From positions 41,021 to 105,020 of the forward strand of contig NZ_JACSPQ010000011.1 in the NCBI RefSeq assembly GCF_014837055.1: a DNA stretch of 64,000 nt, given 5' to 3'. How positions within the stretch are numbered: position 1 is the first letter of the stretch; each line of letters starts with the position of its first letter. Positions 1 to 64,000 of the stretch are shown here, one piece after another. The position numbers and the translations under genes were made by a program. The DNA is from Phocaeicola faecium (GTDB taxonomy: Bacteria > Bacteroidota > Bacteroidia > Bacteroidales > Bacteroidaceae). Below the pieces are notes generated by a model. That model had not been told where the DNA came from and searched no databases. It saw nothing but the letters and a program-made list of their open reading frames with translations.

Positions 1-74
<74 letters not shown>

Positions 75-100
75 CTGAAAGCTTTACAAATTACAGGGAT

Positions 101-174
<74 letters not shown>

Positions 175-224
175 CTGGAGCAAAAGAAATCCGGTGCAGA
201 TGTGGCATGGATTTTTATCGGTGG

Positions 225-267
225 AAGGCTGTTTCAAAGATGATTTGAAGCAGCCTTTCATTTGTTA
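225..267 (+). terminator. Terminator of the tRNA-Arg pair
   Basis: A 14-bp inverted repeat (225-238 with 244-257, one G-T pair) with a 5-base loop is followed by a T-rich tail. It lies 50 bases after the second tRNA-Arg. Confidence 0.7.
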
Positions 268-321
268 TGGTGGGGGCGTGAATTTCTTACCGGACGGTTA
301 GGATTCCAGACGTATGGGCAT

Positions 322-384
322 AAAAAAAGGAGTACCGCTGTACTCCAACCTTTGTTAACCTTAAATCTAATACTATGAAAAACA
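322..384 (-). ncRNA. Putative small RNA with own promoter and terminator
   Basis: On the minus strand a canonical promoter (390-420) is followed by about 60 bases that end in a perfect 7-bp GC-containing hairpin (340-346 with 329-335, 4-base loop) and a run of seven T (322-328). No ATG-initiated reading frame fits inside. The start at about 384 is inferred from the usual distance to the -7 box. The transcript would converge on the tRNA-Arg terminator. I do not recognise it as a named RNA family; it could also be a terminated leader remnant. Confidence 0.6.
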
Positions 385-389
385 CAATG

Positions 390-420
390 CAAAGATACGC
401 ACTTCCGCCAACGTTGCAAA
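390..420 (-). promoter_or_regulatory. Bacteroidetes promoter of the small RNA
   Basis: Read on the minus strand this is TTTG (417-420), a 19-base spacer and TATCTTTG (390-397), an exact match to the primary sigma-factor consensus TTTG-N19-21-TAnnTTTG of Bacteroides. Confidence 0.72.
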
Positions 421-693
421 TATTTCCGCCCTAAAACTGTGTTTTATAACATGTTTTAAATGTTAGGTTGTTAAATTTAAGATAAACGCGCGCTTCGCAC
501 CCGGTGCCCGCCTCTCTTTCAACCCTATTTTCCAATCTGTTTCCAACCCATCCTCCCGACCGGAAAAATTCTACCGCTTAGACGGACGAGTCCTACGAAT
601 AGAATCGGATGGCTTAAGCGGTAGGATTGCAGGACGCAAGCCGTAGCGTTTCTTTGTGTTTTTAATGCAGGTATTTTTTTGAATGTTCGATTA
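400..693. other. Gene-poor intergenic region with inverted repeat
   Basis: No convincing gene is seen between the small-RNA promoter and the toxin promoter. The region is AT-rich to about 490, then contains an inverted repeat (571-580 with 615-624) that belongs to the GCGGTAG-N16-CCGTAGCG repeat described separately. Open frames on the minus strand here have no family features. Confidence 0.5.
618..648 (+). repeat. Dispersed repeat GCGGTAG-N16-CCGTAGCG, copy A
   Basis: GCGGTAG (618-624), 16 bases, then CCGTAGCG (641-648). The same two words with exactly 16 intervening bases recur at 28482 and, with one base changed, at 39682. An upstream CTACCGCTTA (571-580) pairs with TAAGCGGTAG (615-624). 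Confidence 0.5.
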
Positions 694-723
694 TTTGCGA
701 ATATCTGAAAAAAACTACCTTTG
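694..723 (+). promoter_or_regulatory. Promoter of the higBA-like pair
   Basis: TTTG (694-697), an 18-base spacer and TACCTTTG (716-723). Transcription would start near 730. That rules out the upstream in-frame ATGs at 683 and 725 as translation starts and supports the ATG at 743. Confidence 0.75.
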
Positions 724-742
724 CATGTATAACGGACTGAGT

Positions 743-1059
743 ATGTATATAGAATTTGATAAGGACTATTTGCGAGAGCTTTATACGGAAGGAAAGACGA
801 ATGATAAGAAATACCGCTATCAGCCAGAGGTAATAAAAGGTTATCAAAAGGTGGTTTTTGTATTGTTGTCGGCAAACACTGTTAATGATTTGTTTCGTTA
901 CAATTCTTTGAATTATGAGGTTTTGCAAGGTGATAAAAAGGTATTTCATCTGTTCGGATAAATCGTAAATACCGTCTTGAATTTACTGTTCGAGATATTA
1001 TGGGAGAGCAAATAGTAACCGTGTGCCGTTTGTTAGATATTAGTAATCACTATAAATAA
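743..1059 (+). pseudogene. higB: HigB-like RelE/ParE toxin, frameshifted
   Basis: The frame from ATG 743 reads a RelE/ParE-type ribosome-dependent mRNase toxin up to a run of five A at 935-939, then hits a stop at 959-961. The expected C-terminal part continues in the next frame, with SVRINRKYRLEFTV and DISNHYK and a stop at 1057-1059. Adding one A to the run restores a 105-residue protein, the usual HigB length. The antitoxin gene follows after 8 bases, so this was a toxin-antitoxin operon. The lesion may be a real inactivating deletion, reversible slippage in the A-run, or a sequencing error. The start at 743 is chosen because the promoter covers the earlier ATGs. Confidence 0.8.
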
Positions 1060-1067
1060 CTGAGATT

Positions 1068-1403
1068 ATGGAAACAGCAAGAAAAATTTATGCTCTGCAC
1101 GAATTGCAACCGTCAGTGCCTATACATCCCGGTGAAATTCTTAGAGACGAATTGGAGGCGCGTGGGATGTCGCAAAGAAAGTTTGCCGATATCATCGGTG
1201 TTTCTTACTCTGTCCTTAACGAAGTGATAAACGGTAAACGTCCTATAACGACCGAATACGCACTGAAAATTGAGGCGGCTACAGGAACTCCTGCCTGTCT
1301 GTGGATAAACATGCAGTCTGCTTATAATATGCAGGTGGCACGCCGTGACAGCAGATTATCTGCAATTTTGGATAATATACGTAAGGCGGTTGCGGTTTTA
1401 TAA
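1068..1403 (+). CDS. higA: HigA-family antitoxin, XRE-type HTH
   Basis: This 111-residue protein has the HigA hallmark VPIHPGEILRDELEARGMSQ at residues 17-36, then a Cro/C1-type helix-turn-helix (about residues 22-80, including KFADIIGVSYSVLNEVINGK). HigA proteins bind and neutralise the HigB mRNase and repress their own operon. The order toxin then antitoxin, with an 8-base gap, is typical of higBA. Because the toxin reading frame is broken, the antitoxin may now be an orphan that still represses the promoter at 694-723. No operator could be pinned down. Family assignment is firm; in vivo activity is unknown. Confidence 0.88.
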   Translation: METARKIYALHELQPSVPIHPGEILRDELEARGMSQRKFADIIGVSYSVLNEVINGKRPITTEYALKIEAATGTPACLWINMQSAYNMQVARRDSRLSAILDNIRKAVAVL

Positions 1404-1483
1404 GCAGGGACGGAAATGTCCCTCTACGAGTTCTGCTATAAATAGGGAGTGGAATCTATTATTAATTAAAACCATTATGTCTT

Positions 1484-2644
1484 ATGAAAAAAGCAATTAT
1501 TTCGGTGCTTTGCCCATTTCTTTTATTGGGACTGGGAATGACGGGATGCAAACAGGCCGATAAGACCGACACGCTCCTTACCGTGGATGTGAAAGCTGAT
1601 TATCCGGAAAAGGAAGTGACCCTTCAGGAGTTTATGGACGTGGAATATATCCCGCTGGAAACGAACGATGAATTTGTGACTCAAGGTGCTGTAATGGCAA
1701 TAGGCGATAAGTACATCTTGGTGAAAAACTACGCCAACGATGGGGATATTTATGTTTTCGACAGGGCAACGGGCAAAGGGATAAGAAAGATAAACAGAAA
1801 AGGACAAGGGGGTGAAGAATACCCTTTCATTGTCAGTGCTGTTCTGGACGAGGATAACGAGGAAATGTTTGTCAACTCTTCGCAAAAGATATTGGTGTAT
1901 GATTTGTCCGGCAATTTCAAACGGAGTTTCAAACCCGTAGGAGGTGCTACTTATATGGATGTATTCAATTACGACAAAGACAATCTTATTTGTTATGATA
2001 TGTCTGTATATTATAAAGACGGGGAAGAGAAGGATAAGGAATTTTATCACGCGGTCATATCGAAGCAAGACGGCAGTATTACGCGGGGGATTCCCATACC
2101 TTTCAAGACAGTAAACGCTCCTTATGTGCAGCAAGGGGATGTTGTAGCCGTGGCATCAGTGCGCTCGCTGATTCCGTGTCGGGATAGCTGGCTTCTTGTA
2201 GAAACCTCTTCCGATACGGTGTACAGTTATCAGCCTGAAAATAACCGGCTGACTCCTTTTCTTGTGAAGCAATCTTCGGGCGAACCTGAGGTGCTGATTA
2301 CCATGGGCCCCGTAACAGAGCGTTATTGTTTTATCCGGACAATGGAAAAGAAGTTTGATGTTGCGAGTGGAAGGGGATTCCCTGTTGCGGATCTGATGTA
2401 TGACAAGCAAGAAGATGCCTTATTTAAACCAGTGGTTATCAACGCCGACTATACCGGGAAGCAGGAGGTGGACTTGACGCGCAATGTCGGGAATGGGGAG
2501 GTTGCCACCTATCAGGCTTTGGCGGCCGACGGGCTTGTGGAGGCATATACGGATAACGGGCTGAAAGGTGAGCTGAAAGAAATTGCCTCTACGCTGGATG
2601 AGGAATCTAATCCGGTTATTATGCTGATGAAGTATAAGAAATAG
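1484..2644 (+). CDS. 6-bladed beta-propeller lipoprotein
   Basis: The 386-residue product starts with a lipoprotein signal peptide ending in a lipobox GMTGC (Cys about 22). The body has repeated propeller-like strands such as DVEYIPLETN, GDIYVFDRATGK and KILVYDLSGNFK, resembling the Bacteroidales 6-bladed beta-propeller (DUF4934/DUF5128-like) family. These are envelope lipoproteins of unknown function, often found beside TonB-dependent transporters. Here it stands alone between the antitoxin and the tRNA-Gln genes, 80 bases after higA, with no clear own promoter. Binding partner and role cannot be read from the sequence. Confidence 0.72.
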   Translation: MKKAIISVLCPFLLLGLGMTGCKQADKTDTLLTVDVKADYPEKEVTLQEFMDVEYIPLETNDEFVTQGAVMAIGDKYILVKNYANDGDIYVFDRATGKGIRKINRKGQGGEEYPFIVSAVLDEDNEEMFVNSSQKILVYDLSGNFKRSFKPVGGATYMDVFNYDKDNLICYDMSVYYKDGEEKDKEFYHAVISKQDGSITRGIPIPFKTVNAPYVQQGDVVAVASVRSLIPCRDSWLLVETSSDTVYSYQPENNRLTPFLVKQSSGEPEVLITMGPVTERYCFIRTMEKKFDVASGRGFPVADLMYDKQEDALFKPVVINADYTGKQEVDLTRNVGNGEVATYQALAADGLVEAYTDNGLKGELKEIASTLDEESNPVIMLMKYKK

Positions 2645-2765
2645 AAATTGTAAATACAATACTGGTCAAGACTATTAACGTACAGATACAGTTATGGGGG
2701 CAAGGGGGAGTATACGCTCCTGCTCGCACCAATAACAAATAAAAAACATAGGGGAAATAAAGAAG

Positions 2766-2836
2766 TTGGGCTACTCGGACTCGAACCAAGAAAAACAGGA
2801 CCAGAATCTGTTGTGTTACCATTACACCATAGCCCA
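2766..2836 (-). tRNA. tRNA-Gln (anticodon CTG), copy 1
   Basis: Read on the minus strand the 71-base gene has acceptor arms TGGGCTA (2830-2836) and TAGCCCA (2767-2773), discriminator A and a T arm with GGTTCGAGTCC. The anticodon loop TTCTGGT gives anticodon CTG at 2802-2804. One A-C mismatch closes the anticodon stem. CCA is not encoded. Confidence 0.94.
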
Positions 2837-2890
2837 AACTAACGGTCGGCAGTATTTTCTCCGTGAAAACTTCTGTCGCCATAAATGAAG

Positions 2891-2961
2891 TTGGGCTACT
2901 CGGACTCGAACCAAGAAAAACAGGACCAGAATCTGTTGTGTTACCATTACACCATAGCCCA
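2891..2961 (-). tRNA. tRNA-Gln (anticodon CTG), copy 2
   Basis: Sequence identical over 71 bases to the copy at 2766-2836 and in the same orientation, 54 bases upstream of it in transcription direction. The pair is a tandem duplication and probably one transcript. Confidence 0.94.
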
Positions 2962-3140
2962 AAATCATGTCAGCGTGTCATCTTTTTGAAATGACGGTGC
3001 AAAGGTACAACTTTTTTGGAACAAACAAAGGTTTTTCGGCTTTTTTATGCGAAAAAACCGTTTAAAAACTTTGCAAAGGCAGTATTTTTCTAATAAAAGC
3101 ATCTAAAAAATACAAAAAGAGCGAGAAAACATCGGCTTTC

Positions 3141-3172
3141 TTTCGTGAAATGCAGAAAAGCAAGTATCTTTG
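3141..3172 (+). promoter_or_regulatory. Promoter of rsfS-ftsH-cdsA
   Basis: TTTC (3141-3144), a 20-base spacer and TATCTTTG (3165-3172), close to the Bacteroides consensus and 40 bases before the rsfS start codon. Confidence 0.65.
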
Positions 3173-3212
3173 CCCCACTAACGATTTCAATTTTATTTAA
3201 GATTTAAGAAGA

Positions 3213-3572
3213 ATGAACGAAACGAATACACTGGTAAAAAAAATAACGGAAGGCATTCAGGAAAAGAAAGGGAAAAAAATAATCATAGCAGACTTAACCG
3301 GCATTGAAGATACGATTTGTAAATATTTTGTAATATGTCAAGGGAATTCTCCTGCTCAGGTTCTTGCCATTACCGATTCGGTGAAGGAATACGTGAGAAA
3401 AGAAACGGGAGACAAGGTTTCTGCAGTAGAAGGAACACGGAACGCCCAGTGGGTAGCGATGGATTACAGCGACGTGATGGTTCATGTATTCTTGCCCGAA
3501 ATGCGCGAATTTTATAATTTGGAACATTTGTGGGCGGACGCGAAACTCACGTCAATCCCTGATATTGATTAA
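3213..3572 (+). CDS. rsfS: Ribosomal silencing factor RsfS
   Basis: A 119-residue protein of the RsfS/YbeB/Iojap family. These proteins bind ribosomal protein L14 on the free 50S subunit and block joining with 30S when nutrients are scarce. Family motifs are visible: DLTGIEDTICKYFVICQGNS (residues 28-47) and the C-terminal VMVHVFLPEMREFYNLEHLW. Length is normal. It is the first gene of a cluster with ftsH (21-base gap) and cdsA, the usual order in Bacteroidales, and shares the promoter at 3141-3172. Confidence 0.95.
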   Translation: MNETNTLVKKITEGIQEKKGKKIIIADLTGIEDTICKYFVICQGNSPAQVLAITDSVKEYVRKETGDKVSAVEGTRNAQWVAMDYSDVMVHVFLPEMREFYNLEHLWADAKLTSIPDID

Positions 3573-3593
3573 TTTTATTTTGAAGAACAAACT

Positions 3594-5639
3594 ATGAATC
3601 AAACTCCTAACAACTCTGATAACAACCCGAACAAACCGAAAATCAACGTGCCGCGCCCTAACTTGACGTGGCTGTATGTGGTGATAGCGCTGGTTTTCGC
3701 ATTCCTTTATTTCTCCAGCGACGGAGGCAGTATGAGCAAAGAGGTTTCTTATACTGAGTTTAAGGAAATGGTGAGCAAGGGGTATGCAAGCAAAATCGTT
3801 GCTTACGATAACAATACGGTGGAAATGTATATCAAGCCGGAACATATCGTCGATGTGTTTCAGAAAGATGCCTCGAAGGTGGGACGCAGCCCTGCCGTAA
3901 AAGTACAGGTAGGCTCGATAGAAACATTAGACAAGTTTTTGGACGAACAGACCGCCAAAGGTAACTTTACGGGCGATATTAATTATGACAAGAAGGGTGA
4001 TTACCTCGGTGCCATCTTCTGGAACATCATGCCGATTGTGTTTTTCATCGGACTGTGGTTCTTCCTCATGCGCCGCATGGGTGGAGGAGGAGGTGCAGGC
4101 TCGCCCGGAAATGTGTTTAACGTAGGGCGGAGCAAAGCACAGCTCTTTGAAAAAGGAGCTAACCGGATTACGTTTAAAGACGTGGCTGGTCAGGCTGCCG
4201 CCAAGCAGGAGGTACAGGAAATCGTAGACTTCTTGAAACAGCCTCAGAAATATACCGAACTGGGTGGAAAAATCCCTAAGGGAGCGTTGCTTATCGGCCC
4301 TCCGGGAACGGGTAAAACCTTGCTGGCGAAGGCGGTGGCAGGCGAGGCGGATGTGCCTTTCTTCTCGATTTCGGGTTCCGACTTCGTAGAAATGTTCGTA
4401 GGTGTGGGAGCTTCGCGTGTCCGTGACCTCTTCCGTCAGGCGAAAGAAAAGTCGCCCTGTATCATCTTTATCGACGAGATAGATGCCGTGGGGCGTGCGC
4501 GTGGAAAGAACCCCAGCATGGGTGGTAACGACGAACGCGAAAATACGCTGAACCAGCTTCTTACCGAAATGGACGGTTTCGGCTCGAACAGCGGGGTGAT
4601 TATTCTGGCGGCTACCAACCGTGTCGACATCTTGGACAAGGCATTGCTGCGCGCCGGACGTTTCGACCGTCAGATTTATGTTGATTTGCCCGACTTGAAC
4701 GAACGAAAAGAGGTGTTTGGCGTACATCTCCGTCCGCTGAAGTTGGATAGTACCGTTGATGTTGACCTGCTGGCACGGCAGACACCGGGATTCAGCGGTG
4801 CAGATATAGCCAACGTATGTAACGAGGCTGCCCTGATTGCGGCTCGCCATCAGAAAAGTGCCGTAGGAAAAGAAGATTTTCTGGCTGCGGTCGACCGTAT
4901 CGTGGGTGGATTAGAGAAGAAGACCAAAGTGATGACAGCCGACGAAAAGCGTGCGATAGCCCTCCACGAAGCCGGTCACGCTACGATATCTTGGTTCTTG
5001 GAACATGCCAATCCGCTGATTAAGGTAACCATCGTTCCGCGCGGTCGTGCGCTCGGCGCTGCATGGTATCTGCCCGAAGAACGCCAGATTACCACCAAAG
5101 AACAGATGTTGGACGAAATGTGTGCCACACTGGGAGGACGTGCTGCCGAAGAGGTATTCATCGGACACATCTCTACCGGTGCCATGAACGACTTGGAGCG
5201 TGTTACCAAGCAGGCATACGGCATGATAGCCTACGCCGGCATGAGCGACCGCCTGCCCAACTTGTGTTATTATAATAACGACGAATACGCTTTCAACAAG
5301 CCGTATAGCGAACATACTGCCGAGGTGATAGACCAAGAGGTGCAGATGCTGATAAACGAGCAATATGCCCGTGCGAAAGCCTTGCTGAGAGAACATCAGG
5401 AGGGACATAACCAGTTGGCACAGTTGCTGATAGAAAAAGAAGTCATTTTTGCCGAAGACGTAGAACGTATATTCGGTAAACGTCCGTGGGCGTCTCGTTC
5501 GGAAGAAATCATGGCGTTAGAGGCAGCAGACTCGAAGCCGGAGGCATTGCCCGAACCTTCTCAGCCGTCGGATGGAGACACGAAGGAAGAAGAACCGGAG
5601 AATACGCAAGAAGGCGGTGAAAACGACATGAAAAAGTAA
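3594..5639 (+). CDS. ftsH: ATP-dependent zinc metalloprotease FtsH
   Basis: The 681-residue protein is a membrane-anchored AAA+ protease that degrades unfolded or unassembled membrane proteins and regulatory proteins. In order: a cytoplasmic N-terminus, a first membrane segment (about residues 24-44), a periplasmic FtsH domain, a second membrane segment near residues 140-156 ([15 protein letters not shown]), a Gly-rich linker, Walker A GPPGTGKT (about 235-242), Walker [11 protein letters not shown], the second region of homology, and the zinc site HEAGH (458-462). The tail is acidic and low in complexity, as in other Bacteroidetes FtsH. It lies 21 bases after rsfS and 18 bases before cdsA. 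Confidence 0.98.
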
Positions 5640-5657
5640 CCATAAATACAGACGAAA

Positions 5658-6497
5658 GTGAAAAATAATTTCATCCAAAGAACAATAACGGGAATAGTTT
5701 TCGTTGCGGTGCTGGTAGGATGTATCTTGGGAGGTCCCATTCCGTTTACCATCCTGTTCGCCCTTATCTCTGCACTGACGATCCGAGAATTCGGAAGCAT
5801 TGTCGGCAAAAGCGGTGAGGTGATAATCAACAAACCTATCTGTATGCTGGCAGGCGTGTTTTTGTTTTTTGGATTCGCTTACCTCGGCGTGGCGCCCGGC
5901 GATTCGTCGGTGTTGATACCCTACTTGTTTCTCGTCATTTACCTGCTGGTGAGCGAGCTTTATCTGAAGCGTAAGAATCCACTGCATAACTGGGCGTACA
6001 CCATGATGAGCCAGATGTACATCGCCCTGCCGTTCGCGCTGCTTAACGTGCTGGCTTTTCATACCAACGTAACCGGAAGCGCATCGGAGTATAATCCGAT
6101 ACTTCCGCTGTCTATCTTCATCTTCAACTGGGTGAACGATACGGGTGCTTACTGTACGGGCGTGTTGTTCGGTAAACACCGTCTGTTCGAGCGTATTTCT
6201 CCCAAAAAGTCATGGGAAGGCTCGATAGGCGGAGCAGTGTTCTGCGTGATAGCCGCATTCGTGATGGCACATTTCTTCCCCTTCCTGAGTCTCGGCGTAT
6301 GGGTAGGTTTAGGATTGGTTATCGTGGTTTTCGGTACGTGGGGCGACCTGACCGAATCATTGCTGAAACGCACGCTGGGCATCAAAGACTCCGGTAATAT
6401 ACTTCCCGGACACGGCGGAATGCTTGACCGATTCGACAGTTCCCTCATGGCGATTCCCGCTGCCGTGGTTTACTTTTACATTATTTCATTGGTATAA
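5658..6497 (+). CDS. cdsA: Phosphatidate cytidylyltransferase
   Basis: The 279-residue integral membrane enzyme makes CDP-diacylglycerol from phosphatidic acid and CTP, the precursor of membrane phospholipids. Several hydrophobic helices span the protein. The CdsA signature is seen near the C-terminus: SPKKSWEGSIGG, then GDLTESLLKRTLGIKDSG and ILPGHGGMLDRFDS with its conserved acidic residues. The start is a GTG at 5658, 18 bases after ftsH, giving the expected N-terminus. The operon ends at the hairpin at 6499-6538. Confidence 0.96.
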   Translation: MKNNFIQRTITGIVFVAVLVGCILGGPIPFTILFALISALTIREFGSIVGKSGEVIINKPICMLAGVFLFFGFAYLGVAPGDSSVLIPYLFLVIYLLVSELYLKRKNPLHNWAYTMMSQMYIALPFALLNVLAFHTNVTGSASEYNPILPLSIFIFNWVNDTGAYCTGVLFGKHRLFERISPKKSWEGSIGGAVFCVIAAFVMAHFFPFLSLGVWVGLGLVIVVFGTWGDLTESLLKRTLGIKDSGNILPGHGGMLDRFDSSLMAIPAAVVYFYIISLV

Positions 6498-6498
6498 T

Positions 6499-6538
6499 AA
6501 AATTCCCTTGCAGTTCAACGCATCTGCAAGGGAATTTT
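6499..6538. terminator. Bidirectional terminator between cdsA and lutC
   Basis: A perfect 15-bp inverted repeat (6499-6513 with 6524-6538) with a 10-base loop. It starts with AAAA and ends with TTTT, so it can end transcription from cdsA on the plus strand and from lutC on the minus strand. Confidence 0.88.
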
Positions 6539-6561
6539 GTATCTGTATGTATCCTGCCTCC

Positions 6562-7179
6562 TTACACCAAAATCACCGTGACGCTGCGCGCTCCGTGCGC
6601 TCCCATCACCAATGCCTGTTCGATGTCGGCAGTTTTCGACGGACCTGAGATAAATACCCCGTAACCGTATTCGCCTGTGTCGATGCGCTTGTAAGCCTCG
6701 TGCATGTTGCTTACGAGGTTGCGGCGGTCGAGCAGAATCACCAACGCTTCGGATATGAAATAAATGGCACGCTGCTCTACGTCCTGCTGAATCCATACCG
6801 CACCGTTTTCGCCCACACCGATGCGTCCGTCGATGATGGCAAGGTCGGTTCCGTCCAGCTCGCCCGGAGTCTCCACGTCGTCCGGATGGAAAGTGGCGCA
6901 GGTGATAGCCAGCTTCTTCCCATCAGAGGTCGTTACCTCGTCGACGGTCGATGCGATGCGCCGTGCTTCAGGATATAAACTCTTGATTACTTGGTTGATG
7001 TCATCTCCTTTTTTCAGCGTGACAGCCTGTCCGCCTACCTGCGTCATGATTTCCTTGAAGCGAGCCTCCAAGTCGGGATACCGCGTAGCTTCTTCCTCTA
7101 ACGGCGCATAGTCAGGCTTCTCATAGCGCACCCGCGTGTTCCGGCGGATGCTCTGTAATATATCTTCTCTGCTGCTCAT
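6562..7179 (-). CDS. lutC: Lactate utilization protein LutC, LUD domain
   Basis: This 205-residue protein is the LUD-domain subunit of the LutABC complex, which oxidises L-lactate to pyruvate. It has the family features: an N-terminal helical stretch and the C-terminal LUD core with AIIDGRIGVGENGAVWI and GYGVFISGPSKTADIEQALV. It lacks cysteine clusters, as expected for LutC. It is the last gene of lutA-lutB-lutC, 3 bases after lutB, and faces the bidirectional terminator shared with cdsA. Confidence 0.93.
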   Translation of the reverse strand: MSSREDILQSIRRNTRVRYEKPDYAPLEEEATRYPDLEARFKEIMTQVGGQAVTLKKGDDINQVIKSLYPEARRIASTVDEVTTSDGKKLAITCATFHPDDVETPGELDGTDLAIIDGRIGVGENGAVWIQQDVEQRAIYFISEALVILLDRRNLVSNMHEAYKRIDTGEYGYGVFISGPSKTADIEQALVMGAHGARSVTVILV

Positions 7180-7182
7180 GGT

Positions 7183-8550
7183 TTACTTCACTTTGTTTTT
7201 CTTCCACATATCGTTAAAGCTCTCTTTGGCAAAGCGGGGCATTTCGTGTTCCTTTCCCCAGTCGTTCAAGCTGTTATACAGCATCCAGCGAGGCATGGCG
7301 TTTACTATCGGCGCGTTTTTCAGAGCGAAGTTGAACAACTCCGGACGCTCCATCAGGAACTTCATGCCGCCCGACATGGTTTTCTTCGCCGAACTTGCCA
7401 CGCCTAATGAGTCTAACTTCTGCCTCCAGCGGTAGATTTGGTCTGCCAAGTCCACCTTAGCCGGACATACGTTCTGGCAAGAGTGGCAGAGCGAACAAGC
7501 CGAAACATTGTCGTAATAATGCAAAGGAGCTTTCAGCATCCCCAAGTTAATACCGATAGGGCCGGGGATAAAGTACGTGTACGAGTATCCCCCGCTGCGG
7601 CGATACACCGGACAGGTGTTCATACACGCCCCGCAACGCAGGCAGTTCAGCGTTTTGATATGATCTTGTTCGGCAAGGATGCGGCTGCGCCCATTGTCAA
7701 CGATGATGATGTGCAACTCTCCTCCCGGACGCGGCTTGCGGTAGTGCGACGTGTAAGTGGTAATGGGTTGCCCCGTGCCGGAACGAGCCAGCAGGCGGGT
7801 GAATACGCCCAGCGAATCGCGGTCGGGCACAATCTTTTCCATCCCGAACGCCGTAATCTGGAGCTTCGGTTGCGAAGTACCCATGTCGGCGTTGCCCTCG
7901 TTCGTACATACCACACACTCACCCGTCGATGCCACGGCAAAGTTGGCCCCCGTCATGGCAGCCTCCGCCTCGATAAACTTGTGGCGCAGGTTCTTGCGTG
8001 CGGCGTGCGTCAGATACGTCTGGTCATTGTTTCCCGGTTCGGTATTCATTTCGCGCACAAACAGTTCGCCTATCTCTTCTTTCTTTATATGAATGGCAGG
8101 CATGACGATGTGGCTCGGCTTCTTGTGCATCAGTTGGAGAATACGTTCGCCGAGGTCGCTTTCCACTACCTCTACGCCCTTTTCTTCCAGAAACTCATTC
8201 AGTCCGCACTCCTCCGCCAGCATCGATTTGCTCTTGATGAAATGCTTCACGTTATGCCCCTTCAGGATGTTATACACGATGGAACAATACTCCGTCGCAT
8301 CTTTAGCCCAGTAGACATGCGCCCCGTTTGCCTGCGCATTTTTCTCAAACTCGGTGAGGAGTTGGTCAAGGTGACTGTTGCTGTACATCTTGATGGCACA
8401 AGCCATGTCTCGCAGGTGCTCCCATTCAGGAAGCTGCTTGCTCATCTTGTCACGTTTGGCACGCACCATCCACAGCGTTTCGTCGTGCCATGCCGCCAAG
8501 CCCTTGTTGGCTTGGAACTCTTCGGCTGCTTTTGAATGTTTCGTACTCAT
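7183..8550 (-). CDS. lutB: Lactate utilization iron-sulfur protein LutB
   Basis: The 455-residue protein is the iron-sulfur subunit of the lactate oxidation complex. The N-terminal two thirds form a LUD domain (for example ATEYCSIVYNILK and VASTGECVVCTNEGNAD). Two ferredoxin-type clusters follow: CLRCGACMNTCPVYR and CSLCHSCQNVCPAKVD. A C-terminal segment with ERPELFNFALK is usual for the family. It overlaps the end of lutA by 4 bases (ATGA type) and precedes lutC by 3, so the three are translationally coupled. Confidence 0.95.
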   Translation of the reverse strand: MSTKHSKAAEEFQANKGLAAWHDETLWMVRAKRDKMSKQLPEWEHLRDMACAIKMYSNSHLDQLLTEFEKNAQANGAHVYWAKDATEYCSIVYNILKGHNVKHFIKSKSMLAEECGLNEFLEEKGVEVVESDLGERILQLMHKKPSHIVMPAIHIKKEEIGELFVREMNTEPGNNDQTYLTHAARKNLRHKFIEAEAAMTGANFAVASTGECVVCTNEGNADMGTSQPKLQITAFGMEKIVPDRDSLGVFTRLLARSGTGQPITTYTSHYRKPRPGGELHIIIVDNGRSRILAEQDHIKTLNCLRCGACMNTCPVYRRSGGYSYTYFIPGPIGINLGMLKAPLHYYDNVSACSLCHSCQNVCPAKVDLADQIYRWRQKLDSLGVASSAKKTMSGGMKFLMERPELFNFALKNAPIVNAMPRWMLYNSLNDWGKEHEMPRFAKESFNDMWKKNKVK

Positions 8551-9287
8551 AGTCCTGAAGCTAATATTTCAACAACGTGTATGGTCTTTATCGGGAGATT
8601 TTCGCGTGCGATGATGCCACTCTGGTGCATGAGGCACGAGCTGTCGGCACCCGCTATGTATTCGGCTCCCGTGGCAATGTGGCGGTTTACTTTGTCGCGT
8701 CCCATCTGTCCCGAAACGGCATGTTCTTCTACGGCAAACATACCGCCAAAGCCGCAGCACTCGTCAGGGCGTTCCGGTTCAACTATTTCGATGTCTTTTA
8801 CCAGCGACAGCAAGTCGCGCAGCTTGTTGTAATACGGGATGTTGAGTTCGCTGGGCGATGAAAGGTGCATCAGCCTCACGCCGTGGCAACTGTTTTGTAT
8901 ACTTACCTTGTGTGGAAACGATGCAGGCAGCGACGCGGGCTTTATCACGTCATGGATAAACTCGCAGATGTCGTAAATTTTTCCTTCGCTCTGGCAGCGA
9001 TGTTGCTCATTGCTTAAAAGGCGTCCATAATTATCGCGTACGAAAACCACGCAGCTTGCCGAAGGGCCTACGATGTAATCGTATTGTTCGAACAGATGGT
9101 CGAATCGTTTCGCCAGTTTTACGGATTCGTCTTCAAATCCTGCGTTAGCCATCGGTTGTCCGCAGCAGGTCTGGTCTAAGGGGTAGTCAACGTTTACGCC
9201 CAGACTTTTCAGTAATTTATAAGAAGCAACGCCTACTTGCGGATAAACGGCATTGATGTAGCAGGGAATAAATAATCCTACTTTCAT
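8547..9287 (-). CDS. lutA: Lactate utilization protein LutA, CCG domains
   Basis: The 246-residue protein carries two cysteine-rich CCG domains that in this family hold a noncanonical Fe-S cluster and interact with LutB. Visible motifs are DQTCCGQPMANAG in the first half and PDECCGFGGMFAVE in the second. Length matches LutA/YkgE. It is the promoter-proximal gene of the lut operon; a -7 box and a weak -33 lie at 9317-9347. Together LutABC would let the cell use external lactate. Confidence 0.95.
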   Translation of the reverse strand: MKVGLFIPCYINAVYPQVGVASYKLLKSLGVNVDYPLDQTCCGQPMANAGFEDESVKLAKRFDHLFEQYDYIVGPSASCVVFVRDNYGRLLSNEQHRCQSEGKIYDICEFIHDVIKPASLPASFPHKVSIQNSCHGVRLMHLSSPSELNIPYYNKLRDLLSLVKDIEIVEPERPDECCGFGGMFAVEEHAVSGQMGRDKVNRHIATGAEYIAGADSSCLMHQSGIIARENLPIKTIHVVEILASGL

Positions 9288-9316
9288 TAGTCTATCAGTT
9301 ATTAGTTTTTCACTGA

Positions 9317-9347
9317 CAAAAGTAGGGTTAATTCTCGAAAAAAGAAA
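9317..9347 (-). promoter_or_regulatory. Probable lutABC promoter
   Basis: On the minus strand TTTC (9344-9347), a 19-base spacer and TACTTTTG (9317-9324), about 30 bases before the lutA start codon. Confidence 0.55.
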
Positions 9348-9578
9348 GTATCGGTAAAGAAATATGCTGAAAAGAAGATTTTGTTCAGAGCGGGTTTCCG
9401 TCCGTGGCAGAAGCGGGGAGAGACGAAAAAGCTCCGCCCGGTGTCTTGCTCCCGATAGGGAAGGGCAGACGCTCGGCGGAGCTTTCTGTCATGGTTTTAA
9501 AGCCGATGGTTTGAATCAGCCGATAACTCCGGCTGCATGACCTGTGCTCAGATGTTTGAAACAGGTCGGTTTGTCGAT
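9348..9578. other. Intergenic region with long hairpin
   Basis: The sequence between the lut promoter and the REP-like pair holds an 11-bp inverted repeat AAAGCTCCGCC (9428-9438) with GGCGGAGCTTT (9475-9485), loop 36 bases. The arms end in AAA and TTT and may terminate panC-panD transcripts. I see no gene here; a 74-codon minus-strand open frame (9385-9609) has no family features and overlaps the repeats. Confidence 0.45.
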
Positions 9579-9661
9579 GTAGGGGCGTATCGCATACGCC
9601 CGAAAACATCCACGGTGGATAAATAGTTGGTGTATTCAGGGCGTATGCGATACGCCCCTAC
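9579..9661. repeat. REP-like inverted repeat pair
   Basis: Two perfect 23-base inverted copies (9579-9601 and 9639-9661) flank 37 bases. Each copy contains its own imperfect palindrome GGGCGTAT-CGC-ATACGCCC, so it can fold alone or with its partner. This is the layout of a REP/BIME-type element. It lies just past the 3' end of panD. Confidence 0.8.
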
Positions 9662-9692
9662 GAGTATTTCTTTGGATATTACAGCCTCCTAC

Positions 9693-10043
9693 TCAGAGCA
9701 ACCGGTTGGTTTCGGTGTCGGGAAATATTACTGACGGTTTGAAGCTTTTCGCCTCCTCAAAGTCCATCAGCGCGTATGACATGATGATTACCACGTCGCC
9801 CACCTGCACCTTGCGTGCCGCCGCACCGTTGAGGCAAATGCAGCCCGAACCACGTTCGCCCTTGATGATGTAAGTTTCAAACCGTTCGCCATTGTTGTTG
9901 TCTACAATCTGCACTTTTTCGCCCGCAATCATGTTTGCAGCGTCCATCAAGTCCTCGTCGATGGTGATGCTGCCCATATAGTTCAGGTTCGCCTCGGTTA
10001 CAGTCACACAGTGGATTTTCGATTTCAGCACCTCTATCATCAT
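9693..10043 (-). CDS. panD: Aspartate 1-decarboxylase PanD
   Basis: The 116-residue pyruvoyl enzyme converts L-aspartate to beta-alanine for pantothenate synthesis. The self-cleavage site Gly24-Ser25 lies in [10 protein letters not shown], and [20 protein letters not shown] with the conserved pantothenate-family residues follows. Length is typical of the prokaryotic single-chain precursor. It lies 6 bases after panC and shares its transcript, so both substrates of the pantoate-beta-alanine ligation route are handled here except pantoate supply (panB/panE are not in the window). Confidence 0.96.
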
Positions 10044-10049
10044 ATCGCT

Positions 10050-10895
10050 TTACTCCTTGTATTTTATATTGTCAATCAATCGGACTTCACCGCAGAAGAC
10101 GGTAATGCAACCTACTATGTACGCACTGTCTTCCCATTGCGTTACGGTTTGCAGCGTGTTGCCGTCTACCACTTCGAAATACTCCAGTCGCAGCCCTTCG
10201 GCGTTGTCGATGCGGTTTTCCACGTAGCGGCGCGTTTCCTCCAGTGTGTGTGTCCGGGCGTATTCCTTGCTGTCGAACAGCGTTTTCGAAATCTGCAAAG
10301 CCTGTTGGCGCTGCTCCGCGTTCAGTCGCGTGTTACGGCTGCTCAGCGCCAGCCCGTCTGCCTCGCGCACGATGGGGCAACCCACGATTTCTATCGCAAA
10401 CGGATAGCGGCGCACCATTTCGCGGATGATGGCAAGCTGCTGGAAGTCTTTTTCGCCGAAGTAAGCACGTGTAGGTTCAACGATAAGGAACAGCTTGCTC
10501 ACTATCTGGCACACCCCGTTGAAGTGTCCCGGGCGGTATTTGCCTTCCATCACCGTGTCTAACGGCGCGTAGCTGAACCGGCGTGTGTCCGGCTCGGGAT
10601 AAATCTCCTCCACCGAAGGAGCAAACACGTAAGCCGCTCCGCACGCCTCAAGCAAGGCACAGTCGGCATCCAGCGTACGCGGATATTTCAACAAATCGTT
10701 TTGGTCGTTAAACTGGGTAGGATTAACGAAATCGCTCACCACTACTACATCGTTTTCTGCAACGGCACGTTTCACCAGCGAAGCATGACCTGCATGTAAA
10801 GCCCCCATCGTAGGAACCAGTCCGATGGTTTTTCCTGCTTTACGAAGCCCGTCCAACTCGGCACGCAACTCCTTAATAGTTTGAATTAACTTCAT
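10050..10895 (-). CDS. panC: Pantothenate synthetase PanC
   Basis: The 281-residue enzyme joins pantoate and beta-alanine using ATP to give pantothenate. Class I-type nucleotidyltransferase motifs are present: [15 protein letters not shown] with the HAGH version of [32 protein letters not shown] and [10 protein letters not shown] with the SSRN variant of KMSKS. Length is normal. It starts the panC-panD operon and is divergent from the glycogen-synthase-like gene at 11221. Confidence 0.97.
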
Positions 10896-11220
10896 TATCT
10901 TTTTGGTTTTTAACCGTTTTAATTTTAAAGCGGCGCAAAGTTAAGTATTATTTTGTTACGATAACCTTGCAGGTGCCGAAATTTCTTTTTTGCCGGCTTC
11001 TGACGCTACGGCTACCGCAGTGAGACACATGCGGAAGTTTTCGTATGTTTTACCGCATGGAACGAGGGGTTTATCGCGATAAAATTATGATACATAAAAC
11101 CCTGTATCATAATATATTAACAAACTATAAACATTTATTCGCAGACGCAAATGGGGGTTCGCGTCCATTTTTTTTATATCTTTGCACGAGTTTATATATA
11201 AGAGCAACAACTAATTAAAA
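10896..11220. other. Divergent promoter region with palindromes
   Basis: Between panC and the divergent 11221 gene are a minus-strand -7 box TAACTTTG (10936-10943) for panC and a plus-strand TATCTTTG (11177-11184) for the other gene. Two symmetric sequences lie between them: a 14-base perfect palindrome TTTATCGCGATAAA (11070-11083) and an 11-bp hairpin (11084-11094 with 11103-11113). They may form an operator or attenuator; no gene is seen. Confidence 0.55.
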
Positions 11221-12042
11221 ATGAGCGCGAAGAAAGTTTTATTCATTACACAAGAAATTACTCCTTACGTACCGGACAGCGAATTGTCTGTAATCGGTCG
11301 TGATTTGCCGCAGGCTATTCAAGATAAAGGCAGAGAAATCAGAACCTTCATGCCTAAGTGGGGAAATATTAACGAACGCCGTAACCAGCTTCACGAGGTT
11401 ATCCGCCTCTCAGGGATGAACCTGATTATCGACGACACAGACCATCCCCTGATTATTAAGGTAGCATCCATACAGGCAGCCCGCCGGCAAGTTTATTTCA
11501 TTGATAATGACGATTATTTTTCTCATCGCCAGATGACTACGGACGAGGATGGCAATGATTACGACGACAACGGCGAACGGGCGATATTCTACGCACGGGG
11601 CGTATTGGAGACGGTAAAGAAATTGCGCTGGTGTCCGGACATCATCCATTGCCACGGCTGGATAAGCGCGATGGTTCCTTTATATATTAAGAAAGCGTAT
11701 AACGAAGAACCCTCGTTCAGAGATTCGAAAGTGATATTCTCGGTTTACGGCGACGGATTCAAGTCTGACTTGGATGCCAACTTTACGCAGCAGCTTCTGC
11801 TGAAGGGAGTTACGCCGGAAGACGTGAATATGATAAAGACGCCGGTAAACTATGACGAACTGTGTAAACTGGCAGTGGCTTATTCAGACGGGGTGATACA
11901 GAACAGCGAAAACGTAAACCCGCAGGTGATGGATTACGCGCGTAGCTTAAACATCCCTGTGCTGGATTATCAGGCTGGCGATGCGTATGCCGATGCTTGC
12001 GATGCGTTCTACGACCAAGTGTGGGAAGCTGCTGCAAAATAA
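11221..12042 (+). CDS. Truncated glycogen/starch synthase-like protein
   Basis: The 273-residue protein resembles only the N-terminal Rossmann domain of GT5 glycogen/starch synthases (usual length about 470 or more). It starts like them (KKVLFITQEITPYVPDSELS) and keeps IIHCHGWISAMVPLYIK, which matches the HxHDW region. The KxGGL ADP-glucose-binding motif after the first strand is absent, and the whole C-terminal Rossmann domain is missing. Glycogen synthase activity is therefore unlikely. The frame ends cleanly and the gene sits 23 bases before a DUF4270 gene. A binding or regulatory role is possible but not shown. Confidence 0.75.
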   Translation: MSAKKVLFITQEITPYVPDSELSVIGRDLPQAIQDKGREIRTFMPKWGNINERRNQLHEVIRLSGMNLIIDDTDHPLIIKVASIQAARRQVYFIDNDDYFSHRQMTTDEDGNDYDDNGERAIFYARGVLETVKKLRWCPDIIHCHGWISAMVPLYIKKAYNEEPSFRDSKVIFSVYGDGFKSDLDANFTQQLLLKGVTPEDVNMIKTPVNYDELCKLAVAYSDGVIQNSENVNPQVMDYARSLNIPVLDYQAGDAYADACDAFYDQVWEAAAK

Positions 12043-12065
12043 TAATTCAACTAAAGAAATATAAC

Positions 12066-13526
12066 ATGAAATTCAAGTTCTTGGCGATAATCGGACTTAC
12101 CGCCACTCTATATAGCTGCGACGACAGTACAACGGGTATTGGTGACTTTGTGGCTGATGAAGACCAGATAAAGGCATACGCCACTACGTATAACGTGGAA
12201 ACCAAAACGGTGAAGGTGTCGGACATATCAGACGGGAGAGGTGTTTATTCACGTACGAGCAGTGCTTATCTGGGTAAGATTACCGACCCTGATTTTGGCG
12301 AATTTACCGCCGATTTCATCACGCAGGTAAACTGTCCGGAGGATTTTGCTTATCCGTCGACATTCCAGAAAATCACCTCAACCCAGCTCGAATTGTATTA
12401 TATGAGCTATTACGGCGATTCGCTCGCACCGATGAAGGTGGGGATAAACCTGCTGAAAGACGATGTGGAAATCAACGACGACGGTAATGATGCGGATATT
12501 TATTACACAACGTACGACCCTTATCAGTACGCGCAGACTCAGGTTATCGGCGAGAAAGATTATGCAGCTTATGACAAGTCGGTAAGCGACTCAATCCGTA
12601 ATGCCACGAACTCAAGCGGACAAAAGACTTATTATCCGAGCGTGGTTATCGATTTGGACAAGACCAAAGTGCCGGGAACGGACATGACTTTCAGCGAGTA
12701 TCTTCAGGATATGTATGTAAACCATCGCGAATATTTTAAGGATGCCAATACGTTTATCAACAACGTGCTGAAAGGATTCTACGTCCACAATACAAGCGGA
12801 GAGGGAAGCGTGCTTTACATTCAGGACATCTGGCTGCGCACGTATTTCGATTATACCATCAAAGGTTCACAAGACCAAGACTCAACGGTTAGTTCGTATT
12901 ATGCTTTCGCGGCTACGAAAGAAATTTTCATGAGCACCCGTCTGAATAACGATGAAAAGCTGGATGACTTTGTGACGGATGCCAACAAGACGAAAGATAC
13001 TTACCTGAAAACGCCTGCCGGACTGTGGACGGAGATTACACTGCCTTTGGAGCAGATGTATGACGACTTGAAGACGGATACGCTGAACTCTGTGTCGCTC
13101 ACCTTGACAAAGTATCGTAACACCATCGAAAACCGTGAAAACGGCATCGAAATGGGAACGCCCCAATACTTGTTGCTGTTGCGCAAGAACGATTTGAAGG
13201 AGTTCTTCGAAGGAAACCACTCGTACGACAACCGTACTTCTTTCCTTGCTACTTATAACAGCACTACCAACTCTTATTCGTTCTCATCGCTGAACCGTTT
13301 GATTAGCTACATCTTTGCCGAAATGAGAAACTCTGATGAACGTCCCGAAGGGTGGGATAAACTGTTGCTCGTTCCCGTTCAGGTAGAAAAGGACTCTCAG
13401 AACAAAGTGATTGGTATTTCGTCTCACGACCTTGAAGTCAATTCGGCACGTCTGTTTAAGGGTTCGGACGACAACCCGCTGCAAATTACGGTGATTTACA
13501 CCGAACCGCATGGGCTTAAAGATTAG
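12066..13526 (+). CDS. DUF4270 lipoprotein
   Basis: The 486-residue product starts at ATG 12066; an upstream in-frame ATG at 11997 lies inside the previous gene and gives no signal peptide. The lipobox is TLYSC (Cys18), followed by DDSTTGIGDF, so this is an envelope lipoprotein. The pattern (early DTT-like acidic region, many beta strands, RNTIENRENGIEMG near the middle) fits the Bacteroidetes DUF4270 family, whose function is unknown. It follows the truncated GT5-like gene by 23 bases and ends at the terminator at 13575-13620, so the two form one operon. Confidence 0.8.
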   Translation: MKFKFLAIIGLTATLYSCDDSTTGIGDFVADEDQIKAYATTYNVETKTVKVSDISDGRGVYSRTSSAYLGKITDPDFGEFTADFITQVNCPEDFAYPSTFQKITSTQLELYYMSYYGDSLAPMKVGINLLKDDVEINDDGNDADIYYTTYDPYQYAQTQVIGEKDYAAYDKSVSDSIRNATNSSGQKTYYPSVVIDLDKTKVPGTDMTFSEYLQDMYVNHREYFKDANTFINNVLKGFYVHNTSGEGSVLYIQDIWLRTYFDYTIKGSQDQDSTVSSYYAFAATKEIFMSTRLNNDEKLDDFVTDANKTKDTYLKTPAGLWTEITLPLEQMYDDLKTDTLNSVSLTLTKYRNTIENRENGIEMGTPQYLLLLRKNDLKEFFEGNHSYDNRTSFLATYNSTTNSYSFSSLNRLISYIFAEMRNSDERPEGWDKLLLVPVQVEKDSQNKVIGISSHDLEVNSARLFKGSDDNPLQITVIYTEPHGLKD

Positions 13527-13574
13527 AGCGTTTAGAAACTGTTTCTGAAATTTATAATAATAATCTCCATAGTT

Positions 13575-13620
13575 GCGGGTTACCACTGACGGATATCGTT
13601 GTGGTAACCCGCTTTGTTTT
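13575..13620 (+). terminator. Terminator after the DUF4270 gene
   Basis: A perfect 12-bp stem GCGGGTTACCAC (13575-13586) with GTGGTAACCCGC (13601-13612), followed by TTTGTTTTTT. Confidence 0.88.
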
Positions 13621-13686
13621 TTGGGTATAGTCGTGCCGATATTTCCTTTTTTACAGATAAATCGGTAGCTGCTTTGGTTTTTTCCC

Positions 13687-13694
13687 TATCTTTG
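13687..13694 (+). promoter_or_regulatory. -7 box upstream of the GHL10-like gene
   Basis: TATCTTTG lies 40 bases before the start codon at 13735. No good -33 TTTG is found at the usual spacing. Confidence 0.45.
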
Positions 13695-13734
13695 CCGTTA
13701 TATATAAACTAAAAACAGATTTTTAAACCTATTC

Positions 13735-15240
13735 ATGATGAAAACGAAAGTATTACTCTCATTCATACTTTTTATTTTTCTTGGTGTGACGGTCTCCCGT
13801 GCTTCCGAGCGATACCCCAAGCGGGAATTTCGCGGAGCATGGATTCAGTGTGTAAACGGACAGTTTCAGGGGATGCCTACGGAGAAAATGCAAAAAATGC
13901 TTATCTCCCAGCTCGATAACCTGCGTCAGGCAGGCATCAATGCCGTGATATTTCAGGTGCGTGCCGAGGCGGATGCCCTCTACCGTTCGCCCTACGAGCC
14001 GTGGAGCCGTTTCCTTACCGGCGTGCAGGGTAAAGCCCCTTCGCCTGCATGGGACCCGCTTGCGTTTATGGTGGAAGAGTGTCATAAACGCGGGATGGAA
14101 CTTCATGCGTGGATAAATCCTTATCGTGCCAAGACGAAAGGAACTACCGCCCTCTCGCCCCTGCATCCTTATAAGAAGCATCCCGAATGGTTCGTAAGCT
14201 ACGGAGGTCAGCTTTATTTCGACCCCGGACTTCCCGAATCCCGTCACTACATCTGTAAGATAGTGCGCGACATCGTGAACCGTTACGACATCGATGCCAT
14301 CCACATGGACGATTATTTCTATCCCTATCCCGTGCCCGGCGAGTCGTTTCCCGACGATTTGAGCTTTGCGGCATACGGACGCGGTTTTATCCACCGTGAC
14401 GACTGGCGGCGCGATAATGTGAATATCCTGATAAAAGAATTACACGAGGCTGTGCGCGAGGTAAAGCCGTGGGTAAAATTCGGTGTGTCGCCTTTCGGCA
14501 TCTACCGCAATCAGAAAAGCGACCCGAACGGAAGCCGTACGCGCGGACTTCAGAATTACGACGACCTGTATGCTGACGTGCTGCTGTGGGTAAACAACGG
14601 TTGGGTAGACTATAACATTCCGCAGGTATATTGGGAAATAGGACATGCCGCTGCCGATTACGATACGCTGGTGCGCTGGTGGGCGAAAAACGCCGCAGCC
14701 CGTCCGCTGTACATCGGTCAGGACGTAGGGCGTACCGTTGCGGCTGCCGACCTTCAGAATCCTTCACAGAGCCAGATTCCCGCAAAGTTCAGTCTCCAGC
14801 GTTCGCTGCCCACCATAAGCGGCAGTTGCCTGTGGTATGCTGCAGCCGTGGTCGAGAATAAAGGACGCTACCGCGATATGCTTGTAAACAAGTATCATAA
14901 ATATCCGGCTTTGCCTCCCACCTCACCTTTTATCGACGATAAGGCTCCCGGTAAGGTGCGTAAGGTAAAACCCGTTTGGACGGAAGACGGATACATCTTG
15001 TTCTGGACGGCTCCGAAGGCAAAGACCGAGATGGACCGCGCCGTACAGTACGTGGTTTACCGCTTCGACCGGAAAGAGAAAGTCAACCTGAACGACCCTT
15101 CGCATATCGTAGCCGTTACGCGCGATACATATTATAAACTGCCGTATGAAGATGGGCGGACGAAATACCGTTACGTAGTTACTGCACTCGACCGCCTGCA
15201 CAACGAATCGAAGTCGGTATCAAAGAAAGTAAAATTATAA
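13735..15240 (+). CDS. Secreted glycoside hydrolase-like, family 10 (DUF187)
   Basis: The 501-residue protein has a signal peptide (MMKTKVLLSFILFIFLGVTV then SRAS) without a lipobox. A TIM-barrel domain follows with the GHL10/DUF187 pattern: EFRGAWIQCVN, GINAVIFQVRAEADALY, GMELHAWINPYRAK and the acidic strand end DAIHMDDYFYPYPV. The last 100 residues look like a fibronectin-III-type module (YVVYRFDRKEK, YRYVVTALDRLHNESKS). Members are secreted or periplasmic glycosidases, some active on peptidoglycan glycans or plant polymers; the substrate here cannot be named. It faces the DPP-IV gene across a bidirectional terminator. Confidence 0.85.
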   Translation: MMKTKVLLSFILFIFLGVTVSRASERYPKREFRGAWIQCVNGQFQGMPTEKMQKMLISQLDNLRQAGINAVIFQVRAEADALYRSPYEPWSRFLTGVQGKAPSPAWDPLAFMVEECHKRGMELHAWINPYRAKTKGTTALSPLHPYKKHPEWFVSYGGQLYFDPGLPESRHYICKIVRDIVNRYDIDAIHMDDYFYPYPVPGESFPDDLSFAAYGRGFIHRDDWRRDNVNILIKELHEAVREVKPWVKFGVSPFGIYRNQKSDPNGSRTRGLQNYDDLYADVLLWVNNGWVDYNIPQVYWEIGHAAADYDTLVRWWAKNAAARPLYIGQDVGRTVAAADLQNPSQSQIPAKFSLQRSLPTISGSCLWYAAAVVENKGRYRDMLVNKYHKYPALPPTSPFIDDKAPGKVRKVKPVWTEDGYILFWTAPKAKTEMDRAVQYVVYRFDRKEKVNLNDPSHIVAVTRDTYYKLPYEDGRTKYRYVVTALDRLHNESKSVSKKVKL

Positions 15241-15269
15241 TAGTCTGCCGGGTGCGATAAAATAACAAG

Positions 15270-15318
15270 AAGCCCGCGTCATGCCTGTCCGGAGAAATCC
15301 GGCGCATGACGCGGGCTT
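15270..15318. terminator. Convergent bidirectional terminator
   Basis: A perfect 15-bp inverted repeat (15270-15284 with 15304-15318) with a GC-rich stem, between the converging GHL10-like and DPP-IV genes. T-tracts are short on both sides. Confidence 0.78.
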
Positions 15319-15352
15319 GCCGTTTCCTTGTGGGAGAGGAGAAAGCAGAACA

Positions 15353-17602
15353 CTAACGGGTTCCGGTATTCACCTCGCTCCATGCAGGCGGATTAACTCC
15401 TATCAGATTCCGCACGAAGAAATCATAACGTTTGTGTTCGCCGAAATCTTCACCCATCGTGTGGTGTGCACCGGGGATAACCACCAGTTCAAAATCTTTG
15501 TTCGCCTTGATAAGCGCGTTGACCACCTGCATGGTCGAAGCCGGGTCAACGTTATCATCCATCTCGCCTACCACTAACATGAGCGGACGCTGGAGCAAGT
15601 GCGCATTTTCCATATTCGAACATTCCTTATACGAGTCGTCTACCGGATAACCCATCCACAACTCGTTCCACCAGATTTTATCCATACGGTTATCGTGGCA
15701 GCCGCAAGCCGAGTAAGCAGCCTTATAGAACTCCGGATGAAGCAGTACGGCAGTAGTCGATTCTTGTCCACCTGCCGAGCATCCGAAGATACCCACGCGG
15801 TCGATATCCATATACGGATACTTTTGGGCGGCAGCCTTTATCCATGCGATATGGTCGGGCAGTCCGGCGTCCTTCAGGTTCTTGTAACATACCTCTTCAA
15901 ACTCTTTCGAGCGGAACGAAGTAGTCATGCCGTCTACCTGAACCACGATGAAGCCCAGTTCGGCGAGCGACGTCATCCACCAGTTATACGAAGAAAACGT
16001 TTTCGGAACATATTGGTCGCCCGGACCTGAATAAATATATTCGATAACCGGATACTTCTTTGCAGGGTCGAAGTTCGACGGGCGGTAAATGATGCCCCAC
16101 ATGTCGGTTTTTCCGTCACGCCCTTTGGCTGTAAACACCTCCGGAGCCTTCCATCCGTTGGCAGTCAGTTGCGCGATGTCTGCCTTCTCTAAGGGCATGA
16201 CTATTTTCCCGTCGGCAGCACTGCGAACCACGGCAACGGGCGCTTGGTCTACTTTCGAGTAAACATCCACCAAGTATTTATAGTCCGATGAATACCAAGC
16301 CTTGTGCATTCCCTCCTCCGGAGTGAGCGCCGTCAGTCCCTTGCCGTCGAACCCGATGCGGTAATAATGAATCAGGTACGGGTCTTCATCCTTGTTCATC
16401 CCGTTAGCCGAGAAGTAAATCTGTTGGTTTTCCTCATCCACGTATTGCACCTCGCGCACATACCATTCCCCCTTCGTAATCTGATGCGTGGGGCGAGCCG
16501 TGGCACGGTCGTACATGTACAAGTGGTTGTAATTATCCCGTTCGCTCGACCAGATGATACGTTTGCCGTCTGCCAAAAAATGGCGGAAAATGCGCGGATA
16601 GTTTACATATTTCTCTTCTTTCTCTTCGATGAGCGGGCGCACGCTGCCATCCTCGGCAGAGACTTCGAGTACGCGGTAAACCTTATGTCCGCGTTCGTTA
16701 TATTCGAAAGTAATTCCCTTGCTGTCGCTGTTCCACTGCAACGCATAGATTTCATACTGATGACTGAATAAATCAGTCGACGGAATCAGCCGTTTGCCAT
16801 TCTCCACGCCATAGATGCAAGGCACTTTAAATGCCAGCTCATCACCCGGCTTTGCATACTCTTGCTTATGTAATTTCGGTTGAAGCTGATCGGCGGGCGA
16901 AGATTCCACATAATATACGTAACGCTTTTGGGCAGGACGGATGCGGAAAGCAGCCACCAGCTTCGAGTCGGGCGACCACTGAATGTACGATGAATAATAA
17001 TTGCCCGGCGTTCCGTCTTGACTCAACTGCGTTTCTTTTCCGGTAGCCACTTCGCGCACGCAGATGTTATCATTTTTAATGAAAGCCACATACTTGCCGT
17101 CGGGCGATGTAACCGGCGCTCCGCCCTTCTCGTCGTCTACCTCCATCCAGTGACGCTGACGTCCCGGAGCTGGGAGCTGTCCCTCGTCCGTCAGGCGATT
17201 CCGGCGGATGTCGAAACACCAGCGTTTGCCCTCATACACAAAGCGCAGGGTGTCCGCCCCCGGCGTAACGTGGCAACGCTGGATAGGCAGTTGCATCGGG
17301 TCGATGTCTTTCCCCGTACTGCTTTCGAGGGCAGCCGATAGCTTCTGCTGGTCGAACAGAGCCGTTCGTTTCTGTTTGCCGGCATCTACCTTTACGTATT
17401 CATTTCCTTCGGGCGTATTACGCACATACCAGAACAGGTTTGTACCATCTATCCACTGCGGATTCACATTGCTGTAAAATACATGTTTCGAATTGTACTT
17501 TTCGCGCAGCTCGTATGCACGGTTGTAATCCTCCACCGTGCCCTGCGCCAGTGCCATGCCCCCGGTAAGAAGGGCAATTCCGATTGATGCGATATGTTTC
17601 AT
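15353..17602 (-). CDS. Secreted S9 family dipeptidyl/prolyl peptidase
   Basis: The 749-residue protein has a signal peptide (ending near GGMALA-QG), an N-terminal eight-bladed propeller of the DPP-IV type (about residues 40-500, with repeated motifs such as SPDGKYVAFIKNDNI and SPDSKLVAAFRI) and a C-terminal alpha/beta-hydrolase. The catalytic serine is in GCSAGGQ (Ser609), the acid is likely Asp682 in GEMDDNVDP and the base is His713 or His714 in PGAHHT. This fits DPP-IV or prolyl tripeptidyl peptidase, which remove Xaa-Pro units from peptides in the periplasm. It lies 82 bases after a GH127 gene with a weak terminator between, so it may be read through from that operon. Confidence 0.93.
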   Translation of the reverse strand: MKHIASIGIALLTGGMALAQGTVEDYNRAYELREKYNSKHVFYSNVNPQWIDGTNLFWYVRNTPEGNEYVKVDAGKQKRTALFDQQKLSAALESSTGKDIDPMQLPIQRCHVTPGADTLRFVYEGKRWCFDIRRNRLTDEGQLPAPGRQRHWMEVDDEKGGAPVTSPDGKYVAFIKNDNICVREVATGKETQLSQDGTPGNYYSSYIQWSPDSKLVAAFRIRPAQKRYVYYVESSPADQLQPKLHKQEYAKPGDELAFKVPCIYGVENGKRLIPSTDLFSHQYEIYALQWNSDSKGITFEYNERGHKVYRVLEVSAEDGSVRPLIEEKEEKYVNYPRIFRHFLADGKRIIWSSERDNYNHLYMYDRATARPTHQITKGEWYVREVQYVDEENQQIYFSANGMNKDEDPYLIHYYRIGFDGKGLTALTPEEGMHKAWYSSDYKYLVDVYSKVDQAPVAVVRSAADGKIVMPLEKADIAQLTANGWKAPEVFTAKGRDGKTDMWGIIYRPSNFDPAKKYPVIEYIYSGPGDQYVPKTFSSYNWWMTSLAELGFIVVQVDGMTTSFRSKEFEEVCYKNLKDAGLPDHIAWIKAAAQKYPYMDIDRVGIFGCSAGGQESTTAVLLHPEFYKAAYSACGCHDNRMDKIWWNELWMGYPVDDSYKECSNMENAHLLQRPLMLVVGEMDDNVDPASTMQVVNALIKANKDFELVVIPGAHHTMGEDFGEHKRYDFFVRNLIGVNPPAWSEVNTGTR

Positions 17603-17621
17603 GCTGTTTTACTAAAGAATA

Positions 17622-17662
17622 CCGATGATACAAAGAGTATTTTCGCTCATCTGTATCATCGG
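17622..17662 (-). terminator. Possible terminator between GH127 and DPP-IV genes
   Basis: An 11-bp perfect inverted repeat CCGATGATACA (17622-17632) with TGTATCATCGG (17652-17662) in the 82-base gap. The T-tract on the minus strand is weak, so read-through is likely. Confidence 0.5.
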
Positions 17663-17684
17663 CAACATAATACGAATCATTTAT

Positions 17685-20093
17685 TTATTTCACTTCCCAT
17701 TCATAAAGTCCGGAAGAGTTCTTTTCAGGTTGAACCACCTCTAACTTCACCGCTTTCGTTTTTACAGGTTCAAAGTCGACAGTGTTCGGATTACCCTTCC
17801 GTACGCCATACTCGTTCAGATTATCTACCGGCGTCCAGTTGCCCGAAGCATCTTTATAGTAAATCTTCCAAGTCTTCGGAACACGGCATCCTCCCCACGG
17901 AGCATCGTCGTACCAGTAAACGGTAGCACTTGAAACGGTCATCTCTTCAGGAAATTCGTAGGAAATCCATTCCGTAGTGCCTTCTTTGGGCCACCAGTGA
18001 TAGTAAGGAATGGTACGGTCGTTTTCATCTTTCGGAACCAGTCCGTCGGTAATGGATGACAATGACGATACCTTATGTGAAGCGTCTACCTTGCTCTTCG
18101 AAGCCAATGTAGGAATAGCCGTGGGGCGCGTAGCGCTTACCTCGTTGGGCAACCATACTGCCATGTTTCCCGCTCCCCGGTGCGCCCAAGCATAATACGG
18201 GATAAGTGTCAGCGTATGGTCTTTCGCTACGAGGCGTCCGTTATCGTCGTACTCCAGTGTCTGGGCTTGCGTCTTGATTTGGTTGATTCCGTAAAGCAGG
18301 TCGGGCTTGCTGACTACCTCAAATTTCGGTGTGCGGTTCATCAGTACGCTCAACACATCGAAATCGTTATCAGGCCATTCGGCACAGTAAACTATCGGAC
18401 CTCTTTCTACCGAGATGCGTCCACGGTCGGCTTCCACCTTGTTATTGGCTTTCACCGTACGGGTTTCCATATCGAAATGCACCTCTACCTTGTCGCCTTT
18501 CTTCCATTTGCGGTCGATGGTGAAATAACCCTGTTGCAAATCGGCTTTCACTTCCTCGCCGTTCACCTTAACCGAATACTTCGGACGCAACCCGTCGGTG
18601 TACGTATAAAGGTCGCTTGGCACCACCTGATTCTGCACCCATCCCGGAATACGAATCTTCATGGCGAACTGTCCGGCAGCGTTACGGTCTACTTGGATAG
18701 CGATGTCGCCGTTCCACGGATACGATGTGGTTTGTTTCAGCGACACCTTCTTTCCGTTTACTTCGAGCGTAGCCTCGTTTGCCATAAACAGGTTTACATA
18801 TACATTTTTGTCTTTAACTGCATACACGTATCCCGGCAGTGAAGGAATGAAACGGCAGATGTTAGACGGACAGCAGGCGCATCCGAACCACGGCTGGCGC
18901 TGATGCTGGCCCATTGACTCCAGCGGGTTGGGGTAGAAGAATCCGCCACCGTCGAGCGACACGCCCGAAATCAATCCGTTATACAGCGTACGCTCCAGTA
19001 CATCGTAATACTTCGAATCGCCGTGAAGCAGGAAAAGGCGGTAGTTTACATACACGTTTCCGATGGCAGCACACGTTTCACAGTAAGCCGACATGTTAGG
19101 CAGTTCGTAGTTGGCACCAAACGCTTCACCGTTGCTGGTCGCTCCGATACCGCCCGTTATATACAACTTTTTGCCTACGATGTTATCCCAGATGCGGTCG
19201 ATGGCATGTACGTACGACGTATCTCCCGTCAGTGCAGCCACGTCTGCCATTCCGGCATACATGTAAGCGGCACGTACGGCATGACCTACCGCTTCATCTT
19301 GTTCGACAACCGGTTTGTGAGCTTGGCTATACTCATCGCGGCGTGAAGTATATCCGCGTTTGTCGAGGAAGAACTTGGCCTGTTTCAAGTATTTCTCATC
19401 ACCGGTTACAAGATAGAGTTTAGCCAATGCCATTTCAGCAATCTGGTGTCCGGGAACACGTACCACTTGGTTCGGTCCGTCGCCGATTTCACGGCACACA
19501 CAGTCGGCATAACGGATGGCAATATCAAGGAAATTGCGCTTTCCGGTAGCCTGATAATGCGCGATGGCACCCTCAACCATGTGTCCGAGGTTATAAAATT
19601 CGTGGCTCAGTTCCTCCACCTTTTCCCAGCGTTTGCTGCCTGCCCATTCGTGCGGATGCTTCGGGTTCATGGTACGTGCCGTATACAGATAACCGTCCGG
19701 TTCCTGTGCGGCGGCTACGATAACCAATACACTGTCGATGTATTTCTGCAACTTCTTGTCAGGATAAGTCTGGAGCAGATAGCTCGCTCCTTCGATGGTT
19801 TTATATACATCTGTATCGTCGAACGAATATCCGGTCACTTTGTTCGATTCGCTGGGATGAGCAGCCATTTCGAAGTTTTTATAACGTCCCGTTTCCTCAC
19901 ACTTGCTGAACGCCAGCGGGATAGTGGTTTCGCGGCTCGCTTTCAACCGTTGTCCCCAAAACGAGTCGGTAACCTTTACCGAAGTAAAAGGCACGGGGTC
20001 GATGGGATAACCGTGAGCTGTGGTTTTCTTTTGTGCATATACTCCTCCGAACGTTATCGAGAAGAGCAAAGCTGAAATCATTAGTTTCTTCAT
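17685..20093 (-). CDS. GH127 beta-L-arabinofuranosidase
   Basis: The 802-residue secreted enzyme (signal peptide ending near GGVYAQ) belongs to GH127 (formerly DUF1680). Known members such as HypBA1 release beta-L-arabinofuranose from hydroxyproline-linked or other arabinosides. The zinc and nucleophile residues are all in place: Glu339 and Cys341 in CETCAAIG, and Cys407 and Cys408 in GCACCPSN, with one of the last pair acting as cysteine nucleophile. A catalytic helical barrel is followed by beta domains and a C-terminal discoidin-like segment (about residues 690-802, with WISYEFPEEMTVSSATVYWY). It follows the GH43 gene by 20 bases, within a GH97-GH43-GH127 operon. Confidence 0.93.
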   Translation of the reverse strand: MKKLMISALLFSITFGGVYAQKKTTAHGYPIDPVPFTSVKVTDSFWGQRLKASRETTIPLAFSKCEETGRYKNFEMAAHPSESNKVTGYSFDDTDVYKTIEGASYLLQTYPDKKLQKYIDSVLVIVAAAQEPDGYLYTARTMNPKHPHEWAGSKRWEKVEELSHEFYNLGHMVEGAIAHYQATGKRNFLDIAIRYADCVCREIGDGPNQVVRVPGHQIAEMALAKLYLVTGDEKYLKQAKFFLDKRGYTSRRDEYSQAHKPVVEQDEAVGHAVRAAYMYAGMADVAALTGDTSYVHAIDRIWDNIVGKKLYITGGIGATSNGEAFGANYELPNMSAYCETCAAIGNVYVNYRLFLLHGDSKYYDVLERTLYNGLISGVSLDGGGFFYPNPLESMGQHQRQPWFGCACCPSNICRFIPSLPGYVYAVKDKNVYVNLFMANEATLEVNGKKVSLKQTTSYPWNGDIAIQVDRNAAGQFAMKIRIPGWVQNQVVPSDLYTYTDGLRPKYSVKVNGEEVKADLQQGYFTIDRKWKKGDKVEVHFDMETRTVKANNKVEADRGRISVERGPIVYCAEWPDNDFDVLSVLMNRTPKFEVVSKPDLLYGINQIKTQAQTLEYDDNGRLVAKDHTLTLIPYYAWAHRGAGNMAVWLPNEVSATRPTAIPTLASKSKVDASHKVSSLSSITDGLVPKDENDRTIPYYHWWPKEGTTEWISYEFPEEMTVSSATVYWYDDAPWGGCRVPKTWKIYYKDASGNWTPVDNLNEYGVRKGNPNTVDFEPVKTKAVKLEVVQPEKNSSGLYEWEVK

Positions 20094-20113
20094 GGTTAAA
20101 TGGATTATAATAA

Positions 20114-22522
20114 TTAATGTTCTTTCTTATAAGGAATGTATTCATCCCACAACTTGAGCGAATGCAGATAACCGCTGAAAGCCCATTCGCCTTCTGCATT
20201 TCGTCCCAAAGTTACAAATTGTATCGGTTTTATCAATAACTGGATGTCTTTACTGCTGATAAGTTTTCCGTTTACATAGACACATTCCGTTCGTCCGTCG
20301 AAACATACATACACGTGCAGCCATTGTCCGGCGTTTGCGGCAGCCTCCTTGAATCCTACGTCTTCATACCATCCGTAGTGGTTCACTATGCCGCAGCGGG
20401 GTTCTGTTCCGCTGATAAGCATGATTTTCTCTAATTCATCGTGACTGCTCGTAAAGTCTGCCACACATTCGTTTTCTGCCACTTCCGGATTCAGTATCCA
20501 TGCTTCGAGCGTATAAGGCGCATTGTCGCGCAGCGTGGCGGGAAGCGGGAATCCGGAACGGAAATACTGCTTGCCGTCGAAACGGAAGGCTTTCTTGCCT
20601 TGCATCTCTTCTACCACGACAGGCTCGTTCTGCGATTCGAATACTCCCTCCATTCCCTTGTTGAGAATATACATCACGGTATCGCCGGCGGTAAAATCGT
20701 TGGCATCGACCGAAACCACCAATCCTTGTTTGTGGCGTGCCGAAGGCTCTATACGCACTAATCCCGTAGTAGCGTCATACTGCTTTTCTGCTTCCTCCTG
20801 TTTCCAGTTATAATATCTGAAGTTGGTCAGCGTCAGAGGCTCTGTCCCTGCTTCGATGCGAACTCCGTCCGTAGTCAGGTAACCATCGGCACTCACCGAT
20901 GTCCATTTGCCGTTTTCGTGTTTCCATACGCTGGCAGTGTGTTCGCGGTCTTTCGTCAGGACCGGAGACGTATATTCCAACACGCTTCCCGGACTCAGAA
21001 CGATAGCTTCCTGCCCGTCGATGCGTTGGAGGCTAACCTGTCCTGCTTTCAGTTGGAACGAACCGCCCAACATACCGCCGTCGTTCCGCCACTCCGTACC
21101 ATTCCAGTCGGCTCCCGAAAGTCCCATCCACAGTTGCGGAGAAGAAGTCTCATAAGCCCCGAACACCTTGATGTTCCACAGCGCACCGGCAAATCCGTTT
21201 TTCTGTGTGCCCGTGGTGGTGAGACGCACGTAACGCGCCTTTACTTTCCCAAAGTCGACCATCGGACTGCCTGCCAAGTAGTTCGAACGGCGGTCGGCAA
21301 AGATGCTCCAATGTTTTCCGTCGGTCGATGTTTCGATAACATACTGATAATACGACGTGCCGTACTCGAATTGCGTCCAAACGGTACGGATGGTTTCTTC
21401 ACGCTGCAAGTCGATTTCAATCCATTCCTGACCCATCGTGAGCGGACGCCACAGCGTTCCGTTATTATCGTCTACGGCATATTCGGGAAGGAAGTTCTCA
21501 TCGTAATACGAAGAAGCCTTTACGGGCTTTCCGAATGCCAGATTCTTCGAGGTCAGCACACTCTTGGCAAACCGCCCTACGCCGCTGTGCGTTCCTTCGA
21601 TGGGCTGAATCGTTCCGTCGGCGTTAAACGTCAGTCGGTCGATACATACCTGACGGTGGAATCCGCGTGTAGAGTGGGGGTTATCGTGGCGGTGATATAC
21701 AATGTAGTAATCGTTTCCCTCTTTCAGTATGCTGTGATGCCCCGGTCCGTGAATCGTTCCGTCGGCAGAAGTTTTCAGTATCGTACCCTTATACGTGTAA
21801 GGGCCTAAAGGATGAGTAGCCGTGGCATACTGTACGTGATACGTACTGTCGTGACACGAGTCGGACGAATACATAAAATAATATACGCCGTCTTTTTTCA
21901 TCACGAAAGGAGCTTCGAAAAAGTCGGTCACCTCGGTGTTCGGAATCAGACGTGTTTCGGTGAATCCCTTCAGGTCAGGAGTCATCTTTCCGGCTCCGCA
22001 GCCGAATCCCTTGTAAATGCCCCACGTACCCCAGTAAAGATACACCGACCCATCGTCGTCGACGAACGTCTGCCCGTCCAGCGTGATGGCATTCTTTACG
22101 AAACGGTCGGGAACCAGTACTGCCTCGCTTTCGCCCAAAATGTTTTTCCACGGGCCGCGCGGCGTTTCTGCCACCCCTTCGTAGAGGTTGCACGGCTGGC
22201 AGTAAAACAGGCGGTACGTTCCGTCGGTATGCTGCATTACGTCCGGCGCCCAAATCCAATGGCTGTCGGGCCAGTTCATGGGCATGAGCGTCCAGTTCTC
22301 AAAATCCTTGCTGCACCACAGTTGCGAAGGACCGAATCCCGCTCCGCTGCCGTCGGTGGTGGCATAGATATAATACGTGTCGCCGAACTTCTTCACCGTA
22401 GGGTCGGCAAAATAGCCGGGGATGAAAGGATTACCAGCTCCCGGCGTGTTCCATCGGATTTCCTGAGCCTGCGATGCAAGGAAACTACCCGTCAGGAAAA
22501 GCGTGTATATCAGTTTGTTCAT
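20114..22522 (-). CDS. GH43 family glycosidase with discoidin and LamG modules
   Basis: The 802-residue secreted protein begins with a signal peptide (FLASQAQ). A five-bladed GH43 propeller spans about residues 25-320, with the three catalytic acids visible: Asp40 in GYFADPT (base), Asp149 in ITLDGQTF (pKa modulator) and Glu203 in DFFEAPF (acid). A discoidin/F5-8C module follows (about 330-460, AFGKPVKASSYY and ARYVRLTTTG), then linker domains and a C-terminal LamG-like module (YTLEAWILNPE, CVYVNGKLISS). GH43 enzymes act mostly on alpha-L-arabinofuranosides and xylosides. The gene lies 24 bases after GH97 and 20 before GH127. Confidence 0.9.
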   Translation of the reverse strand: MNKLIYTLFLTGSFLASQAQEIRWNTPGAGNPFIPGYFADPTVKKFGDTYYIYATTDGSGAGFGPSQLWCSKDFENWTLMPMNWPDSHWIWAPDVMQHTDGTYRLFYCQPCNLYEGVAETPRGPWKNILGESEAVLVPDRFVKNAITLDGQTFVDDDGSVYLYWGTWGIYKGFGCGAGKMTPDLKGFTETRLIPNTEVTDFFEAPFVMKKDGVYYFMYSSDSCHDSTYHVQYATATHPLGPYTYKGTILKTSADGTIHGPGHHSILKEGNDYYIVYHRHDNPHSTRGFHRQVCIDRLTFNADGTIQPIEGTHSGVGRFAKSVLTSKNLAFGKPVKASSYYDENFLPEYAVDDNNGTLWRPLTMGQEWIEIDLQREETIRTVWTQFEYGTSYYQYVIETSTDGKHWSIFADRRSNYLAGSPMVDFGKVKARYVRLTTTGTQKNGFAGALWNIKVFGAYETSSPQLWMGLSGADWNGTEWRNDGGMLGGSFQLKAGQVSLQRIDGQEAIVLSPGSVLEYTSPVLTKDREHTASVWKHENGKWTSVSADGYLTTDGVRIEAGTEPLTLTNFRYYNWKQEEAEKQYDATTGLVRIEPSARHKQGLVVSVDANDFTAGDTVMYILNKGMEGVFESQNEPVVVEEMQGKKAFRFDGKQYFRSGFPLPATLRDNAPYTLEAWILNPEVAENECVADFTSSHDELEKIMLISGTEPRCGIVNHYGWYEDVGFKEAAANAGQWLHVYVCFDGRTECVYVNGKLISSKDIQLLIKPIQFVTLGRNAEGEWAFSGYLHSLKLWDEYIPYKKEH

Positions 22523-22546
22523 AACAGTAAAGTTTTATCAATAGAG

Positions 22547-25267
22547 TTAAGGATGAACCTCGTTATACAGAGGCAAATCAAGTTCGTAGAAATATTCTTT
22601 CAGTAACTGGTACATGTCGGGGTCGTATGCTTTCAGCTTCGTGCGGCGGTTCATGGCGTTATGCACCCCGTCTGCCGGCTCGGCATAGCGGTTGCAGTTG
22701 AAAAACGACTGGACACACTCGGCAAAATACTCCTCCTTGTTGCTGATGCAGTACGTATCTTTCCACAACCCCTTGCGGATGGCATTCTGCCTGCACGCTT
22801 CCAAGCGTTCGTTAAAGTCCGGCTCTACTTCGGCGATACCCACCGTGTGGATAAGGTGAGAAAACTCATGCACCATGATGCTTTCGCCCTCGTAACGGTC
22901 GCCCGGCAATGCCAGTACGTTCTCCTCGCCGAAACTTGCCGACAGCGTATCTTCGGGTGCACCCCCGAATCCGCGGGCACGCTTGTTCCAGAAAGCGATG
23001 TTTTCGGGCGTGTCGCAGATGTGAGCATACTCCGGGAGGTCGCATACCTCTTCCTTTTCGCCCAATATCATGACGTGACAGCCCCGCTCCGCCATGTGTT
23101 TCTTTACGTCCGGACGTTTGGCAAGCATCAGTGATACCACCTCGTATGCTTTCAGTAAGGCTTCATCGCGCACCTTGTCTGATGAAACGATGTACAGCCC
23201 GTCTACATCTAAATATTTCTTGTAAAAATCCGGAATGTTTTTTCCTGCCGGAACTGCCGTCGGATGCGTATCGCTGACAAACTCAGGTTCTAACTTGAGA
23301 GCGAACCCACCGCCCGAAGCCAAATGAATATCCAGCCGGGTGTCGCGCGTTACGCTTATCTGCTGACATACGTAATCTTCTGCCTGCTTCGAAGCATTGA
23401 TGCCGTCTTTTATCAGCGTGCAGCGGTAAGTCCTGCCTTCGGGGAGGAATGAAAATGCGACCGTTAGTGTTCGCTCATCCCAATTGGTCAACCCTCCCAC
23501 ATACCAGTTTAAATCTTTTTTTCTAACGGTAACAATATATTCACCCAGTTTGCCCGCTGCGATGAAGGTCGAGTCAACCTCTACCGGGAGTGAACTGATG
23601 AAGTCGGTACATTCCTGTTCGTTGGCGTAATTGGTAGGTGCGTCACACAGCATTATGAAAGGCGAATCGTGAACAATGTAGGAAGCCAGCTGGTGGGCAC
23701 GTGTACCCATGCTCATGGGCGTGTAATACATCGGCTGGAAGTCGCGTTTCGTAGCGTTGCGCATGGCACCCGGCGTATAATCTACGTGTCCTGCCATCAT
23801 GCGGATGTACGGGAAAGTAACATCGTAAAGCGGCATGTTTCTTTCTACCTTGCCCCATTTCACCTCTTCCATGCCGAATACGCTTTCGTAATTCACCACG
23901 TTAGGATACGTGCGGTTCATCCCCGTAGGCTTGTAGATGCCGTGATAATCAAGTATCAGTTTATATTCGGCAGCTTTTTCGGCAATGCGGTAAGCCATCT
24001 CCACGGCAGTCTGGTCATCGCGGTCAAGGAAGTCTACCTTGAATCCCTTGATACCCATCTCCGAATACTTCTTGCAGGCAGCCTCCAACTGGTCGTCTAA
24101 TACGTTGAACACCGTCCACAATACGATTTCCACGCCTTTGCTCTTGCCGTAAGCCACCAGTTCGGGCAAGTCGATGGCAGGGATGGTAGTCAGCATGTCA
24201 CCACTTTTCGGGTCGTACCATCCTTCGTCCATCACGATGTACTCCAGTCCCTGCTTCGATGCAAAGTCGATATAATATTTATACGTTTCCATGTTGATGC
24301 CCGTAGCAAACGGAACACCCTTCAGATTCCAGTCGTTCCACCACTCCCAAGCCACCTTGCCGGGCTTCACCCAGCTGTAATCGCCGATGCGGTTGGGCGA
24401 AGCCAACGCATACACCAAGTTGTTGACCGGCATCTCGGTATCGTTTTCCGTCACCGCCAAGATACGCCACGGATAGTCGCGCGTACCCCGTACGCGGGCA
24501 ATGTAATTCTCTGTCCCGGTAACGTACTTCTGCTTCCGCCACGGATAATAATCATAACTTTTCGGATACGGAGCAAATACCCCTTTCAGCCCGTTCGTGC
24601 CCGTCGGTTCGACAAACATGCCCGGATAAGCCTCCAAATCCGACTCTAAAATCGTAACCTTCACTCCGTTGCAATCCACCGTTACGGGCAGAAACGCCAA
24701 CTGTTTGCGTGCTTCCGACAGCGGTTTTACCTCGTAAGTATTCTGAAAAGCCATTGCCATCGGTTTTTCTTCATTGGTGGTATAAGGCAGGTAAGCTGTA
24801 TAATCTCCGGCAAAGTTAAATTCGGCAGTCTCGCCGGCAATGATAATTTCTTTATTCTTTCCGGCAGTAGTATAAAAGCGGTAAGCCACCCCCTCGTTAT
24901 ACACCCTGAACACCACGCCGCAATCTCCTTTCAGCTTCAAGTTCATTTCGTTACATTCCGTACGAAACGACTTGAAGCGGTAGAAAGGCGATTCTATTTC
25001 CTGAATAACATTTTTCGACTTTTCGGAAACCACTTTTGCCACCGTCCCGGCGATAAGAGGCTCGTCAAGTCCTACTAAACCTATCTCGCAGTTTTTTACT
25101 ATAAGAGAGTTTTTATGATATACGGAGTATGTCAGCAAGTCACCTCCGTCTGTCACTTCCACCTTCAGCTGTTTGTCGGGCGATGTTGCCGTGAAATTTT
25201 TTCCGTAAACAAAATTTCCTGTCCAGCAGGTAAGAATGAATGCGATAAATAAAAATGTCTTTTTCAT
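22547..25267 (-). CDS. GH97 glycosidase fused to zincin-like C-terminal domain
   Basis: The 906-residue secreted protein opens with a signal peptide. Residues about 25-640 are a GH97 enzyme: beta-sandwich N-domain, then a barrel with VAWEWWNDWN, YIVMDEGWYD, GFKVDFLDRDDQ and NVVNYESVFGMEE. The Asp in FKVDF fits the retaining (alpha-galactosidase-like) branch rather than the inverting SusB branch, but this needs alignment. Residues about 680-906 are unusual for GH97: they contain HEFSHLIH (His800, Glu801, His804) and YFAECVQSFF with Glu850 as likely third ligand, which is a zincin metallopeptidase arrangement. The reading frame is continuous. It heads the GH97-GH43-GH127 operon. Confidence 0.87.
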   Translation of the reverse strand: MKKTFLFIAFILTCWTGNFVYGKNFTATSPDKQLKVEVTDGGDLLTYSVYHKNSLIVKNCEIGLVGLDEPLIAGTVAKVVSEKSKNVIQEIESPFYRFKSFRTECNEMNLKLKGDCGVVFRVYNEGVAYRFYTTAGKNKEIIIAGETAEFNFAGDYTAYLPYTTNEEKPMAMAFQNTYEVKPLSEARKQLAFLPVTVDCNGVKVTILESDLEAYPGMFVEPTGTNGLKGVFAPYPKSYDYYPWRKQKYVTGTENYIARVRGTRDYPWRILAVTENDTEMPVNNLVYALASPNRIGDYSWVKPGKVAWEWWNDWNLKGVPFATGINMETYKYYIDFASKQGLEYIVMDEGWYDPKSGDMLTTIPAIDLPELVAYGKSKGVEIVLWTVFNVLDDQLEAACKKYSEMGIKGFKVDFLDRDDQTAVEMAYRIAEKAAEYKLILDYHGIYKPTGMNRTYPNVVNYESVFGMEEVKWGKVERNMPLYDVTFPYIRMMAGHVDYTPGAMRNATKRDFQPMYYTPMSMGTRAHQLASYIVHDSPFIMLCDAPTNYANEQECTDFISSLPVEVDSTFIAAGKLGEYIVTVRKKDLNWYVGGLTNWDERTLTVAFSFLPEGRTYRCTLIKDGINASKQAEDYVCQQISVTRDTRLDIHLASGGGFALKLEPEFVSDTHPTAVPAGKNIPDFYKKYLDVDGLYIVSSDKVRDEALLKAYEVVSLMLAKRPDVKKHMAERGCHVMILGEKEEVCDLPEYAHICDTPENIAFWNKRARGFGGAPEDTLSASFGEENVLALPGDRYEGESIMVHEFSHLIHTVGIAEVEPDFNERLEACRQNAIRKGLWKDTYCISNKEEYFAECVQSFFNCNRYAEPADGVHNAMNRRTKLKAYDPDMYQLLKEYFYELDLPLYNEVHP

Positions 25268-25320
25268 GTTAAAAAATTAAGGAGTTGTTCTTCGTGTTTC
25301 CTTTATGCAAAACAAAAGAA

Positions 25321-25351
25321 AAGACTCTTATTCGGGTGCAATAAGAGTCTT
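25321..25351 (-). terminator. Terminator after the DUF3108/TapB-like gene
   Basis: A perfect 12-bp stem AAGACTCTTATT (25321-25332) with AATAAGAGTCTT (25340-25351) and 7-base loop. On the minus strand it runs into TTTTCTTTTGTTTT. It separates the 25482 gene from the GH97 operon. Confidence 0.85.
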
Positions 25352-25481
25352 AAACAATGCGAATATAATCCGAAAATAGGCGTTATACGCTTGTTACACG
25401 CCTATATTGGACTATTTTTATATTCTGATGGATTAAATTGTCATTCTCCGGCAATGCGTCGGAAGGGGATGCTGTCTTCCG

Positions 25482-26189
25482 TTATTTGATATTCTTCTTA
25501 ACCAACATGGTTTTTGCTTTCAGTGCACCTTCCATATCGTACGTTTCCGATTTCACCAGTCCGATACCTTTGGCATACCACTCGGTAACACGCACGTTGG
25601 TCGATTTCAGAACAATCTTGGTACGTTTCAGATACGAAATCTTCACACAGTCGAACTTTCCTGCCGTGGTGCTTACCTGTTCCCGTCCCATATACGATGC
25701 GCCGGATATGGTTATTTCGTTTTTCAGCATGTTTTGTATAAGCTGGTAATGACGGTCGGGTATCGCTGTTCCCGCCTGTGCTTCGTTCAGTAAAGTAAAC
25801 GAATTGTCACCCTTGAATTTTTTGTCCTCCAGCAATCCCAACCGTGCGGCTTCGTTGTATCTGGCAGGGTCGGAATCGGAAGCAATATAAGGTCCGTACA
25901 TCAAGTCCTCGGTACACGTCGTTGCAGTTCCGTCGTAGCTCCAGTTAAAAAGCGTGTAGCTTGTGTTGTTTTTGGCTTTCGTGGTAACGATTTTGTCGTA
26001 GTAACTTGCCTTTACAGTGTTTCCTTCACGCTGTACGTTTTTTACTGTGATTGTTTCGTTTGAAGTGCTTTGTCCCACTTCATCGTAATTCACGTAATGC
26101 AGTTCGCTGCCCTCGCTGGTGCAAAAATATTGTGCTTGTGCTACGTGGCATATCAGCAAGGCAGCTACAAAAAACATAAGTTTTCTCAT
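25482..26189 (-). CDS. Secreted DUF3108/TapB-like protein
   Basis: A 235-residue protein with a signal peptide cleaved near HVAQAQ and no lipobox. The rest is predicted beta-rich, with the pattern of the Bacteroidetes TapB/DUF3108-like family: an early YVNYDEVGQS strand, a central MLKNEITISGASYMGREQVST and the C-terminal VRVTEWYAKGIGLVKSETYD. Family members are periplasmic or secreted and have no assigned enzyme activity. It has its own promoter element (26225-26232) and its own terminator, so it is monocistronic and is not part of the GH97 operon. The assignment rests on overall pattern only. Confidence 0.6.
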   Translation of the reverse strand: MRKLMFFVAALLICHVAQAQYFCTSEGSELHYVNYDEVGQSTSNETITVKNVQREGNTVKASYYDKIVTTKAKNNTSYTLFNWSYDGTATTCTEDLMYGPYIASDSDPARYNEAARLGLLEDKKFKGDNSFTLLNEAQAGTAIPDRHYQLIQNMLKNEITISGASYMGREQVSTTAGKFDCVKISYLKRTKIVLKSTNVRVTEWYAKGIGLVKSETYDMEGALKAKTMLVKKNIK

Positions 26190-26224
26190 AGTGCTGTTTT
26201 GTTGTTTATAATTAGAATGTATCG

Positions 26225-26232
26225 CAAACTTA
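26225..26232 (-). promoter_or_regulatory. -7 box of the DUF3108/TapB-like gene
   Basis: TAAGTTTG on the minus strand, 36 bases before the start codon. The -33 element is not clear. Confidence 0.45.
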
Positions 26233-26320
26233 CAATTTTTTTTCGAACACTTTTATGCTGCCTGCCGATATTCTGCATTATATTTCTATAATTAGTCCGA
26301 TATCTTTACTTTTTTTATAT

Positions 26321-26328
26321 TACCTTTG
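26321..26328 (+). promoter_or_regulatory. -7 box of the GH29 fucosidase gene
   Basis: TACCTTTG lies 18 bases before the start codon at 26346, leaving a very short leader. No consensus -33 is seen. Confidence 0.5.
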
Positions 26329-26345
26329 CAACAAAAGCAGACACC

Positions 26346-28439
26346 ATGAAACGATTTTTTATCACGCTATGCGCTTTGTCTTTGCTTGTGGCAGTACAAG
26401 CGCAGATATCGCCGGAAGCCTTTCGGACGTGGCACGGAAGCAAGTATTCGATGTTTATTCACTTCGGACTTTACTCGTTGCCCGCAGGGGTGTGGAACGG
26501 ACAGCCCGTTACGAGCGGGTATAGCGAGCAAATCCAAGCATTCGCACCGATAAACAAGGAAGACTACGAGGCGCTGGCAGAGCGTTTTAATCCCGTGGAA
26601 TTTAATGCCGACTCTGTTGCTGCACTGGCAAAGCGGGCGGGGATGCGCTCCATCGTGTTTACTTCGAAACATCACGACGGGTTCTGTATGTTTCGTACTT
26701 CGACTACCGGATATAACAGCGTAGATGCTACTCCCTGTCACCGCGATTTTGTTCGTGAACTTTCAGAAGCATGTCGTCGGGCGGGACTTCGTTTCGGTTT
26801 GTATTATTCGCTTATCGACTGGCATTTTCCGGGTTCTTCCATGTCGGGACATAATGCCGATTTCATACCTCCTGCCCATCATGAGTTTTCGAAGGCTCAG
26901 CTCCGCGAACTGCTGACCAACTATGGAGACATCTCTGAACTGTGGTTTGACATGGGTTCGAACACGCCCGAACAGAGCCGCGAGTTATACCGGCTGGTAC
27001 ATGAATTGCAGCCCGACTGCATGGTGAGCGGACGCTTGGGAAACGACCAGTACGATTTTTGTGTGATGGGCGACAATGCTTATCCCGAATCGGCACTGCA
27101 AACCGCATGGCAGACGGCGGCTTCGATGTTTGACGAGACATGGAGTTACCGCTCGTGGCAGAAGCGGGGAGACGTGAAAGAGAAAGTGCGTGAAAAACTG
27201 AAAAGTCTGATAAACGTGGTTTCACACGGCGGAAACTTTCTGCTGAATATCGGACCGCGGGGCGACGGCTCGCTGGTTCCTTTTGAAGTGGAGGTGCTTA
27301 CGCGCATGGGACGTTGGTTAGAGCGTAACGGATATGCCCTTTACGATACCGAAGCATCGCCTTTCAACGAATCGTTTGCGTGGGGAAGCGTGACACGGAA
27401 AGGAAATCATCTGTATCTTTTCTCCACGGGCGAGTATCCGGCTGACGGGAAAATACACCTCCACTTACCGGGATGTACTTTGAAAAAAGGCGACGGCAAA
27501 ATGGCTACTTACCTGCAATACGGCGACGACATCGAACTGACCGTACCGGCTTCGGCATACAAAGATTCGGTATATCACGTATTGCGTCTGGAGTTTGACC
27601 GCGACGTAAAACCCCAGCCGGCAGGTATGGTGCGGAGCATGTCGCTTACCGCCCAAAACGCTACTCCGGCTTACAGCTACTCATGTTTTGATTATTACAG
27701 CAATTACCGCAGCACGATAGGGTACAGCTGGAATTTTGAACAGATTGTATTCAAACAGTTGGAACTGGTTTATACCGATGAGGAGGTGGGTAAGACAATC
27801 GACCTCTCTATCGACGGAAAGAATTACGAAGTGACGCTCGATAAGGGAAAAGTAGATGCGTTGCGGCTGTTTCCTGCCACCGAACTTACATGGGGGCAGC
27901 GCTACATTTGCAAGGAGGGTAGCGGACTGTTTGACTCTCCGTCGACGCTGACTGCCGATTTGCAGAATCCGCCCGTGCGGGGAGGCAAGTGGGAGCCGAC
28001 AGACAAGGAACAAGACGAGTTTGATGCCGACATCCTGTCGTCATGTTTCGTCATGCAAGACGTACATGCCACTCGTGCCCAGCGCGTGGTGATGGAAGTA
28101 GGTGCCGGAAACGGCATTGAAGTATTCTTGAACGGCAAATTGGTGATGAAACATCTTAATCCCTACCGCTGCAAGTTCCGTAAAGAGAAGCTGGTTCTTC
28201 AGCTTGTAAAGGGCAATAACCGCATCGTGCTCCGCTCGTATAACCGTTTTGAGGACAAGGCGACGTATCTGTTGCGTCCGGCGGAAAAGCAAGTGGTTTA
28301 CCGTCAAGACCTTACGCTTCCTGCGGCATTTACCGGAAAGCAACACACCATCCGTGTGAAGCGCCACGATGCGTCGTCGTCACATGCCGATGCTGAGCTG
28401 GCTAATCTGCGTATCCGCCTGCGCCGTCTTGCGCTTTAA
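26346..28439 (+). CDS. GH29 alpha-L-fucosidase
   Basis: The 697-residue secreted enzyme (signal peptide ending LVAVQAQ) is a GH29 retaining alpha-L-fucosidase. The barrel holds KYSMFIHFGLYSLPAGVW, IVFTSKHHDGFCMF with its substrate-binding histidines, and ELWFDMGS, whose Asp202 is the nucleophile. INVVSHGGNFLLNIGPRGDG closes the domain near residue 310. The remaining 350 residues are beta-rich accessory domains, longer than in many GH29 enzymes. The general acid cannot be fixed by eye. It is monocistronic, divergent from 25482, and may remove terminal fucose from host or plant glycans in the periplasm. Confidence 0.93.
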   Translation: MKRFFITLCALSLLVAVQAQISPEAFRTWHGSKYSMFIHFGLYSLPAGVWNGQPVTSGYSEQIQAFAPINKEDYEALAERFNPVEFNADSVAALAKRAGMRSIVFTSKHHDGFCMFRTSTTGYNSVDATPCHRDFVRELSEACRRAGLRFGLYYSLIDWHFPGSSMSGHNADFIPPAHHEFSKAQLRELLTNYGDISELWFDMGSNTPEQSRELYRLVHELQPDCMVSGRLGNDQYDFCVMGDNAYPESALQTAWQTAASMFDETWSYRSWQKRGDVKEKVREKLKSLINVVSHGGNFLLNIGPRGDGSLVPFEVEVLTRMGRWLERNGYALYDTEASPFNESFAWGSVTRKGNHLYLFSTGEYPADGKIHLHLPGCTLKKGDGKMATYLQYGDDIELTVPASAYKDSVYHVLRLEFDRDVKPQPAGMVRSMSLTAQNATPAYSYSCFDYYSNYRSTIGYSWNFEQIVFKQLELVYTDEEVGKTIDLSIDGKNYEVTLDKGKVDALRLFPATELTWGQRYICKEGSGLFDSPSTLTADLQNPPVRGGKWEPTDKEQDEFDADILSSCFVMQDVHATRAQRVVMEVGAGNGIEVFLNGKLVMKHLNPYRCKFRKEKLVLQLVKGNNRIVLRSYNRFEDKATYLLRPAEKQVVYRQDLTLPAAFTGKQHTIRVKRHDASSSHADAELANLRIRLRRLAL

Positions 28440-28481
28440 GCATATCCCCGAAAACGCTTCGGTTAGGGTAGGGCATCCCAT

Positions 28482-28512
28482 GCGGTAGGATTGACTGATT
28501 CTACCCGTAGCG
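28482..28512 (+). repeat. Dispersed repeat GCGGTAG-N16-CCGTAGCG, copy B
   Basis: GCGGTAG (28482-28488), 16 bases, CCGTAGCG (28505-28512). It shares the 12-mer GCGGTAGGATTG with copy A (618-629). It lies between the fucosidase gene and a terminator. Confidence 0.5.
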
Positions 28513-28604
28513 CCAACCGGTTCAACCGTTAGAGTTCCTTAACTGTCTGACCATACCGGAAATGGTTGAAAATAAGCATCGTCAGTTTTAAGCACGGTGT
28601 CATG

Positions 28605-28654
28605 AAAAAGCGACCGGAATGAATATTTCTGTTTCTTCATTCCGGTCGCTTTTT
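28605..28654. terminator. Convergent terminator of GH29 gene and rmlB
   Basis: A perfect 18-bp inverted repeat (28605-28622 with 28637-28654) with flanking A5 and T5 runs. It can stop transcription in both directions. Confidence 0.9.
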
Positions 28655-28696
28655 ATGGTGTATGTACCCAGTGTCGGCAGCTCTTATCCTCAGCCG

Positions 28697-29836
28697 TTAT
28701 CGGTTTTTATACATGTTTTCGTAGTAATTCTGGTAATCGCCACTCGTTACGTTCTTCACCCACGCTTGGTTATTCAGATACCATTCGATGGTCTTCACGA
28801 TACCGTCCTCAAACTTGGTTTCAGGATACCAACCCAGTTCGTTTGTAATCTTGGTCGGATCGATGGCATAACGTTGGTCGTGCCCCAGACGGTCTTTTAC
28901 AAACGAAATGAGCGAATCGTTTATCCAGTCGATGTTGATTTCTCCGTTCTCGTTAAACTCCTTTTTCTTCAATATCTTGCGGTATTCCGGATATTCGGTC
29001 ATTAACCGATGGATGGTGGCGATAGTCAGTTTGACGATTTCAATATTCTGCTTCTCATTGTGTCCGCCCACGTTATATATTTCGCCGTCCTTTCCCTTTG
29101 TTACCACGAGGTCAATCGCCTTGCAGTGGTCTTCTACGTACAGCCAGTCGCGCACGTTAGAACCGTCTCCATACACCGGAAGCCGTTTGCCTTCCAGAAT
29201 ATTTTTGATAATGAGCGGTATTAATTTTTCGGGGAAGTGATACGGGCCGTAGTTGTTAGAGCAGCGCGTAATCGTAACCGGCATTTTATACGTATCGCGA
29301 TACGCCATGACGATGAGGTCGGCGCTTGCTTTCGATGCGCTGTACGGGCTGTGCGGACAAATGGGAGTATCTTCAGTAAAGAAGCCTTCCGCTCCTAACG
29401 AGCCATACACCTCGTCAGTAGACACTTGGTGAAAGCGTACGCCTTTTCTCCACGTAGGATAGCCGCTTTCATCTTTTCCTGTAACCCATGCCCGGCGTGC
29501 AGCGTCAAGTAAGTTTTGGGTTCCTAAGATGTTTGTTTGTAAAAATAATTGTGGCGTTTCTATGCTACGGTCTACATGGCTCTCGGCAGCGAAGTTTACG
29601 ATGTAATCAAATTTGTATTCGCTGAAGAGACGATCTGCCAAGTCGTGGTCGCAGATATTGCCTTTTATGAAAAAGCAGCGTTCGTTATCAACGTCTTTAG
29701 CTATTGTTTCCAGATTGCCTGCATAAGTCAGCGCGTCGAGTACGACTATCTTGATATTGTCATATTTAGCCAACATGTATTTCAGGTAATTGGCTCCAAT
29801 GAAGCCTGCTGCTCCTGTCACTAAATAAGTTTTCAT
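28697..29836 (-). CDS. rfbB: dTDP-glucose 4,6-dehydratase
   Basis: The 379-residue short-chain dehydrogenase/reductase converts dTDP-glucose to dTDP-4-keto-6-deoxyglucose, a step toward dTDP-rhamnose and related sugars for surface polysaccharides. The NAD-binding motif TGAAGFIG is at residues 7-14. The catalytic triad region is seen in QVSTDEVYGSLG and SPYSASKASADL (Tyr-x-x-x-Lys), and HVDRSIE and GDGSNVRDWLYVEDH are conserved in RmlB. It is slightly longer than the usual 350 residues because of an insertion after residue 280. No rmlA, rmlC or rmlD neighbours it. It lies 69 bases after the phosphoesterase gene and may be co-transcribed with it. Confidence 0.95.
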   Translation of the reverse strand: MKTYLVTGAAGFIGANYLKYMLAKYDNIKIVVLDALTYAGNLETIAKDVDNERCFFIKGNICDHDLADRLFSEYKFDYIVNFAAESHVDRSIETPQLFLQTNILGTQNLLDAARRAWVTGKDESGYPTWRKGVRFHQVSTDEVYGSLGAEGFFTEDTPICPHSPYSASKASADLIVMAYRDTYKMPVTITRCSNNYGPYHFPEKLIPLIIKNILEGKRLPVYGDGSNVRDWLYVEDHCKAIDLVVTKGKDGEIYNVGGHNEKQNIEIVKLTIATIHRLMTEYPEYRKILKKKEFNENGEINIDWINDSLISFVKDRLGHDQRYAIDPTKITNELGWYPETKFEDGIVKTIEWYLNNQAWVKNVTSGDYQNYYENMYKNR

Positions 29837-29905
29837 ATAGTAGGATTTCTCTTTTGGTCTGCAAATTTCGTAAAGTTTTTCGGAAGAAGCAAGAATTTTT
29901 TAGTT

Positions 29906-30397
29906 TTAATCGCTTAATTCGATAACTTCGAGGTCACTGAATGTGCCTGCATCGATGTTAAAACGTACCAAAGTGCGTACTTTGTGGAATCCGTATTTTC
30001 CGGCAGCTCCGGGATTAATGTGGAGCATCCCCAGCGTTTTGTCGTATTTTACTTTCAGGATGTGTGAATGTCCGCTTATGAAAAGTTTGGGCGGATGTAC
30101 CAGCAGTGTCCCCCGGATGGAGGGGTCATATTTGCCGGGATAGCCTCCTATGTGCTTCATTATCACGTCAGCCCCCTCTACGGTAAAGCGGTCGGTTTCA
30201 GGAAAAAGGCGGCGGATGTCTTGTCCGTCGATGTTTCCGTAAACGGCACGCAAGGGGCGGAATGCCTGCAAGCGTTCCACGATGTCTATTGAGCCGATGT
30301 CGCCCGCGTGCCAAATCTCATCACAGTCGTTGAAATATTTCAAATACCGTTCGTCCCAATACGCATGTGTGTCTGACAGTAATCCTATTTTCTTCAT
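29906..30397 (-). CDS. Calcineurin-like metallophosphoesterase, YfcE/MJ0936 type
   Basis: The 163-residue protein has the five dimetal-site motifs of small calcineurin-like phosphodiesterases: GLLSDTHA (residues 5-12), WHAGDIGS, VYGNIDG, MKHIGG (replacing the usual THG) and ISGHSHI. These enzymes hydrolyse phosphodiesters or phosphomonoesters in the cytoplasm; the true substrate is rarely known. It lies 19 bases after the ibrB-like gene and in the same direction, so it may belong to the GNAT-ibrA-ibrB transcript. A second, different member is at 57685. Confidence 0.88.
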   Translation of the reverse strand: MKKIGLLSDTHAYWDERYLKYFNDCDEIWHAGDIGSIDIVERLQAFRPLRAVYGNIDGQDIRRLFPETDRFTVEGADVIMKHIGGYPGKYDPSIRGTLLVHPPKLFISGHSHILKVKYDKTLGMLHINPGAAGKYGFHKVRTLVRFNIDAGTFSDLEVIELSD

Positions 30398-30416
30398 GGT
30401 TGCGTGCCTTTCTGTT

Positions 30417-30968
30417 TTAGTCGTCGTTATCCTCCGGTATCTCTTCTTTGGGTTCAGGTATAGAGAAATCAGCGTGTGCGAATAGCGAAGCCAGTCCGGA
30501 TACTTGCTTCAGGCGGAGCAGTTCGTCTTTGTCCATGCCGATGTTTTTCATGATCCATGCGTCCGACATGCCGGCGCGGGTCAGTTCAGCCACGATGTGG
30601 GTCATCAAACCGATGTCGTGCGTACCGCGGGCACGGTTGTGCCGGATCGTCGACCCCATGCGGTGCGATAAGTCCTTGTCGATAACCACTACCGGCAGTA
30701 ACCCCTTTTCACGTTCGTAGATGCGCTTCGAGGTTTTCAGTACGGTGTAACGGTGAAATCCGTCTACGATGATATATTTATCGTTGTCTTTGTCGTAATA
30801 ACATACGCAAGGCATTGTAAAACCGTCTTCCCAGATAGACAGCTCCAGCAACTTCATTTCGGGAGGAGCCACCACGTTGGGGTTGTAGTCGTTTGCCACT
30901 ACTTTGTCTACCGGTACAGCGCGTACGTTGTATACCGGACTTTTTATATCTTCTTCTTTTACGTCCAT
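30417..30968 (-). CDS. ibrB: IbrB-like ParB/sulfiredoxin-fold protein
   Basis: The 183-residue protein has a ParB-like N-terminal nuclease/CTPase-fold domain. Expected motifs are VDGFHRY at 68-74 (equivalent to the ParB GxxRxxA region) and IRHNRARGTHD at 108-118. A helical, probably DNA-binding segment follows (about 119-160, with MKNIGMDKDELLRLKQVSGL). The C-terminal tail is acidic. It overlaps the upstream ibrA-like gene by 10 bases. The pair matches IbrA/IbrB of Escherichia coli, where IbrB is ParB-like and the pair activates eib genes encoding immunoglobulin-binding proteins. A molecular activity for IbrB is not established; regulator, nuclease or modification partner are all possible. 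Confidence 0.8.
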   Translation of the reverse strand: MDVKEEDIKSPVYNVRAVPVDKVVANDYNPNVVAPPEMKLLELSIWEDGFTMPCVCYYDKDNDKYIIVDGFHRYTVLKTSKRIYEREKGLLPVVVIDKDLSHRMGSTIRHNRARGTHDIGLMTHIVAELTRAGMSDAWIMKNIGMDKDELLRLKQVSGLASLFAHADFSIPEPKEEIPEDNDD

Positions 30969-32266
30969 ATATCTTTATATTGTTTCAGAATATAGTCTTT
31001 CATTTTGCTTTCCTGCTTGGTCAGTGCAAAACCCATATACTTGCAGGCATGGTCGTTACGCAGGATACAAAGACACATGCGTTTGTAAGTAGGTATTTCG
31101 CGGAATTCCGGAATATTGATATCGTCCAGATACTCCATCATCACGGGTCTTTTGGTGGTTTTGTAATTCGAAGTATTACGTACTTCGATCGGAATCTTCA
31201 GGTCGATGAGTTTCTGTATGGTCTCGTCGCTGAGGCATCCTCCTTTCGTGCGCCAGAACTTGATGCTGGTGTGCAGCTTGCTCAGGTAGTTGCGGCGCGT
31301 TTCTTCGGGCAGGGTAGAGAGCAAGAATTTCATGTACGATTCCCATGTATGCCCTTGAGGTAGCTTCAGAGTACTTCGTCCCATGGCGTATGTCGTTCCG
31401 TAAATGCCTGTAAAGTTCACCCCGTTTACGCGGCTTATCATTTTTCCCCACGTGTCGGGGTCGATGCATTTATACAGGTGAAGGCTTTCGATTGCCTCGC
31501 TGATGAACGGGCTTGCCACACGCTGGCGCTCGATGTTTACCCCCGCCTGATAGTAAAGGTCATACAACTTGTTGTAATCCCATCCGAACCGTCCGTTTGC
31601 CGTCCATATATCCGTAGTTTTCCAGTCGAATATCGGATAAAAATTAAACACATCGTTGGCTATCTTGTAACTCCATTGATAATGGTGGTAAAGCTGTGAT
31701 TTACTGCTGCCGTAAATGGTTCGCCAGCGGTTGTAACTCTCCTGCGTGCGGATGCCTACCAAGCAGGCGGTGCGTACTGCTTTTTTCTTTTTGTGGAGCC
31801 ACGAAGCAAACTTCAGTTGGAATTCGTAATCCCACATTCTTTCTTTCAGGAACGGAAAATCTTTTTCCGTCATTACGTTTTTGGGCATCGGTCGTACCCA
31901 CAGGTTTCTCATGCTTTCTTCCCACGGCCTCCAATACTTTTGGTACATGGAAGTACACGTCCGTACGCGAAACGGTACGCAAACACGGTATACGTCTAAT
32001 ATATCTTTGTTGGCTTCTAAAATACGGTCTACGTAATCAATAGTCATCTTATATTGTATTTCGTAGTCCAAATGAAACACGCCCAGCTTGGTTTTCAGAT
32101 TATGTTTACGGATATAATCTATGCATAAATTAAGTAAAACTCCGCTGTCTTTCCCGCCGGAGAAAGAAATATACACATTATCAAATTCTTTAAAGATGAT
32201 ATCCAATCTTTCCTGAGCCAGTTCGTATACGTTTTTTTTTAGGGGATTACTGCTGTTCTGGTTCAT
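30959..32266 (-). CDS. ibrA: IbrA-like PAPS-reductase family ATPase (DUF3440)
   Basis: The 435-residue protein has an N-terminal adenine-nucleotide alpha-hydrolase fold with the PP-loop SGGKDSG at residues 36-42 and FHLDYEIQY nearby, as in PAPS reductases and the DndC family. A long C-terminal DUF3440 region follows (about residues 180-420), with Cys-containing MCLCILRNDHACKYMG near the end. The PP-loop implies ATP pyrophosphatase chemistry: adenylation of a substrate, possibly before sulfur transfer or reduction. True PAPS reductases are about 240 residues and lack this extension. It overlaps the GNAT gene by 20 bases and ibrB by 10, so the three are made together. Confidence 0.86.
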   Translation of the reverse strand: MNQNSSNPLKKNVYELAQERLDIIFKEFDNVYISFSGGKDSGVLLNLCIDYIRKHNLKTKLGVFHLDYEIQYKMTIDYVDRILEANKDILDVYRVCVPFRVRTCTSMYQKYWRPWEESMRNLWVRPMPKNVMTEKDFPFLKERMWDYEFQLKFASWLHKKKKAVRTACLVGIRTQESYNRWRTIYGSSKSQLYHHYQWSYKIANDVFNFYPIFDWKTTDIWTANGRFGWDYNKLYDLYYQAGVNIERQRVASPFISEAIESLHLYKCIDPDTWGKMISRVNGVNFTGIYGTTYAMGRSTLKLPQGHTWESYMKFLLSTLPEETRRNYLSKLHTSIKFWRTKGGCLSDETIQKLIDLKIPIEVRNTSNYKTTKRPVMMEYLDDINIPEFREIPTYKRMCLCILRNDHACKYMGFALTKQESKMKDYILKQYKDIWT

Positions 32267-32672
32267 CTTTTTTCTTTTTGGTATATATCATTTTGATATA
32301 GATTTTCCATTCTTTTATCGTTTCAAAATGTTGGTCGCTAAAATAGTTTTTATGTTGTTTCTGCACCACGGCAGTCAGTTCTTTGTCTTTCATCTTGAAT
32401 TTGCCAATGGCTTTCAGCAGGGCTTTGAAAACTTTTTCTTCAGCTTCGGGATTAATATAATAGTTGTTGATAATCCATTGTTTCCCTCTTTCTTCCATGG
32501 GCATAAATCCAATGACTTCTTCATCGGAAAGCGCGATAAACCAGATAAATTTCTCTCCGGTCTTAAAGGGGTAGTCATTGTTATAGTTAAGAACTTTGGG
32601 GTTCATGACTAAGGGGGCGACTAATTCGTAGAGGTGTTTTTCTGTTCCGTTAACTTGAATGACTTTTATCAT
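32247..32672 (-). CDS. GNAT-like acetyltransferase in the ibr operon
   Basis: The 141-residue protein resembles a compact GNAT fold: a first strand and helix (MIKVIQVNGTEKHLYELVAP), KFIWFIALSDEEVIGFMPME as the central strands, WIINNYYINPEAEEKVFKAL as strand 4 plus helix, and a C-terminal strand with WKIYIKMIY. The Q/RxxGxG acetyl-CoA loop is not clear, so catalysis is uncertain. It heads the operon, overlaps the ibrA-like gene by 20 bases and has a -7 box at 32690-32697. Its tight coupling to ibrAB suggests a common process, perhaps modification of a product or partner of IbrA. Confidence 0.65.
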   Translation of the reverse strand: MIKVIQVNGTEKHLYELVAPLVMNPKVLNYNNDYPFKTGEKFIWFIALSDEEVIGFMPMEERGKQWIINNYYINPEAEEKVFKALLKAIGKFKMKDKELTAVVQKQHKNYFSDQHFETIKEWKIYIKMIYTKKKKDEPEQQ

Positions 32673-32689
32673 AAAAATCTCATTTTATG

Positions 32690-32697
32690 CAAAAGTA
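32690..32697 (-). promoter_or_regulatory. -7 box of the GNAT-ibrA-ibrB operon
   Basis: TACTTTTG on the minus strand, 17 bases before the GNAT start codon. A -33 element at the normal distance is not evident. Confidence 0.5.
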
Positions 32698-32756
32698 ACA
32701 AAAGCTTTTGTTTCTGTCGTCTAAAAAAACAGAAAATTTATTTGGTGAGGGGAGGT

Positions 32757-33770
32757 TTACAGCGTTTGCAGGAGCTGGTCGAACGAGCGGAATACGATGG
32801 TCTGCCCCTCCACAGTCAGTTTGATACGCTGCGGAGAAACCACGGTTAAAAGCGGCAGGGAAGCATACGCAGTTTCGTCAGGCAGGCAGAAATAGTTGCG
32901 ACGGTTCAGTGCGTTTTGTGTCCAGTGTTCCAACACTTCGTTTGCCGCATTCAAGCGAATGGATTTTTTCCCTCCGACAGTAGGAGAGAACACCCCATGC
33001 GTCAGGTCGAAACGGATGCGGCTGTTCTGTCGGGCAAAGAGTGTATCCATCCGGTTATTCAGTATCAAGTCCTCGGTTACGCCACACTCCATTCCGTTTT
33101 CGGGAGTGAGCAGCCAAAGGCGGTCGGCAAGTACAAGTGCCTGCTCGATGTCGTGGGTAGACAGCAGGATGGCTTTCTGCTCTTCTTCGGCAAGCCGGTG
33201 AAGCAAGGTCATGATTTCGATGCGGCTCACCACGTCAAGGAAAGCGGTAGGCTCGTCGAGCAAGATGAGCGGACACTCTTGAACCAACGCTTTGGCTATC
33301 ATTACCTTCTGCCGCTCGCCGTCGGAAAGCTCCGCTGTGTATTGGCTGGCCTTATCGGTGATGCCCACAGCTTGCAGGGCATGGCGGATGATGTCTTTGT
33401 CTGTCTGCCGCAACCGTCCGAAGAATCCCGTGTGAGGTTGGCGTCCCAGTGCCACCAGTTCATACACGGTCAGTCCCCCGGCTTGCGTCTTGTCGGTCAG
33501 TACCACTCCGATGGTGCGTGAGCGTTCGCGTTCCGTGTATGCACCTATCTTTCTGCCGAGCAGGTTCAGTTCACCCCCCAACGCCGATTGCGCGGCAGCC
33601 AGCGTGCGCAGCAACGTCGACTTTCCCGTCCCGTTGGCACCCAAAAGGCAAGTCAGCTCACCCCGGCGCAATACGAAATTCAAGTGGCGGTGTACGTACT
33701 TCGTTACTTTCCCCTTCCGATACCCAATGCTGAGGTCTTTCCCCTCGATGACAATAGCCTGCTGTTCCAT
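32757..33770 (-). CDS. btuD: Cobalamin ABC transporter ATP-binding protein
   Basis: The 337-residue ATPase drives import through the BtuC-like permease. Walker A GANGTGKST is at residues 44-52, the signature ELSDGERQKVMIAKAL near 145-160 and Walker B CPLILLDEPTAF just after. The family (FecE/BtuD) is usually about 250-270 residues; here some 80 extra residues at the C-terminus (after TLFARQ) form a separate region with FCLPDETAYASLPLL. Cobalamin as substrate is inferred from the riboswitch and btuB/btuG in the same operon, since the family also handles haem and siderophores. It starts 1 base after btuC ends. Confidence 0.88.
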   Translation of the reverse strand: MEQQAIVIEGKDLSIGYRKGKVTKYVHRHLNFVLRRGELTCLLGANGTGKSTLLRTLAAAQSALGGELNLLGRKIGAYTERERSRTIGVVLTDKTQAGGLTVYELVALGRQPHTGFFGRLRQTDKDIIRHALQAVGITDKASQYTAELSDGERQKVMIAKALVQECPLILLDEPTAFLDVVSRIEIMTLLHRLAEEEQKAILLSTHDIEQALVLADRLWLLTPENGMECGVTEDLILNNRMDTLFARQNSRIRFDLTHGVFSPTVGGKKSIRLNAANEVLEHWTQNALNRRNYFCLPDETAYASLPLLTVVSPQRIKLTVEGQTIVFRSFDQLLQTL

Positions 33771-33771
33771 C

Positions 33772-34818
33772 TCAGTTGAAATATTGAATTTTGCGTTGGT
33801 TTACAATGACGTAGATAATGACCGGCGCTCCCAGTATCGGTGTCACGGCATTCAGCGGAATGATACCCGCCTCGCCGGGCAAGATGCAAACCAGATTACA
33901 GAGCAGGGCAACGGCGCTTCCGGTAAGCAGGGTGACGGGCAGCAGAGAGTTGTGGTTCGATGTCCCCAACATCAGTCGGGCGATGTGAGGCACGGCAAGC
34001 CCGATAAACGATACCGGACCGCAGAACGAGGTGGTAACCGCCGTGAGCAAGCCCGTAGCAATCAGCAGTAGGTTACGGACGCGGCGGATGTTGACTCCCA
34101 AGTTTTCTGCATAACGAGTACCCAGCAGCAAGGCGTTCAGCGGCTTGATAAGCAATACGGCTACGATGAGACCCGCCACGACCATTGCCGAGAAAGCCGG
34201 CAACTGCTCTAACGACACGCCTCCGAAATTACCGAGTCCCCATATCGTGTATGAGTGTACACCTTCCGCCGTGGCGAAAAAGTTGAGCAGCGAGATGAGC
34301 GATGAAGAAACATAGCCAATCATGATGCCTGCGATAAGCAGCATGACACTGTTTTTTATCACGGTAGACAGGAAAAGAATGATGCCGAGGATGCACGCAG
34401 CTCCGAGAAACGCACCCAGTATCACCGAAACAAATCCCGAAAGGGTGAATGCTCCCGTAGCAATGGTTCCGCCTCCGGCGAGCATCACTAACGCCACGCC
34501 CAAGCTGGCACCCGAACTGATGCCGAGGATAGACGAGTCGGCAAGCGGATTGTTGAATACCGTTTGCAGCATCAGTCCCGACGCCGAGAGCGCCGCCCCA
34601 CAGAGCAATGCGGTGATACACTGCGGAAAGCGCGACTCCCACACGATGAAACTCCACGTTTCCTTTTCCGTCCCGCGTCCGCAGAGAATGTCTGCCACGG
34701 CACTCGCCGGGATGTCTACTGCCCCAAGCAACAGGTTGGCAGCCATCAACATAAGAATGATTCCGCAGAGTACGCCTCCGTATATGTATCCCTTGTTATT
34801 CATTGTTCGGTTTGTCAA
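33772..34818 (-). CDS. btuC: Cobalamin ABC transporter permease, FecCD family
   Basis: The 348-residue integral membrane protein has about ten hydrophobic helices and FecCD-family motifs: WESRFPQCITALLCGAALSA near the N-terminus, GSSILGISSGASLGV-like text (ADSSILGISSGAS) and GPVSFIGLAVPHIARLMLG near the cytoplasmic coupling region. Length is normal. Its ATG overlaps the stop of the binding-protein gene by 4 bases, which supports the chosen start at 34818 over a later in-frame ATG at 34803. The operon and riboswitch point to vitamin B12 or related corrinoids. Confidence 0.92.
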   Translation of the reverse strand: MTNRTMNNKGYIYGGVLCGIILMLMAANLLLGAVDIPASAVADILCGRGTEKETWSFIVWESRFPQCITALLCGAALSASGLMLQTVFNNPLADSSILGISSGASLGVALVMLAGGGTIATGAFTLSGFVSVILGAFLGAACILGIILFLSTVIKNSVMLLIAGIMIGYVSSSLISLLNFFATAEGVHSYTIWGLGNFGGVSLEQLPAFSAMVVAGLIVAVLLIKPLNALLLGTRYAENLGVNIRRVRNLLLIATGLLTAVTTSFCGPVSFIGLAVPHIARLMLGTSNHNSLLPVTLLTGSAVALLCNLVCILPGEAGIIPLNAVTPILGAPVIIYVIVNQRKIQYFN

Positions 34819-35954
34819 TCGGTGGCTAAATTACTAAAATATTTCGGTTCGTAACCTTCCAATAAGTCGGGATGCAGTATTTTCACAATATCTTTCAGTA
34901 ATTCTTCGGGGTGGAAGGGCGATTCTTCATAATACGGGATTCTCCCGGTGTTACATCCGTAGATACGCCGTTCTTTGAAAGCCTTGAAGCGAGCGTAGGG
35001 GGCATAGTCTTGTTTCAGCTCCCGATATGTTTTGTCTGTTTTTTGATTATACTTGATAAACCAGTAGTCGGCATCCCCTCCCTTGTCGAACACCGCTTCA
35101 AACGCCAGCGGAACCGAACCGCTGTTCTGTAAATCGGCGAAGATATAGTTTGCACCCGCATCGGCATACAGTTTTCCGGTGGTGCTGTTTCCGCCCGCGA
35201 TGTACCATGCCGAGCCGTAGCGCAGATCGCTCAACACGGTAGGATGCTTTTGGGCTTGCGCCGCCCGACGTTTCACATTCAGATACTCCCGTTCTACCGC
35301 CGTGAAAAGCGAATCCGCCTTCGCCTCTTTTCCGGTCAGCATTCCGTAAAAGCGCATCCATTCCGCACGTCCTAAGGGCGAAGTTTCCATGTAATCGGCA
35401 CATTCGATGATGGGGATGTTGAGTTTCCCCACTCGTCCGTAGCCTCCGTTATTTTCGAAAGGCGAAAGCAGGATGCCGTCGGGGTTCAGTTCGATGATGC
35501 GTTCGATATCGGGACTCATGCTGTTTCCGCAGTCGGTGATGATACCCTCGCGGCAACGTTCCTGTACTTCAGGCAGTTTGAAATACTCCGAGTTGCACAC
35601 GCCGCGTATGTTGTCGAGCGCACCCAACTCGTTAAGCAGACTTCCGTGGACTACCGAGTAAACCAATGTCCTTTCCAACGGCACGCGCACAACAGTGCCT
35701 TCCGGTACTGATTCGGGCACAGGCTTCGTCTTGTCGGTCAGTATGTAAGTATGCAGTGTTTTCAGTGTGTCCCACGGGTTACGCACTTCCGCCACGGTGT
35801 ATTCGGAGTAATTTACGATGCGCAGATTCTCGGCATACCGCAGCTTCAAGGTATCGCCTCCCGCTGTAACGGAAGAAGTCTTGCTCCCTCCGCCGCAGGC
35901 AGAGCAAAGCAAGACTATGGTTACTATATAGGCAGATAGTAAAATTCGGTTCAT
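34815..35954 (-). CDS. btuF: Cobalamin-binding periplasmic lipoprotein
   Basis: The 379-residue protein has a lipoprotein signal with lipobox LCSACGG (Cys about 19-21), so it is membrane-anchored. The body is a periplasmic-binding-protein type III fold: GTVVRVPLERTLVYSVVHGS, GVCNSEYFKLPEVQ, ERIIELNPDGILLSPFE and IPIIECADYMETSPLGRAEW are typical of the BtuF/FecB (peripla_BP_2) family. In the family it delivers substrate to BtuCD. It lies 10 bases after btuG and overlaps btuC by 4. Substrate identity is inferred from the cobalamin riboswitch upstream. Confidence 0.87.
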   Translation of the reverse strand: MNRILLSAYIVTIVLLCSACGGGSKTSSVTAGGDTLKLRYAENLRIVNYSEYTVAEVRNPWDTLKTLHTYILTDKTKPVPESVPEGTVVRVPLERTLVYSVVHGSLLNELGALDNIRGVCNSEYFKLPEVQERCREGIITDCGNSMSPDIERIIELNPDGILLSPFENNGGYGRVGKLNIPIIECADYMETSPLGRAEWMRFYGMLTGKEAKADSLFTAVEREYLNVKRRAAQAQKHPTVLSDLRYGSAWYIAGGNSTTGKLYADAGANYIFADLQNSGSVPLAFEAVFDKGGDADYWFIKYNQKTDKTYRELKQDYAPYARFKAFKERRIYGCNTGRIPYYEESPFHPEELLKDIVKILHPDLLEGYEPKYFSNLATD

Positions 35955-35964
35955 ACGCTTCGGT

Positions 35965-37062
35965 TTATTCGGCTACGAAACGCATGTTGGTAGTATACAT
36001 GCCGGTTTCAAACTGAGTTTTTGCCTGTCCGTCTTTGCTGTATACATGAACTGTGTTCAAAGCTCCCCATACTTGGTCGCCGATGTAAATGTCTTCCGTG
36101 ATAGGGTCTACTGCGATAAAGCCCGGACTGGTAAAGTCGTTAAGGTCTATCGGCAAAGTGGTTGAGGTGTTTGTTTTCAGGTCATAAACAAAACATTTTT
36201 TTGTTTCCGGAAGATAGTATTCCGAATAAAGGATATACATTTTGTCTCCCTTGTTGGCAATGTATGTAGCGTTGCAGATGCTGTCTACCGCATACGTGTT
36301 GGGGTTGATGCGTTGCAGGGTCTGGTACACCCATTGGTCTTCGGGAACTGATGCAGAACCGGCATAATTTCCGTTGGATACTACATACACGTATCCGTCG
36401 TTTCCAGTGATGCACTGCGTATAAGGATTTAGCTTTACCGTAATGTCTTGCAGTTTGGTCATTGATGCCGCATCAACCACTGCCACTTGGTTTCCTTTGC
36501 TATAGTTGGAGATGTTGACAAAAAGTTTTCCGTCGGCATAAGTCAATGCTTCGGGATATGCACCTACGGCTACGCTTCCCGTAACGGCTTGAGTCAGCGT
36601 ATCGAGCTTGTTCACTGTTCCGTCGTAAGCCGTAAAGAAAACACAACCATCGCCCGCTGTGGCATAACGCGGCTGCATGGGCTGGTCGGCAGCAGTAGTC
36701 ATTGGCAGACGTTTTATCAGTTTCCCGTTGTGCTCAAGGATTTCTATTTTAGAGGAAGTAGCAGAAATAGCATAAAGTTTAGACCCGTATACACATAAAT
36801 CCTGCAAGTCTCCGATGCCTTGTCCGTTTTGTGCGGCATAGAGGTCATTGCCGGTGCTTTGGGTAGTTAAATCATACCATTGTATGGAGCCGTTGTTTGC
36901 ATTATAATTTCCCGTATTGACAATGTAAGCGCCGAGGGTGGTAGTCGGTTCCGGATTAGGGACAGGCGTCGGGTCGTCGTTATTATCACAAGCCGTCAGT
37001 GCGGCAGCCAGAGGCAAAGTGGTGAAAGCCAAGTAAAGCCAGTTCTTTTTCATTACGTTCAT
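35965..37062 (-). CDS. btuG: BtuG-like surface cobalamin-binding lipoprotein (DUF5074)
   Basis: The 365-residue lipoprotein has lipobox LTAC followed by DNNDD, an acidic surface-export signal. The rest is a YncE-like seven-bladed propeller with repeats such as GDLQDLCVYGSKLYAIS, PEALTYADGKLFVN and FIAVDPITEDIYIGD. BtuG of Bacteroides thetaiotaomicron is a propeller lipoprotein that binds cobalamin extremely tightly at the cell surface and passes it to BtuB; the fold and the position next to btuB match. A second ATG four codons in (37053) gives a more usual signal peptide. It starts 11 bases after btuB. Confidence 0.85.
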   Translation of the reverse strand: MNVMKKNWLYLAFTTLPLAAALTACDNNDDPTPVPNPEPTTTLGAYIVNTGNYNANNGSIQWYDLTTQSTGNDLYAAQNGQGIGDLQDLCVYGSKLYAISATSSKIEILEHNGKLIKRLPMTTAADQPMQPRYATAGDGCVFFTAYDGTVNKLDTLTQAVTGSVAVGAYPEALTYADGKLFVNISNYSKGNQVAVVDAASMTKLQDITVKLNPYTQCITGNDGYVYVVSNGNYAGSASVPEDQWVYQTLQRINPNTYAVDSICNATYIANKGDKMYILYSEYYLPETKKCFVYDLKTNTSTTLPIDLNDFTSPGFIAVDPITEDIYIGDQVWGALNTVHVYSKDGQAKTQFETGMYTTNMRFVAE

Positions 37063-37073
37063 GGTCTTTTAGT

Positions 37074-39086
37074 TTATAAATAGTAATTAATAGAGATTTT
37101 GTAGTTTCGTCCCGGCATGGGGTAGAAACGGATTATCTCATAGTTCTTGTTCGAAAGATTGAGGGCATCAGCCTGTATGCGCAGGCGGTGATGTTTCCAC
37201 GTAAATGTGTGCGACAGCGAAATGCCGTGGTCGGTATAAGGAGCAATGCGATACTCCGGCAGATTCTGCGCCAGCGTATAACGTTCCGAGGCATACGTTA
37301 GGTTATACGATACGTTTACCCACGGTGTTTCCAGTGTAAGGTTTCCGCTTCCCGAATGGCGGGGCGTATAAATAATCTGGTTGCGCCATGTTTTCGAGTT
37401 GCGGTCGGTTACATCTTCAGCCTGCATGAAATTATAATTTCCCGTGAGATACCACTTGAAACGCTCGTTGAGGCTGTATTCGGCAGACAGATTGACATCC
37501 ACCCCGATGGTTTCCACCTTGCCTACGTTCATCATCCGCCATACAAACATCGTGGGCACGGCTACTATCTTGTCGGCTACCTTATTATAATAAGCGTCTG
37601 CCGAGAGGCTGAGGAAATCGAAGCAGGCGAAACCGGACTGGCTCCACGTTACACCGAAGTTTCCCTGCTTGGTGGTTTCGGGGCGCAATCCCGTGTTTCC
37701 GATAACCAAATAATATAAGTCGTTAAACGTAGGGGTTCGGAAGATGTCTTTGTACGAAGCTCTGACCCTCAGACCGGCATTTTCAAATGGTTTCCAAGAG
37801 AGGCTGAAGGCAGGAGACAAGCGTTTGCGGTCATCAGCCGCCGTACCAATCCGCACATCTTCGGTGATAAACGTGTTCAGCAGCGATGCCGTAGCCGAGA
37901 ACTTCCGATGCTCATAGCGGGCAGCGACGGCGGTAAGCAGGGTGTAACGTTGCGGAAACTGACACTGGTCGAGTGTGGTATGCAGGTAATTATAAGCAAA
38001 ATCCTGTGCCACGGAGAGCGAAAAGTGTTCTACCGGTTCTGCCCACAGCGTTGCCGACACGTAAGTCTCCGTCTGTCGGTAACGGTCGTCGGTAATGCCC
38101 GACGCCTCGTTGTTATAATCCTTGTTCCAACTGTAATTGAACTTTCCGAGGGCTTGCAGCTTTATGCGGTCGCTGAAACGGTTCTCGTAACGGAACTGTC
38201 CGAAATAGTTCTTGTCGGAGAGACGTTCGGCTGCGTATGGATTATCATAGATTACCCCTCCCGGAAGTCCGCGTTCCGAGTCGAACAGATAAGCCTTTAC
38301 CTGTAAATCCTGCCGGGGAGTAAAAGCCGTGTAAAGCGTGGCTTCCGCCCGGTAAGTACGGATGTCGCTGTTATTCCGCTTGCTGTCTATCAAGTGGTTT
38401 CCGTTCCACATCTCAAACGGGTAATTCCCGTCTGCCCGCAGGAAGTCGCCATATACGCTCAGTGCCGTTTTTCGGGTTAGTTGCCGGCTGTACAACACCG
38501 AAGGGTTCACCATTCCGAACGAGCCGGCTTTCAGATTGGCATATACATGGTAAGGGCGGTCTTTGAAGTCCGGGCGTGCCGTCTGTATGCTGAGAACGCC
38601 TGCCGAAGCAAACGCGCGTGCCGTTTGATAAATATCGTCCGTCTGTCCGATGGTCATCGTCAGTTGCGACACATTGTCAAGCGAGAAACGCGATATGTCT
38701 ATTTGTCCCGACTGGCAGTCGCTCACGCTCACTCCGTCATAGATAACCCCCGTATGCTGCGCTCCCATGCTTCGTACAGAGATTGTTTTCAGTCCGCCTA
38801 TCCCCCCGTAATCTTTCACGCTTACTCCCGAAAAATGACGCACGGCGTCTGCCACTTCGTACACTCCGAGCCGTTCCATTTCCGCCTTTCCCATTACTTG
38901 CAGCGGAGAGGCAGACGTAAGGGCAGGGGGCGTGCGCCGCGCGCTCACCGTTACGCTCGGAATATCGTGAACACGTGTAGTCATGCTGTCGGTCGCCACC
39001 GTCTGAGCTTCGACGGAAACAACTGCCAGCACCGATACGGCTGCGACGATGCACACGCCTGTACTACGGGGATGCTTGATGCTCAT
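37074..39086 (-). CDS. btuB: TonB-dependent cobalamin receptor BtuB
   Basis: The 670-residue outer-membrane receptor starts at ATG 39086 (MSIKHPRSTG), which gives a signal peptide ending VSVEAQT; an in-frame ATG at 39152 would read through the hydrophilic leader. The TonB box region (VHDIPSVTVSARR) and plug domain (LTSASPLQVMGKAEMERLGV, VSVRSMGAQHTGVIYDGV) are followed by a 22-strand barrel. It is slightly longer than enteric BtuB. The C-terminus ends with an aromatic after GRNYKISINYYL, as in outer-membrane barrels. A cobalamin riboswitch directly upstream identifies the ligand class. Confidence 0.93.
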   Translation of the reverse strand: MSIKHPRSTGVCIVAAVSVLAVVSVEAQTVATDSMTTRVHDIPSVTVSARRTPPALTSASPLQVMGKAEMERLGVYEVADAVRHFSGVSVKDYGGIGGLKTISVRSMGAQHTGVIYDGVSVSDCQSGQIDISRFSLDNVSQLTMTIGQTDDIYQTARAFASAGVLSIQTARPDFKDRPYHVYANLKAGSFGMVNPSVLYSRQLTRKTALSVYGDFLRADGNYPFEMWNGNHLIDSKRNNSDIRTYRAEATLYTAFTPRQDLQVKAYLFDSERGLPGGVIYDNPYAAERLSDKNYFGQFRYENRFSDRIKLQALGKFNYSWNKDYNNEASGITDDRYRQTETYVSATLWAEPVEHFSLSVAQDFAYNYLHTTLDQCQFPQRYTLLTAVAARYEHRKFSATASLLNTFITEDVRIGTAADDRKRLSPAFSLSWKPFENAGLRVRASYKDIFRTPTFNDLYYLVIGNTGLRPETTKQGNFGVTWSQSGFACFDFLSLSADAYYNKVADKIVAVPTMFVWRMMNVGKVETIGVDVNLSAEYSLNERFKWYLTGNYNFMQAEDVTDRNSKTWRNQIIYTPRHSGSGNLTLETPWVNVSYNLTYASERYTLAQNLPEYRIAPYTDHGISLSHTFTWKHHRLRIQADALNLSNKNYEIIRFYPMPGRNYKISINYYL

Positions 39087-39166
39087 AAAAACGAATATAA
39101 TATAAATGTATAACGTTGCATGACCTTGTTCTTCTTTCCTCGAGAAGCGCAAGCACGGCTTTTGTT

Positions 39167-39355
39167 TTGCAGGTCTTCTGACTTACTCCGGTTTGCTTTG
39201 CCTTCCCACCCTCTAAAAACAAGTTCAGGGCAGTGGCTGAAGAAGTAGATAAGCAAACCTCTTTTCATGGAGCTCACAGCAGCGGGACTGTCCGGGACTT
39301 TCACCCGATTCCCTTTTCATCCGCGGCCTCGCTTGGGAAGCCTGTACGGAACAAA
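39167..39355 (-). promoter_or_regulatory. Cobalamin riboswitch
   Basis: On the minus strand the leader holds conserved cobalamin-aptamer elements in order: the core GGGTGAAAGTCCC (about 39294-39308), CCGCTGCTGTGAGC (39272-39286), and the B12 box AAGTCAGAAGACCTGC (about 39169-39184). The transcript would start near 39355, after the -7 box at 39362-39369. B12 binding would be expected to lower expression of btuB-btuG-btuF-btuC-btuD. Confidence 0.93.
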
Positions 39356-39361
39356 ACGTTG

Positions 39362-39369
39362 CAAAGATA
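39362..39369 (-). promoter_or_regulatory. -7 box of the riboswitch-btu operon
   Basis: TATCTTTG on the minus strand, just upstream of the riboswitch. CTTG (39388-39391), 18 bases further, may serve as -33. Confidence 0.6.
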
Positions 39370-39936
39370 AACATTCTTTTTAGAAATCAAGCTTTTTCAG
39401 CGGAATAATTGAAAGTTAAAGGAGTCACTTCAATCAAAGTTTAAACAGGCTCTTAATCTGTTTGTCTCCTGTTTTTTGTGAAAAATTTGAAGCGAATTGA
39501 TAATTTAATATCGAAATTATGAAGTTGAAAAGTAAATATTTTTTAGATAAAAGAAGTCGTTTCCCGTTGTAATGGAGAAGGACGGAATGTTGTTTTTCAG
39601 TCTTGATTTATTTGTTTTTTTCTTTCCCCAAACGCTACCGCATGTTTTAGTGAAAACATGCGTACAAGTTAGATGACACAAGCGGTAGAAAGCAACCGTT
39701 CTAACGGTAGCGTTTGGAGGGGGGAAATTGGTCGGAAAAACAGGGATGTAAGGAGGCTTCGGAGATTGAACGGGTTGCATAAATATGCGAGTGAAATACG
39801 TAAAAATCTGTTTGTTTTGAAAAAAATGTTTTCCTTTAAGCTGAACTTGTTGCTTTTTATAAGCTAAAAATTATAAATTTTGTTTTTATTATGTGTTAAT
39901 GAATAAAATATACAAAAGGAAAATAAAATAAAATCG
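39370..39936. other. Divergent intergenic region with repeats
   Basis: No gene is supported between the btu operon and the SusC promoter. It contains a 14-mer TTTAAACAGGCTCT (39440-39453) shared with the MITE-like element at 58715, a 13-bp inverted repeat (39628-39640 with 39705-39717), and an internal 8-bp hairpin CATGTTTT/AAAACATG (39641-39660). Short frames at 39517-39867 have no family features and overlap these repeats. Confidence 0.5.
39682..39712 (+). repeat. Dispersed repeat GCGGTAG-N16-CGGTAGCG, copy C
   Basis: GCGGTAG (39682-39688), 16 bases, then CGGTAGCG (39705-39712), followed by TTT as in copy A. It is enclosed by the 13-bp inverted repeat CCAAACGCTACCG/CGGTAGCGTTTGG. Confidence 0.5.
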
Positions 39937-39944
39937 TATTTTTG
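39937..39944 (+). promoter_or_regulatory. Probable -7 box of the susCD-like operon
   Basis: TATTTTTG at 39937-39944. A consensus -33 is missing, which is common where an activator is needed. It would give an AT-rich leader of about 215 bases before the SusC start, long enough for post-transcriptional control. Confidence 0.4.
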
Positions 39945-40167
39945 CGCTCGTTTAAAAATAAATCCTAACTGATGATTAACTTTGTTATTGTAAATAGAAC
40001 ATTTTTTAATTTAGACATGGTTTTGCGTAATGTAAAATCACGCGATCCTTTTAGTCATATTTATTCGTAAAGTTTGCTCTGGCAACCTTTCTTTTTATGG
40101 TGTTAAAAAGAATTGGTTGGATTCTTTTGATTTTTTTATTCACTAATATATTTTTACGGACAAAGAG

Positions 40168-43098
40168 ATGAGAAGATTATGTCTTTGGTTGGTCTTTTTT
40201 GTCATGTTGGGTATTCAATCGGCTTTTGCTCAGTTTGTCGTGAAAGGAACGGTGGTTTCTAAAGCAGACAATGAGCCGCTGATTGGCGTATCTATTATGC
40301 AAAAAGGAACAACGAACGGTGTGGTTACCGACATCGATGGTAACTATGAGTTGAAAATTCAAGGAGGAGATGCCGACTTGGTATTTTCGTATATCGGTAT
40401 GCGCTCGCAAGAGTTTCGGGTGAATGCGCGTACCGGAGTGTTGAACGTGGCGCTGGAAGATGATTCACAAATCATGAATGAAGTGGTGGTGGTGGCTTAC
40501 GGCGTACGAAAGAAAGGTACGATTGCCGGTTCGGTTTCGTCGGTAAAGGCTGAGAAGATGGAAAATGTGCCGGCACCGAGCTTCGACCAAGCGTTGCAGG
40601 GACAGGCTGCCGGTTTGTCGGTGGTTTCTGTTTCCGGTGAGCCGAGCAAGGCGGCTGTTTTCAAAATCCGTGGTACGAACTCTATCAATTCGGGTACGGC
40701 GCCGCTGTTTATCTTAGACGGTGTGCCCATCGAAAGCTCGGATTTCAATACCATCAGCCCGGGCGATATTGAGTCGGTATCTGTGTTAAAAGACGCTTCG
40801 TCTACTTCTATTTACGGTGCGCGTGCTGCTAACGGGGTAGTGGTTATCACTACGAAACGAGGCTTGTCGATGGACAAGGCGAAGGTTACTTTGCGTGCGC
40901 AGTACGGTACGTCGCAGTTGGCGCGTACGGAATGGAACATGATGAATACCGCCGAACGCATCGAATTCGAGAAATTGGTTGGTTTGGATAACGGGCAGGA
41001 TTACGACTTGCTTTCGCAGGTAGACGTAAACTGGATGGATGCCATCTTTAAAGACAATGCTCCGCTCCAGAACTACGAACTATCTGTTAACCGTGCTACG
41101 GATAAAATGAATTATTACGTGTCAGGAAGTTTCTATGACCAAGACGGTATCGCACCGGGGTCTTCATTCCGTCGTTATAACATCCGTGCCAATGCCGAAG
41201 TTAAGGCAAGCAACTGGCTGAAGTTAGGAACCAACACGATGGCCGCCTATGAGGAAATAGAGCAGACAGTAGAAGGTTCACCCAGTCTGTCGAGTCCGAT
41301 TTTCGCCTGCCGCCTGATGCTTCCTTATTGGAATGCGTATAACGAAGACGGTTCCATCGCTTCGCAGACCGACGGTACTTGGAAGGGTACGGGGCAGAAC
41401 CCGCTGGAGTGGTTGGCGAACAATCCGGTGACCAACAAGAAATACAAAGTGCTTTCTACGGTATATGCTGAAATTACTCCGATTGAGAACCTTACCATCC
41501 GTGCGCAGTTTGGTGCGGACTTCTCTCATTCTACGGGTTCTTCACAGTCGTTCCCAAGTTATATTCTGAATGCCGGACTGGGCTCGGCAGGACGCAGTTC
41601 GTATGACACGATGAACCTCACGGAAACTACTACTGCCAATTACCGCTGGACTTATAAAGAAGACCATGCTTTCAACTTCATGTTGGGTCAGGAAGCAGTG
41701 AACTACGATACCGAAGGATTCCAAGTTTATACAGAGGGGCAGACGAACGATTTGCTTACCGACCTGTCTTCGGGTGTGCGTGCATCGTCATGGATGAACT
41801 CGGCTACGTCGTACGCTTATCTGTCGTTCTTCGCCCGCGCCGAATATAACTACAAAGATTTATATTATGCCGATTTCTCGGTGCGTGCAGATGCTTCTTC
41901 GCGTTTCGGTAAAAACAACCGCTGGGGAGGTTTCTGGTCGGTTGGTTTGATGTGGAACATCAAAAACGAAAAGTTCTTGAAAGATGTAGAATGGCTGACC
42001 AATGCGCAGATTGCGTTAAGTTCCGGTACTACGGGTAACTCTTTGTTGCCGAGCGATTACTACCATTTGGCTTTAGTGGCGGGAGGTCCGAGTTATAACG
42101 ATGAGGCAGGTATCTATCCGGCGCAGAGCAGCAACCCCGATTTGAGTTGGGAAACCACATGGGCTACCAATCTGGCTTTCCATTTGGGATTCATCGACCG
42201 CATCAATGTGGATATCGAGCTGTATAATAAGCGGACGACTGACATGTTGATGGAAGTGCCTGAGTCGTATGCCATTACAGGCGAGGGTGTACGTTGGGAA
42301 AACATCGGTGTGATGGCAAACCGCGGTGTGGAAATCAGTGCAAATGCCGATGTGCTTCGTCTTAACGACTTTACTTGGAATCTGAATGCAAATATCTCTT
42401 ATAACAAGAATGAACTGAAAGAACTTTATAACGGTGTAGATGAGTATGTAAACTCTACTACGGGTATCCGTTACGAGGTAGGACGTCCTATTAATGAGTT
42501 TTTCTTGAACCGTTATGCTGGTGTGAATCCGGCAAACGGCGAACAGTTGTGGTACACGAAAGACGGTGAGCTGACTAACGAGTTCCGTGAAGAAGACCGC
42601 GTGATGACCGGAAAAACCTTCGATGCTCCGTGGATGGGAGGTTTCGGAACCACATTCTCATGGAAAGGCTTGTCGCTGTCGGCACAATTCAGTTGGCTTG
42701 CCGACCGCTGGGTGATGAACAACGACCGTTACTTTGAAGAAAATAACGGCGGATTCTCCGGTTACAACCAGTCGAAACGCCTGTTGTACGATGGATGGAA
42801 GAAGCCGGGCGACGTGACAGACATCCCCCGTTACGGAGAAATAGCCCAGTTGGACGACCGTTTCTTGGAGAATACCTCATTCCTGCGTCTGAAAAACGTC
42901 ACGCTGTCGTATTCATTGCCCCGCTTGTGGTTGGAAAAGAGCAAATTCTTTACAGCGGCACGGGTATATGTACAAGGACAAAACCTGCTGACGTTTACAG
43001 GCTTTACGGGTTTCGACCCCGAATATTCCGGAAACGTATATTTGGGAGTATATCCTCCTTCACGCCAGTTTACCTTCGGCGTAGAAGTTTCATTCTAA
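40168..43098 (+). CDS. SusC/RagA-family TonB-linked outer membrane protein
   Basis: The 976-residue outer-membrane transporter has a signal peptide ending IQSAFAQ, a carboxypeptidase-regulatory-like domain (about residues 23-105, FVVKGTVVSKADNEPLIGVS), a TonB-box stretch (IMNEVVVVAYGVRKKG), the plug (VPAPSFDQALQGQAAGLSV, ILDGVPIESSDFNTISPGDI, IYGARAANGVVVITTK) and a 22-strand barrel ending FTFGVEVSF. It imports a ligand captured by its SusD lid, powered by TonB-ExbBD. The operon has no glycosidase but a subtilase, so peptides are the likely cargo, as in RagAB and the peptide-binding BT2261-2264 complex. First gene of a nine-gene operon. Confidence 0.95.
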   Translation: MRRLCLWLVFFVMLGIQSAFAQFVVKGTVVSKADNEPLIGVSIMQKGTTNGVVTDIDGNYELKIQGGDADLVFSYIGMRSQEFRVNARTGVLNVALEDDSQIMNEVVVVAYGVRKKGTIAGSVSSVKAEKMENVPAPSFDQALQGQAAGLSVVSVSGEPSKAAVFKIRGTNSINSGTAPLFILDGVPIESSDFNTISPGDIESVSVLKDASSTSIYGARAANGVVVITTKRGLSMDKAKVTLRAQYGTSQLARTEWNMMNTAERIEFEKLVGLDNGQDYDLLSQVDVNWMDAIFKDNAPLQNYELSVNRATDKMNYYVSGSFYDQDGIAPGSSFRRYNIRANAEVKASNWLKLGTNTMAAYEEIEQTVEGSPSLSSPIFACRLMLPYWNAYNEDGSIASQTDGTWKGTGQNPLEWLANNPVTNKKYKVLSTVYAEITPIENLTIRAQFGADFSHSTGSSQSFPSYILNAGLGSAGRSSYDTMNLTETTTANYRWTYKEDHAFNFMLGQEAVNYDTEGFQVYTEGQTNDLLTDLSSGVRASSWMNSATSYAYLSFFARAEYNYKDLYYADFSVRADASSRFGKNNRWGGFWSVGLMWNIKNEKFLKDVEWLTNAQIALSSGTTGNSLLPSDYYHLALVAGGPSYNDEAGIYPAQSSNPDLSWETTWATNLAFHLGFIDRINVDIELYNKRTTDMLMEVPESYAITGEGVRWENIGVMANRGVEISANADVLRLNDFTWNLNANISYNKNELKELYNGVDEYVNSTTGIRYEVGRPINEFFLNRYAGVNPANGEQLWYTKDGELTNEFREEDRVMTGKTFDAPWMGGFGTTFSWKGLSLSAQFSWLADRWVMNNDRYFEENNGGFSGYNQSKRLLYDGWKKPGDVTDIPRYGEIAQLDDRFLENTSFLRLKNVTLSYSLPRLWLEKSKFFTAARVYVQGQNLLTFTGFTGFDPEYSGNVYLGVYPPSRQFTFGVEVSF

Positions 43099-43121
43099 TA
43101 TATATAAATGTATAGAGAAAG

Positions 43122-44642
43122 ATGATGATTAAAAAAATACAATTATATGCGGTGTTGGCTGCGATGGCATTGTCCTTCACTTCTTGCTTAGACAAGTATC
43201 CGGATAATGCGATAGAAGCAGATAAGGCGGTCAATACCCCTGACGATGTGAACCAGTTGGTGATGGGAATCTATGCTGCGTTCAAAGATGGTGCGCTGTA
43301 TTCCGGCAATCTGACTTTGCTGCCGGATATTCAGACCGACTTGGTATACGGCGTAACGGGAAATACGAATGTTTATGGAGATATTTGGCGTTGGAACGAC
43401 ATCAAACCTACCAATACAGATATCGAAGATGTGTATGCGGCTCTGTATACGGTGGTTAACCGCTGTAATTTCTTGCTTGACCATGTAGAGGCGGTTCGGG
43501 CGAAAACTACGGACGATGATGACCTTGACCGCTTGGACCAATATTGCGGCGAAGCCTATTTCGCACGTGCGCTGGCATACTCTGAGCTGGTAAAGCTGTT
43601 CTGTAAAGCATACGAAAGCGAAGAAGATGCAGCCAATCAGTTGGGCGTGGTGATAAACGAACATTACGATAACCAAGAGCCGATGAAACGCGCCACACTG
43701 CAAGAATCTTACCAGTTTATTATTGACGACCTCGACCGTGCAGAAGACCTCCTTCAGCTGGAAGAAGACTTCAATCCTTCTGTCGACGGCTCTTTGTATG
43801 ACACGGTATATTTCAACGAATATACGGTTTACGCCTTGCGCGCTCGTGTAGCTCTTTACATGAAAAACTGGAAAGAGGCGGAAGAATACGCCGGAAAGGT
43901 TATCGACAGCGATTACTACATGCTGTCAAGCTGTAACCAGCAGATATCATCGGGCGTGAGCTATTATAAATACATGTGGACGAACGATCACAGTACAGAA
44001 GCTATCTGGAAAATTTCGTTTACCGTCAGCTCGTATGGCGGTGCGTTGGGACGGGTATTTTTCAATTTCGACCAGTCGAACGTGCGTCCCGACTACGTGC
44101 CGGCTCAGTGGGTTTTAGGTCTGTATGCTGCCTCTGATTTGCGTTATACAGATATCTTCCAGTCGTATACTACGGCATACGGTTTGATGTGGCCGTTACT
44201 TCAAAAGTATTTTGGTAACGAAGAATTTCAGGCGTATAACATCTACCATGTGTGTATGCCGAAAGTGTTCCGTCTGTCAGAGCAATATCTGATTCGTGCC
44301 GAGGCGCGTGCCCAGCAAGGCAATTACGGAGGAGCAAGCGAGGATATAACCGAACTTCACAGTGCACGCTATTCGGCAGGTGGAGCAGTATCCTTGAATG
44401 CTGAAACGGCAATGGATGTCATCGAAGAAGAGCGAGTAAAAGAACTTTATATGGAAGGTTTCCGCCTGCACGACCTGAAGCGTTGGCACAAAGGTTTCGA
44501 GCGCACGCCGCAAGACCAGTCGCTGGATAACGGCAGCAGTCTGAAAGTGGCAGCCGACGACCCGATGTTCGTATGGCCGATACCGCAGCATGAGATTGAA
44601 GCTCCGGGCTCGCAGATTGAACCTAATGAAAGTAATAAATAA
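43122..44642 (+). CDS. SusD/RagB-family surface lipoprotein
   Basis: The 506-residue lipoprotein (lipobox FTSC, then LDKYPDNAIE) is the SusD partner that closes over the SusC barrel and binds ligand. SusD features include the N-terminal TPDDVNQLVMGIYAAFKDGA, the TPR-like helices (YCGEAYFARALAYSELVKLF, YAGKVIDSDYYML) and the C-terminal EERVKELYMEGFRLHDLKRW with FVWPIPQHEIE. It lies 23 bases after SusC and 8 before the next lipoprotein. Length is typical. Ligand is unknown; see the SusC entry for the peptide inference. Confidence 0.95.
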   Translation: MMIKKIQLYAVLAAMALSFTSCLDKYPDNAIEADKAVNTPDDVNQLVMGIYAAFKDGALYSGNLTLLPDIQTDLVYGVTGNTNVYGDIWRWNDIKPTNTDIEDVYAALYTVVNRCNFLLDHVEAVRAKTTDDDDLDRLDQYCGEAYFARALAYSELVKLFCKAYESEEDAANQLGVVINEHYDNQEPMKRATLQESYQFIIDDLDRAEDLLQLEEDFNPSVDGSLYDTVYFNEYTVYALRARVALYMKNWKEAEEYAGKVIDSDYYMLSSCNQQISSGVSYYKYMWTNDHSTEAIWKISFTVSSYGGALGRVFFNFDQSNVRPDYVPAQWVLGLYAASDLRYTDIFQSYTTAYGLMWPLLQKYFGNEEFQAYNIYHVCMPKVFRLSEQYLIRAEARAQQGNYGGASEDITELHSARYSAGGAVSLNAETAMDVIEEERVKELYMEGFRLHDLKRWHKGFERTPQDQSLDNGSSLKVAADDPMFVWPIPQHEIEAPGSQIEPNESNK

Positions 44643-44650
44643 AAAACATT

Positions 44651-45565
44651 ATGGTGATGAAGAAAATATTTATAGGAGCTATCGCGGCAGTAGTCGTGGC
44701 AATGATCTTTTCGGGATGCGAACCGAACAGAGTGAATTATAGCGGACCCAATTATCTTATGTTTTCCGACACGCTGTATCATTACGGCGTAAAAGAGTCG
44801 GGCGAGGTGTTTAATATTCCTGTCTCGGCTACACGGGCTGCCGATTATGACCGTACGCTTGCTGTGGAAATTATCGACCAAGAAAGCAATGCGGTGGAAG
44901 GCAAACATTATAATCTGCTGTCGAATACCGTAACGATAAAAGCGGGCGAACTGGCTACGGATGTAAAAGTTCAGGGTATCTATGAAAATATCGCGAATAC
45001 AGACTCGCTGGGTTTTGCCTTGAGACTGGTTATTCCCGATGAAGATAAGTGGGACTTGTATGGTACGGAAGCGAAAGTGGTGCTTCAGAAAGTCTGTCCG
45101 TTTGACATCAATAACTTTGCGGGAAACTGCGTGGTTACTTCGACTTTCTTTACGAGCGACAACTGGACCGGGACTACTACCATGCGTTTGATTACTACCG
45201 ATGTTGCGGAGGATGAAGAAAACACGATTGTACTTCATGACCTGTATTACGACGGTTACGATATCAAACTGAAATTTAATACAGACGACGCTTTGGAACC
45301 GCTGGTTGAGATGGACGAACAGTTGCTGGCTACCACAGCCGATGCCTTTTTGGGTAACATACATGGCAATGGAGATTTGATGATAAGCCAGCCTACGGCT
45401 TACGTATCTTATTACAGTACCTGCGAAGATTTTGTTCTTCAGTATGTTACGCTTAATGTGTATAATGATGACGGTTCGATCTATGGTACAGTGGGTACGT
45501 ATGTGAACATTTTGGAATGGATTAGCGAAGGCGAAGCCGAAGATTTAAGAGAACAAGGATATTAA
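44651..45565 (+). CDS. DUF4984-like surface lipoprotein
   Basis: The 304-residue lipoprotein (lipobox FSGC, then EPNRVNYSG) occupies the place of SusE/SusF. A first beta-sandwich (about residues 30-150, with YHYGVKESGEVFNIPVSATR and NTVTIKAGELATDVKVQGIY) resembles DUF4843/DUF4984 domains; a second beta domain follows (NNFAGNCVVTSTFF and on). Two ATGs (44651, 44657) are both plausible; the later gives MKKIFIG. These proteins are accessory subunits of SusCD systems. Similar lipoproteins accompany the peptide-importing SusCD of B. thetaiotaomicron; orthology here is inferred from context, not proven. Confidence 0.7.
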   Translation: MVMKKIFIGAIAAVVVAMIFSGCEPNRVNYSGPNYLMFSDTLYHYGVKESGEVFNIPVSATRAADYDRTLAVEIIDQESNAVEGKHYNLLSNTVTIKAGELATDVKVQGIYENIANTDSLGFALRLVIPDEDKWDLYGTEAKVVLQKVCPFDINNFAGNCVVTSTFFTSDNWTGTTTMRLITTDVAEDEENTIVLHDLYYDGYDIKLKFNTDDALEPLVEMDEQLLATTADAFLGNIHGNGDLMISQPTAYVSYYSTCEDFVLQYVTLNVYNDDGSIYGTVGTYVNILEWISEGEAEDLREQGY

Positions 45566-45594
45566 AACACACAAATAAAAATAGAATAAAAAGT

Positions 45595-47568
45595 ATGAAA
45601 CATCTCGATTTGATACCAGTTGCAAATACTTGCAAGAAGATGTTGTATAAGGGATGTCTGTTGGTTGGTTTGGTTGCAGCATGTAGCCTTACAGCATGTT
45701 CAGACGATGACGAGAACTCGGTAGCTCCGGTTTTTCCGGAATTGCAAACCATAAGCTGTAACGCCGGAGAAACAAAGGAGTTTACTTTTGAGGCGAATAC
45801 TAATTGGAGCTTGGCTTCAACCGAACTGTGGTGTAAGTTCGTGAAAGACGATGTTGAATCGTTCGTATTGTCAGGAAAGGCAGGTACACAGAACATCACT
45901 ATCCGTGTAACAGACGAAGCTGCTACCGTGGATGAGGCAAGCGTAGCGAAATTAGAGTTGACTATGGGTTCGCAAACCATTGTTATCGGTGAGGTGACCC
46001 GTTCGGCTAAAGGCAGCGAGCTGAAAATCTATGATATGGAAGGTAACGAACTGGAAGCTCTTACCGTAGGATACGATGATTTTGAACCCTTTAAAGTGAA
46101 GGCAAACTTCCATTTTGCCGTAACCGGAACTCCCAATTGGGTGGAAGTAGAAGGTGGTTCGCTGGTTGGGGTTTCTAATCAGGAAGTAGCAGGCGGATTG
46201 AGAGTGATTCAAGACGGAACGGTTGAAAAATATCCGGTAGCCGCAACAGATAACAAGATGATTGTGTTCAGTGCAGAAGACGGAAAGGCTTCTTTCTCAT
46301 TCCCGCTGATTTATGCGGGTATGGACCCGATGGATATTGATGTAACAGCTCCTTCTGCCAACAGATACGGTTGGACGGTTTCGATGGACGGAAAGAGCTT
46401 TGCTCAAGAAGGCGGACAAGGAACTTCCGGAGGCGGCAGTACTTATACTAACAGAATTCCCTTTACGGTTAAGGTGCTGAACGATGATTATGAGTTTGTT
46501 TATTTGGAAGAATGGGAAGATGTTTCCGGCACGAAAAATATTTCTCTGATTGATCCGTCTATGTTGTGGTTGCATTGTGAAGGAGAAAAAGGTGATATCT
46601 CTTTGCGTGTTGATGAAAACGAGCCTCAGTATGCAGGAGTTCCGGCAGAAGAAAGAACGGGTTATGTCTTGGCTTTCTCGCGTGCGGAATATGAAAGCAT
46701 AAAAGAAAATCTGGAAGCAAATATTGTAGAAAACGGAGATATTAAATATGCTTACCAGCAGAGCAATCTGTTGATTCAGATTACCCAGAAAGAACAGGAA
46801 ACAACTACCGGCGAACAGTTGGTTAATAGTGTGACGAGCGGCGACGGTTCTACTGTTATCGATTTCGTAGCATATACCGGAGAAAATCTTAGTCATTATC
46901 AGTCAACTTACGGCGTACAGTCTGTTACTGAAATCAACAAGCCTGCAATGAATACATTGATTACGTTTGCTTTTGAAGGAGTAAACATTGAGGCGTATGA
47001 TTTATCAACGGAAGAGCCTGTTGAAGTAGGAGGTTTTGAACTGTCGGGAAATTATGTGGGAGTTGATGCTTCTATTGTTGGTAAAAAAGATATCTTCTTT
47101 GTTGTAACAGAATGGGTGGAAGCCGGAACTCCGAGAAAAGCAATGGTTATTATACATTTGTCGAATGTAGAAGAAGGCGGTAGCGAAGAACCTTCTGAAG
47201 GCGTATTCTCTATAACAAATGCTTCTACGGCTTCTTCTGTGGCATGTACGGAATATGCAGGTCCAAGTCTTGACTGGTTTAAGCAGAATTATGGTGTTGA
47301 AAGCATCTGGCAGGTAGAAAAACCAACTGGCAGTTTGGATGTTGCGTTGAGTACCTTAGGTAAAACGATTGCTTCATGGGATTGCTATGATTTTGCAACT
47401 GAAAGTCCGATATCACTCACAGATGAGATAACGGATGTAAATGGCGATGGTTCTGTCATCAATATATGGATTGGTGGCGCTTTCGTTGAACACGATGTTG
47501 TATTCATGGTAATAACGGACAATTCGGGGGTTAAATACGGTTTAATCGTAGGTACTCCGGCTGAGTAA
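45595..47568 (+). CDS. Surface lipoprotein with BACON-like and DUF5003-like domains
   Basis: The 657-residue protein has a lipobox LTAC followed by SDDDE, a strong surface-export signal. An in-frame ATG at 45643 (MLYKGC) gives a more typical signal peptide than 45595. A BACON-like segment (about residues 50-130, SCNAGETKEFTFEANTNWSL) precedes a large beta-rich part resembling DUF5003. Two related C-terminal units recur: HYQSTYGVQSVTEINKPAMN and WFKQNYGVESIWQVEKPTGS, an internal duplication. No enzyme motif is seen. It is probably an accessory binding subunit of the SusCD complex, 29 bases after the DUF4984-like gene. Confidence 0.65.
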   Translation: MKHLDLIPVANTCKKMLYKGCLLVGLVAACSLTACSDDDENSVAPVFPELQTISCNAGETKEFTFEANTNWSLASTELWCKFVKDDVESFVLSGKAGTQNITIRVTDEAATVDEASVAKLELTMGSQTIVIGEVTRSAKGSELKIYDMEGNELEALTVGYDDFEPFKVKANFHFAVTGTPNWVEVEGGSLVGVSNQEVAGGLRVIQDGTVEKYPVAATDNKMIVFSAEDGKASFSFPLIYAGMDPMDIDVTAPSANRYGWTVSMDGKSFAQEGGQGTSGGGSTYTNRIPFTVKVLNDDYEFVYLEEWEDVSGTKNISLIDPSMLWLHCEGEKGDISLRVDENEPQYAGVPAEERTGYVLAFSRAEYESIKENLEANIVENGDIKYAYQQSNLLIQITQKEQETTTGEQLVNSVTSGDGSTVIDFVAYTGENLSHYQSTYGVQSVTEINKPAMNTLITFAFEGVNIEAYDLSTEEPVEVGGFELSGNYVGVDASIVGKKDIFFVVTEWVEAGTPRKAMVIIHLSNVEEGGSEEPSEGVFSITNASTASSVACTEYAGPSLDWFKQNYGVESIWQVEKPTGSLDVALSTLGKTIASWDCYDFATESPISLTDEITDVNGDGSVINIWIGGAFVEHDVVFMVITDNSGVKYGLIVGTPAE

Positions 47569-47598
47569 TAATATTGTTTCTTAAAACACAAAATTGAG

Positions 47599-50337
47599 AT
47601 GAACATATATAAATTATATTCCAAATACTTTTTATCGCTCCTCGTCAGTATGCTGGCGATGGTAGCGGTGACAAGTTGTTCGGACGATGACGAAGATTTG
47701 GCACAGAGCGGTTACGGTTACGTACAGTTCAAGCTGACCAAAAGCTCTTTTGAGTCTGCGCCCGAAACAGAAGAACCCGCTTCGCGTGCGATGACGGACA
47801 AACTGGACAAGCTGGCGGATGCGAAAAAAATACAGGTGGTGTTGCTTCACGATGGCACTACCGTATCGCAGACCTTGCTTCTGAATAGCTACAATGATGA
47901 AAATGCGGAATTTGGTCTCCGCAGTGATAAACTTCAATTGGTGGCAGGAGCTTATAAGGTAGTGGGCTATTATCTGTATGATGCAGTAGACGAGCAACTT
48001 TATGCGGGGGGCTCCGGAGATAATAGCGATTTCACTGTGGTAAGCGGCGGATTATATGTACAAGAGCTTTCTGTAGATGCCGTATCTCGCGGTATGGTGA
48101 AGTTTCAATTAGAGAAGCAAGTGCTTTCACGTGCAACGGAAGAAGGTTATCTGTTCAATGCCATCGCAGAGATAGATGTAACGGTAAAAAACATGTTTAC
48201 ACGTGAGGTAACTACTTTCGAGAAAATGAAAGTAACGTATGAAACCGATTACGAAGAGTCTGTAGGAACTGATAATCCTGACGACCATTATAAAGAAGTA
48301 GGTAAGGCTTCCTGCGATTCGCTGGTATGGCTTCCTGCCGGAACTTATCAGGTAACTTCTTATACTACTTACTCAAGAAGTGGTGTGAGCCGTACGGAAT
48401 TGGAAACTCAGGTTGTAAAAGGAGAAAGTTTTGTTGTGTCAAACAATGAAGTGACAGAAAATGCTTTTGTTCCCATACTGCTTTCTGAAACCTCGGAAAA
48501 CATTAAAGACTACAAGGCTTTGAAAGAAATCTGGGATAAGATGGGCGGTAAAAACTGGAGTTATTACGGTGCTGAATATCCTGAAGGTACAAATTGGAAC
48601 TTTAATAAAGATATAGATTTGTGGGGAGAACAGCCGGGAGTGACGCTGGGTAATAACGGGCGTGTAACAGGTTTGGTTTTGTCCGGTTTCGGTATAAGCG
48701 GATTTGTTCCCGATGCCATCGGTCAGCTTACGGAAGTTCAGATTTTGGCACTTGGTTCGCACGATGAAAAAGTAGGAGGCAAGTTGTTTAGCTCTGAAGG
48801 CATTACGGTGGGTATGAGCGAAGAACATAAGCAGAAAATGCGTCATCATTATGAAGAAATGTTCTTGAAATATGATGTGCGCGAAAATCTTTCCGAGATG
48901 CTGCAAGATGTTATCAACAATGATCCGAAGCAATCAAAAATAGTAAAGAGCAGCCGTATATCATTGAAAGATACTCAAATAGGTGGAACGACCAGCCGTT
49001 TGGACGGTATATCAAAAGCGGTGATGCGCTTAACCAAACTTCAGCAGCTTTATATAGCAAATGCTCCGATAGCTTGTGTGCCGGGAGGTGTTGATAACTT
49101 CTGTACCGAATGGGAAGATTCGAACTCGGAATATGCGAAGCAATACCAGCAAGAGGAAGACGAAGGCAAGCTGAGCTGGAGCAACATGAAAGAACTGACC
49201 GATGTTGAGGTATACAACTGTCAGAATGTAAAAACACTTCCTGCATTCTTGTATCAGTTGCCTGAAATCCAGTTGCTGAACATTGCATGTAATCGGGGTA
49301 TTGAGGCAGAACAGTTGAAAGCCGACTGGACAGCTTTGGCTAAATCGGATATAACCGGTCCGAAGATTCAGATTCTTTACATGGGATATAACAACCTGAA
49401 AGAATTCCCCGATGAAGGTGCCGATGCCAACGGACAAGGTGGCGTGCTGACCAATATGAAGAAACTTGGACTGCTCGACTTGACCGATAATCAGGTGGAG
49501 AAAGTAACAGCCTTTGGTACAGATATTAAGTTTGCAACTGTATACCTTCAGAATAATCGGATAACCGAGATTCCTGCGAACTTTTGTGGATTCACCAACG
49601 AAATGGAAACGTTCAATTTCTCGAATAATCTGTTGACAGAAGTTCCCGATATTTTCGATGCGAAGTCGGTATATGTGATGGGGTCGGTTGATTTCTCACA
49701 CAATAAGATAACGAAAGTGCAAAATGGTTCTGCTTTTAAAGGTATCAATGCGAGTACGGTTTCGCTGGCAAACAATTTGATTGAAGAGTTTCCCAAAGAA
49801 TTGTTTGCTGCCGGTTCACCTATCCAGACATTAGACATAAGCGGAAATAAGTTGACAAAAGTTCCAAAGGGTTCGCTTACCGGAGAAAAAGCTCATCTGT
49901 TAGAGAACATTGATTTGCGTTTCAACAGACTGACTGAATTGTCTGACGATTTCCGTGCTACAACGATTCCTTATTTGCAGGGCATTGATTTGAGTTATAA
50001 TAGTTTCTCTAAATTCCCGACCGAACCGTTGAACGTTTCTCAGCTGAGAGCGATTGCAATTCGCCATCAGCGTGATGACAAAGGCGAACGCTGCTTGCGC
50101 GAATGGCCGGAAGGAATCACCACTTGCCCCAGTCTGTATCAGTTCCAGATTGGTTCGAACGATATCCGCAAGGTGGAAGAAGTCATGACTCCTTATATCT
50201 ATGTTTTGGATATCGCAGATAATCCGAATATTACAATAGATTTGTCTGGCGTATGTTCGGCTATCTCTCAGGGACTTTATTACTTGTTCTACGACAAGAC
50301 ACAGGATATACGTGGTTGTGATATATTATTCGAATAA
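47599..50337 (+). CDS. Surface leucine-rich repeat lipoprotein with DUF4458-like domain
   Basis: The 912-residue lipoprotein (lipobox VTSC, then SDDDED) has two N-terminal beta domains of the DUF4458 type (about residues 38-290, with KKIQVVLLHDGTTVSQTLLL and YQVTSYTTYSRSGVSR). From about residue 310 on it is a leucine-rich repeat protein: LGLLDLTDNQVEKV, TVYLQNNRITEIP, VDFSHNKITKV, TVSLANNLIEEFP, TLDISGNKLTKVP and IDLSYNSFSKFP. Such surface LRR proteins bind proteins or peptides. It follows the DUF5003-like gene by 30 bases and precedes another LRR protein by 14. Part of the protein-targeting operon by inference. Confidence 0.8.
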   Translation: MNIYKLYSKYFLSLLVSMLAMVAVTSCSDDDEDLAQSGYGYVQFKLTKSSFESAPETEEPASRAMTDKLDKLADAKKIQVVLLHDGTTVSQTLLLNSYNDENAEFGLRSDKLQLVAGAYKVVGYYLYDAVDEQLYAGGSGDNSDFTVVSGGLYVQELSVDAVSRGMVKFQLEKQVLSRATEEGYLFNAIAEIDVTVKNMFTREVTTFEKMKVTYETDYEESVGTDNPDDHYKEVGKASCDSLVWLPAGTYQVTSYTTYSRSGVSRTELETQVVKGESFVVSNNEVTENAFVPILLSETSENIKDYKALKEIWDKMGGKNWSYYGAEYPEGTNWNFNKDIDLWGEQPGVTLGNNGRVTGLVLSGFGISGFVPDAIGQLTEVQILALGSHDEKVGGKLFSSEGITVGMSEEHKQKMRHHYEEMFLKYDVRENLSEMLQDVINNDPKQSKIVKSSRISLKDTQIGGTTSRLDGISKAVMRLTKLQQLYIANAPIACVPGGVDNFCTEWEDSNSEYAKQYQQEEDEGKLSWSNMKELTDVEVYNCQNVKTLPAFLYQLPEIQLLNIACNRGIEAEQLKADWTALAKSDITGPKIQILYMGYNNLKEFPDEGADANGQGGVLTNMKKLGLLDLTDNQVEKVTAFGTDIKFATVYLQNNRITEIPANFCGFTNEMETFNFSNNLLTEVPDIFDAKSVYVMGSVDFSHNKITKVQNGSAFKGINASTVSLANNLIEEFPKELFAAGSPIQTLDISGNKLTKVPKGSLTGEKAHLLENIDLRFNRLTELSDDFRATTIPYLQGIDLSYNSFSKFPTEPLNVSQLRAIAIRHQRDDKGERCLREWPEGITTCPSLYQFQIGSNDIRKVEEVMTPYIYVLDIADNPNITIDLSGVCSAISQGLYYLFYDKTQDIRGCDILFE

Positions 50338-50351
50338 AAACAGATACTTTT

Positions 50352-52337
50352 ATGAAATATATAAATAACATAACATGGGCACTGATACTTTGCATGGGAC
50401 TGGTGGTTTCATGTAAAGACGATGACGAACCCGGCACGTCGGAAGCGCTTACGCTTGATAAGACAGAAATTACGATGGGACCTGAAGGAGGAACGGAACG
50501 AGTACAGGTTACCTCTAACCTCAGCTGGGTGTCCAGTGTTTCCGGACCGTGGGTCAGTGTTTCCCCTGCCAACGGAATCGGGTCGGCTGAATGTATATTG
50601 TCGGTCGATTCAACTTTGGAGAATACTTCGCGTACGCTCGAAATAAAGTATGCTCCTCAGGGACAGCAACCTCAGACATTGACGGTGACTCAGTTTGGTT
50701 TCGGCAAACAGATTTTGATTAAAGACCCTGAAGTGGAGCTTGAAAGTTCGGCAAACTATGATGACCGCTATTTCGATGTAACCATCTCGACGAATGTGGA
50801 GCTTAAGATAGACATGGATAATATTGATTATTCATTTGCCGAAGGAGAACCTTCTGCCGAAGATGAAGAAGAAGCCAATTCGCAAAAGACCGGTTGGATA
50901 GAATTGGAAGGAAGCAATACGCCTGTGGTTGATTTAGACCGAAAGGCTCGTCCGCGTACGGTAAAAGTGCGTTTCCGTTGGGATATGAATACGATTGCGT
51001 ATACGCGCGTGGCGAAAGTGAGCTTGGTTCCGCTTCATCCGGAAGAAGACCAGTTGGTGGATAACGACGGAAACCCGATAGAAAAAGTAACGTTGACCGT
51101 AACTCAAGAAGCTGCACCGAAGATTACAGACGACCGTGCCGGCGATTCATTGGCTATCATAATGATTTGTGAAAAGATACAGTCGATGGTATCTTATGAC
51201 CCGAGTGAAAACATGCGTAACTGGGATGGTGTAACGTTATGGGAGCGTACTGACGATTTCCCCGAAGGAATGGATAAAGAAGCGGCGATAGGCCGTGTAC
51301 GTTCGGTTAATTTCATGGGATTCGATATCAAAGAAGGCGAAGATTTCCCGCGTGAAATCCGTTATCTGAAATATCTTGAAGGTTTGTATATACAGAGTAA
51401 TACGAACCGTCAGAGCCGTGAAATGCACTTTGGTGAGGATATCTGCGATTTGATATATTTGAAAAACCTGAATATCACTTCTTATGGATTGGTGGATTTG
51501 CCGGAAAATATTCAGAATCTGAAGAGTCTGGAGTCGTTGGTGCTGAGCAGTAATAACTTCGCTTCATTGGCTGATTTGACGGCTGTTATCAACAAAGATA
51601 ATTTCCCCAATTTGAAAATGCTTGATTTGTCGGGCTGCCGTCGTTCGGATGCTTTTATTGATTTAAGTGCAACTTCCGACAATACTTATAATGGAGTTCC
51701 GCTTGGGTTGTGTATCAATATCGGTAAGGTAGGAACGGTTAACCCCGAACGGCAGGCACTTATTGACTTGCTGTCGTGGGATAACTTGACTTCTTTCGGT
51801 TTGTCGTACGGATACATTGAAGGCGAACTTCCTTCGGATGAAGAAATGGTTGCGGCTCTCGGCGCGAAGGCTCATTATTCTGAAAGCGATTTCTTTGAAG
51901 GAGGAGCAGCGGCTACAGACTGGGAGTATAAGATTTCGAAAGATACCTGCCAGTGGTTATTGTCTGATGACCGGCCGATAACGAATGCCCTGTCAAGCAA
52001 TGTACGCGGAACAGATGTACCTCGTGTACTTCCGTTCGCACGTGTGTTCTCTATTAACTTGAATTTCCTGACCGGTCCGATGCCTAATTGGATTATGTTC
52101 CATCCGTATTTCGTAGAATGGAATCCGGGCAGCATGGTGTTAAACCAGCAAGAAAAAGGAAAGAATAGCGACGGGGTTATCGTAGGGTTCGATAATATAT
52201 CACCATACGACTTTAATTATTCTTATTATTATGGTAAAGACCGTCCGGACATGAGCGACCCGAGTACGTATGAAAATGTAGCTTATCCGCTTTACTATTT
52301 CAGGTATGTAGCCTTAGATGAGGATGCCAGTGAATAA
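50352..52337 (+). CDS. BACON-domain leucine-rich repeat lipoprotein
   Basis: The 661-residue lipoprotein (lipobox VVSC, then KDDDEP) carries a clear BACON domain at about residues 33-115 (LDKTEITMGPEGGTERVQV, SNLSWVSSVSGPWVSVSPAN), a second beta domain, and LRR-like text from about residue 330: YLKYLEGLYIQSNTN, LKNLNITSYGLVDLPENI and LKSLESLVLSSNNF. BACON domains are Bacteroidetes carbohydrate- or mucin-associated binding modules. No catalytic motif is seen. Together with the preceding gene it suggests two LRR receptors of different architecture displayed on the same surface complex. Confidence 0.78.
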   Translation: MKYINNITWALILCMGLVVSCKDDDEPGTSEALTLDKTEITMGPEGGTERVQVTSNLSWVSSVSGPWVSVSPANGIGSAECILSVDSTLENTSRTLEIKYAPQGQQPQTLTVTQFGFGKQILIKDPEVELESSANYDDRYFDVTISTNVELKIDMDNIDYSFAEGEPSAEDEEEANSQKTGWIELEGSNTPVVDLDRKARPRTVKVRFRWDMNTIAYTRVAKVSLVPLHPEEDQLVDNDGNPIEKVTLTVTQEAAPKITDDRAGDSLAIIMICEKIQSMVSYDPSENMRNWDGVTLWERTDDFPEGMDKEAAIGRVRSVNFMGFDIKEGEDFPREIRYLKYLEGLYIQSNTNRQSREMHFGEDICDLIYLKNLNITSYGLVDLPENIQNLKSLESLVLSSNNFASLADLTAVINKDNFPNLKMLDLSGCRRSDAFIDLSATSDNTYNGVPLGLCINIGKVGTVNPERQALIDLLSWDNLTSFGLSYGYIEGELPSDEEMVAALGAKAHYSESDFFEGGAAATDWEYKISKDTCQWLLSDDRPITNALSSNVRGTDVPRVLPFARVFSINLNFLTGPMPNWIMFHPYFVEWNPGSMVLNQQEKGKNSDGVIVGFDNISPYDFNYSYYYGKDRPDMSDPSTYENVAYPLYYFRYVALDEDASE

Positions 52338-52369
52338 AGCAAACAACAAAAAATAAATATTAGAAATTA

Positions 52370-54490
52370 ATGATGAAGAAAAGATTTTTATATACAGCCT
52401 TGTTCGCATTGACTTTATCTGCATGTGCCGATGAAGATTGGGTAGACCAGCCTTCCGTGCCTTCAGGCAGTGAAGAGGTAACAGTGCCGGAAGATGCAGC
52501 CGATGGTGAACTGTTGATTAAGTTCGACCCGAAAATGACGGATATACTTGACCAAACGTTCACTGTTGTTTCGCGCAGCGGAGGAGTAGCAAGCCGTTCG
52601 GGTATTCCCTCTACCGATGAAGTGTTGGATATTTTGGGGGCATATTCTTTCGAACGTATTTTCCCGGTTGATAAGAAGAACGAGGAGCGTACCCGTGAAG
52701 CAGGTCTGCATTTGTGGTATCGGGTGAAATTTGATGAAAACACCGATTTGCAGGAGGCATTTAACCGCCTCCGCAAATTGGGCGAAATTTCAAAGATTCA
52801 GGCAAACAGCCGTATCAAACGTTCCTACGACATCAATCAGAAACGTATTTATATGAGTACGGCAGCCATACAGCGTACAGCGTTGACCCGTGCGGGCAGT
52901 GACGCTCCTTTCAACGATCCGGGGTTAAGCTGCCAGTGGGGATACAATAATACGGGCGATTATGATTTTGCCAATGCCAATTTAGACAGAGGGTTTGAAT
53001 CGCCGGCAATAGCCGATTGTGATGTAAACTGTTTTGATGCTTGGAAATTGTGTACCGGCGACCCGTCTATTATCGTAGCCGTGCTTGATGAAGGTGTCAT
53101 GAATACGCATCCTGACTTGCGGAACAACATCTGGATAAATGAAGGCGAAGAAGAATATGCCGGAAAAGATGCCGACGGTAACGGCTACAAAGATGATAAA
53201 TACGGTTATAATTTTGTGACCGATTCGGGTGTCATTACATGGTCGGATGCAGAAGATACCGGACACGGTACACACGTAGCCGGAACGATTGCTGCCGTAA
53301 ACGGCAACGGTGAAGGCGTTTGCGGTATCGCGGGAGGCGATGGCAGTCATCCGGGTGTGAAAATCATGTCGTGTCAGGTCTTTGCCGGAAGCGGTGGAGT
53401 AACGTTGGATAAAGAAGCACAAGCCATCAAGTATGCTGCCGATAACGGAGCTGTTATCTTGCAGTGTAGCTGGGGGTATAACTCCGGAGCTGCAAATGCG
53501 GTAGATGGTTATGTTCCCGGTCCTACGTCTGAAAAAGAATGGGCAGAACTTTATCCGCTCGAAAAAGAAGCGCTGGATTATTTCATCAACAATGCCGGTT
53601 CGCCTAACGGGGTAATCGACGGGGGTGTAGCCATTTTCGCTGCCGGAAACGAGTATGCCGCTCTTCCGGGATACCCCGGAGCCTATTCGAAGTGCGTCAG
53701 CGTTGCTGCGTTGGCTGCCGATTACACTCCGTCGAGCTTCTCTAACTACGGAGAGATTGTTGCGCTGTCTGCTCCGGGTGGGGATACGGAATATTACGGA
53801 AAAATAGGTGAGGATGAAACCGAATACTGGACTCCCGGATCGGATTTGCAGGATGGTGAAACAAATAAGGCGATGGGTTCTATACTGTCTACACTGATTC
53901 GGAACGGACAGCCCGCTTATGGGTACATGGAAGGTACTTCTATGGCATGTCCTCATGTGTCGGGGGTTGCAGCATTGGGATTGTCGTATGCGGTGAAACA
54001 GCGTCGCCATTTCAAAGCTGCCGAATTTGTAGATTTGTTGAAACAGTCTACCAGAGATGTCAACGGTTATTACGCCGGTGGTGTGATTAAAACCTACTTC
54101 CGTAACCATACGTATGCATCGCCTTCGACTACTCAGATGAACTTGGGCGATTATGTAAACAAGATGGGTAGCGGTATCATCGATGCCGGCTTGTTGCTGA
54201 ATAACATCGCCGGTGCAGGTACTGACATGAAAGTGCCCAACATGTACGTGGCAGAAGGAACTTCGTCGGCAATCGACTTGGCTGCTTATTTTGTGGATGG
54301 TGAAAACCTTACTTACACTTGTACTTCTTCTGATGAGGCGGTGGCAACTGTATCTGTCAATGGAACGATGATGTCGGTAACCGGTGTCAAGACGGGAGCG
54401 GCACAGGTAACCGTACAGGTAAGTAACGGCGCTTCACAAACCATCGTGGTTACGGTGCGCGATAAGGCAAACGACAGCGGATGGATGTAA
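52370..54490 (+). CDS. Surface subtilisin-like serine protease (S8)
   Basis: The 706-residue lipoprotein protease (lipobox LSAC, then ADEDW) has a fervidolysin-type propeptide (about residues 45-150) and an S8 domain with the full triad: Asp240 in VAVLDEGV, His299 in GHGTHVAGT and Ser524 in GTSMACPHVSG, with the oxyanion Asn in FAAGNEY. The C-terminus (about 625-700) is a BIG2/Ig-like module (YTCTSSDEAVATVSV). It would digest proteins at the outer surface, producing peptides for the SusCD importer encoded upstream. It follows the BACON-LRR gene by 32 bases. An insertion between His and Ser makes the domain longer than subtilisin. Confidence 0.94.
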   Translation: MMKKRFLYTALFALTLSACADEDWVDQPSVPSGSEEVTVPEDAADGELLIKFDPKMTDILDQTFTVVSRSGGVASRSGIPSTDEVLDILGAYSFERIFPVDKKNEERTREAGLHLWYRVKFDENTDLQEAFNRLRKLGEISKIQANSRIKRSYDINQKRIYMSTAAIQRTALTRAGSDAPFNDPGLSCQWGYNNTGDYDFANANLDRGFESPAIADCDVNCFDAWKLCTGDPSIIVAVLDEGVMNTHPDLRNNIWINEGEEEYAGKDADGNGYKDDKYGYNFVTDSGVITWSDAEDTGHGTHVAGTIAAVNGNGEGVCGIAGGDGSHPGVKIMSCQVFAGSGGVTLDKEAQAIKYAADNGAVILQCSWGYNSGAANAVDGYVPGPTSEKEWAELYPLEKEALDYFINNAGSPNGVIDGGVAIFAAGNEYAALPGYPGAYSKCVSVAALAADYTPSSFSNYGEIVALSAPGGDTEYYGKIGEDETEYWTPGSDLQDGETNKAMGSILSTLIRNGQPAYGYMEGTSMACPHVSGVAALGLSYAVKQRRHFKAAEFVDLLKQSTRDVNGYYAGGVIKTYFRNHTYASPSTTQMNLGDYVNKMGSGIIDAGLLLNNIAGAGTDMKVPNMYVAEGTSSAIDLAAYFVDGENLTYTCTSSDEAVATVSVNGTMMSVTGVKTGAAQVTVQVSNGASQTIVVTVRDKANDSGWM

Positions 54491-54506
54491 TTTTTTGAAA
54501 GTATAA

Positions 54507-55334
54507 ATGAAAATCATTGCTTGCATACTGATTTTTACTGTTTTCGCGGCAGGCGGACTGAAAGCTCAAGCGCAGGATGTCCGCTTCCGTTCGCGTGCCG
54601 AAATCGACTCGTTGCTTAATCCGCCGTTGTTGCAGAACGCTGAAACCATTCTCCGTTTTGATGAAACGGTACAAAGCGTAGGAACCTTGACGGAAGACGA
54701 TGAACCGGTGGTTCGGAAGTTTGTTTGTACGAACATGGGCAGTCAGGCGGTTGAATTGGTACGGGTACAAACCACATGTAGTTGTATGACTGCCGGTTAT
54801 GCCAAAGGGGTGATTCCTTCGGGCGGACAGCGGGAAATAACATTGACCTATTTTCCGAAAAACCATCCCGGTACGGTCGATTCGAATGCGTTTGTTTATC
54901 TTTCGCTTTCACCTGAAACGCCCGTTGCGCGGCTGACGCTGATTGGCAATGTGATACCGGGTGCAGACGAGTGGGGGAGGTATCCTTACTTTATGGGGAA
55001 ATTGCGCCTGAAACAAAAACAACTGACCCTTGAGGTGGAAGAAAGCGAGGTGGTGACCGGACGTATTCTTTGTGCCAACAGCGGCGAGAAACCGTTGCGC
55101 CTGTCGGCTTTGATGATTCCGGAGTTTGCAGATTTTCATACCGAGCCGGAAGTGATTCATCCGGGCAGTGAGGCAGACCTTGTAATCAGCATCCGGAAAT
55201 CGATGTTGCCTGCAAACAGAAAAGCAAGCCTGACGTTTTCCGTTGTAGTCGAGGGAGTAGACGGACGACCTTCCGACCGTACTTTGAAAATAACGGTGAA
55301 AACTGTATCGAGTGATAATTTAAATAAAGAATAA
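54507..55334 (+). CDS. Secreted DUF1573 protein
   Basis: The 275-residue protein has a signal peptide ending LKAQAQ. A DUF1573 (ASH/MSP-like immunoglobulin) domain spans about residues 45-150, with VRKFVCTNMGSQAVELVRVQ, the family cysteine motif TTCSCMTA and GQREITLTYFPKNHPGTVD; a second related beta domain follows (TLEVEESEVVTGRILCANSG). Family function is unknown; members are common beside thioredoxin-like proteins in Bacteroidetes. It lies 16 bases after the protease gene and 6 before the lipocalin-like gene, within the same operon. Confidence 0.82.
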   Translation: MKIIACILIFTVFAAGGLKAQAQDVRFRSRAEIDSLLNPPLLQNAETILRFDETVQSVGTLTEDDEPVVRKFVCTNMGSQAVELVRVQTTCSCMTAGYAKGVIPSGGQREITLTYFPKNHPGTVDSNAFVYLSLSPETPVARLTLIGNVIPGADEWGRYPYFMGKLRLKQKQLTLEVEESEVVTGRILCANSGEKPLRLSALMIPEFADFHTEPEVIHPGSEADLVISIRKSMLPANRKASLTFSVVVEGVDGRPSDRTLKITVKTVSSDNLNKE

Positions 55335-55340
55335 AACGAT

Positions 55341-55823
55341 ATGAAGAATATTTTTAAATTAATGTTTCTGCTTACGCTGTTGTGCGGATTTTCTTCGTGC
55401 AGCGATGACGATGAGCCGGTAGTTCCTACACTGGAGGTAACGCCTGCCAACCTGAACGGAACGTGGCAACTGGCAGAATGGAACGGACAACCTTTGGCAG
55501 AAGGAGTTTATTGTTATGTCGTGTTTAACCGCCGCGAGCAGACTTTCGAGATGTATCAGAAATTCGACAGCATGTATGCCCGCTACATTACAGGCAGTTT
55601 CGATATTGAAGACGACCCCTATCTGGGTTCGGTAATCAGCGGCGAATACGATTATTGGAACGGCGACTGGAATCATGAATACATCGTGACCGATTTGTTG
55701 GAAAGCGGTTCGATGATATGGACGGCAAAAGACAACGAAAACGACGTCAGCAAATACGTGCGTTGCGACAAAGTGCCCGATGAAATCGTAGAAGAGGCAC
55801 GCATAGAAAATGCCGGCAATTAA
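55341..55823 (+). CDS. Lipocalin-like lipoprotein
   Basis: The 160-residue lipoprotein (lipobox FSSC, then SDDDEP, surface signal) resembles the small Bacteroidetes lipocalin-like domain: LNGTWQLAEWNGQPLAEGVY as the first strand, then alternating strands with YCYVVFNRREQTFEMYQKFD and SGEYDYWNGDWNHEYIVTDL. These small barrels may bind hydrophobic or peptide ligands; nothing more specific can be read. It is the last gene of the SusCD operon, ending 40 bases before a terminator. Confidence 0.68.
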   Translation: MKNIFKLMFLLTLLCGFSSCSDDDEPVVPTLEVTPANLNGTWQLAEWNGQPLAEGVYCYVVFNRREQTFEMYQKFDSMYARYITGSFDIEDDPYLGSVISGEYDYWNGDWNHEYIVTDLLESGSMIWTAKDNENDVSKYVRCDKVPDEIVEEARIENAGN

Positions 55824-55863
55824 TGGCAGGGTAAGAAACGTTCCTTAACAGACATTTGTTTTC

Positions 55864-55940
55864 TCATCCGGTATGGCTGGAGACCTCGCAGGATAATTCC
55901 TGCCACGAAGTTTTCGGCTGTACCGGATGATTTGTTTTCT
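55864..55940 (+). terminator. Terminator of the SusCD-protease operon
   Basis: A 10-bp stem TCATCCGGTA (55864-55873) with TACCGGATGA (55921-55930) encloses an inner hairpin GCAGGATAATTCCTGC and is followed by TTTGTTTTCT. Confidence 0.68.
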
Positions 55941-56072
55941 ATCCCTATCCCCTCCCGAAAAAGTAATGAAATGATACTGTTCTAAAAAGTGTGTCTGAGA
56001 TAGAGTTTTCGCAAAAAAAATTAACCTTCCTCAAATCTGCATATTTTCAGCGGTTTTTCCATAGATTTTCTC

Positions 56073-56080
56073 TAACTTTG
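56073..56080 (+). promoter_or_regulatory. -7 box of the TlpA-amidase operon
   Basis: TAACTTTG at 56073-56080, 29 bases before the start codon at 56110. No consensus -33. Confidence 0.45.
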
Positions 56081-56109
56081 ACGCATTATAAATAACCATA
56101 TCTGAAAAA

Positions 56110-56646
56110 ATGATGAAGAAGTGTATGATTTTGGCAGCCTTTATCGGCTGTCTGCTTGCCGCTATGACGGTTCAGGCACAAGTTACCCCCGATGCTGCGG
56201 GGTATATCGTGAAAGTGGGCGACACGGCTCCCGACTTTGAAATGACGCTTACCGACGGACAGCAAGTTAAACTCTCTTCGCTGCGTGGAAAGGTGGTGAT
56301 GCTGCAATTTACGGCAAGCTGGTGCGGGGTATGCCGCAAAGAGATGCCGTTCATCGAGCGGGATATTTGGCAGAAACATAAAGATAACGACGGGTTTGCA
56401 CTGTACGGCATCGACCGTGACGAACCGTTAGAGCGCGTAAAGGCTTTTGCCGAACAGACGAAGGTGACTTACCCGTTGGGGCTCGACCCCGGAGCAGATA
56501 TTTTTGCACTGTATGCCGACCGCAAGGCGGGCATCACCCGTAACGTGTTAATTGACAAAGAGGGGAAAATCGTGATGATGACACGCCTGTATAACGAAGA
56601 AGAATTTGCCGCGCTTTGTAAAAAAATAGATGAACTGCTGAAATGA
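56110..56646 (+). CDS. TlpA-like periplasmic thioredoxin
   Basis: The 178-residue protein has a signal peptide (cleaved near VQAQ) and a TlpA/ResA-type thioredoxin fold: VGDTAPDFEMTLTDG, FTASWCGVCRKEMPF with the redox pair Cys72-x-x-Cys75, and the later VLIDKEGKIVMMTRL. Such proteins reduce periplasmic disulfides, for example for cytochrome maturation or repair of secreted proteins. It has its own promoter and overlaps the amidase gene (ATGA at 56643-56646), so the two are translationally coupled. Confidence 0.92.
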   Translation: MMKKCMILAAFIGCLLAAMTVQAQVTPDAAGYIVKVGDTAPDFEMTLTDGQQVKLSSLRGKVVMLQFTASWCGVCRKEMPFIERDIWQKHKDNDGFALYGIDRDEPLERVKAFAEQTKVTYPLGLDPGADIFALYADRKAGITRNVLIDKEGKIVMMTRLYNEEEFAALCKKIDELLK

Positions 56647-57452
56647 ATAAGGTAAGGTTTTTGATTGTTTTGCTTTGCTGCCTGATGGCGCTTCCGGCGT
56701 TTCCCCGTAAGAAGAAACGTGAGAATTACGAGCCGCTGTTTGGTAAAGCGCTGGCTTCTTATTCTGTAACGTCCAGTTCGCTGAAGGGAGCGACGTTTTA
56801 TTTGGTAAGTGGTCACGGAGGTCCTGACCCCGGATGTATCGGGCGGTATCAGGGGCATAATTTACACGAAGATGAGTATGCTTACGACATCATCCTGCGC
56901 TTGGGACGCGAGTTGCTGAAACGCGGTGCGGAGGTACATTTTATCATTCAGGATGCGAAAGACGGCATACGCAACCAAGCTGTTTTAAACAACAGCAAGC
57001 GAGAAACGTGTATGGGGAAGGCTATTCCCTTGAATCAGGTTGCCCGCCTGCAACAGCGTTGCGATGCCATAAATCGCCTGTATCATAGCGATAAAAGCCG
57101 TTATAAACGTGCCGTATTCATCCATGTGGATAGCCGGGAACGCGGAAAGCAAACCGATACTTATTTTTATTATGCTCACGGCAGCCGATACGGAAAGCGT
57201 TTGGCTCAGGGAATCAGGCAGACTTTTAAAGCAAAATACGATTATCATCAGCCGACCCGAGGTTTCCGGGGAACGGTGAGTGAGCGTGATTTGTTTGTGT
57301 TGAATAAAACGGCTCCGGTAGCGGTTTTCTTGGAAGTGGGAAACATCCAGAATGCACAAGACCAAAAGCGGTTGGTGATAGCCGATAACCGTCAGGCACT
57401 GGCAAACTGGATTACACTGGCTATCGAGGCGGATTATAAGAAGTCGAAATAA
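56643..57452 (+). CDS. N-acetylmuramoyl-L-alanine amidase
   Basis: The 269-residue protein has a short signal-like N-terminus and an Amidase_3 domain that cleaves the amide bond between muramic acid and the stem peptide in the periplasm. Zinc-site motifs are YLVSGHGGPDPGCIG (His), LHEDEYAYDIILRL (Glu), VFIHVDSRE (His) and the catalytic Glu in VFLEVGNIQNAQD. The typical GHG start and the conserved NIQN end place it in the AmiA/AmiC-like group, without an extra cell-wall-binding domain. It overlaps the TlpA-like gene by 4 bases and ends at the terminator at 57603-57660. Confidence 0.92.
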   Translation: MNKVRFLIVLLCCLMALPAFPRKKKRENYEPLFGKALASYSVTSSSLKGATFYLVSGHGGPDPGCIGRYQGHNLHEDEYAYDIILRLGRELLKRGAEVHFIIQDAKDGIRNQAVLNNSKRETCMGKAIPLNQVARLQQRCDAINRLYHSDKSRYKRAVFIHVDSRERGKQTDTYFYYAHGSRYGKRLAQGIRQTFKAKYDYHQPTRGFRGTVSERDLFVLNKTAPVAVFLEVGNIQNAQDQKRLVIADNRQALANWITLAIEADYKKSK

Positions 57453-57602
57453 GCTAACTGTCGTAAAGAAAACAGGTAATGGTTTCTGCGGGAATGCCAT
57501 CCGAAATTTATGCGGATGCGTCAGGTAACGCAAGCCGACAGACCGAGGAAAACTAACGCTTGCGTCGATAGACTTATCCGTATGCGTTGAGAGGATATGA
57601 AT

Positions 57603-57660
57603 TACCCGGAATTTCGTGAAAAGTCAAGGCTGTTCAGTCACGGAATTCCGGGTATATTTT
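57603..57660 (+). terminator. Terminator after the amidase gene
   Basis: A 16-bp inverted repeat (57603-57618 with 57639-57654, one G-T pair) followed by TATTTTTAC. Confidence 0.82.
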
Positions 57661-57684
57661 TACGGATGTCTGCCTTTCATCCCA

Positions 57685-58224
57685 TCAGAGCCGACACTCT
57701 TTCAGCAGCATACCATCGAGGTTGTAAACCGACATCTTGCCGCTTTCGTAGACGGCAAATGTGGGTTCGTTTCCACCTTTGGGGAAAGTAATCGAGCCGG
57801 TGTTACAGATGATTCCGCCCTCGTGGTGCTCTACCTTCCAAAGATGTGTATGCCCGTAAACAAAGCAGTCGAATTTGCCTCTCGGCTGTTTCTCCTCGTT
57901 ATACACGTGTCCGTGGGTGAGGAAAAGGCGTTTCCCTTCATCTACCACCAATGCATAATCCGACAGAATCGGGAAATCGAGCAACATCTGGTCTACCTCT
58001 GCGTCGCAATTCCCCCGGATGGCGATAACGGAGTCTGCCATGGCGTTCAGACGTGCAGCGATACCCTTCGGGTCCAGTCCCTCCGGCAGCCGGTTGCGCG
58101 GCCCGTAATTCAAAATGTCTCCCAAGACGCAAAGCATGTCGCAATGCTGTTCGTCGTAAAACTTCAGGGCTTTTTCCAAAGCCGGCAGCGAGCCGTGTAT
58201 GTCGGATATTATCAGATATTTCAT
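57685..58224 (-). CDS. yfcE: YfcE-like phosphodiesterase
   Basis: The 179-residue calcineurin-like enzyme matches E. coli YfcE in length and motifs: LIISDIHGSL (residues 4-13), VLGDILNYGPRN, AIRGNCDAEVD, LFLTHGHVYNEE and FVYGHTHLWKVE. YfcE hydrolyses artificial phosphodiesters with manganese; its natural substrate is not known. It lies 4 bases after the small lipoprotein gene at 58229 on the minus strand and shares its transcript. Confidence 0.92.
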   Translation of the reverse strand: MKYLIISDIHGSLPALEKALKFYDEQHCDMLCVLGDILNYGPRNRLPEGLDPKGIAARLNAMADSVIAIRGNCDAEVDQMLLDFPILSDYALVVDEGKRLFLTHGHVYNEEKQPRGKFDCFVYGHTHLWKVEHHEGGIICNTGSITFPKGGNEPTFAVYESGKMSVYNLDGMLLKECRL

Positions 58225-58228
58225 ACTA

Positions 58229-58618
58229 TTATTCTTCCTCTCCTTCTTTTAGTTGTTTGATAGCATCATCGATAAAGCTGTCTGCCTTATCTAACAGATT
58301 ATTCAGTTCTTCTTTAAATTCCTGATGATTGAAATCGGCTGCCTTGTTGACAAATTCTTCCGAGAGATTCTCTATCTCTTTTTGCTGTTCTTCCGTCATT
58401 TCGTTGAGCAGTCCTTTGCCTTTCGCGTTGATTTCTTTGAACCGTTCGCCCACCTCTTTCCAGTCTTCTTCCGTGTATGAAGATGCATTCTGCATGGTTT
58501 CTTCCGCAAGTTCTTTCATCTCTCTCGCGTAATCTTCGGCTGTGTAACCGGTACATGCCGTAAGACAACTTCCGCAGATAACAGCCGTTATCAGCATTTT
58601 GGCTAAATTCTTTTTCAT
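58229..58618 (-). CDS. Small helical lipoprotein, unknown function
   Basis: The 129-residue protein has lipobox LTAC and the mature part is almost entirely charged amphipathic helix: YAREMKELAEETMQN, KEINAKGKGLLNEMTEEQQ, SEEFVNKAADFNHQEFKEEL and DDAIKQLKEGEEE. This suggests a coiled-coil or helical bundle anchored to a membrane. I do not recognise a named family. It precedes yfcE by 4 bases and has a -7 box at 58650-58657, so it heads a two-gene operon. Confidence 0.7.
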   Translation of the reverse strand: MKKNLAKMLITAVICGSCLTACTGYTAEDYAREMKELAEETMQNASSYTEEDWKEVGERFKEINAKGKGLLNEMTEEQQKEIENLSEEFVNKAADFNHQEFKEELNNLLDKADSFIDDAIKQLKEGEEE

Positions 58619-58649
58619 AAGCGTAGGTGTTTTGGTGAATTAGTTTTTG

Positions 58650-58657
58650 CAAAGATA
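58650..58657 (-). promoter_or_regulatory. -7 box of the small lipoprotein-yfcE operon
   Basis: TATCTTTG on the minus strand, 31 bases before the start codon at 58618. Confidence 0.5.
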
Positions 58658-58714
58658 AAAATATCGTTAGAATAATCAACCATTCAAGGGTTTCCGACAA
58701 CTATTTTTTTGATA

Positions 58715-58889
58715 AGAGCCTGTTTTAATTTTCCGATTAAGTATTTTTATCCGCCCCTTTTTGAGTTTGTTTCCGGTCTGTTTCCCCGTTTTTACTCGTC
58801 AGATAGCCCGCTATCCTCCTCGTAAAAACGAAAAAACATTCTCGAAAACAATTCTCAAACTGAGGCAGAGCAAAATTTAAACAGGCTCT
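58715..58889. repeat. MITE-like element with 18-bp terminal inverted repeats
   Basis: A 175-base element bounded by AGAGCCTGTTTTAATTTT (58715-58732) and its inverted copy AAAATTTAAACAGGCTCT (58872-58889), matching at 17 of 18 positions. The interior has no gene. The 14-mer TTTAAACAGGCTCT of one end also occurs alone at 39440-39453, which suggests a mobile repeat family. No clear target-site duplication is seen. Confidence 0.68.
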
Positions 58890-58967
58890 AAAAAGAATAA
58901 AAAAACGGTCGCCTTTCCAGCGAAAAGCGACCGTTGAGGTGAGAATGAATATCAGTTTTTTTATTCT

Positions 58968-61900
58968 TTATTCATGAGGTTCGTTGCTCCAGTCCATAGC
59001 AGCCATGCGTTTGTAAGAAGCATAACGTTTCTTAGCCATTTCTTCGCAGGCAGCAAACAGGTCGGCAGCTTCTGTCGGGTATTGTTTCATTACCGATGCG
59101 AAACGAACTTCACCCTTCAGATAGTCTTGGAAGCCTTCCCAGTTCGGTTCTTTAGAGTCGAGTGAGAACGGATTCTTACCTTCTTCTTCCAGAGCCGGGT
59201 TGAAGCGCCACAGATGCCAGTAACCGCATTCAACCGCTTTCGCTTCTTCAGCCTGTGATTTACCCATGCCCGACTTCAATCCGTGGTTGATACACGGAGC
59301 GTAAGCGATAACCAATGACGGTCCGGGGTATGCTTCGGCTTCGCGGATAGCTTTCAGCGTCTGAGCTTGGTCGGCTCCCATAGCGATTTGAGCTACGTAA
59401 ACGTATCCGTAAGTAGTGGCAATCATACCGAGGTCTTTCTTGCGTACTCGCTTACCTGAAGCAGCAAACTTAGCAATAGCTCCCATCGGAGTAGCCTTAG
59501 ATGACTGACCACCGGTGTTAGAATAAACTTCCGTATCGAGAACGAGGATGTTTACGTCTTCGCCCGAAGCGATAACGTGGTCAAGACCTCCGTAACCGAT
59601 ATCGTAAGAAGCACCGTCACCACCGATAATCCACTGTGAACGTTTAATCAGGTAATCTCTGAATTCGTAGATGGTAGCGCAAGACGGACATTTGTCTTTA
59701 GCAGCTTCTACCAACGGGATAATCTTTTCGGCAGCAGCCTTGCTCTTGTCGGCATCGTTGCGTCCGTCAATCCACTCTTGGAATGCTTCTTTGTATTCAG
59801 CCGGAGTACCTTCAGCAGCAATAGCAGTCTGCATAGCTTCTTCAATGCGGTTACGCAGCTTCTTGTTTGCCAATTCCATACCCAAACCAAATTCGCAGAA
59901 GTCTTCGAACAAAGAGTTTGCCCAAGCCGGACCCTGACCTTTTTCGTTGGTAGTATACGGAGTTGAAGGAACAGAACCAGAGTAGATAGAAGAACATCCG
60001 GTAGCGTTAGATACCATTTCACGGTCGCCAAACAGCTGAGAAATCAGTTTTACGTACGGAGTTTCACCACATCCTGCACAAGCTCCTGAGAACTCGAACA
60101 GCGGAGTAGCAAACTGCGAGTTCTTCACGTTTGCCTTGATATCAACAAGGTGTTGTTTGCTCTTCACGTTTTCAGAACAGTAAGTCCAGTTGTCTGCTTC
60201 AGCCAATTGGCTTTCCAAGTGCTTCATCGTAAGAGCCTTGCCACCCTTCTTCGGATTGCCCGGACATACATCGGCACAGTTACCACAGCCCAAGCAGTCA
60301 AGTACGTCTACCTGTACGCGGAAAGTCATACCGTCGAATTGTTTTCCTACGGCTTTCAGCATCGGGAAGTTTGCACCCTTCTGTTCTTCAGCATCGAGAA
60401 CGAACGGACGAATAGCAGCGTGCGGACAAACGTATGCACACTTGTTACACTGGATACAAGTTTCAGGATTCCATTCGGGTACGAAAGCAGCCACACCGCG
60501 TTTTTCGTATTTTGCCGTGCCCTGATACCAAGTACCGTCTTCGATACCTTTGAATGCAGATACCGGCAGCAAGTCACCGTCTTGTGCATTAATCGGACGA
60601 ACTACTTCGTTGATGAATGCCGGGTCGTTGTTGGCAGCAGCAGGTTCAACTTCCAAGTTAGCCCAAGCCGGGTCAACGGTCAGCTGCTTGTATTCACCAC
60701 CGCGGTCAACGGCTGCATAGTTCTTGTTCACCACGTCTTCACCCTTCTTACCGTATGACTTCACGATGAACTTCTTCATCTGTTCAACAGCCAAGTCTAC
60801 CGGAATAACTCCCGTAATGCGGAAGAATGCCGACTGAAGGATGGTATTTGTACGGTTACCCAAACCAATTTCCTGTGCAATCTGAGTAGCGTTGATGTAG
60901 TAAACCGTGATATTGTTTTGAGCGAAATACTTCTTAACTTTGTTAGGCAGGTTCTTAGCCAATTCTTCGCCTTCCCAAATGGTGTTCAGCAAGAAAGTAC
61001 CGTTCTTACGCAAACCGCGTGTAACATCGTACATGTGCAGGTAAGCCTGAACGTGGCAAGCTACAAAGTTCGGGGTAGTAACCAAGTAAGTAGAACGAAT
61101 CGGATGGTCGCCGAAACGTAAGTGAGAGCAGGTGAAACCTCCCGACTTCTTAGAGTCGTAAGAGAAGTAAGCCTGACAATATTTGTCGGTATTGTCACCG
61201 ATGATTTTTACAGAGTTCTTGTTAGCACCTACCGTACCGTCAGCTCCCAAACCATAGAACTTAGCTTCGAATACGCCTTCGCCACCCAAAGCGATTTCTT
61301 CTTTCTGGGGCAGAGAAGTAAACGTAACGTCGTCTACGATACCGATGGTAAAGTGGTCTTTCGGCATCGGGAGTTCCAAGTTTTCGAATACCGATAAGAT
61401 TTGAGCCGGAGTAGTATCCTTAGAACCCAGACCGTAACGTCCGCCTACGATGATCGGGGCATTTTCCTGTCCGTAGAAGCAGTCTCTTACATCCAAGTAC
61501 AACGGTTCGCCGTTAGAACCCGGTTCTTTCGTGCGGTCAAGAACAGCAATGCGTTTCACTGTCTTAGGCACTTTTGCCAAGAAATGTTTAGCAGAGAACG
61601 GACGATACAAGTGAACAGCTACCAAACCAACCTTCTTGCCTTGAGCCATCAGGTAATCGATAGCTTCGCGCGTAGCTTCGGTTACTGAACCCATAGCGAT
61701 GATGATGTTTTCTGCATCTTCAGCACCATAGTAGTCGAACAAGCCATAGTTACGTCCGGTAATCTTGTTGATTTCATTCATATATTCTTCTACGATAGCC
61801 GGAACAGCTTCATAGAACGGGTTGCATGATTCTCTGTGTTGGAAGAAATGGTCAGGGTTTTCAGCCATACCGCGAGCCACCGGTTTGTTAGGAGACAAAG

Positions 61901-62525
61901 CACGGTTACGGAATTCAGCCAAAGCCTTCTGGTCGATAAGCGGAGCAAGGTCTTCGTTGTCCAGCTTTTCAATCTTCTGAATTTCGTGAGAAGTACGGAA
62001 ACCGTCGAAGAAGTTTACGAACGGAACGCGAGACTTGATGGTAGCCAAATGAGCCACGCCCGCCAAGTCCATAACTTCCTGCACAGAACCTTCGCACAGC
62101 ATAGCGAAACCGGTCTGACGGGTAGACATAACATCCTGATGGTCGCCGAAGATACACAAAGCATGAGAAGCCAGTGTACGGGCAGAAACATGGAATACGC
62201 AAGGCAAGAATTCACCTGCAATCTTATACATGTTAGGAATCATCAACAGAAGACCCTGAGAAGCTGTATAAGTAGTGGTCAATGCGCCTGCCTGAAGTGA
62301 ACCGTGAACAGCACCTGCGGCACCGCCTTCAGACTGCATTTCCTGAACCAAAACAGTTTCGCCGAAGATGTTTTTACGACCTGCGGCAGCCCATTCGTCT
62401 ACGTGTTCTGCCATAGTAGACGACGGAGTGATGGGGTAGATAGCAGCTACTTCCGTAAACATGTACGAAATGTGAGCAGCAGCTTCGTTACCATCACATG
62501 TGATAAATTTTTTTTGTTTAGTCAT
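58968..62525 (-). CDS. nifJ: Pyruvate:ferredoxin (flavodoxin) oxidoreductase
   Basis: The 1185-residue homodimeric-type enzyme oxidises pyruvate and CoA to acetyl-CoA and CO2 and reduces ferredoxin or flavodoxin, the central step of anaerobic pyruvate use. Domains in order: domain I with YPITPSSTMAEHVDEWAA and GGAAGAVHGSLQAGALTTT, domain II, the gamma domain, a 2x[4Fe-4S] ferredoxin-like domain (CIQCNKCAYVCP and CLGCGNCADVCP), then the TPP-binding part with GACAGCGETPYVKLISQLFG and IIGGDGASYDIGYGGLDHV. Length is normal for single-chain PFOR. It links to lactate oxidation at 6.6-9.3 kb, which also yields pyruvate. Confidence 0.97.
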   Translation of the reverse strand: MTKQKKFITCDGNEAAAHISYMFTEVAAIYPITPSSTMAEHVDEWAAAGRKNIFGETVLVQEMQSEGGAAGAVHGSLQAGALTTTYTASQGLLLMIPNMYKIAGEFLPCVFHVSARTLASHALCIFGDHQDVMSTRQTGFAMLCEGSVQEVMDLAGVAHLATIKSRVPFVNFFDGFRTSHEIQKIEKLDNEDLAPLIDQKALAEFRNRALSPNKPVARGMAENPDHFFQHRESCNPFYEAVPAIVEEYMNEINKITGRNYGLFDYYGAEDAENIIIAMGSVTEATREAIDYLMAQGKKVGLVAVHLYRPFSAKHFLAKVPKTVKRIAVLDRTKEPGSNGEPLYLDVRDCFYGQENAPIIVGGRYGLGSKDTTPAQILSVFENLELPMPKDHFTIGIVDDVTFTSLPQKEEIALGGEGVFEAKFYGLGADGTVGANKNSVKIIGDNTDKYCQAYFSYDSKKSGGFTCSHLRFGDHPIRSTYLVTTPNFVACHVQAYLHMYDVTRGLRKNGTFLLNTIWEGEELAKNLPNKVKKYFAQNNITVYYINATQIAQEIGLGNRTNTILQSAFFRITGVIPVDLAVEQMKKFIVKSYGKKGEDVVNKNYAAVDRGGEYKQLTVDPAWANLEVEPAAANNDPAFINEVVRPINAQDGDLLPVSAFKGIEDGTWYQGTAKYEKRGVAAFVPEWNPETCIQCNKCAYVCPHAAIRPFVLDAEEQKGANFPMLKAVGKQFDGMTFRVQVDVLDCLGCGNCADVCPGNPKKGGKALTMKHLESQLAEADNWTYCSENVKSKQHLVDIKANVKNSQFATPLFEFSGACAGCGETPYVKLISQLFGDREMVSNATGCSSIYSGSVPSTPYTTNEKGQGPAWANSLFEDFCEFGLGMELANKKLRNRIEEAMQTAIAAEGTPAEYKEAFQEWIDGRNDADKSKAAAEKIIPLVEAAKDKCPSCATIYEFRDYLIKRSQWIIGGDGASYDIGYGGLDHVIASGEDVNILVLDTEVYSNTGGQSSKATPMGAIAKFAASGKRVRKKDLGMIATTYGYVYVAQIAMGADQAQTLKAIREAEAYPGPSLVIAYAPCINHGLKSGMGKSQAEEAKAVECGYWHLWRFNPALEEEGKNPFSLDSKEPNWEGFQDYLKGEVRFASVMKQYPTEAADLFAACEEMAKKRYASYKRMAAMDWSNEPHE

Positions 62526-62602
62526 ACGATTACTAATTATAACTTAGTTAATAAAATATTTGTTCTCCGCATTCCGTTCCGGTAAAACCGGACAGAATAA
62601 TC

Positions 62603-63781
62603 TTAATAGAGGAAGCCGAACAGCCATAAAGGTATTTGGCTTCCGTGTCCTAATTCTAATTTGTGCATGGCGTAATAAACGTTCGGGTTGCTTTTTACCT
62701 TGCTTCCTTCGGCGCAGATGCGGAAATGCAAATTACCGTCTACAAGGAACGAAGTACCCTTTTCGCCTTTGTTCACCTTATGGTCTTTCCACATCGTATT
62801 TACGAAGAACGTTTCCAGAACATCCTGTTCTTCCACTTTTACCGGGTAGATGCTGTACATCAGATTTGTATTGTGCATCATGATTTTAGCCGGCTTCTTC
62901 GGAAATACTTCACCTTTCGGGTAAACCATGTTTATCAGTCGCGCGTCGGCAAGATATTTAATGTAATTCATAACCGTGGCACGCGAAGTTTGTATGTCCG
63001 TGGCAAGCTGGCTCACGTTAGGAGCCACCGGGCCGTCTACTGCCAACAAATATAGTAATTTTTTTATCTTTGAGAGATATTTCAGTTCAATTTGTTTTAT
63101 AAGAAGAATATCTACTTCAATCATCATGTTCATGGTCTTCAGCAAATTCTCCGAAAAGTTTCTTTTTTCCAAGAAAAACGGATAAAAACCATGATGGATA
63201 TAGTCTTGCAGATAGTTCAGCGGATTGAGGTGAGGAAGGATGGTTTTGGCGATGTGTTCGTGGTTGGTCAAGATTTCTTCCAATGTATAGGGTGAGAAAT
63301 GGCTTCCTGTTTGCAGGTTCAGAAATTCGCGGAACGAGAATCCGCGCAGGTTATACGATTTTACGATTCCGTTCAGCTCCGGATTCTCATCTTTCAGCCG
63401 CATTACCGATGAACCGCTGAATACGATTTTCAGGTTGGGATAGCGTTCGTAACACGTGCGCAGCGCATGGCTCCAGTCGGGGAGCTTGAATACTTGGTCG
63501 ATAAGCAAGACTTTTCCTCCGCGTTTCACGAATTCGCCTGCAAAATCCACTAAATTGCATTGTGAGAAGTAGAAGTTATTCATGTTGACAAACAGGCAAG
63601 AGCGGTCGAGCCCGAATTTTTCTTTCGCGTATTGTAACAGAAAAGTGGTTTTTCCCACGCCTCGCGTTCCTTTAATGCCGATAAGACGTGCGTTCCAGTC
63701 TATTTCGTCCATCAAATCGCGGCGTACGGGTGCATTCGTATGCTCTACCAGATAGCTGTGTGTCCTGTAAAATGATTCCAT
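62603..63781 (-). CDS. AAA ATPase with DUF4143 domain
   Basis: The 392-residue protein belongs to the AAA_14/DUF4143 family. Walker A GTRGVGKTT is at residues 38-46, Walker B lies in KVLLIDQVFKLPDW, and a sensor is in KIVFSGSSVMRL. The C-terminal DUF4143 region starts near residue 200 and includes a winged-helix-like segment (VSQLATDIQTSRATVMNYIK), ending in YYAMHKLELGHGSQIPLWLF. These cytoplasmic ATPases are scattered in Bacteroidetes genomes; function is not known. Its own promoter at 63804-63834 is canonical, so it is monocistronic. Confidence 0.9.
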   Translation of the reverse strand: MESFYRTHSYLVEHTNAPVRRDLMDEIDWNARLIGIKGTRGVGKTTFLLQYAKEKFGLDRSCLFVNMNNFYFSQCNLVDFAGEFVKRGGKVLLIDQVFKLPDWSHALRTCYERYPNLKIVFSGSSVMRLKDENPELNGIVKSYNLRGFSFREFLNLQTGSHFSPYTLEEILTNHEHIAKTILPHLNPLNYLQDYIHHGFYPFFLEKRNFSENLLKTMNMMIEVDILLIKQIELKYLSKIKKLLYLLAVDGPVAPNVSQLATDIQTSRATVMNYIKYLADARLINMVYPKGEVFPKKPAKIMMHNTNLMYSIYPVKVEEQDVLETFFVNTMWKDHKVNKGEKGTSFLVDGNLHFRICAEGSKVKSNPNVYYAMHKLELGHGSQIPLWLFGFLY

Positions 63782-63803
63782 GAATGTTTGGGTTTCTTCG
63801 CTG

Positions 63804-63834
63804 CAAATATACGAATACTTCCTTATATTGCAAA
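63804..63834 (-). promoter_or_regulatory. Promoter of the AAA/DUF4143 gene
   Basis: On the minus strand TTTG (63831-63834), a 19-base spacer and TATATTTG (63804-63811), an exact consensus match, 23 bases before the start codon. Confidence 0.75.
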
Positions 63835-63905
63835 CTGGAGATTGCAGAAATTATACATCCATTGAAAGCGGCGGAAGCAAAAGAACGGAGCAAACGCTGC
63901 GTAAG

Positions 63906-64000
63906 TCATTGCTTGACCAGTTCAAACTTGTCGATGTCTGTTGCCCATCCGTAAGGATTTCCCATTTCTACTTTATTATATCCTTGTTTCAGTTCAACGG
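63906..64000 (-). CDS. C-terminal end of a probable carbohydrate-binding protein (partial)
   Basis: The minus strand has an open frame entering from beyond the window and ending at TGA 63906-63908. The last residues read VELKQGYNKVEMGNPYGW followed by ATDIDKFELVKQ. This is the typical last strand of a CBM6/CBM35-like beta-sandwich at the end of many Bacteroides glycosidases (LxxGxNxIxMGNPxxWxPDID). Only 30 residues are visible, so the catalytic part, if any, is unknown. It is in the same direction as the AAA gene, whose promoter lies just downstream of this stop. Confidence 0.6.
   Translation of the reverse strand, partial: VELKQGYNKVEMGNPYGWATDIDKFELVKQ

Follow-up and report, generated by a model that had tools for sequence, protein, structure and literature searches.

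The window, a stretch of 64,000 nucleotides from Phocaeicola faecium, contains three closely packed genes on the minus strand. The first (32247-32672, minus strand) encodes a GNAT-like protein of 141 aa. It is followed by ibrA (30959-32266, minus strand; 435 aa), encoding a PP-loop ATPase of the PAPS-reductase superfamily with a C-terminal DUF3440 part, and by ibrB (30417-30968, minus strand; 183 aa), encoding a predicted ParB/sulfiredoxin-fold protein with the motifs DGFHRY and RHNRARGTH. The overlapping gene ends reported in the initial annotation were found again and measure 20 bases between the GNAT-like gene and ibrA and 10 bases between ibrA and ibrB. A phosphoesterase gene (29906-30397, minus strand; 163 aa), scoring 61.5 bits with TIGR00040 yfcE against a cut-off of 56.25, lies 19 bases beyond ibrB.

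The sequence TACTTTTG (32690..32697, minus strand), located 17 bases upstream of the start codon of the GNAT gene, matches TAnnTTTG, which we take to be the Bacteroidetes -7 promoter motif, and is likely to be the operon promoter. The motif was found within 80 bases 5' of the GNAT gene in 50 of 73 loci, compared with a mean of 0.07 for shuffled sequence (L093, lacking upstream sequence, is omitted from this count). Where the open frames of ibrA and ibrB begin, the corresponding 80 bases contained it in 1/73 and 0/73 loci, respectively.

Properties of the encoded proteins

The IbrA of the window carries SGGKDSG and matches PAPS_reduct (E = 1.6e-14) and DUF3440 (E = 1.2e-91; 305.8 bits, above the Pfam cut-off of 25). 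SGGKDS is present in the window and in 80/80 genome loci, as SFSGGKDS in 79 and SYSGGKDS in L110. In the 97 rows of the IbrA tree, S36, G38, K39, D40 and S41 are invariant and G37 is replaced by N in one row. Loss of the PP-loop residues from most homologs, which would have counted against the initial annotation, was thus not seen: 96/97 rows keep SGGKDS intact. The nearest folds of the PP-loop domain are FAD synthase, the best match (Z = 16.1, 3.2 Å over 178 residues), and APS/PAPS reductase; CysD (Z = 14.7, 3.9 Å over 175 residues) and TilS, NcsA and TtuA (Z = 10.6 to 12.8) also match. Likeness to the FAD synthase and APS/PAPS-reductase folds makes it reasonable that IbrA may adenylate a substrate, as had been suggested.

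The window IbrB contains VDGFHRY, and as a single sequence it matches ParB_N at 0.015, below the cut-off. A profile of the family, searched against structures, matched Noc at 7.2e-08; free serine kinase and SbnI (E = 0.019 to 0.059) ranked below Noc/ParB. DG[FY]HR was conserved in 76/76 IbrB proteins examined. With a ParB_N-type fold and the DGxHR motif, IbrB is, as judged from its sequence, a member of the ParB/sulfiredoxin superfamily.

Pfam and NCBIfam gave no GNAT label for the 141 aa protein. Nine of 71 relatives match Acetyltransf_1 at E up to 1, and the best E value with a GNAT model was 8.4e-05, so that sequence likeness to the Pfam GNAT models is marginal only. Nevertheless, the structure model has a GNAT fold (pLDDT 93.1) and superimposes on ElaA (5z6n) with Z = 14.4 and 2.4 Å over 130 residues, which supports assignment of the protein to this fold. 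The whole fold is shared with the acetyltransferases ElaA, RimI and GCN5. N31, P35, T38, W44, N70 and Y71 are strongly conserved, but the CoA loop R/QxxGxG/A of those enzymes is absent from 71/71 Bacteroidales proteins, including that of the window. Even the relaxed R/QxxG occurs in only 2/71 Bacteroidales and 3/11 viral proteins of the family. Because the usual CoA loop is absent, plain acetyl transfer is doubtful.

Linkage and distribution of the operon

The GNAT gene has a patchy distribution, being found in 19 of 151 genomes of the family. All 19 copies lie directly 5' of ibrA, with ibrB on the other side of ibrA. Among the best 80 of 397 ibrA loci, which for that reason are near relatives of the window, GNAT was found directly 5' of ibrA in 76 (counting L134, where it is split over two frames) and ibrB in 77. 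The loci without GNAT comprise a lone ibrA in L099, L118 and L120 and only ibrA-ibrB in L112. The proposed GNAT-ibrAB linkage is upheld by the family genomes and these 76 loci, GNAT being a conserved third gene. For the phosphoesterase, also suggested as a possible member of the system, linkage is confined to the window and its nearest relatives. It was found in 2 of the same 80 loci and rejected as a fourth member; in the short flanks covered by the family survey, L021 and the window itself were the only loci with this gene.

At the level of the order, 15 of 16 GNAT matches are directly 5' of ibrA, and the sixteenth (G573) is frame-broken with seven stops in a locus without ibrAB. Some match to the IbrA profile was present in 75 of 218 genomes: 17 were full-length (E < 1e-100), and the weaker matches of 58 further genomes were not counted as such. 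The gene order around the 17 full-length proteins was GNAT-ibrA-ibrB in 14, SNF2-GNAT-ibrA-ibrB in one and SNF2-ibrA-ibrB in two, with ibrB in 17/17. Two of the weaker matches, at 1e-29 to 1e-30, lie in the short loci L256 and L257; ibrB was found in L257, and GNAT and SNF2 in neither. GNAT is absent from three family genomes with a distant IbrA. In one of these, G081 (locus L039), ibrA is directly preceded by an SNF2-like gene, which was identified by eye and afterwards put into the SNF2 profile. Across the phylum, GNAT was found in 3 of 345 genomes, namely that of the window, G002 and, as a weak match, L049, a short locus from which ibrAB is absent; DUF3440 was found in 4/345, three of them above the cut-off.

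The recurrence of the GNAT-ibrA-ibrB order across Bacteroidales is more than chance. Pairwise distances for GNAT and IbrA are correlated over 75 loci (r = 0.81; best of 500 permutations, 0.12), which shows joint inheritance and by itself not interaction.

The surroundings of the operon were sampled by scanning 148 proteins of up to 700 aa without X, drawn from 238 cluster representatives of 436 neighbor ORFs. With PADLOC (2023 library) matches were scattered: mad3 in three proteins and nine other models in one each, two of the latter being REase_II models. The 148 proteins gave 152 Pfam families, mostly housekeeping among the first 25, and the sample did not reveal the defence-island setting that had been raised for checking. 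The neighbors recurring in the 80 Bacteroidales loci, named by eye, were an AddB-like nuclease (24/80) and ABC-transporter genes (12/80), and no recurrent integrase was seen among the 25 largest neighbor clusters. Three Bacteroidales 'plasmid' records with GNAT, of which two are annotated and carry chromosome-like genes and one has no annotation, were left out as evidence of mobility. The association with mobile DNA given in the initial annotation thus holds for the IbrA family, which is found in phages, but has no sign around the Bacteroidales operon.

Phage relatives and probable origin

Matches to ibrA were obtained in 218 of 50,697 phage records, and the gene is present in at least 592 viral stretches. 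The phage SNF2-ibrA-ibrB cassette (phrog_62, phrog_2302, phrog_2159) has the ibrA-ibrB core in common with the window operon but differs in its usual upstream gene. An SNF2-like helicase lies within 1500 bases upstream of ibrA in 55/80 viral loci (52 of the 72 having more than 1500 bases upstream); it is downstream in 2/80 and none was called in 23/80. The GNAT family was found in only 11/80, six in the first pass and 11 after profile iteration, and the later five have weaker first evidence because the iterations used the profile's own hits. Seven of these genes lie between ibrA and ibrB, three before ibrA and one after ibrB. GNAT profile A1 found no relative in the viral contigs, and the viral GNATs were reached only through IbrA. 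In L146 an IbrA-tail domain is naturally fused to GNAT (DUF3440 29.6 bits, cut-off 25). An ectoine-synthase-like cupin (PF06339; E = 1.7e-35 to 5.8e-41 for the four tested) is located between ibrA and ibrB in 5/80 viral loci. Pseudoalteromonas phage XCL1123, which has no SNF2 gene beside ibrAB, carries such a cupin in the same position. With GNAT and cupin each in so few viral loci, the third enzyme is optional.

In E. coli, the IbrA/IbrB genes of phage PhiR5_2 and the K-12 pair ybdN-ybdM resemble the window in encoding a PP-loop and DUF3440 protein followed by an overlapping gene for an IbrB/ParB-fold protein, but have no adjacent GNAT or SNF2. A form of ibrAB covering at least 80% of the query is found in 1848 of 5426 complete E. 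coli genomes.

A quick IbrA tree was calculated from 97 of 119 rows after removal of near-copies over 90% identity; it leaves out G624, G509 and G588, and its midpoint root is placed on L139, a very long row. The rows of the Bacteroidales operon group together in a single clade (SH-aLRT 99), with phage rows of the SNF2 type as their neighbors, although the fork joining the two has a support of only 86. E. coli IbrA is a distant branch. Owing to this placement the Bacteroidales operon looks like a domesticated phage module, moved presumably from phage to chromosome, and the phage cassette is its likely source.

Possible function

We tentatively regard the operon, at a little under even confidence, as a settled branch of the phage-borne SNF2-ibrA-ibrB module, comprising a nucleic-acid modification core with a swappable third subunit. 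The substrate would most likely be DNA because the SNF2 motor of the phages points to DNA. From its fold and motif, the PP-loop domain of IbrA would spend ATP to adenylate, and thereby activate, a substrate. IbrB, with its ParB/sulfiredoxin fold and retained DGxHR, might gate or drive the transfer. The third subunit, whether the GNAT-fold protein or the phage cupin, shares one slot and may recognize or finish the product. The Bacteroidales operon would have lost SNF2 and kept a GNAT-fold subunit without the usual CoA loop; as SNF2 is missing there, the DNA target is the weakest step of the model for this operon.

DpdB, a ParB-like ATPase, is described in PMC12839542 as driving the step that puts a modified base into DNA and as dispensable in some clusters. 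A PP-loop ATPase paired with a ParB-superfamily protein is likewise found in DndC/DndB phosphorothioation (PMC12839542 and PMC10853773). Nevertheless, the comparison with DndC made earlier did not hold at the level of family membership: IbrA scored 21.1 bits with the NCBIfam DndC equivalog against a cut-off of 290.4, and PADLOC detected no Dnd model in the 148 sampled neighbors.

An unlikely alternative is that the substrate adenylated by IbrA is a small molecule, like those of FAD synthase and CysD, and the product of the operon a nucleotide-like cofactor or signal, with IbrB as a small-molecule kinase akin to free serine kinase, itself of ParB/Srx fold. The FAD synthase and CysD matches of IbrA and the free serine kinase and SbnI matches of IbrB fit this view, as does the system's use of protein types, the GNAT fold and the ectoine-synthase cupin, that elsewhere are small-molecule enzymes. 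The serine-kinase matches are weak, however, and the SNF2 helicase of the viral loci has no obvious role there. That FAD synthase and CysD act on small molecules also counts against a nucleic-acid model. A separate observation on the same side is that K-12 ybdN-ybdM, PhiR5_2 and XCL1123 all lack an adjacent SNF2.

Modification of RNA, for instance of a tRNA base as by the PP-loop enzymes TilS, TtcA and NcsA, appears rather improbable. The TilS, NcsA and TtuA folds do match IbrA but score under FAD synthase and the APS/PAPS reductases, and linkage to SNF2 in phages points to double-stranded DNA.

We see little prospect that IbrA and IbrB co-activate the transcription of prophage or other genes, with GNAT as an accessory regulator. 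In phage records the annotation reads 'co-activator of prophage gene expression', and in E. coli the two proteins are reportedly named as activators of eib genes; yet the PP-loop, which a protein acting only as a co-activator could do without, is kept in 97 diverse rows with one glycine excepted, and the E. coli effect could stem from a change in DNA or a metabolite. An anti-phage defence system is equally improbable. The Dnd, Ssp and Dpd systems do contain PP-loop and/or ParB-fold enzymes, as described in PMC12839542 and PMC10853773, and in PADLOC the DndC and BrxP models match part of IbrA weakly (best 3.3e-06). Against this, GNAT and IbrB match none of the PADLOC models, matches among the sampled neighbors are only scattered, and phages themselves carry ibrA. 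A PAPS reductase of sulfate assimilation, carried by phages as an auxiliary metabolic gene, is very improbable despite the PAPS_reduct match and the phage annotation 'PAPS reductase', as IbrA falls far under the NCBIfam CysH cut-offs (23.4 of 154 and 17.2 of 165.1 bits) and has IbrB, as well as SNF2 or GNAT, as regular partners.

A full-text literature search found no biochemical function for IbrA/IbrB. Neither such a function nor a GNAT-containing operon is given in the available parts of PMC9068703, PMC12839542, PMC5512222 and PMC10853773, or in those of PMC10434257, PMC4541368, PMC8813620 and PMC4490671.

Extending the nucleic-acid modification model, we consider it possible, with lower confidence, that a modular hypermodification system not described so far is built around IbrA-IbrB. 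It would be common in phages and have been domesticated by gut Bacteroidales, and its swappable third enzyme would build or read the final group of the base. Phage ibrA-type genes should not readily be taken for sulfate-assimilation genes. IbrA and IbrB matter in that they are present in many phages and many E. coli genomes, and the three-gene chromosomal operon, the natural fusion and the second enzyme type in the phage slot make their function testable in tractable gut bacteria.

Layout and linkage of the operon

The three genes lie on the minus strand with overlapping ends. The GNAT-like gene (32247-32672, 141 aa) overlaps ibrA (30959-32266) by 20 bases, and ibrA overlaps ibrB (30417-30968) by 10; a 19-base gap then leads to a YfcE-type phosphoesterase (29906-30397, minus strand). 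IbrA combines a PAPS-reductase-type PP-loop domain with DUF3440 (305.8 bits). The ParB/sulfiredoxin fold of IbrB is matched weakly by Pfam as a single sequence and clearly by a family profile (match to Noc, 7.2e-08). On the 5' side of GNAT, an ABC-transporter ATPase, identified by eye, ends 84 bases before the gene, and the gap contains TACTTTTG 17 bases ahead of the start codon. Of 73 loci that are kin to one another and thus not independent, 50 have TAnnTTTG, which we take to be the Bacteroidetes -7 element, no more than 80 bases from the GNAT start (shuffles average 0.07). Windows of 80 bases placed where the ibrA and ibrB open frames begin contained it in only 1/73 and 0/73 loci. On this evidence, GNAT looks like the first gene of a single transcript.

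The initial annotation had proposed an operon to which the phosphoesterase might belong. Among the best 80 of 397 ibrA loci in genome_contigs, a sample skewed to near kin, GNAT was linked to ibrA in 76, as proposed, and ibrB was present in 77. The phosphoesterase accompanied only 2 of these best 80, and its suggested membership did not hold. Surveying 151 Bacteroidaceae genomes identified GNAT in 19 and IbrA in 22, with neither in most. All 19 GNAT genes adjoin ibrA, with ibrB at its far side, and the three IbrA proteins lacking GNAT are distant relatives. Across 218 Bacteroidales genomes, an IbrA match of some kind was found in 75. In 17 of them the match was full-length (E < 1e-100), and every one of these 17 has ibrB. 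Gene orders in these were GNAT-ibrA-ibrB (14), SNF2-ibrA-ibrB (2) and SNF2-GNAT-ibrA-ibrB (1, genome G624), SNF2 being an SNF2-like helicase. Over 75 loci, pairwise distances of GNAT and IbrA were correlated at r 0.81, whereas none of 500 permutations exceeded 0.12, a pattern that joint inheritance would produce. Of the three proteins, GNAT is the quickest to diverge, with a median of 0.555; the IbrA and IbrB medians over the 75 loci are 0.296 and 0.192. At one locus (L134:5581-6017) the GNAT gene is broken across two reading frames. Sampled neighbours of the Bacteroidales operon resemble ordinary chromosomal genes. GNAT-ibrA-ibrB is a real, conserved operon.

Phage relatives and proposed origin

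Among the best 80 of at least 592 viral ibrA loci, SNF2 lies 5' of ibrA in 55, and in 52 of the 72 having more than 1500 bases upstream. SNF2-ibrA-ibrB also occurs in named Streptococcus and Lactobacillus phages, and SNF2-ibrB-ibrA in a Flavobacterium phage; SNF2 adjoining ibrA was not found in one Pseudoalteromonas phage and one E. coli phage. Profile searches of the same best 80 detected GNAT in 6 loci initially, a number that iteration raised to 11: seven between ibrA and ibrB, three before ibrA and one after ibrB. In L146 (5341-5991), a single open frame directly before ibrA fuses an IbrA-tail (DUF3440-like) domain to GNAT. Tail-like proteins also occur as separate genes of 86-94 aa just 5' of ibrA (viral L158, L166, L172 and L217-L219). 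The place of GNAT between the two genes is taken by an ectoine-synthase-family cupin in viral L216-L220 and in Pseudoalteromonas phage XCL1123 (L137:6305-6697), with PF06339 assigned in the four of these six loci that were tested. L207 has a gene of about 150 aa in this position (7268-7741) with no Pfam match. One phage ibrA (L135:5022-6269) is labelled PAPS reductase, an auxiliary metabolic gene; despite this label, the window IbrA falls far below the CysH cut-offs.

In a rapid maximum-likelihood tree built from 97 IbrA rows, with root not inferred and G624 not included, the Bacteroidales operon rows fell into a single 28-row clade (support 99), together with viral-contig rows L141 and L167 and five rows without GNAT. 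This clade sits beside phage SNF2-type rows, the joining fork having a support of only 86. Lone ibrA copies with no ibrB or GNAT called beside them (L099, L118, L120 and L141; three Bacteroides genomes and one viral contig) form a sub-clade, and cupin-type rows a separate clade (support 100 each). Most simply, the operon would descend from a phage SNF2-(GNAT)-ibrAB module that became chromosomal, losing SNF2 and retaining GNAT. The gene order of G624 is that expected of an intermediate.

The GNAT-fold protein and the putative target

The AlphaFold2 model of the small protein (71-row alignment, pLDDT 93.1) resembles GNAT enzymes along its whole length, with E. coli ElaA the best match (Z 14.4, 2.4 Å, 130 residues). 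By predicted fold, the protein is thus a GNAT. N31, P35, T38, W44, N70 and Y71 are invariant across the 71 rows, and some of them may, by analogy, line an acceptor pocket. The CoA loop R/QxxGxG/A was found in 0/71 rows and the relaxed R/QxxG in only 2/71 (3/11 viral members); use of acetyl-CoA is doubtful.

Motifs, folds, linkage and slot sharing are what the analysis shows. In the putative mechanism, IbrA would adenylate a substrate, IbrB would drive or gate transfer, a third subunit would finish or read the product, and the target would be a nucleic acid. DNA is favored because of SNF2 in the phages and because the ParB-like DpdB is reported to drive modified-base insertion into DNA, though it is perhaps dispensable in some clusters (PMC12839542). 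Against DNA, the Bacteroidales operon is without SNF2, neither GNAT nor SNF2 lies beside ybdN-ybdM in E. coli K-12, and IbrA is closest in fold to FAD synthase (Z 16.1, 3.2 Å, 178 residues), a small-molecule enzyme. Cys96 is retained in 92 of 97 IbrA rows, so sulfur chemistry at this residue is not universal. GNAT-ibrA-ibrB is a new variant within the IbrA/IbrB kind, with a putative chemistry that is open to testing.
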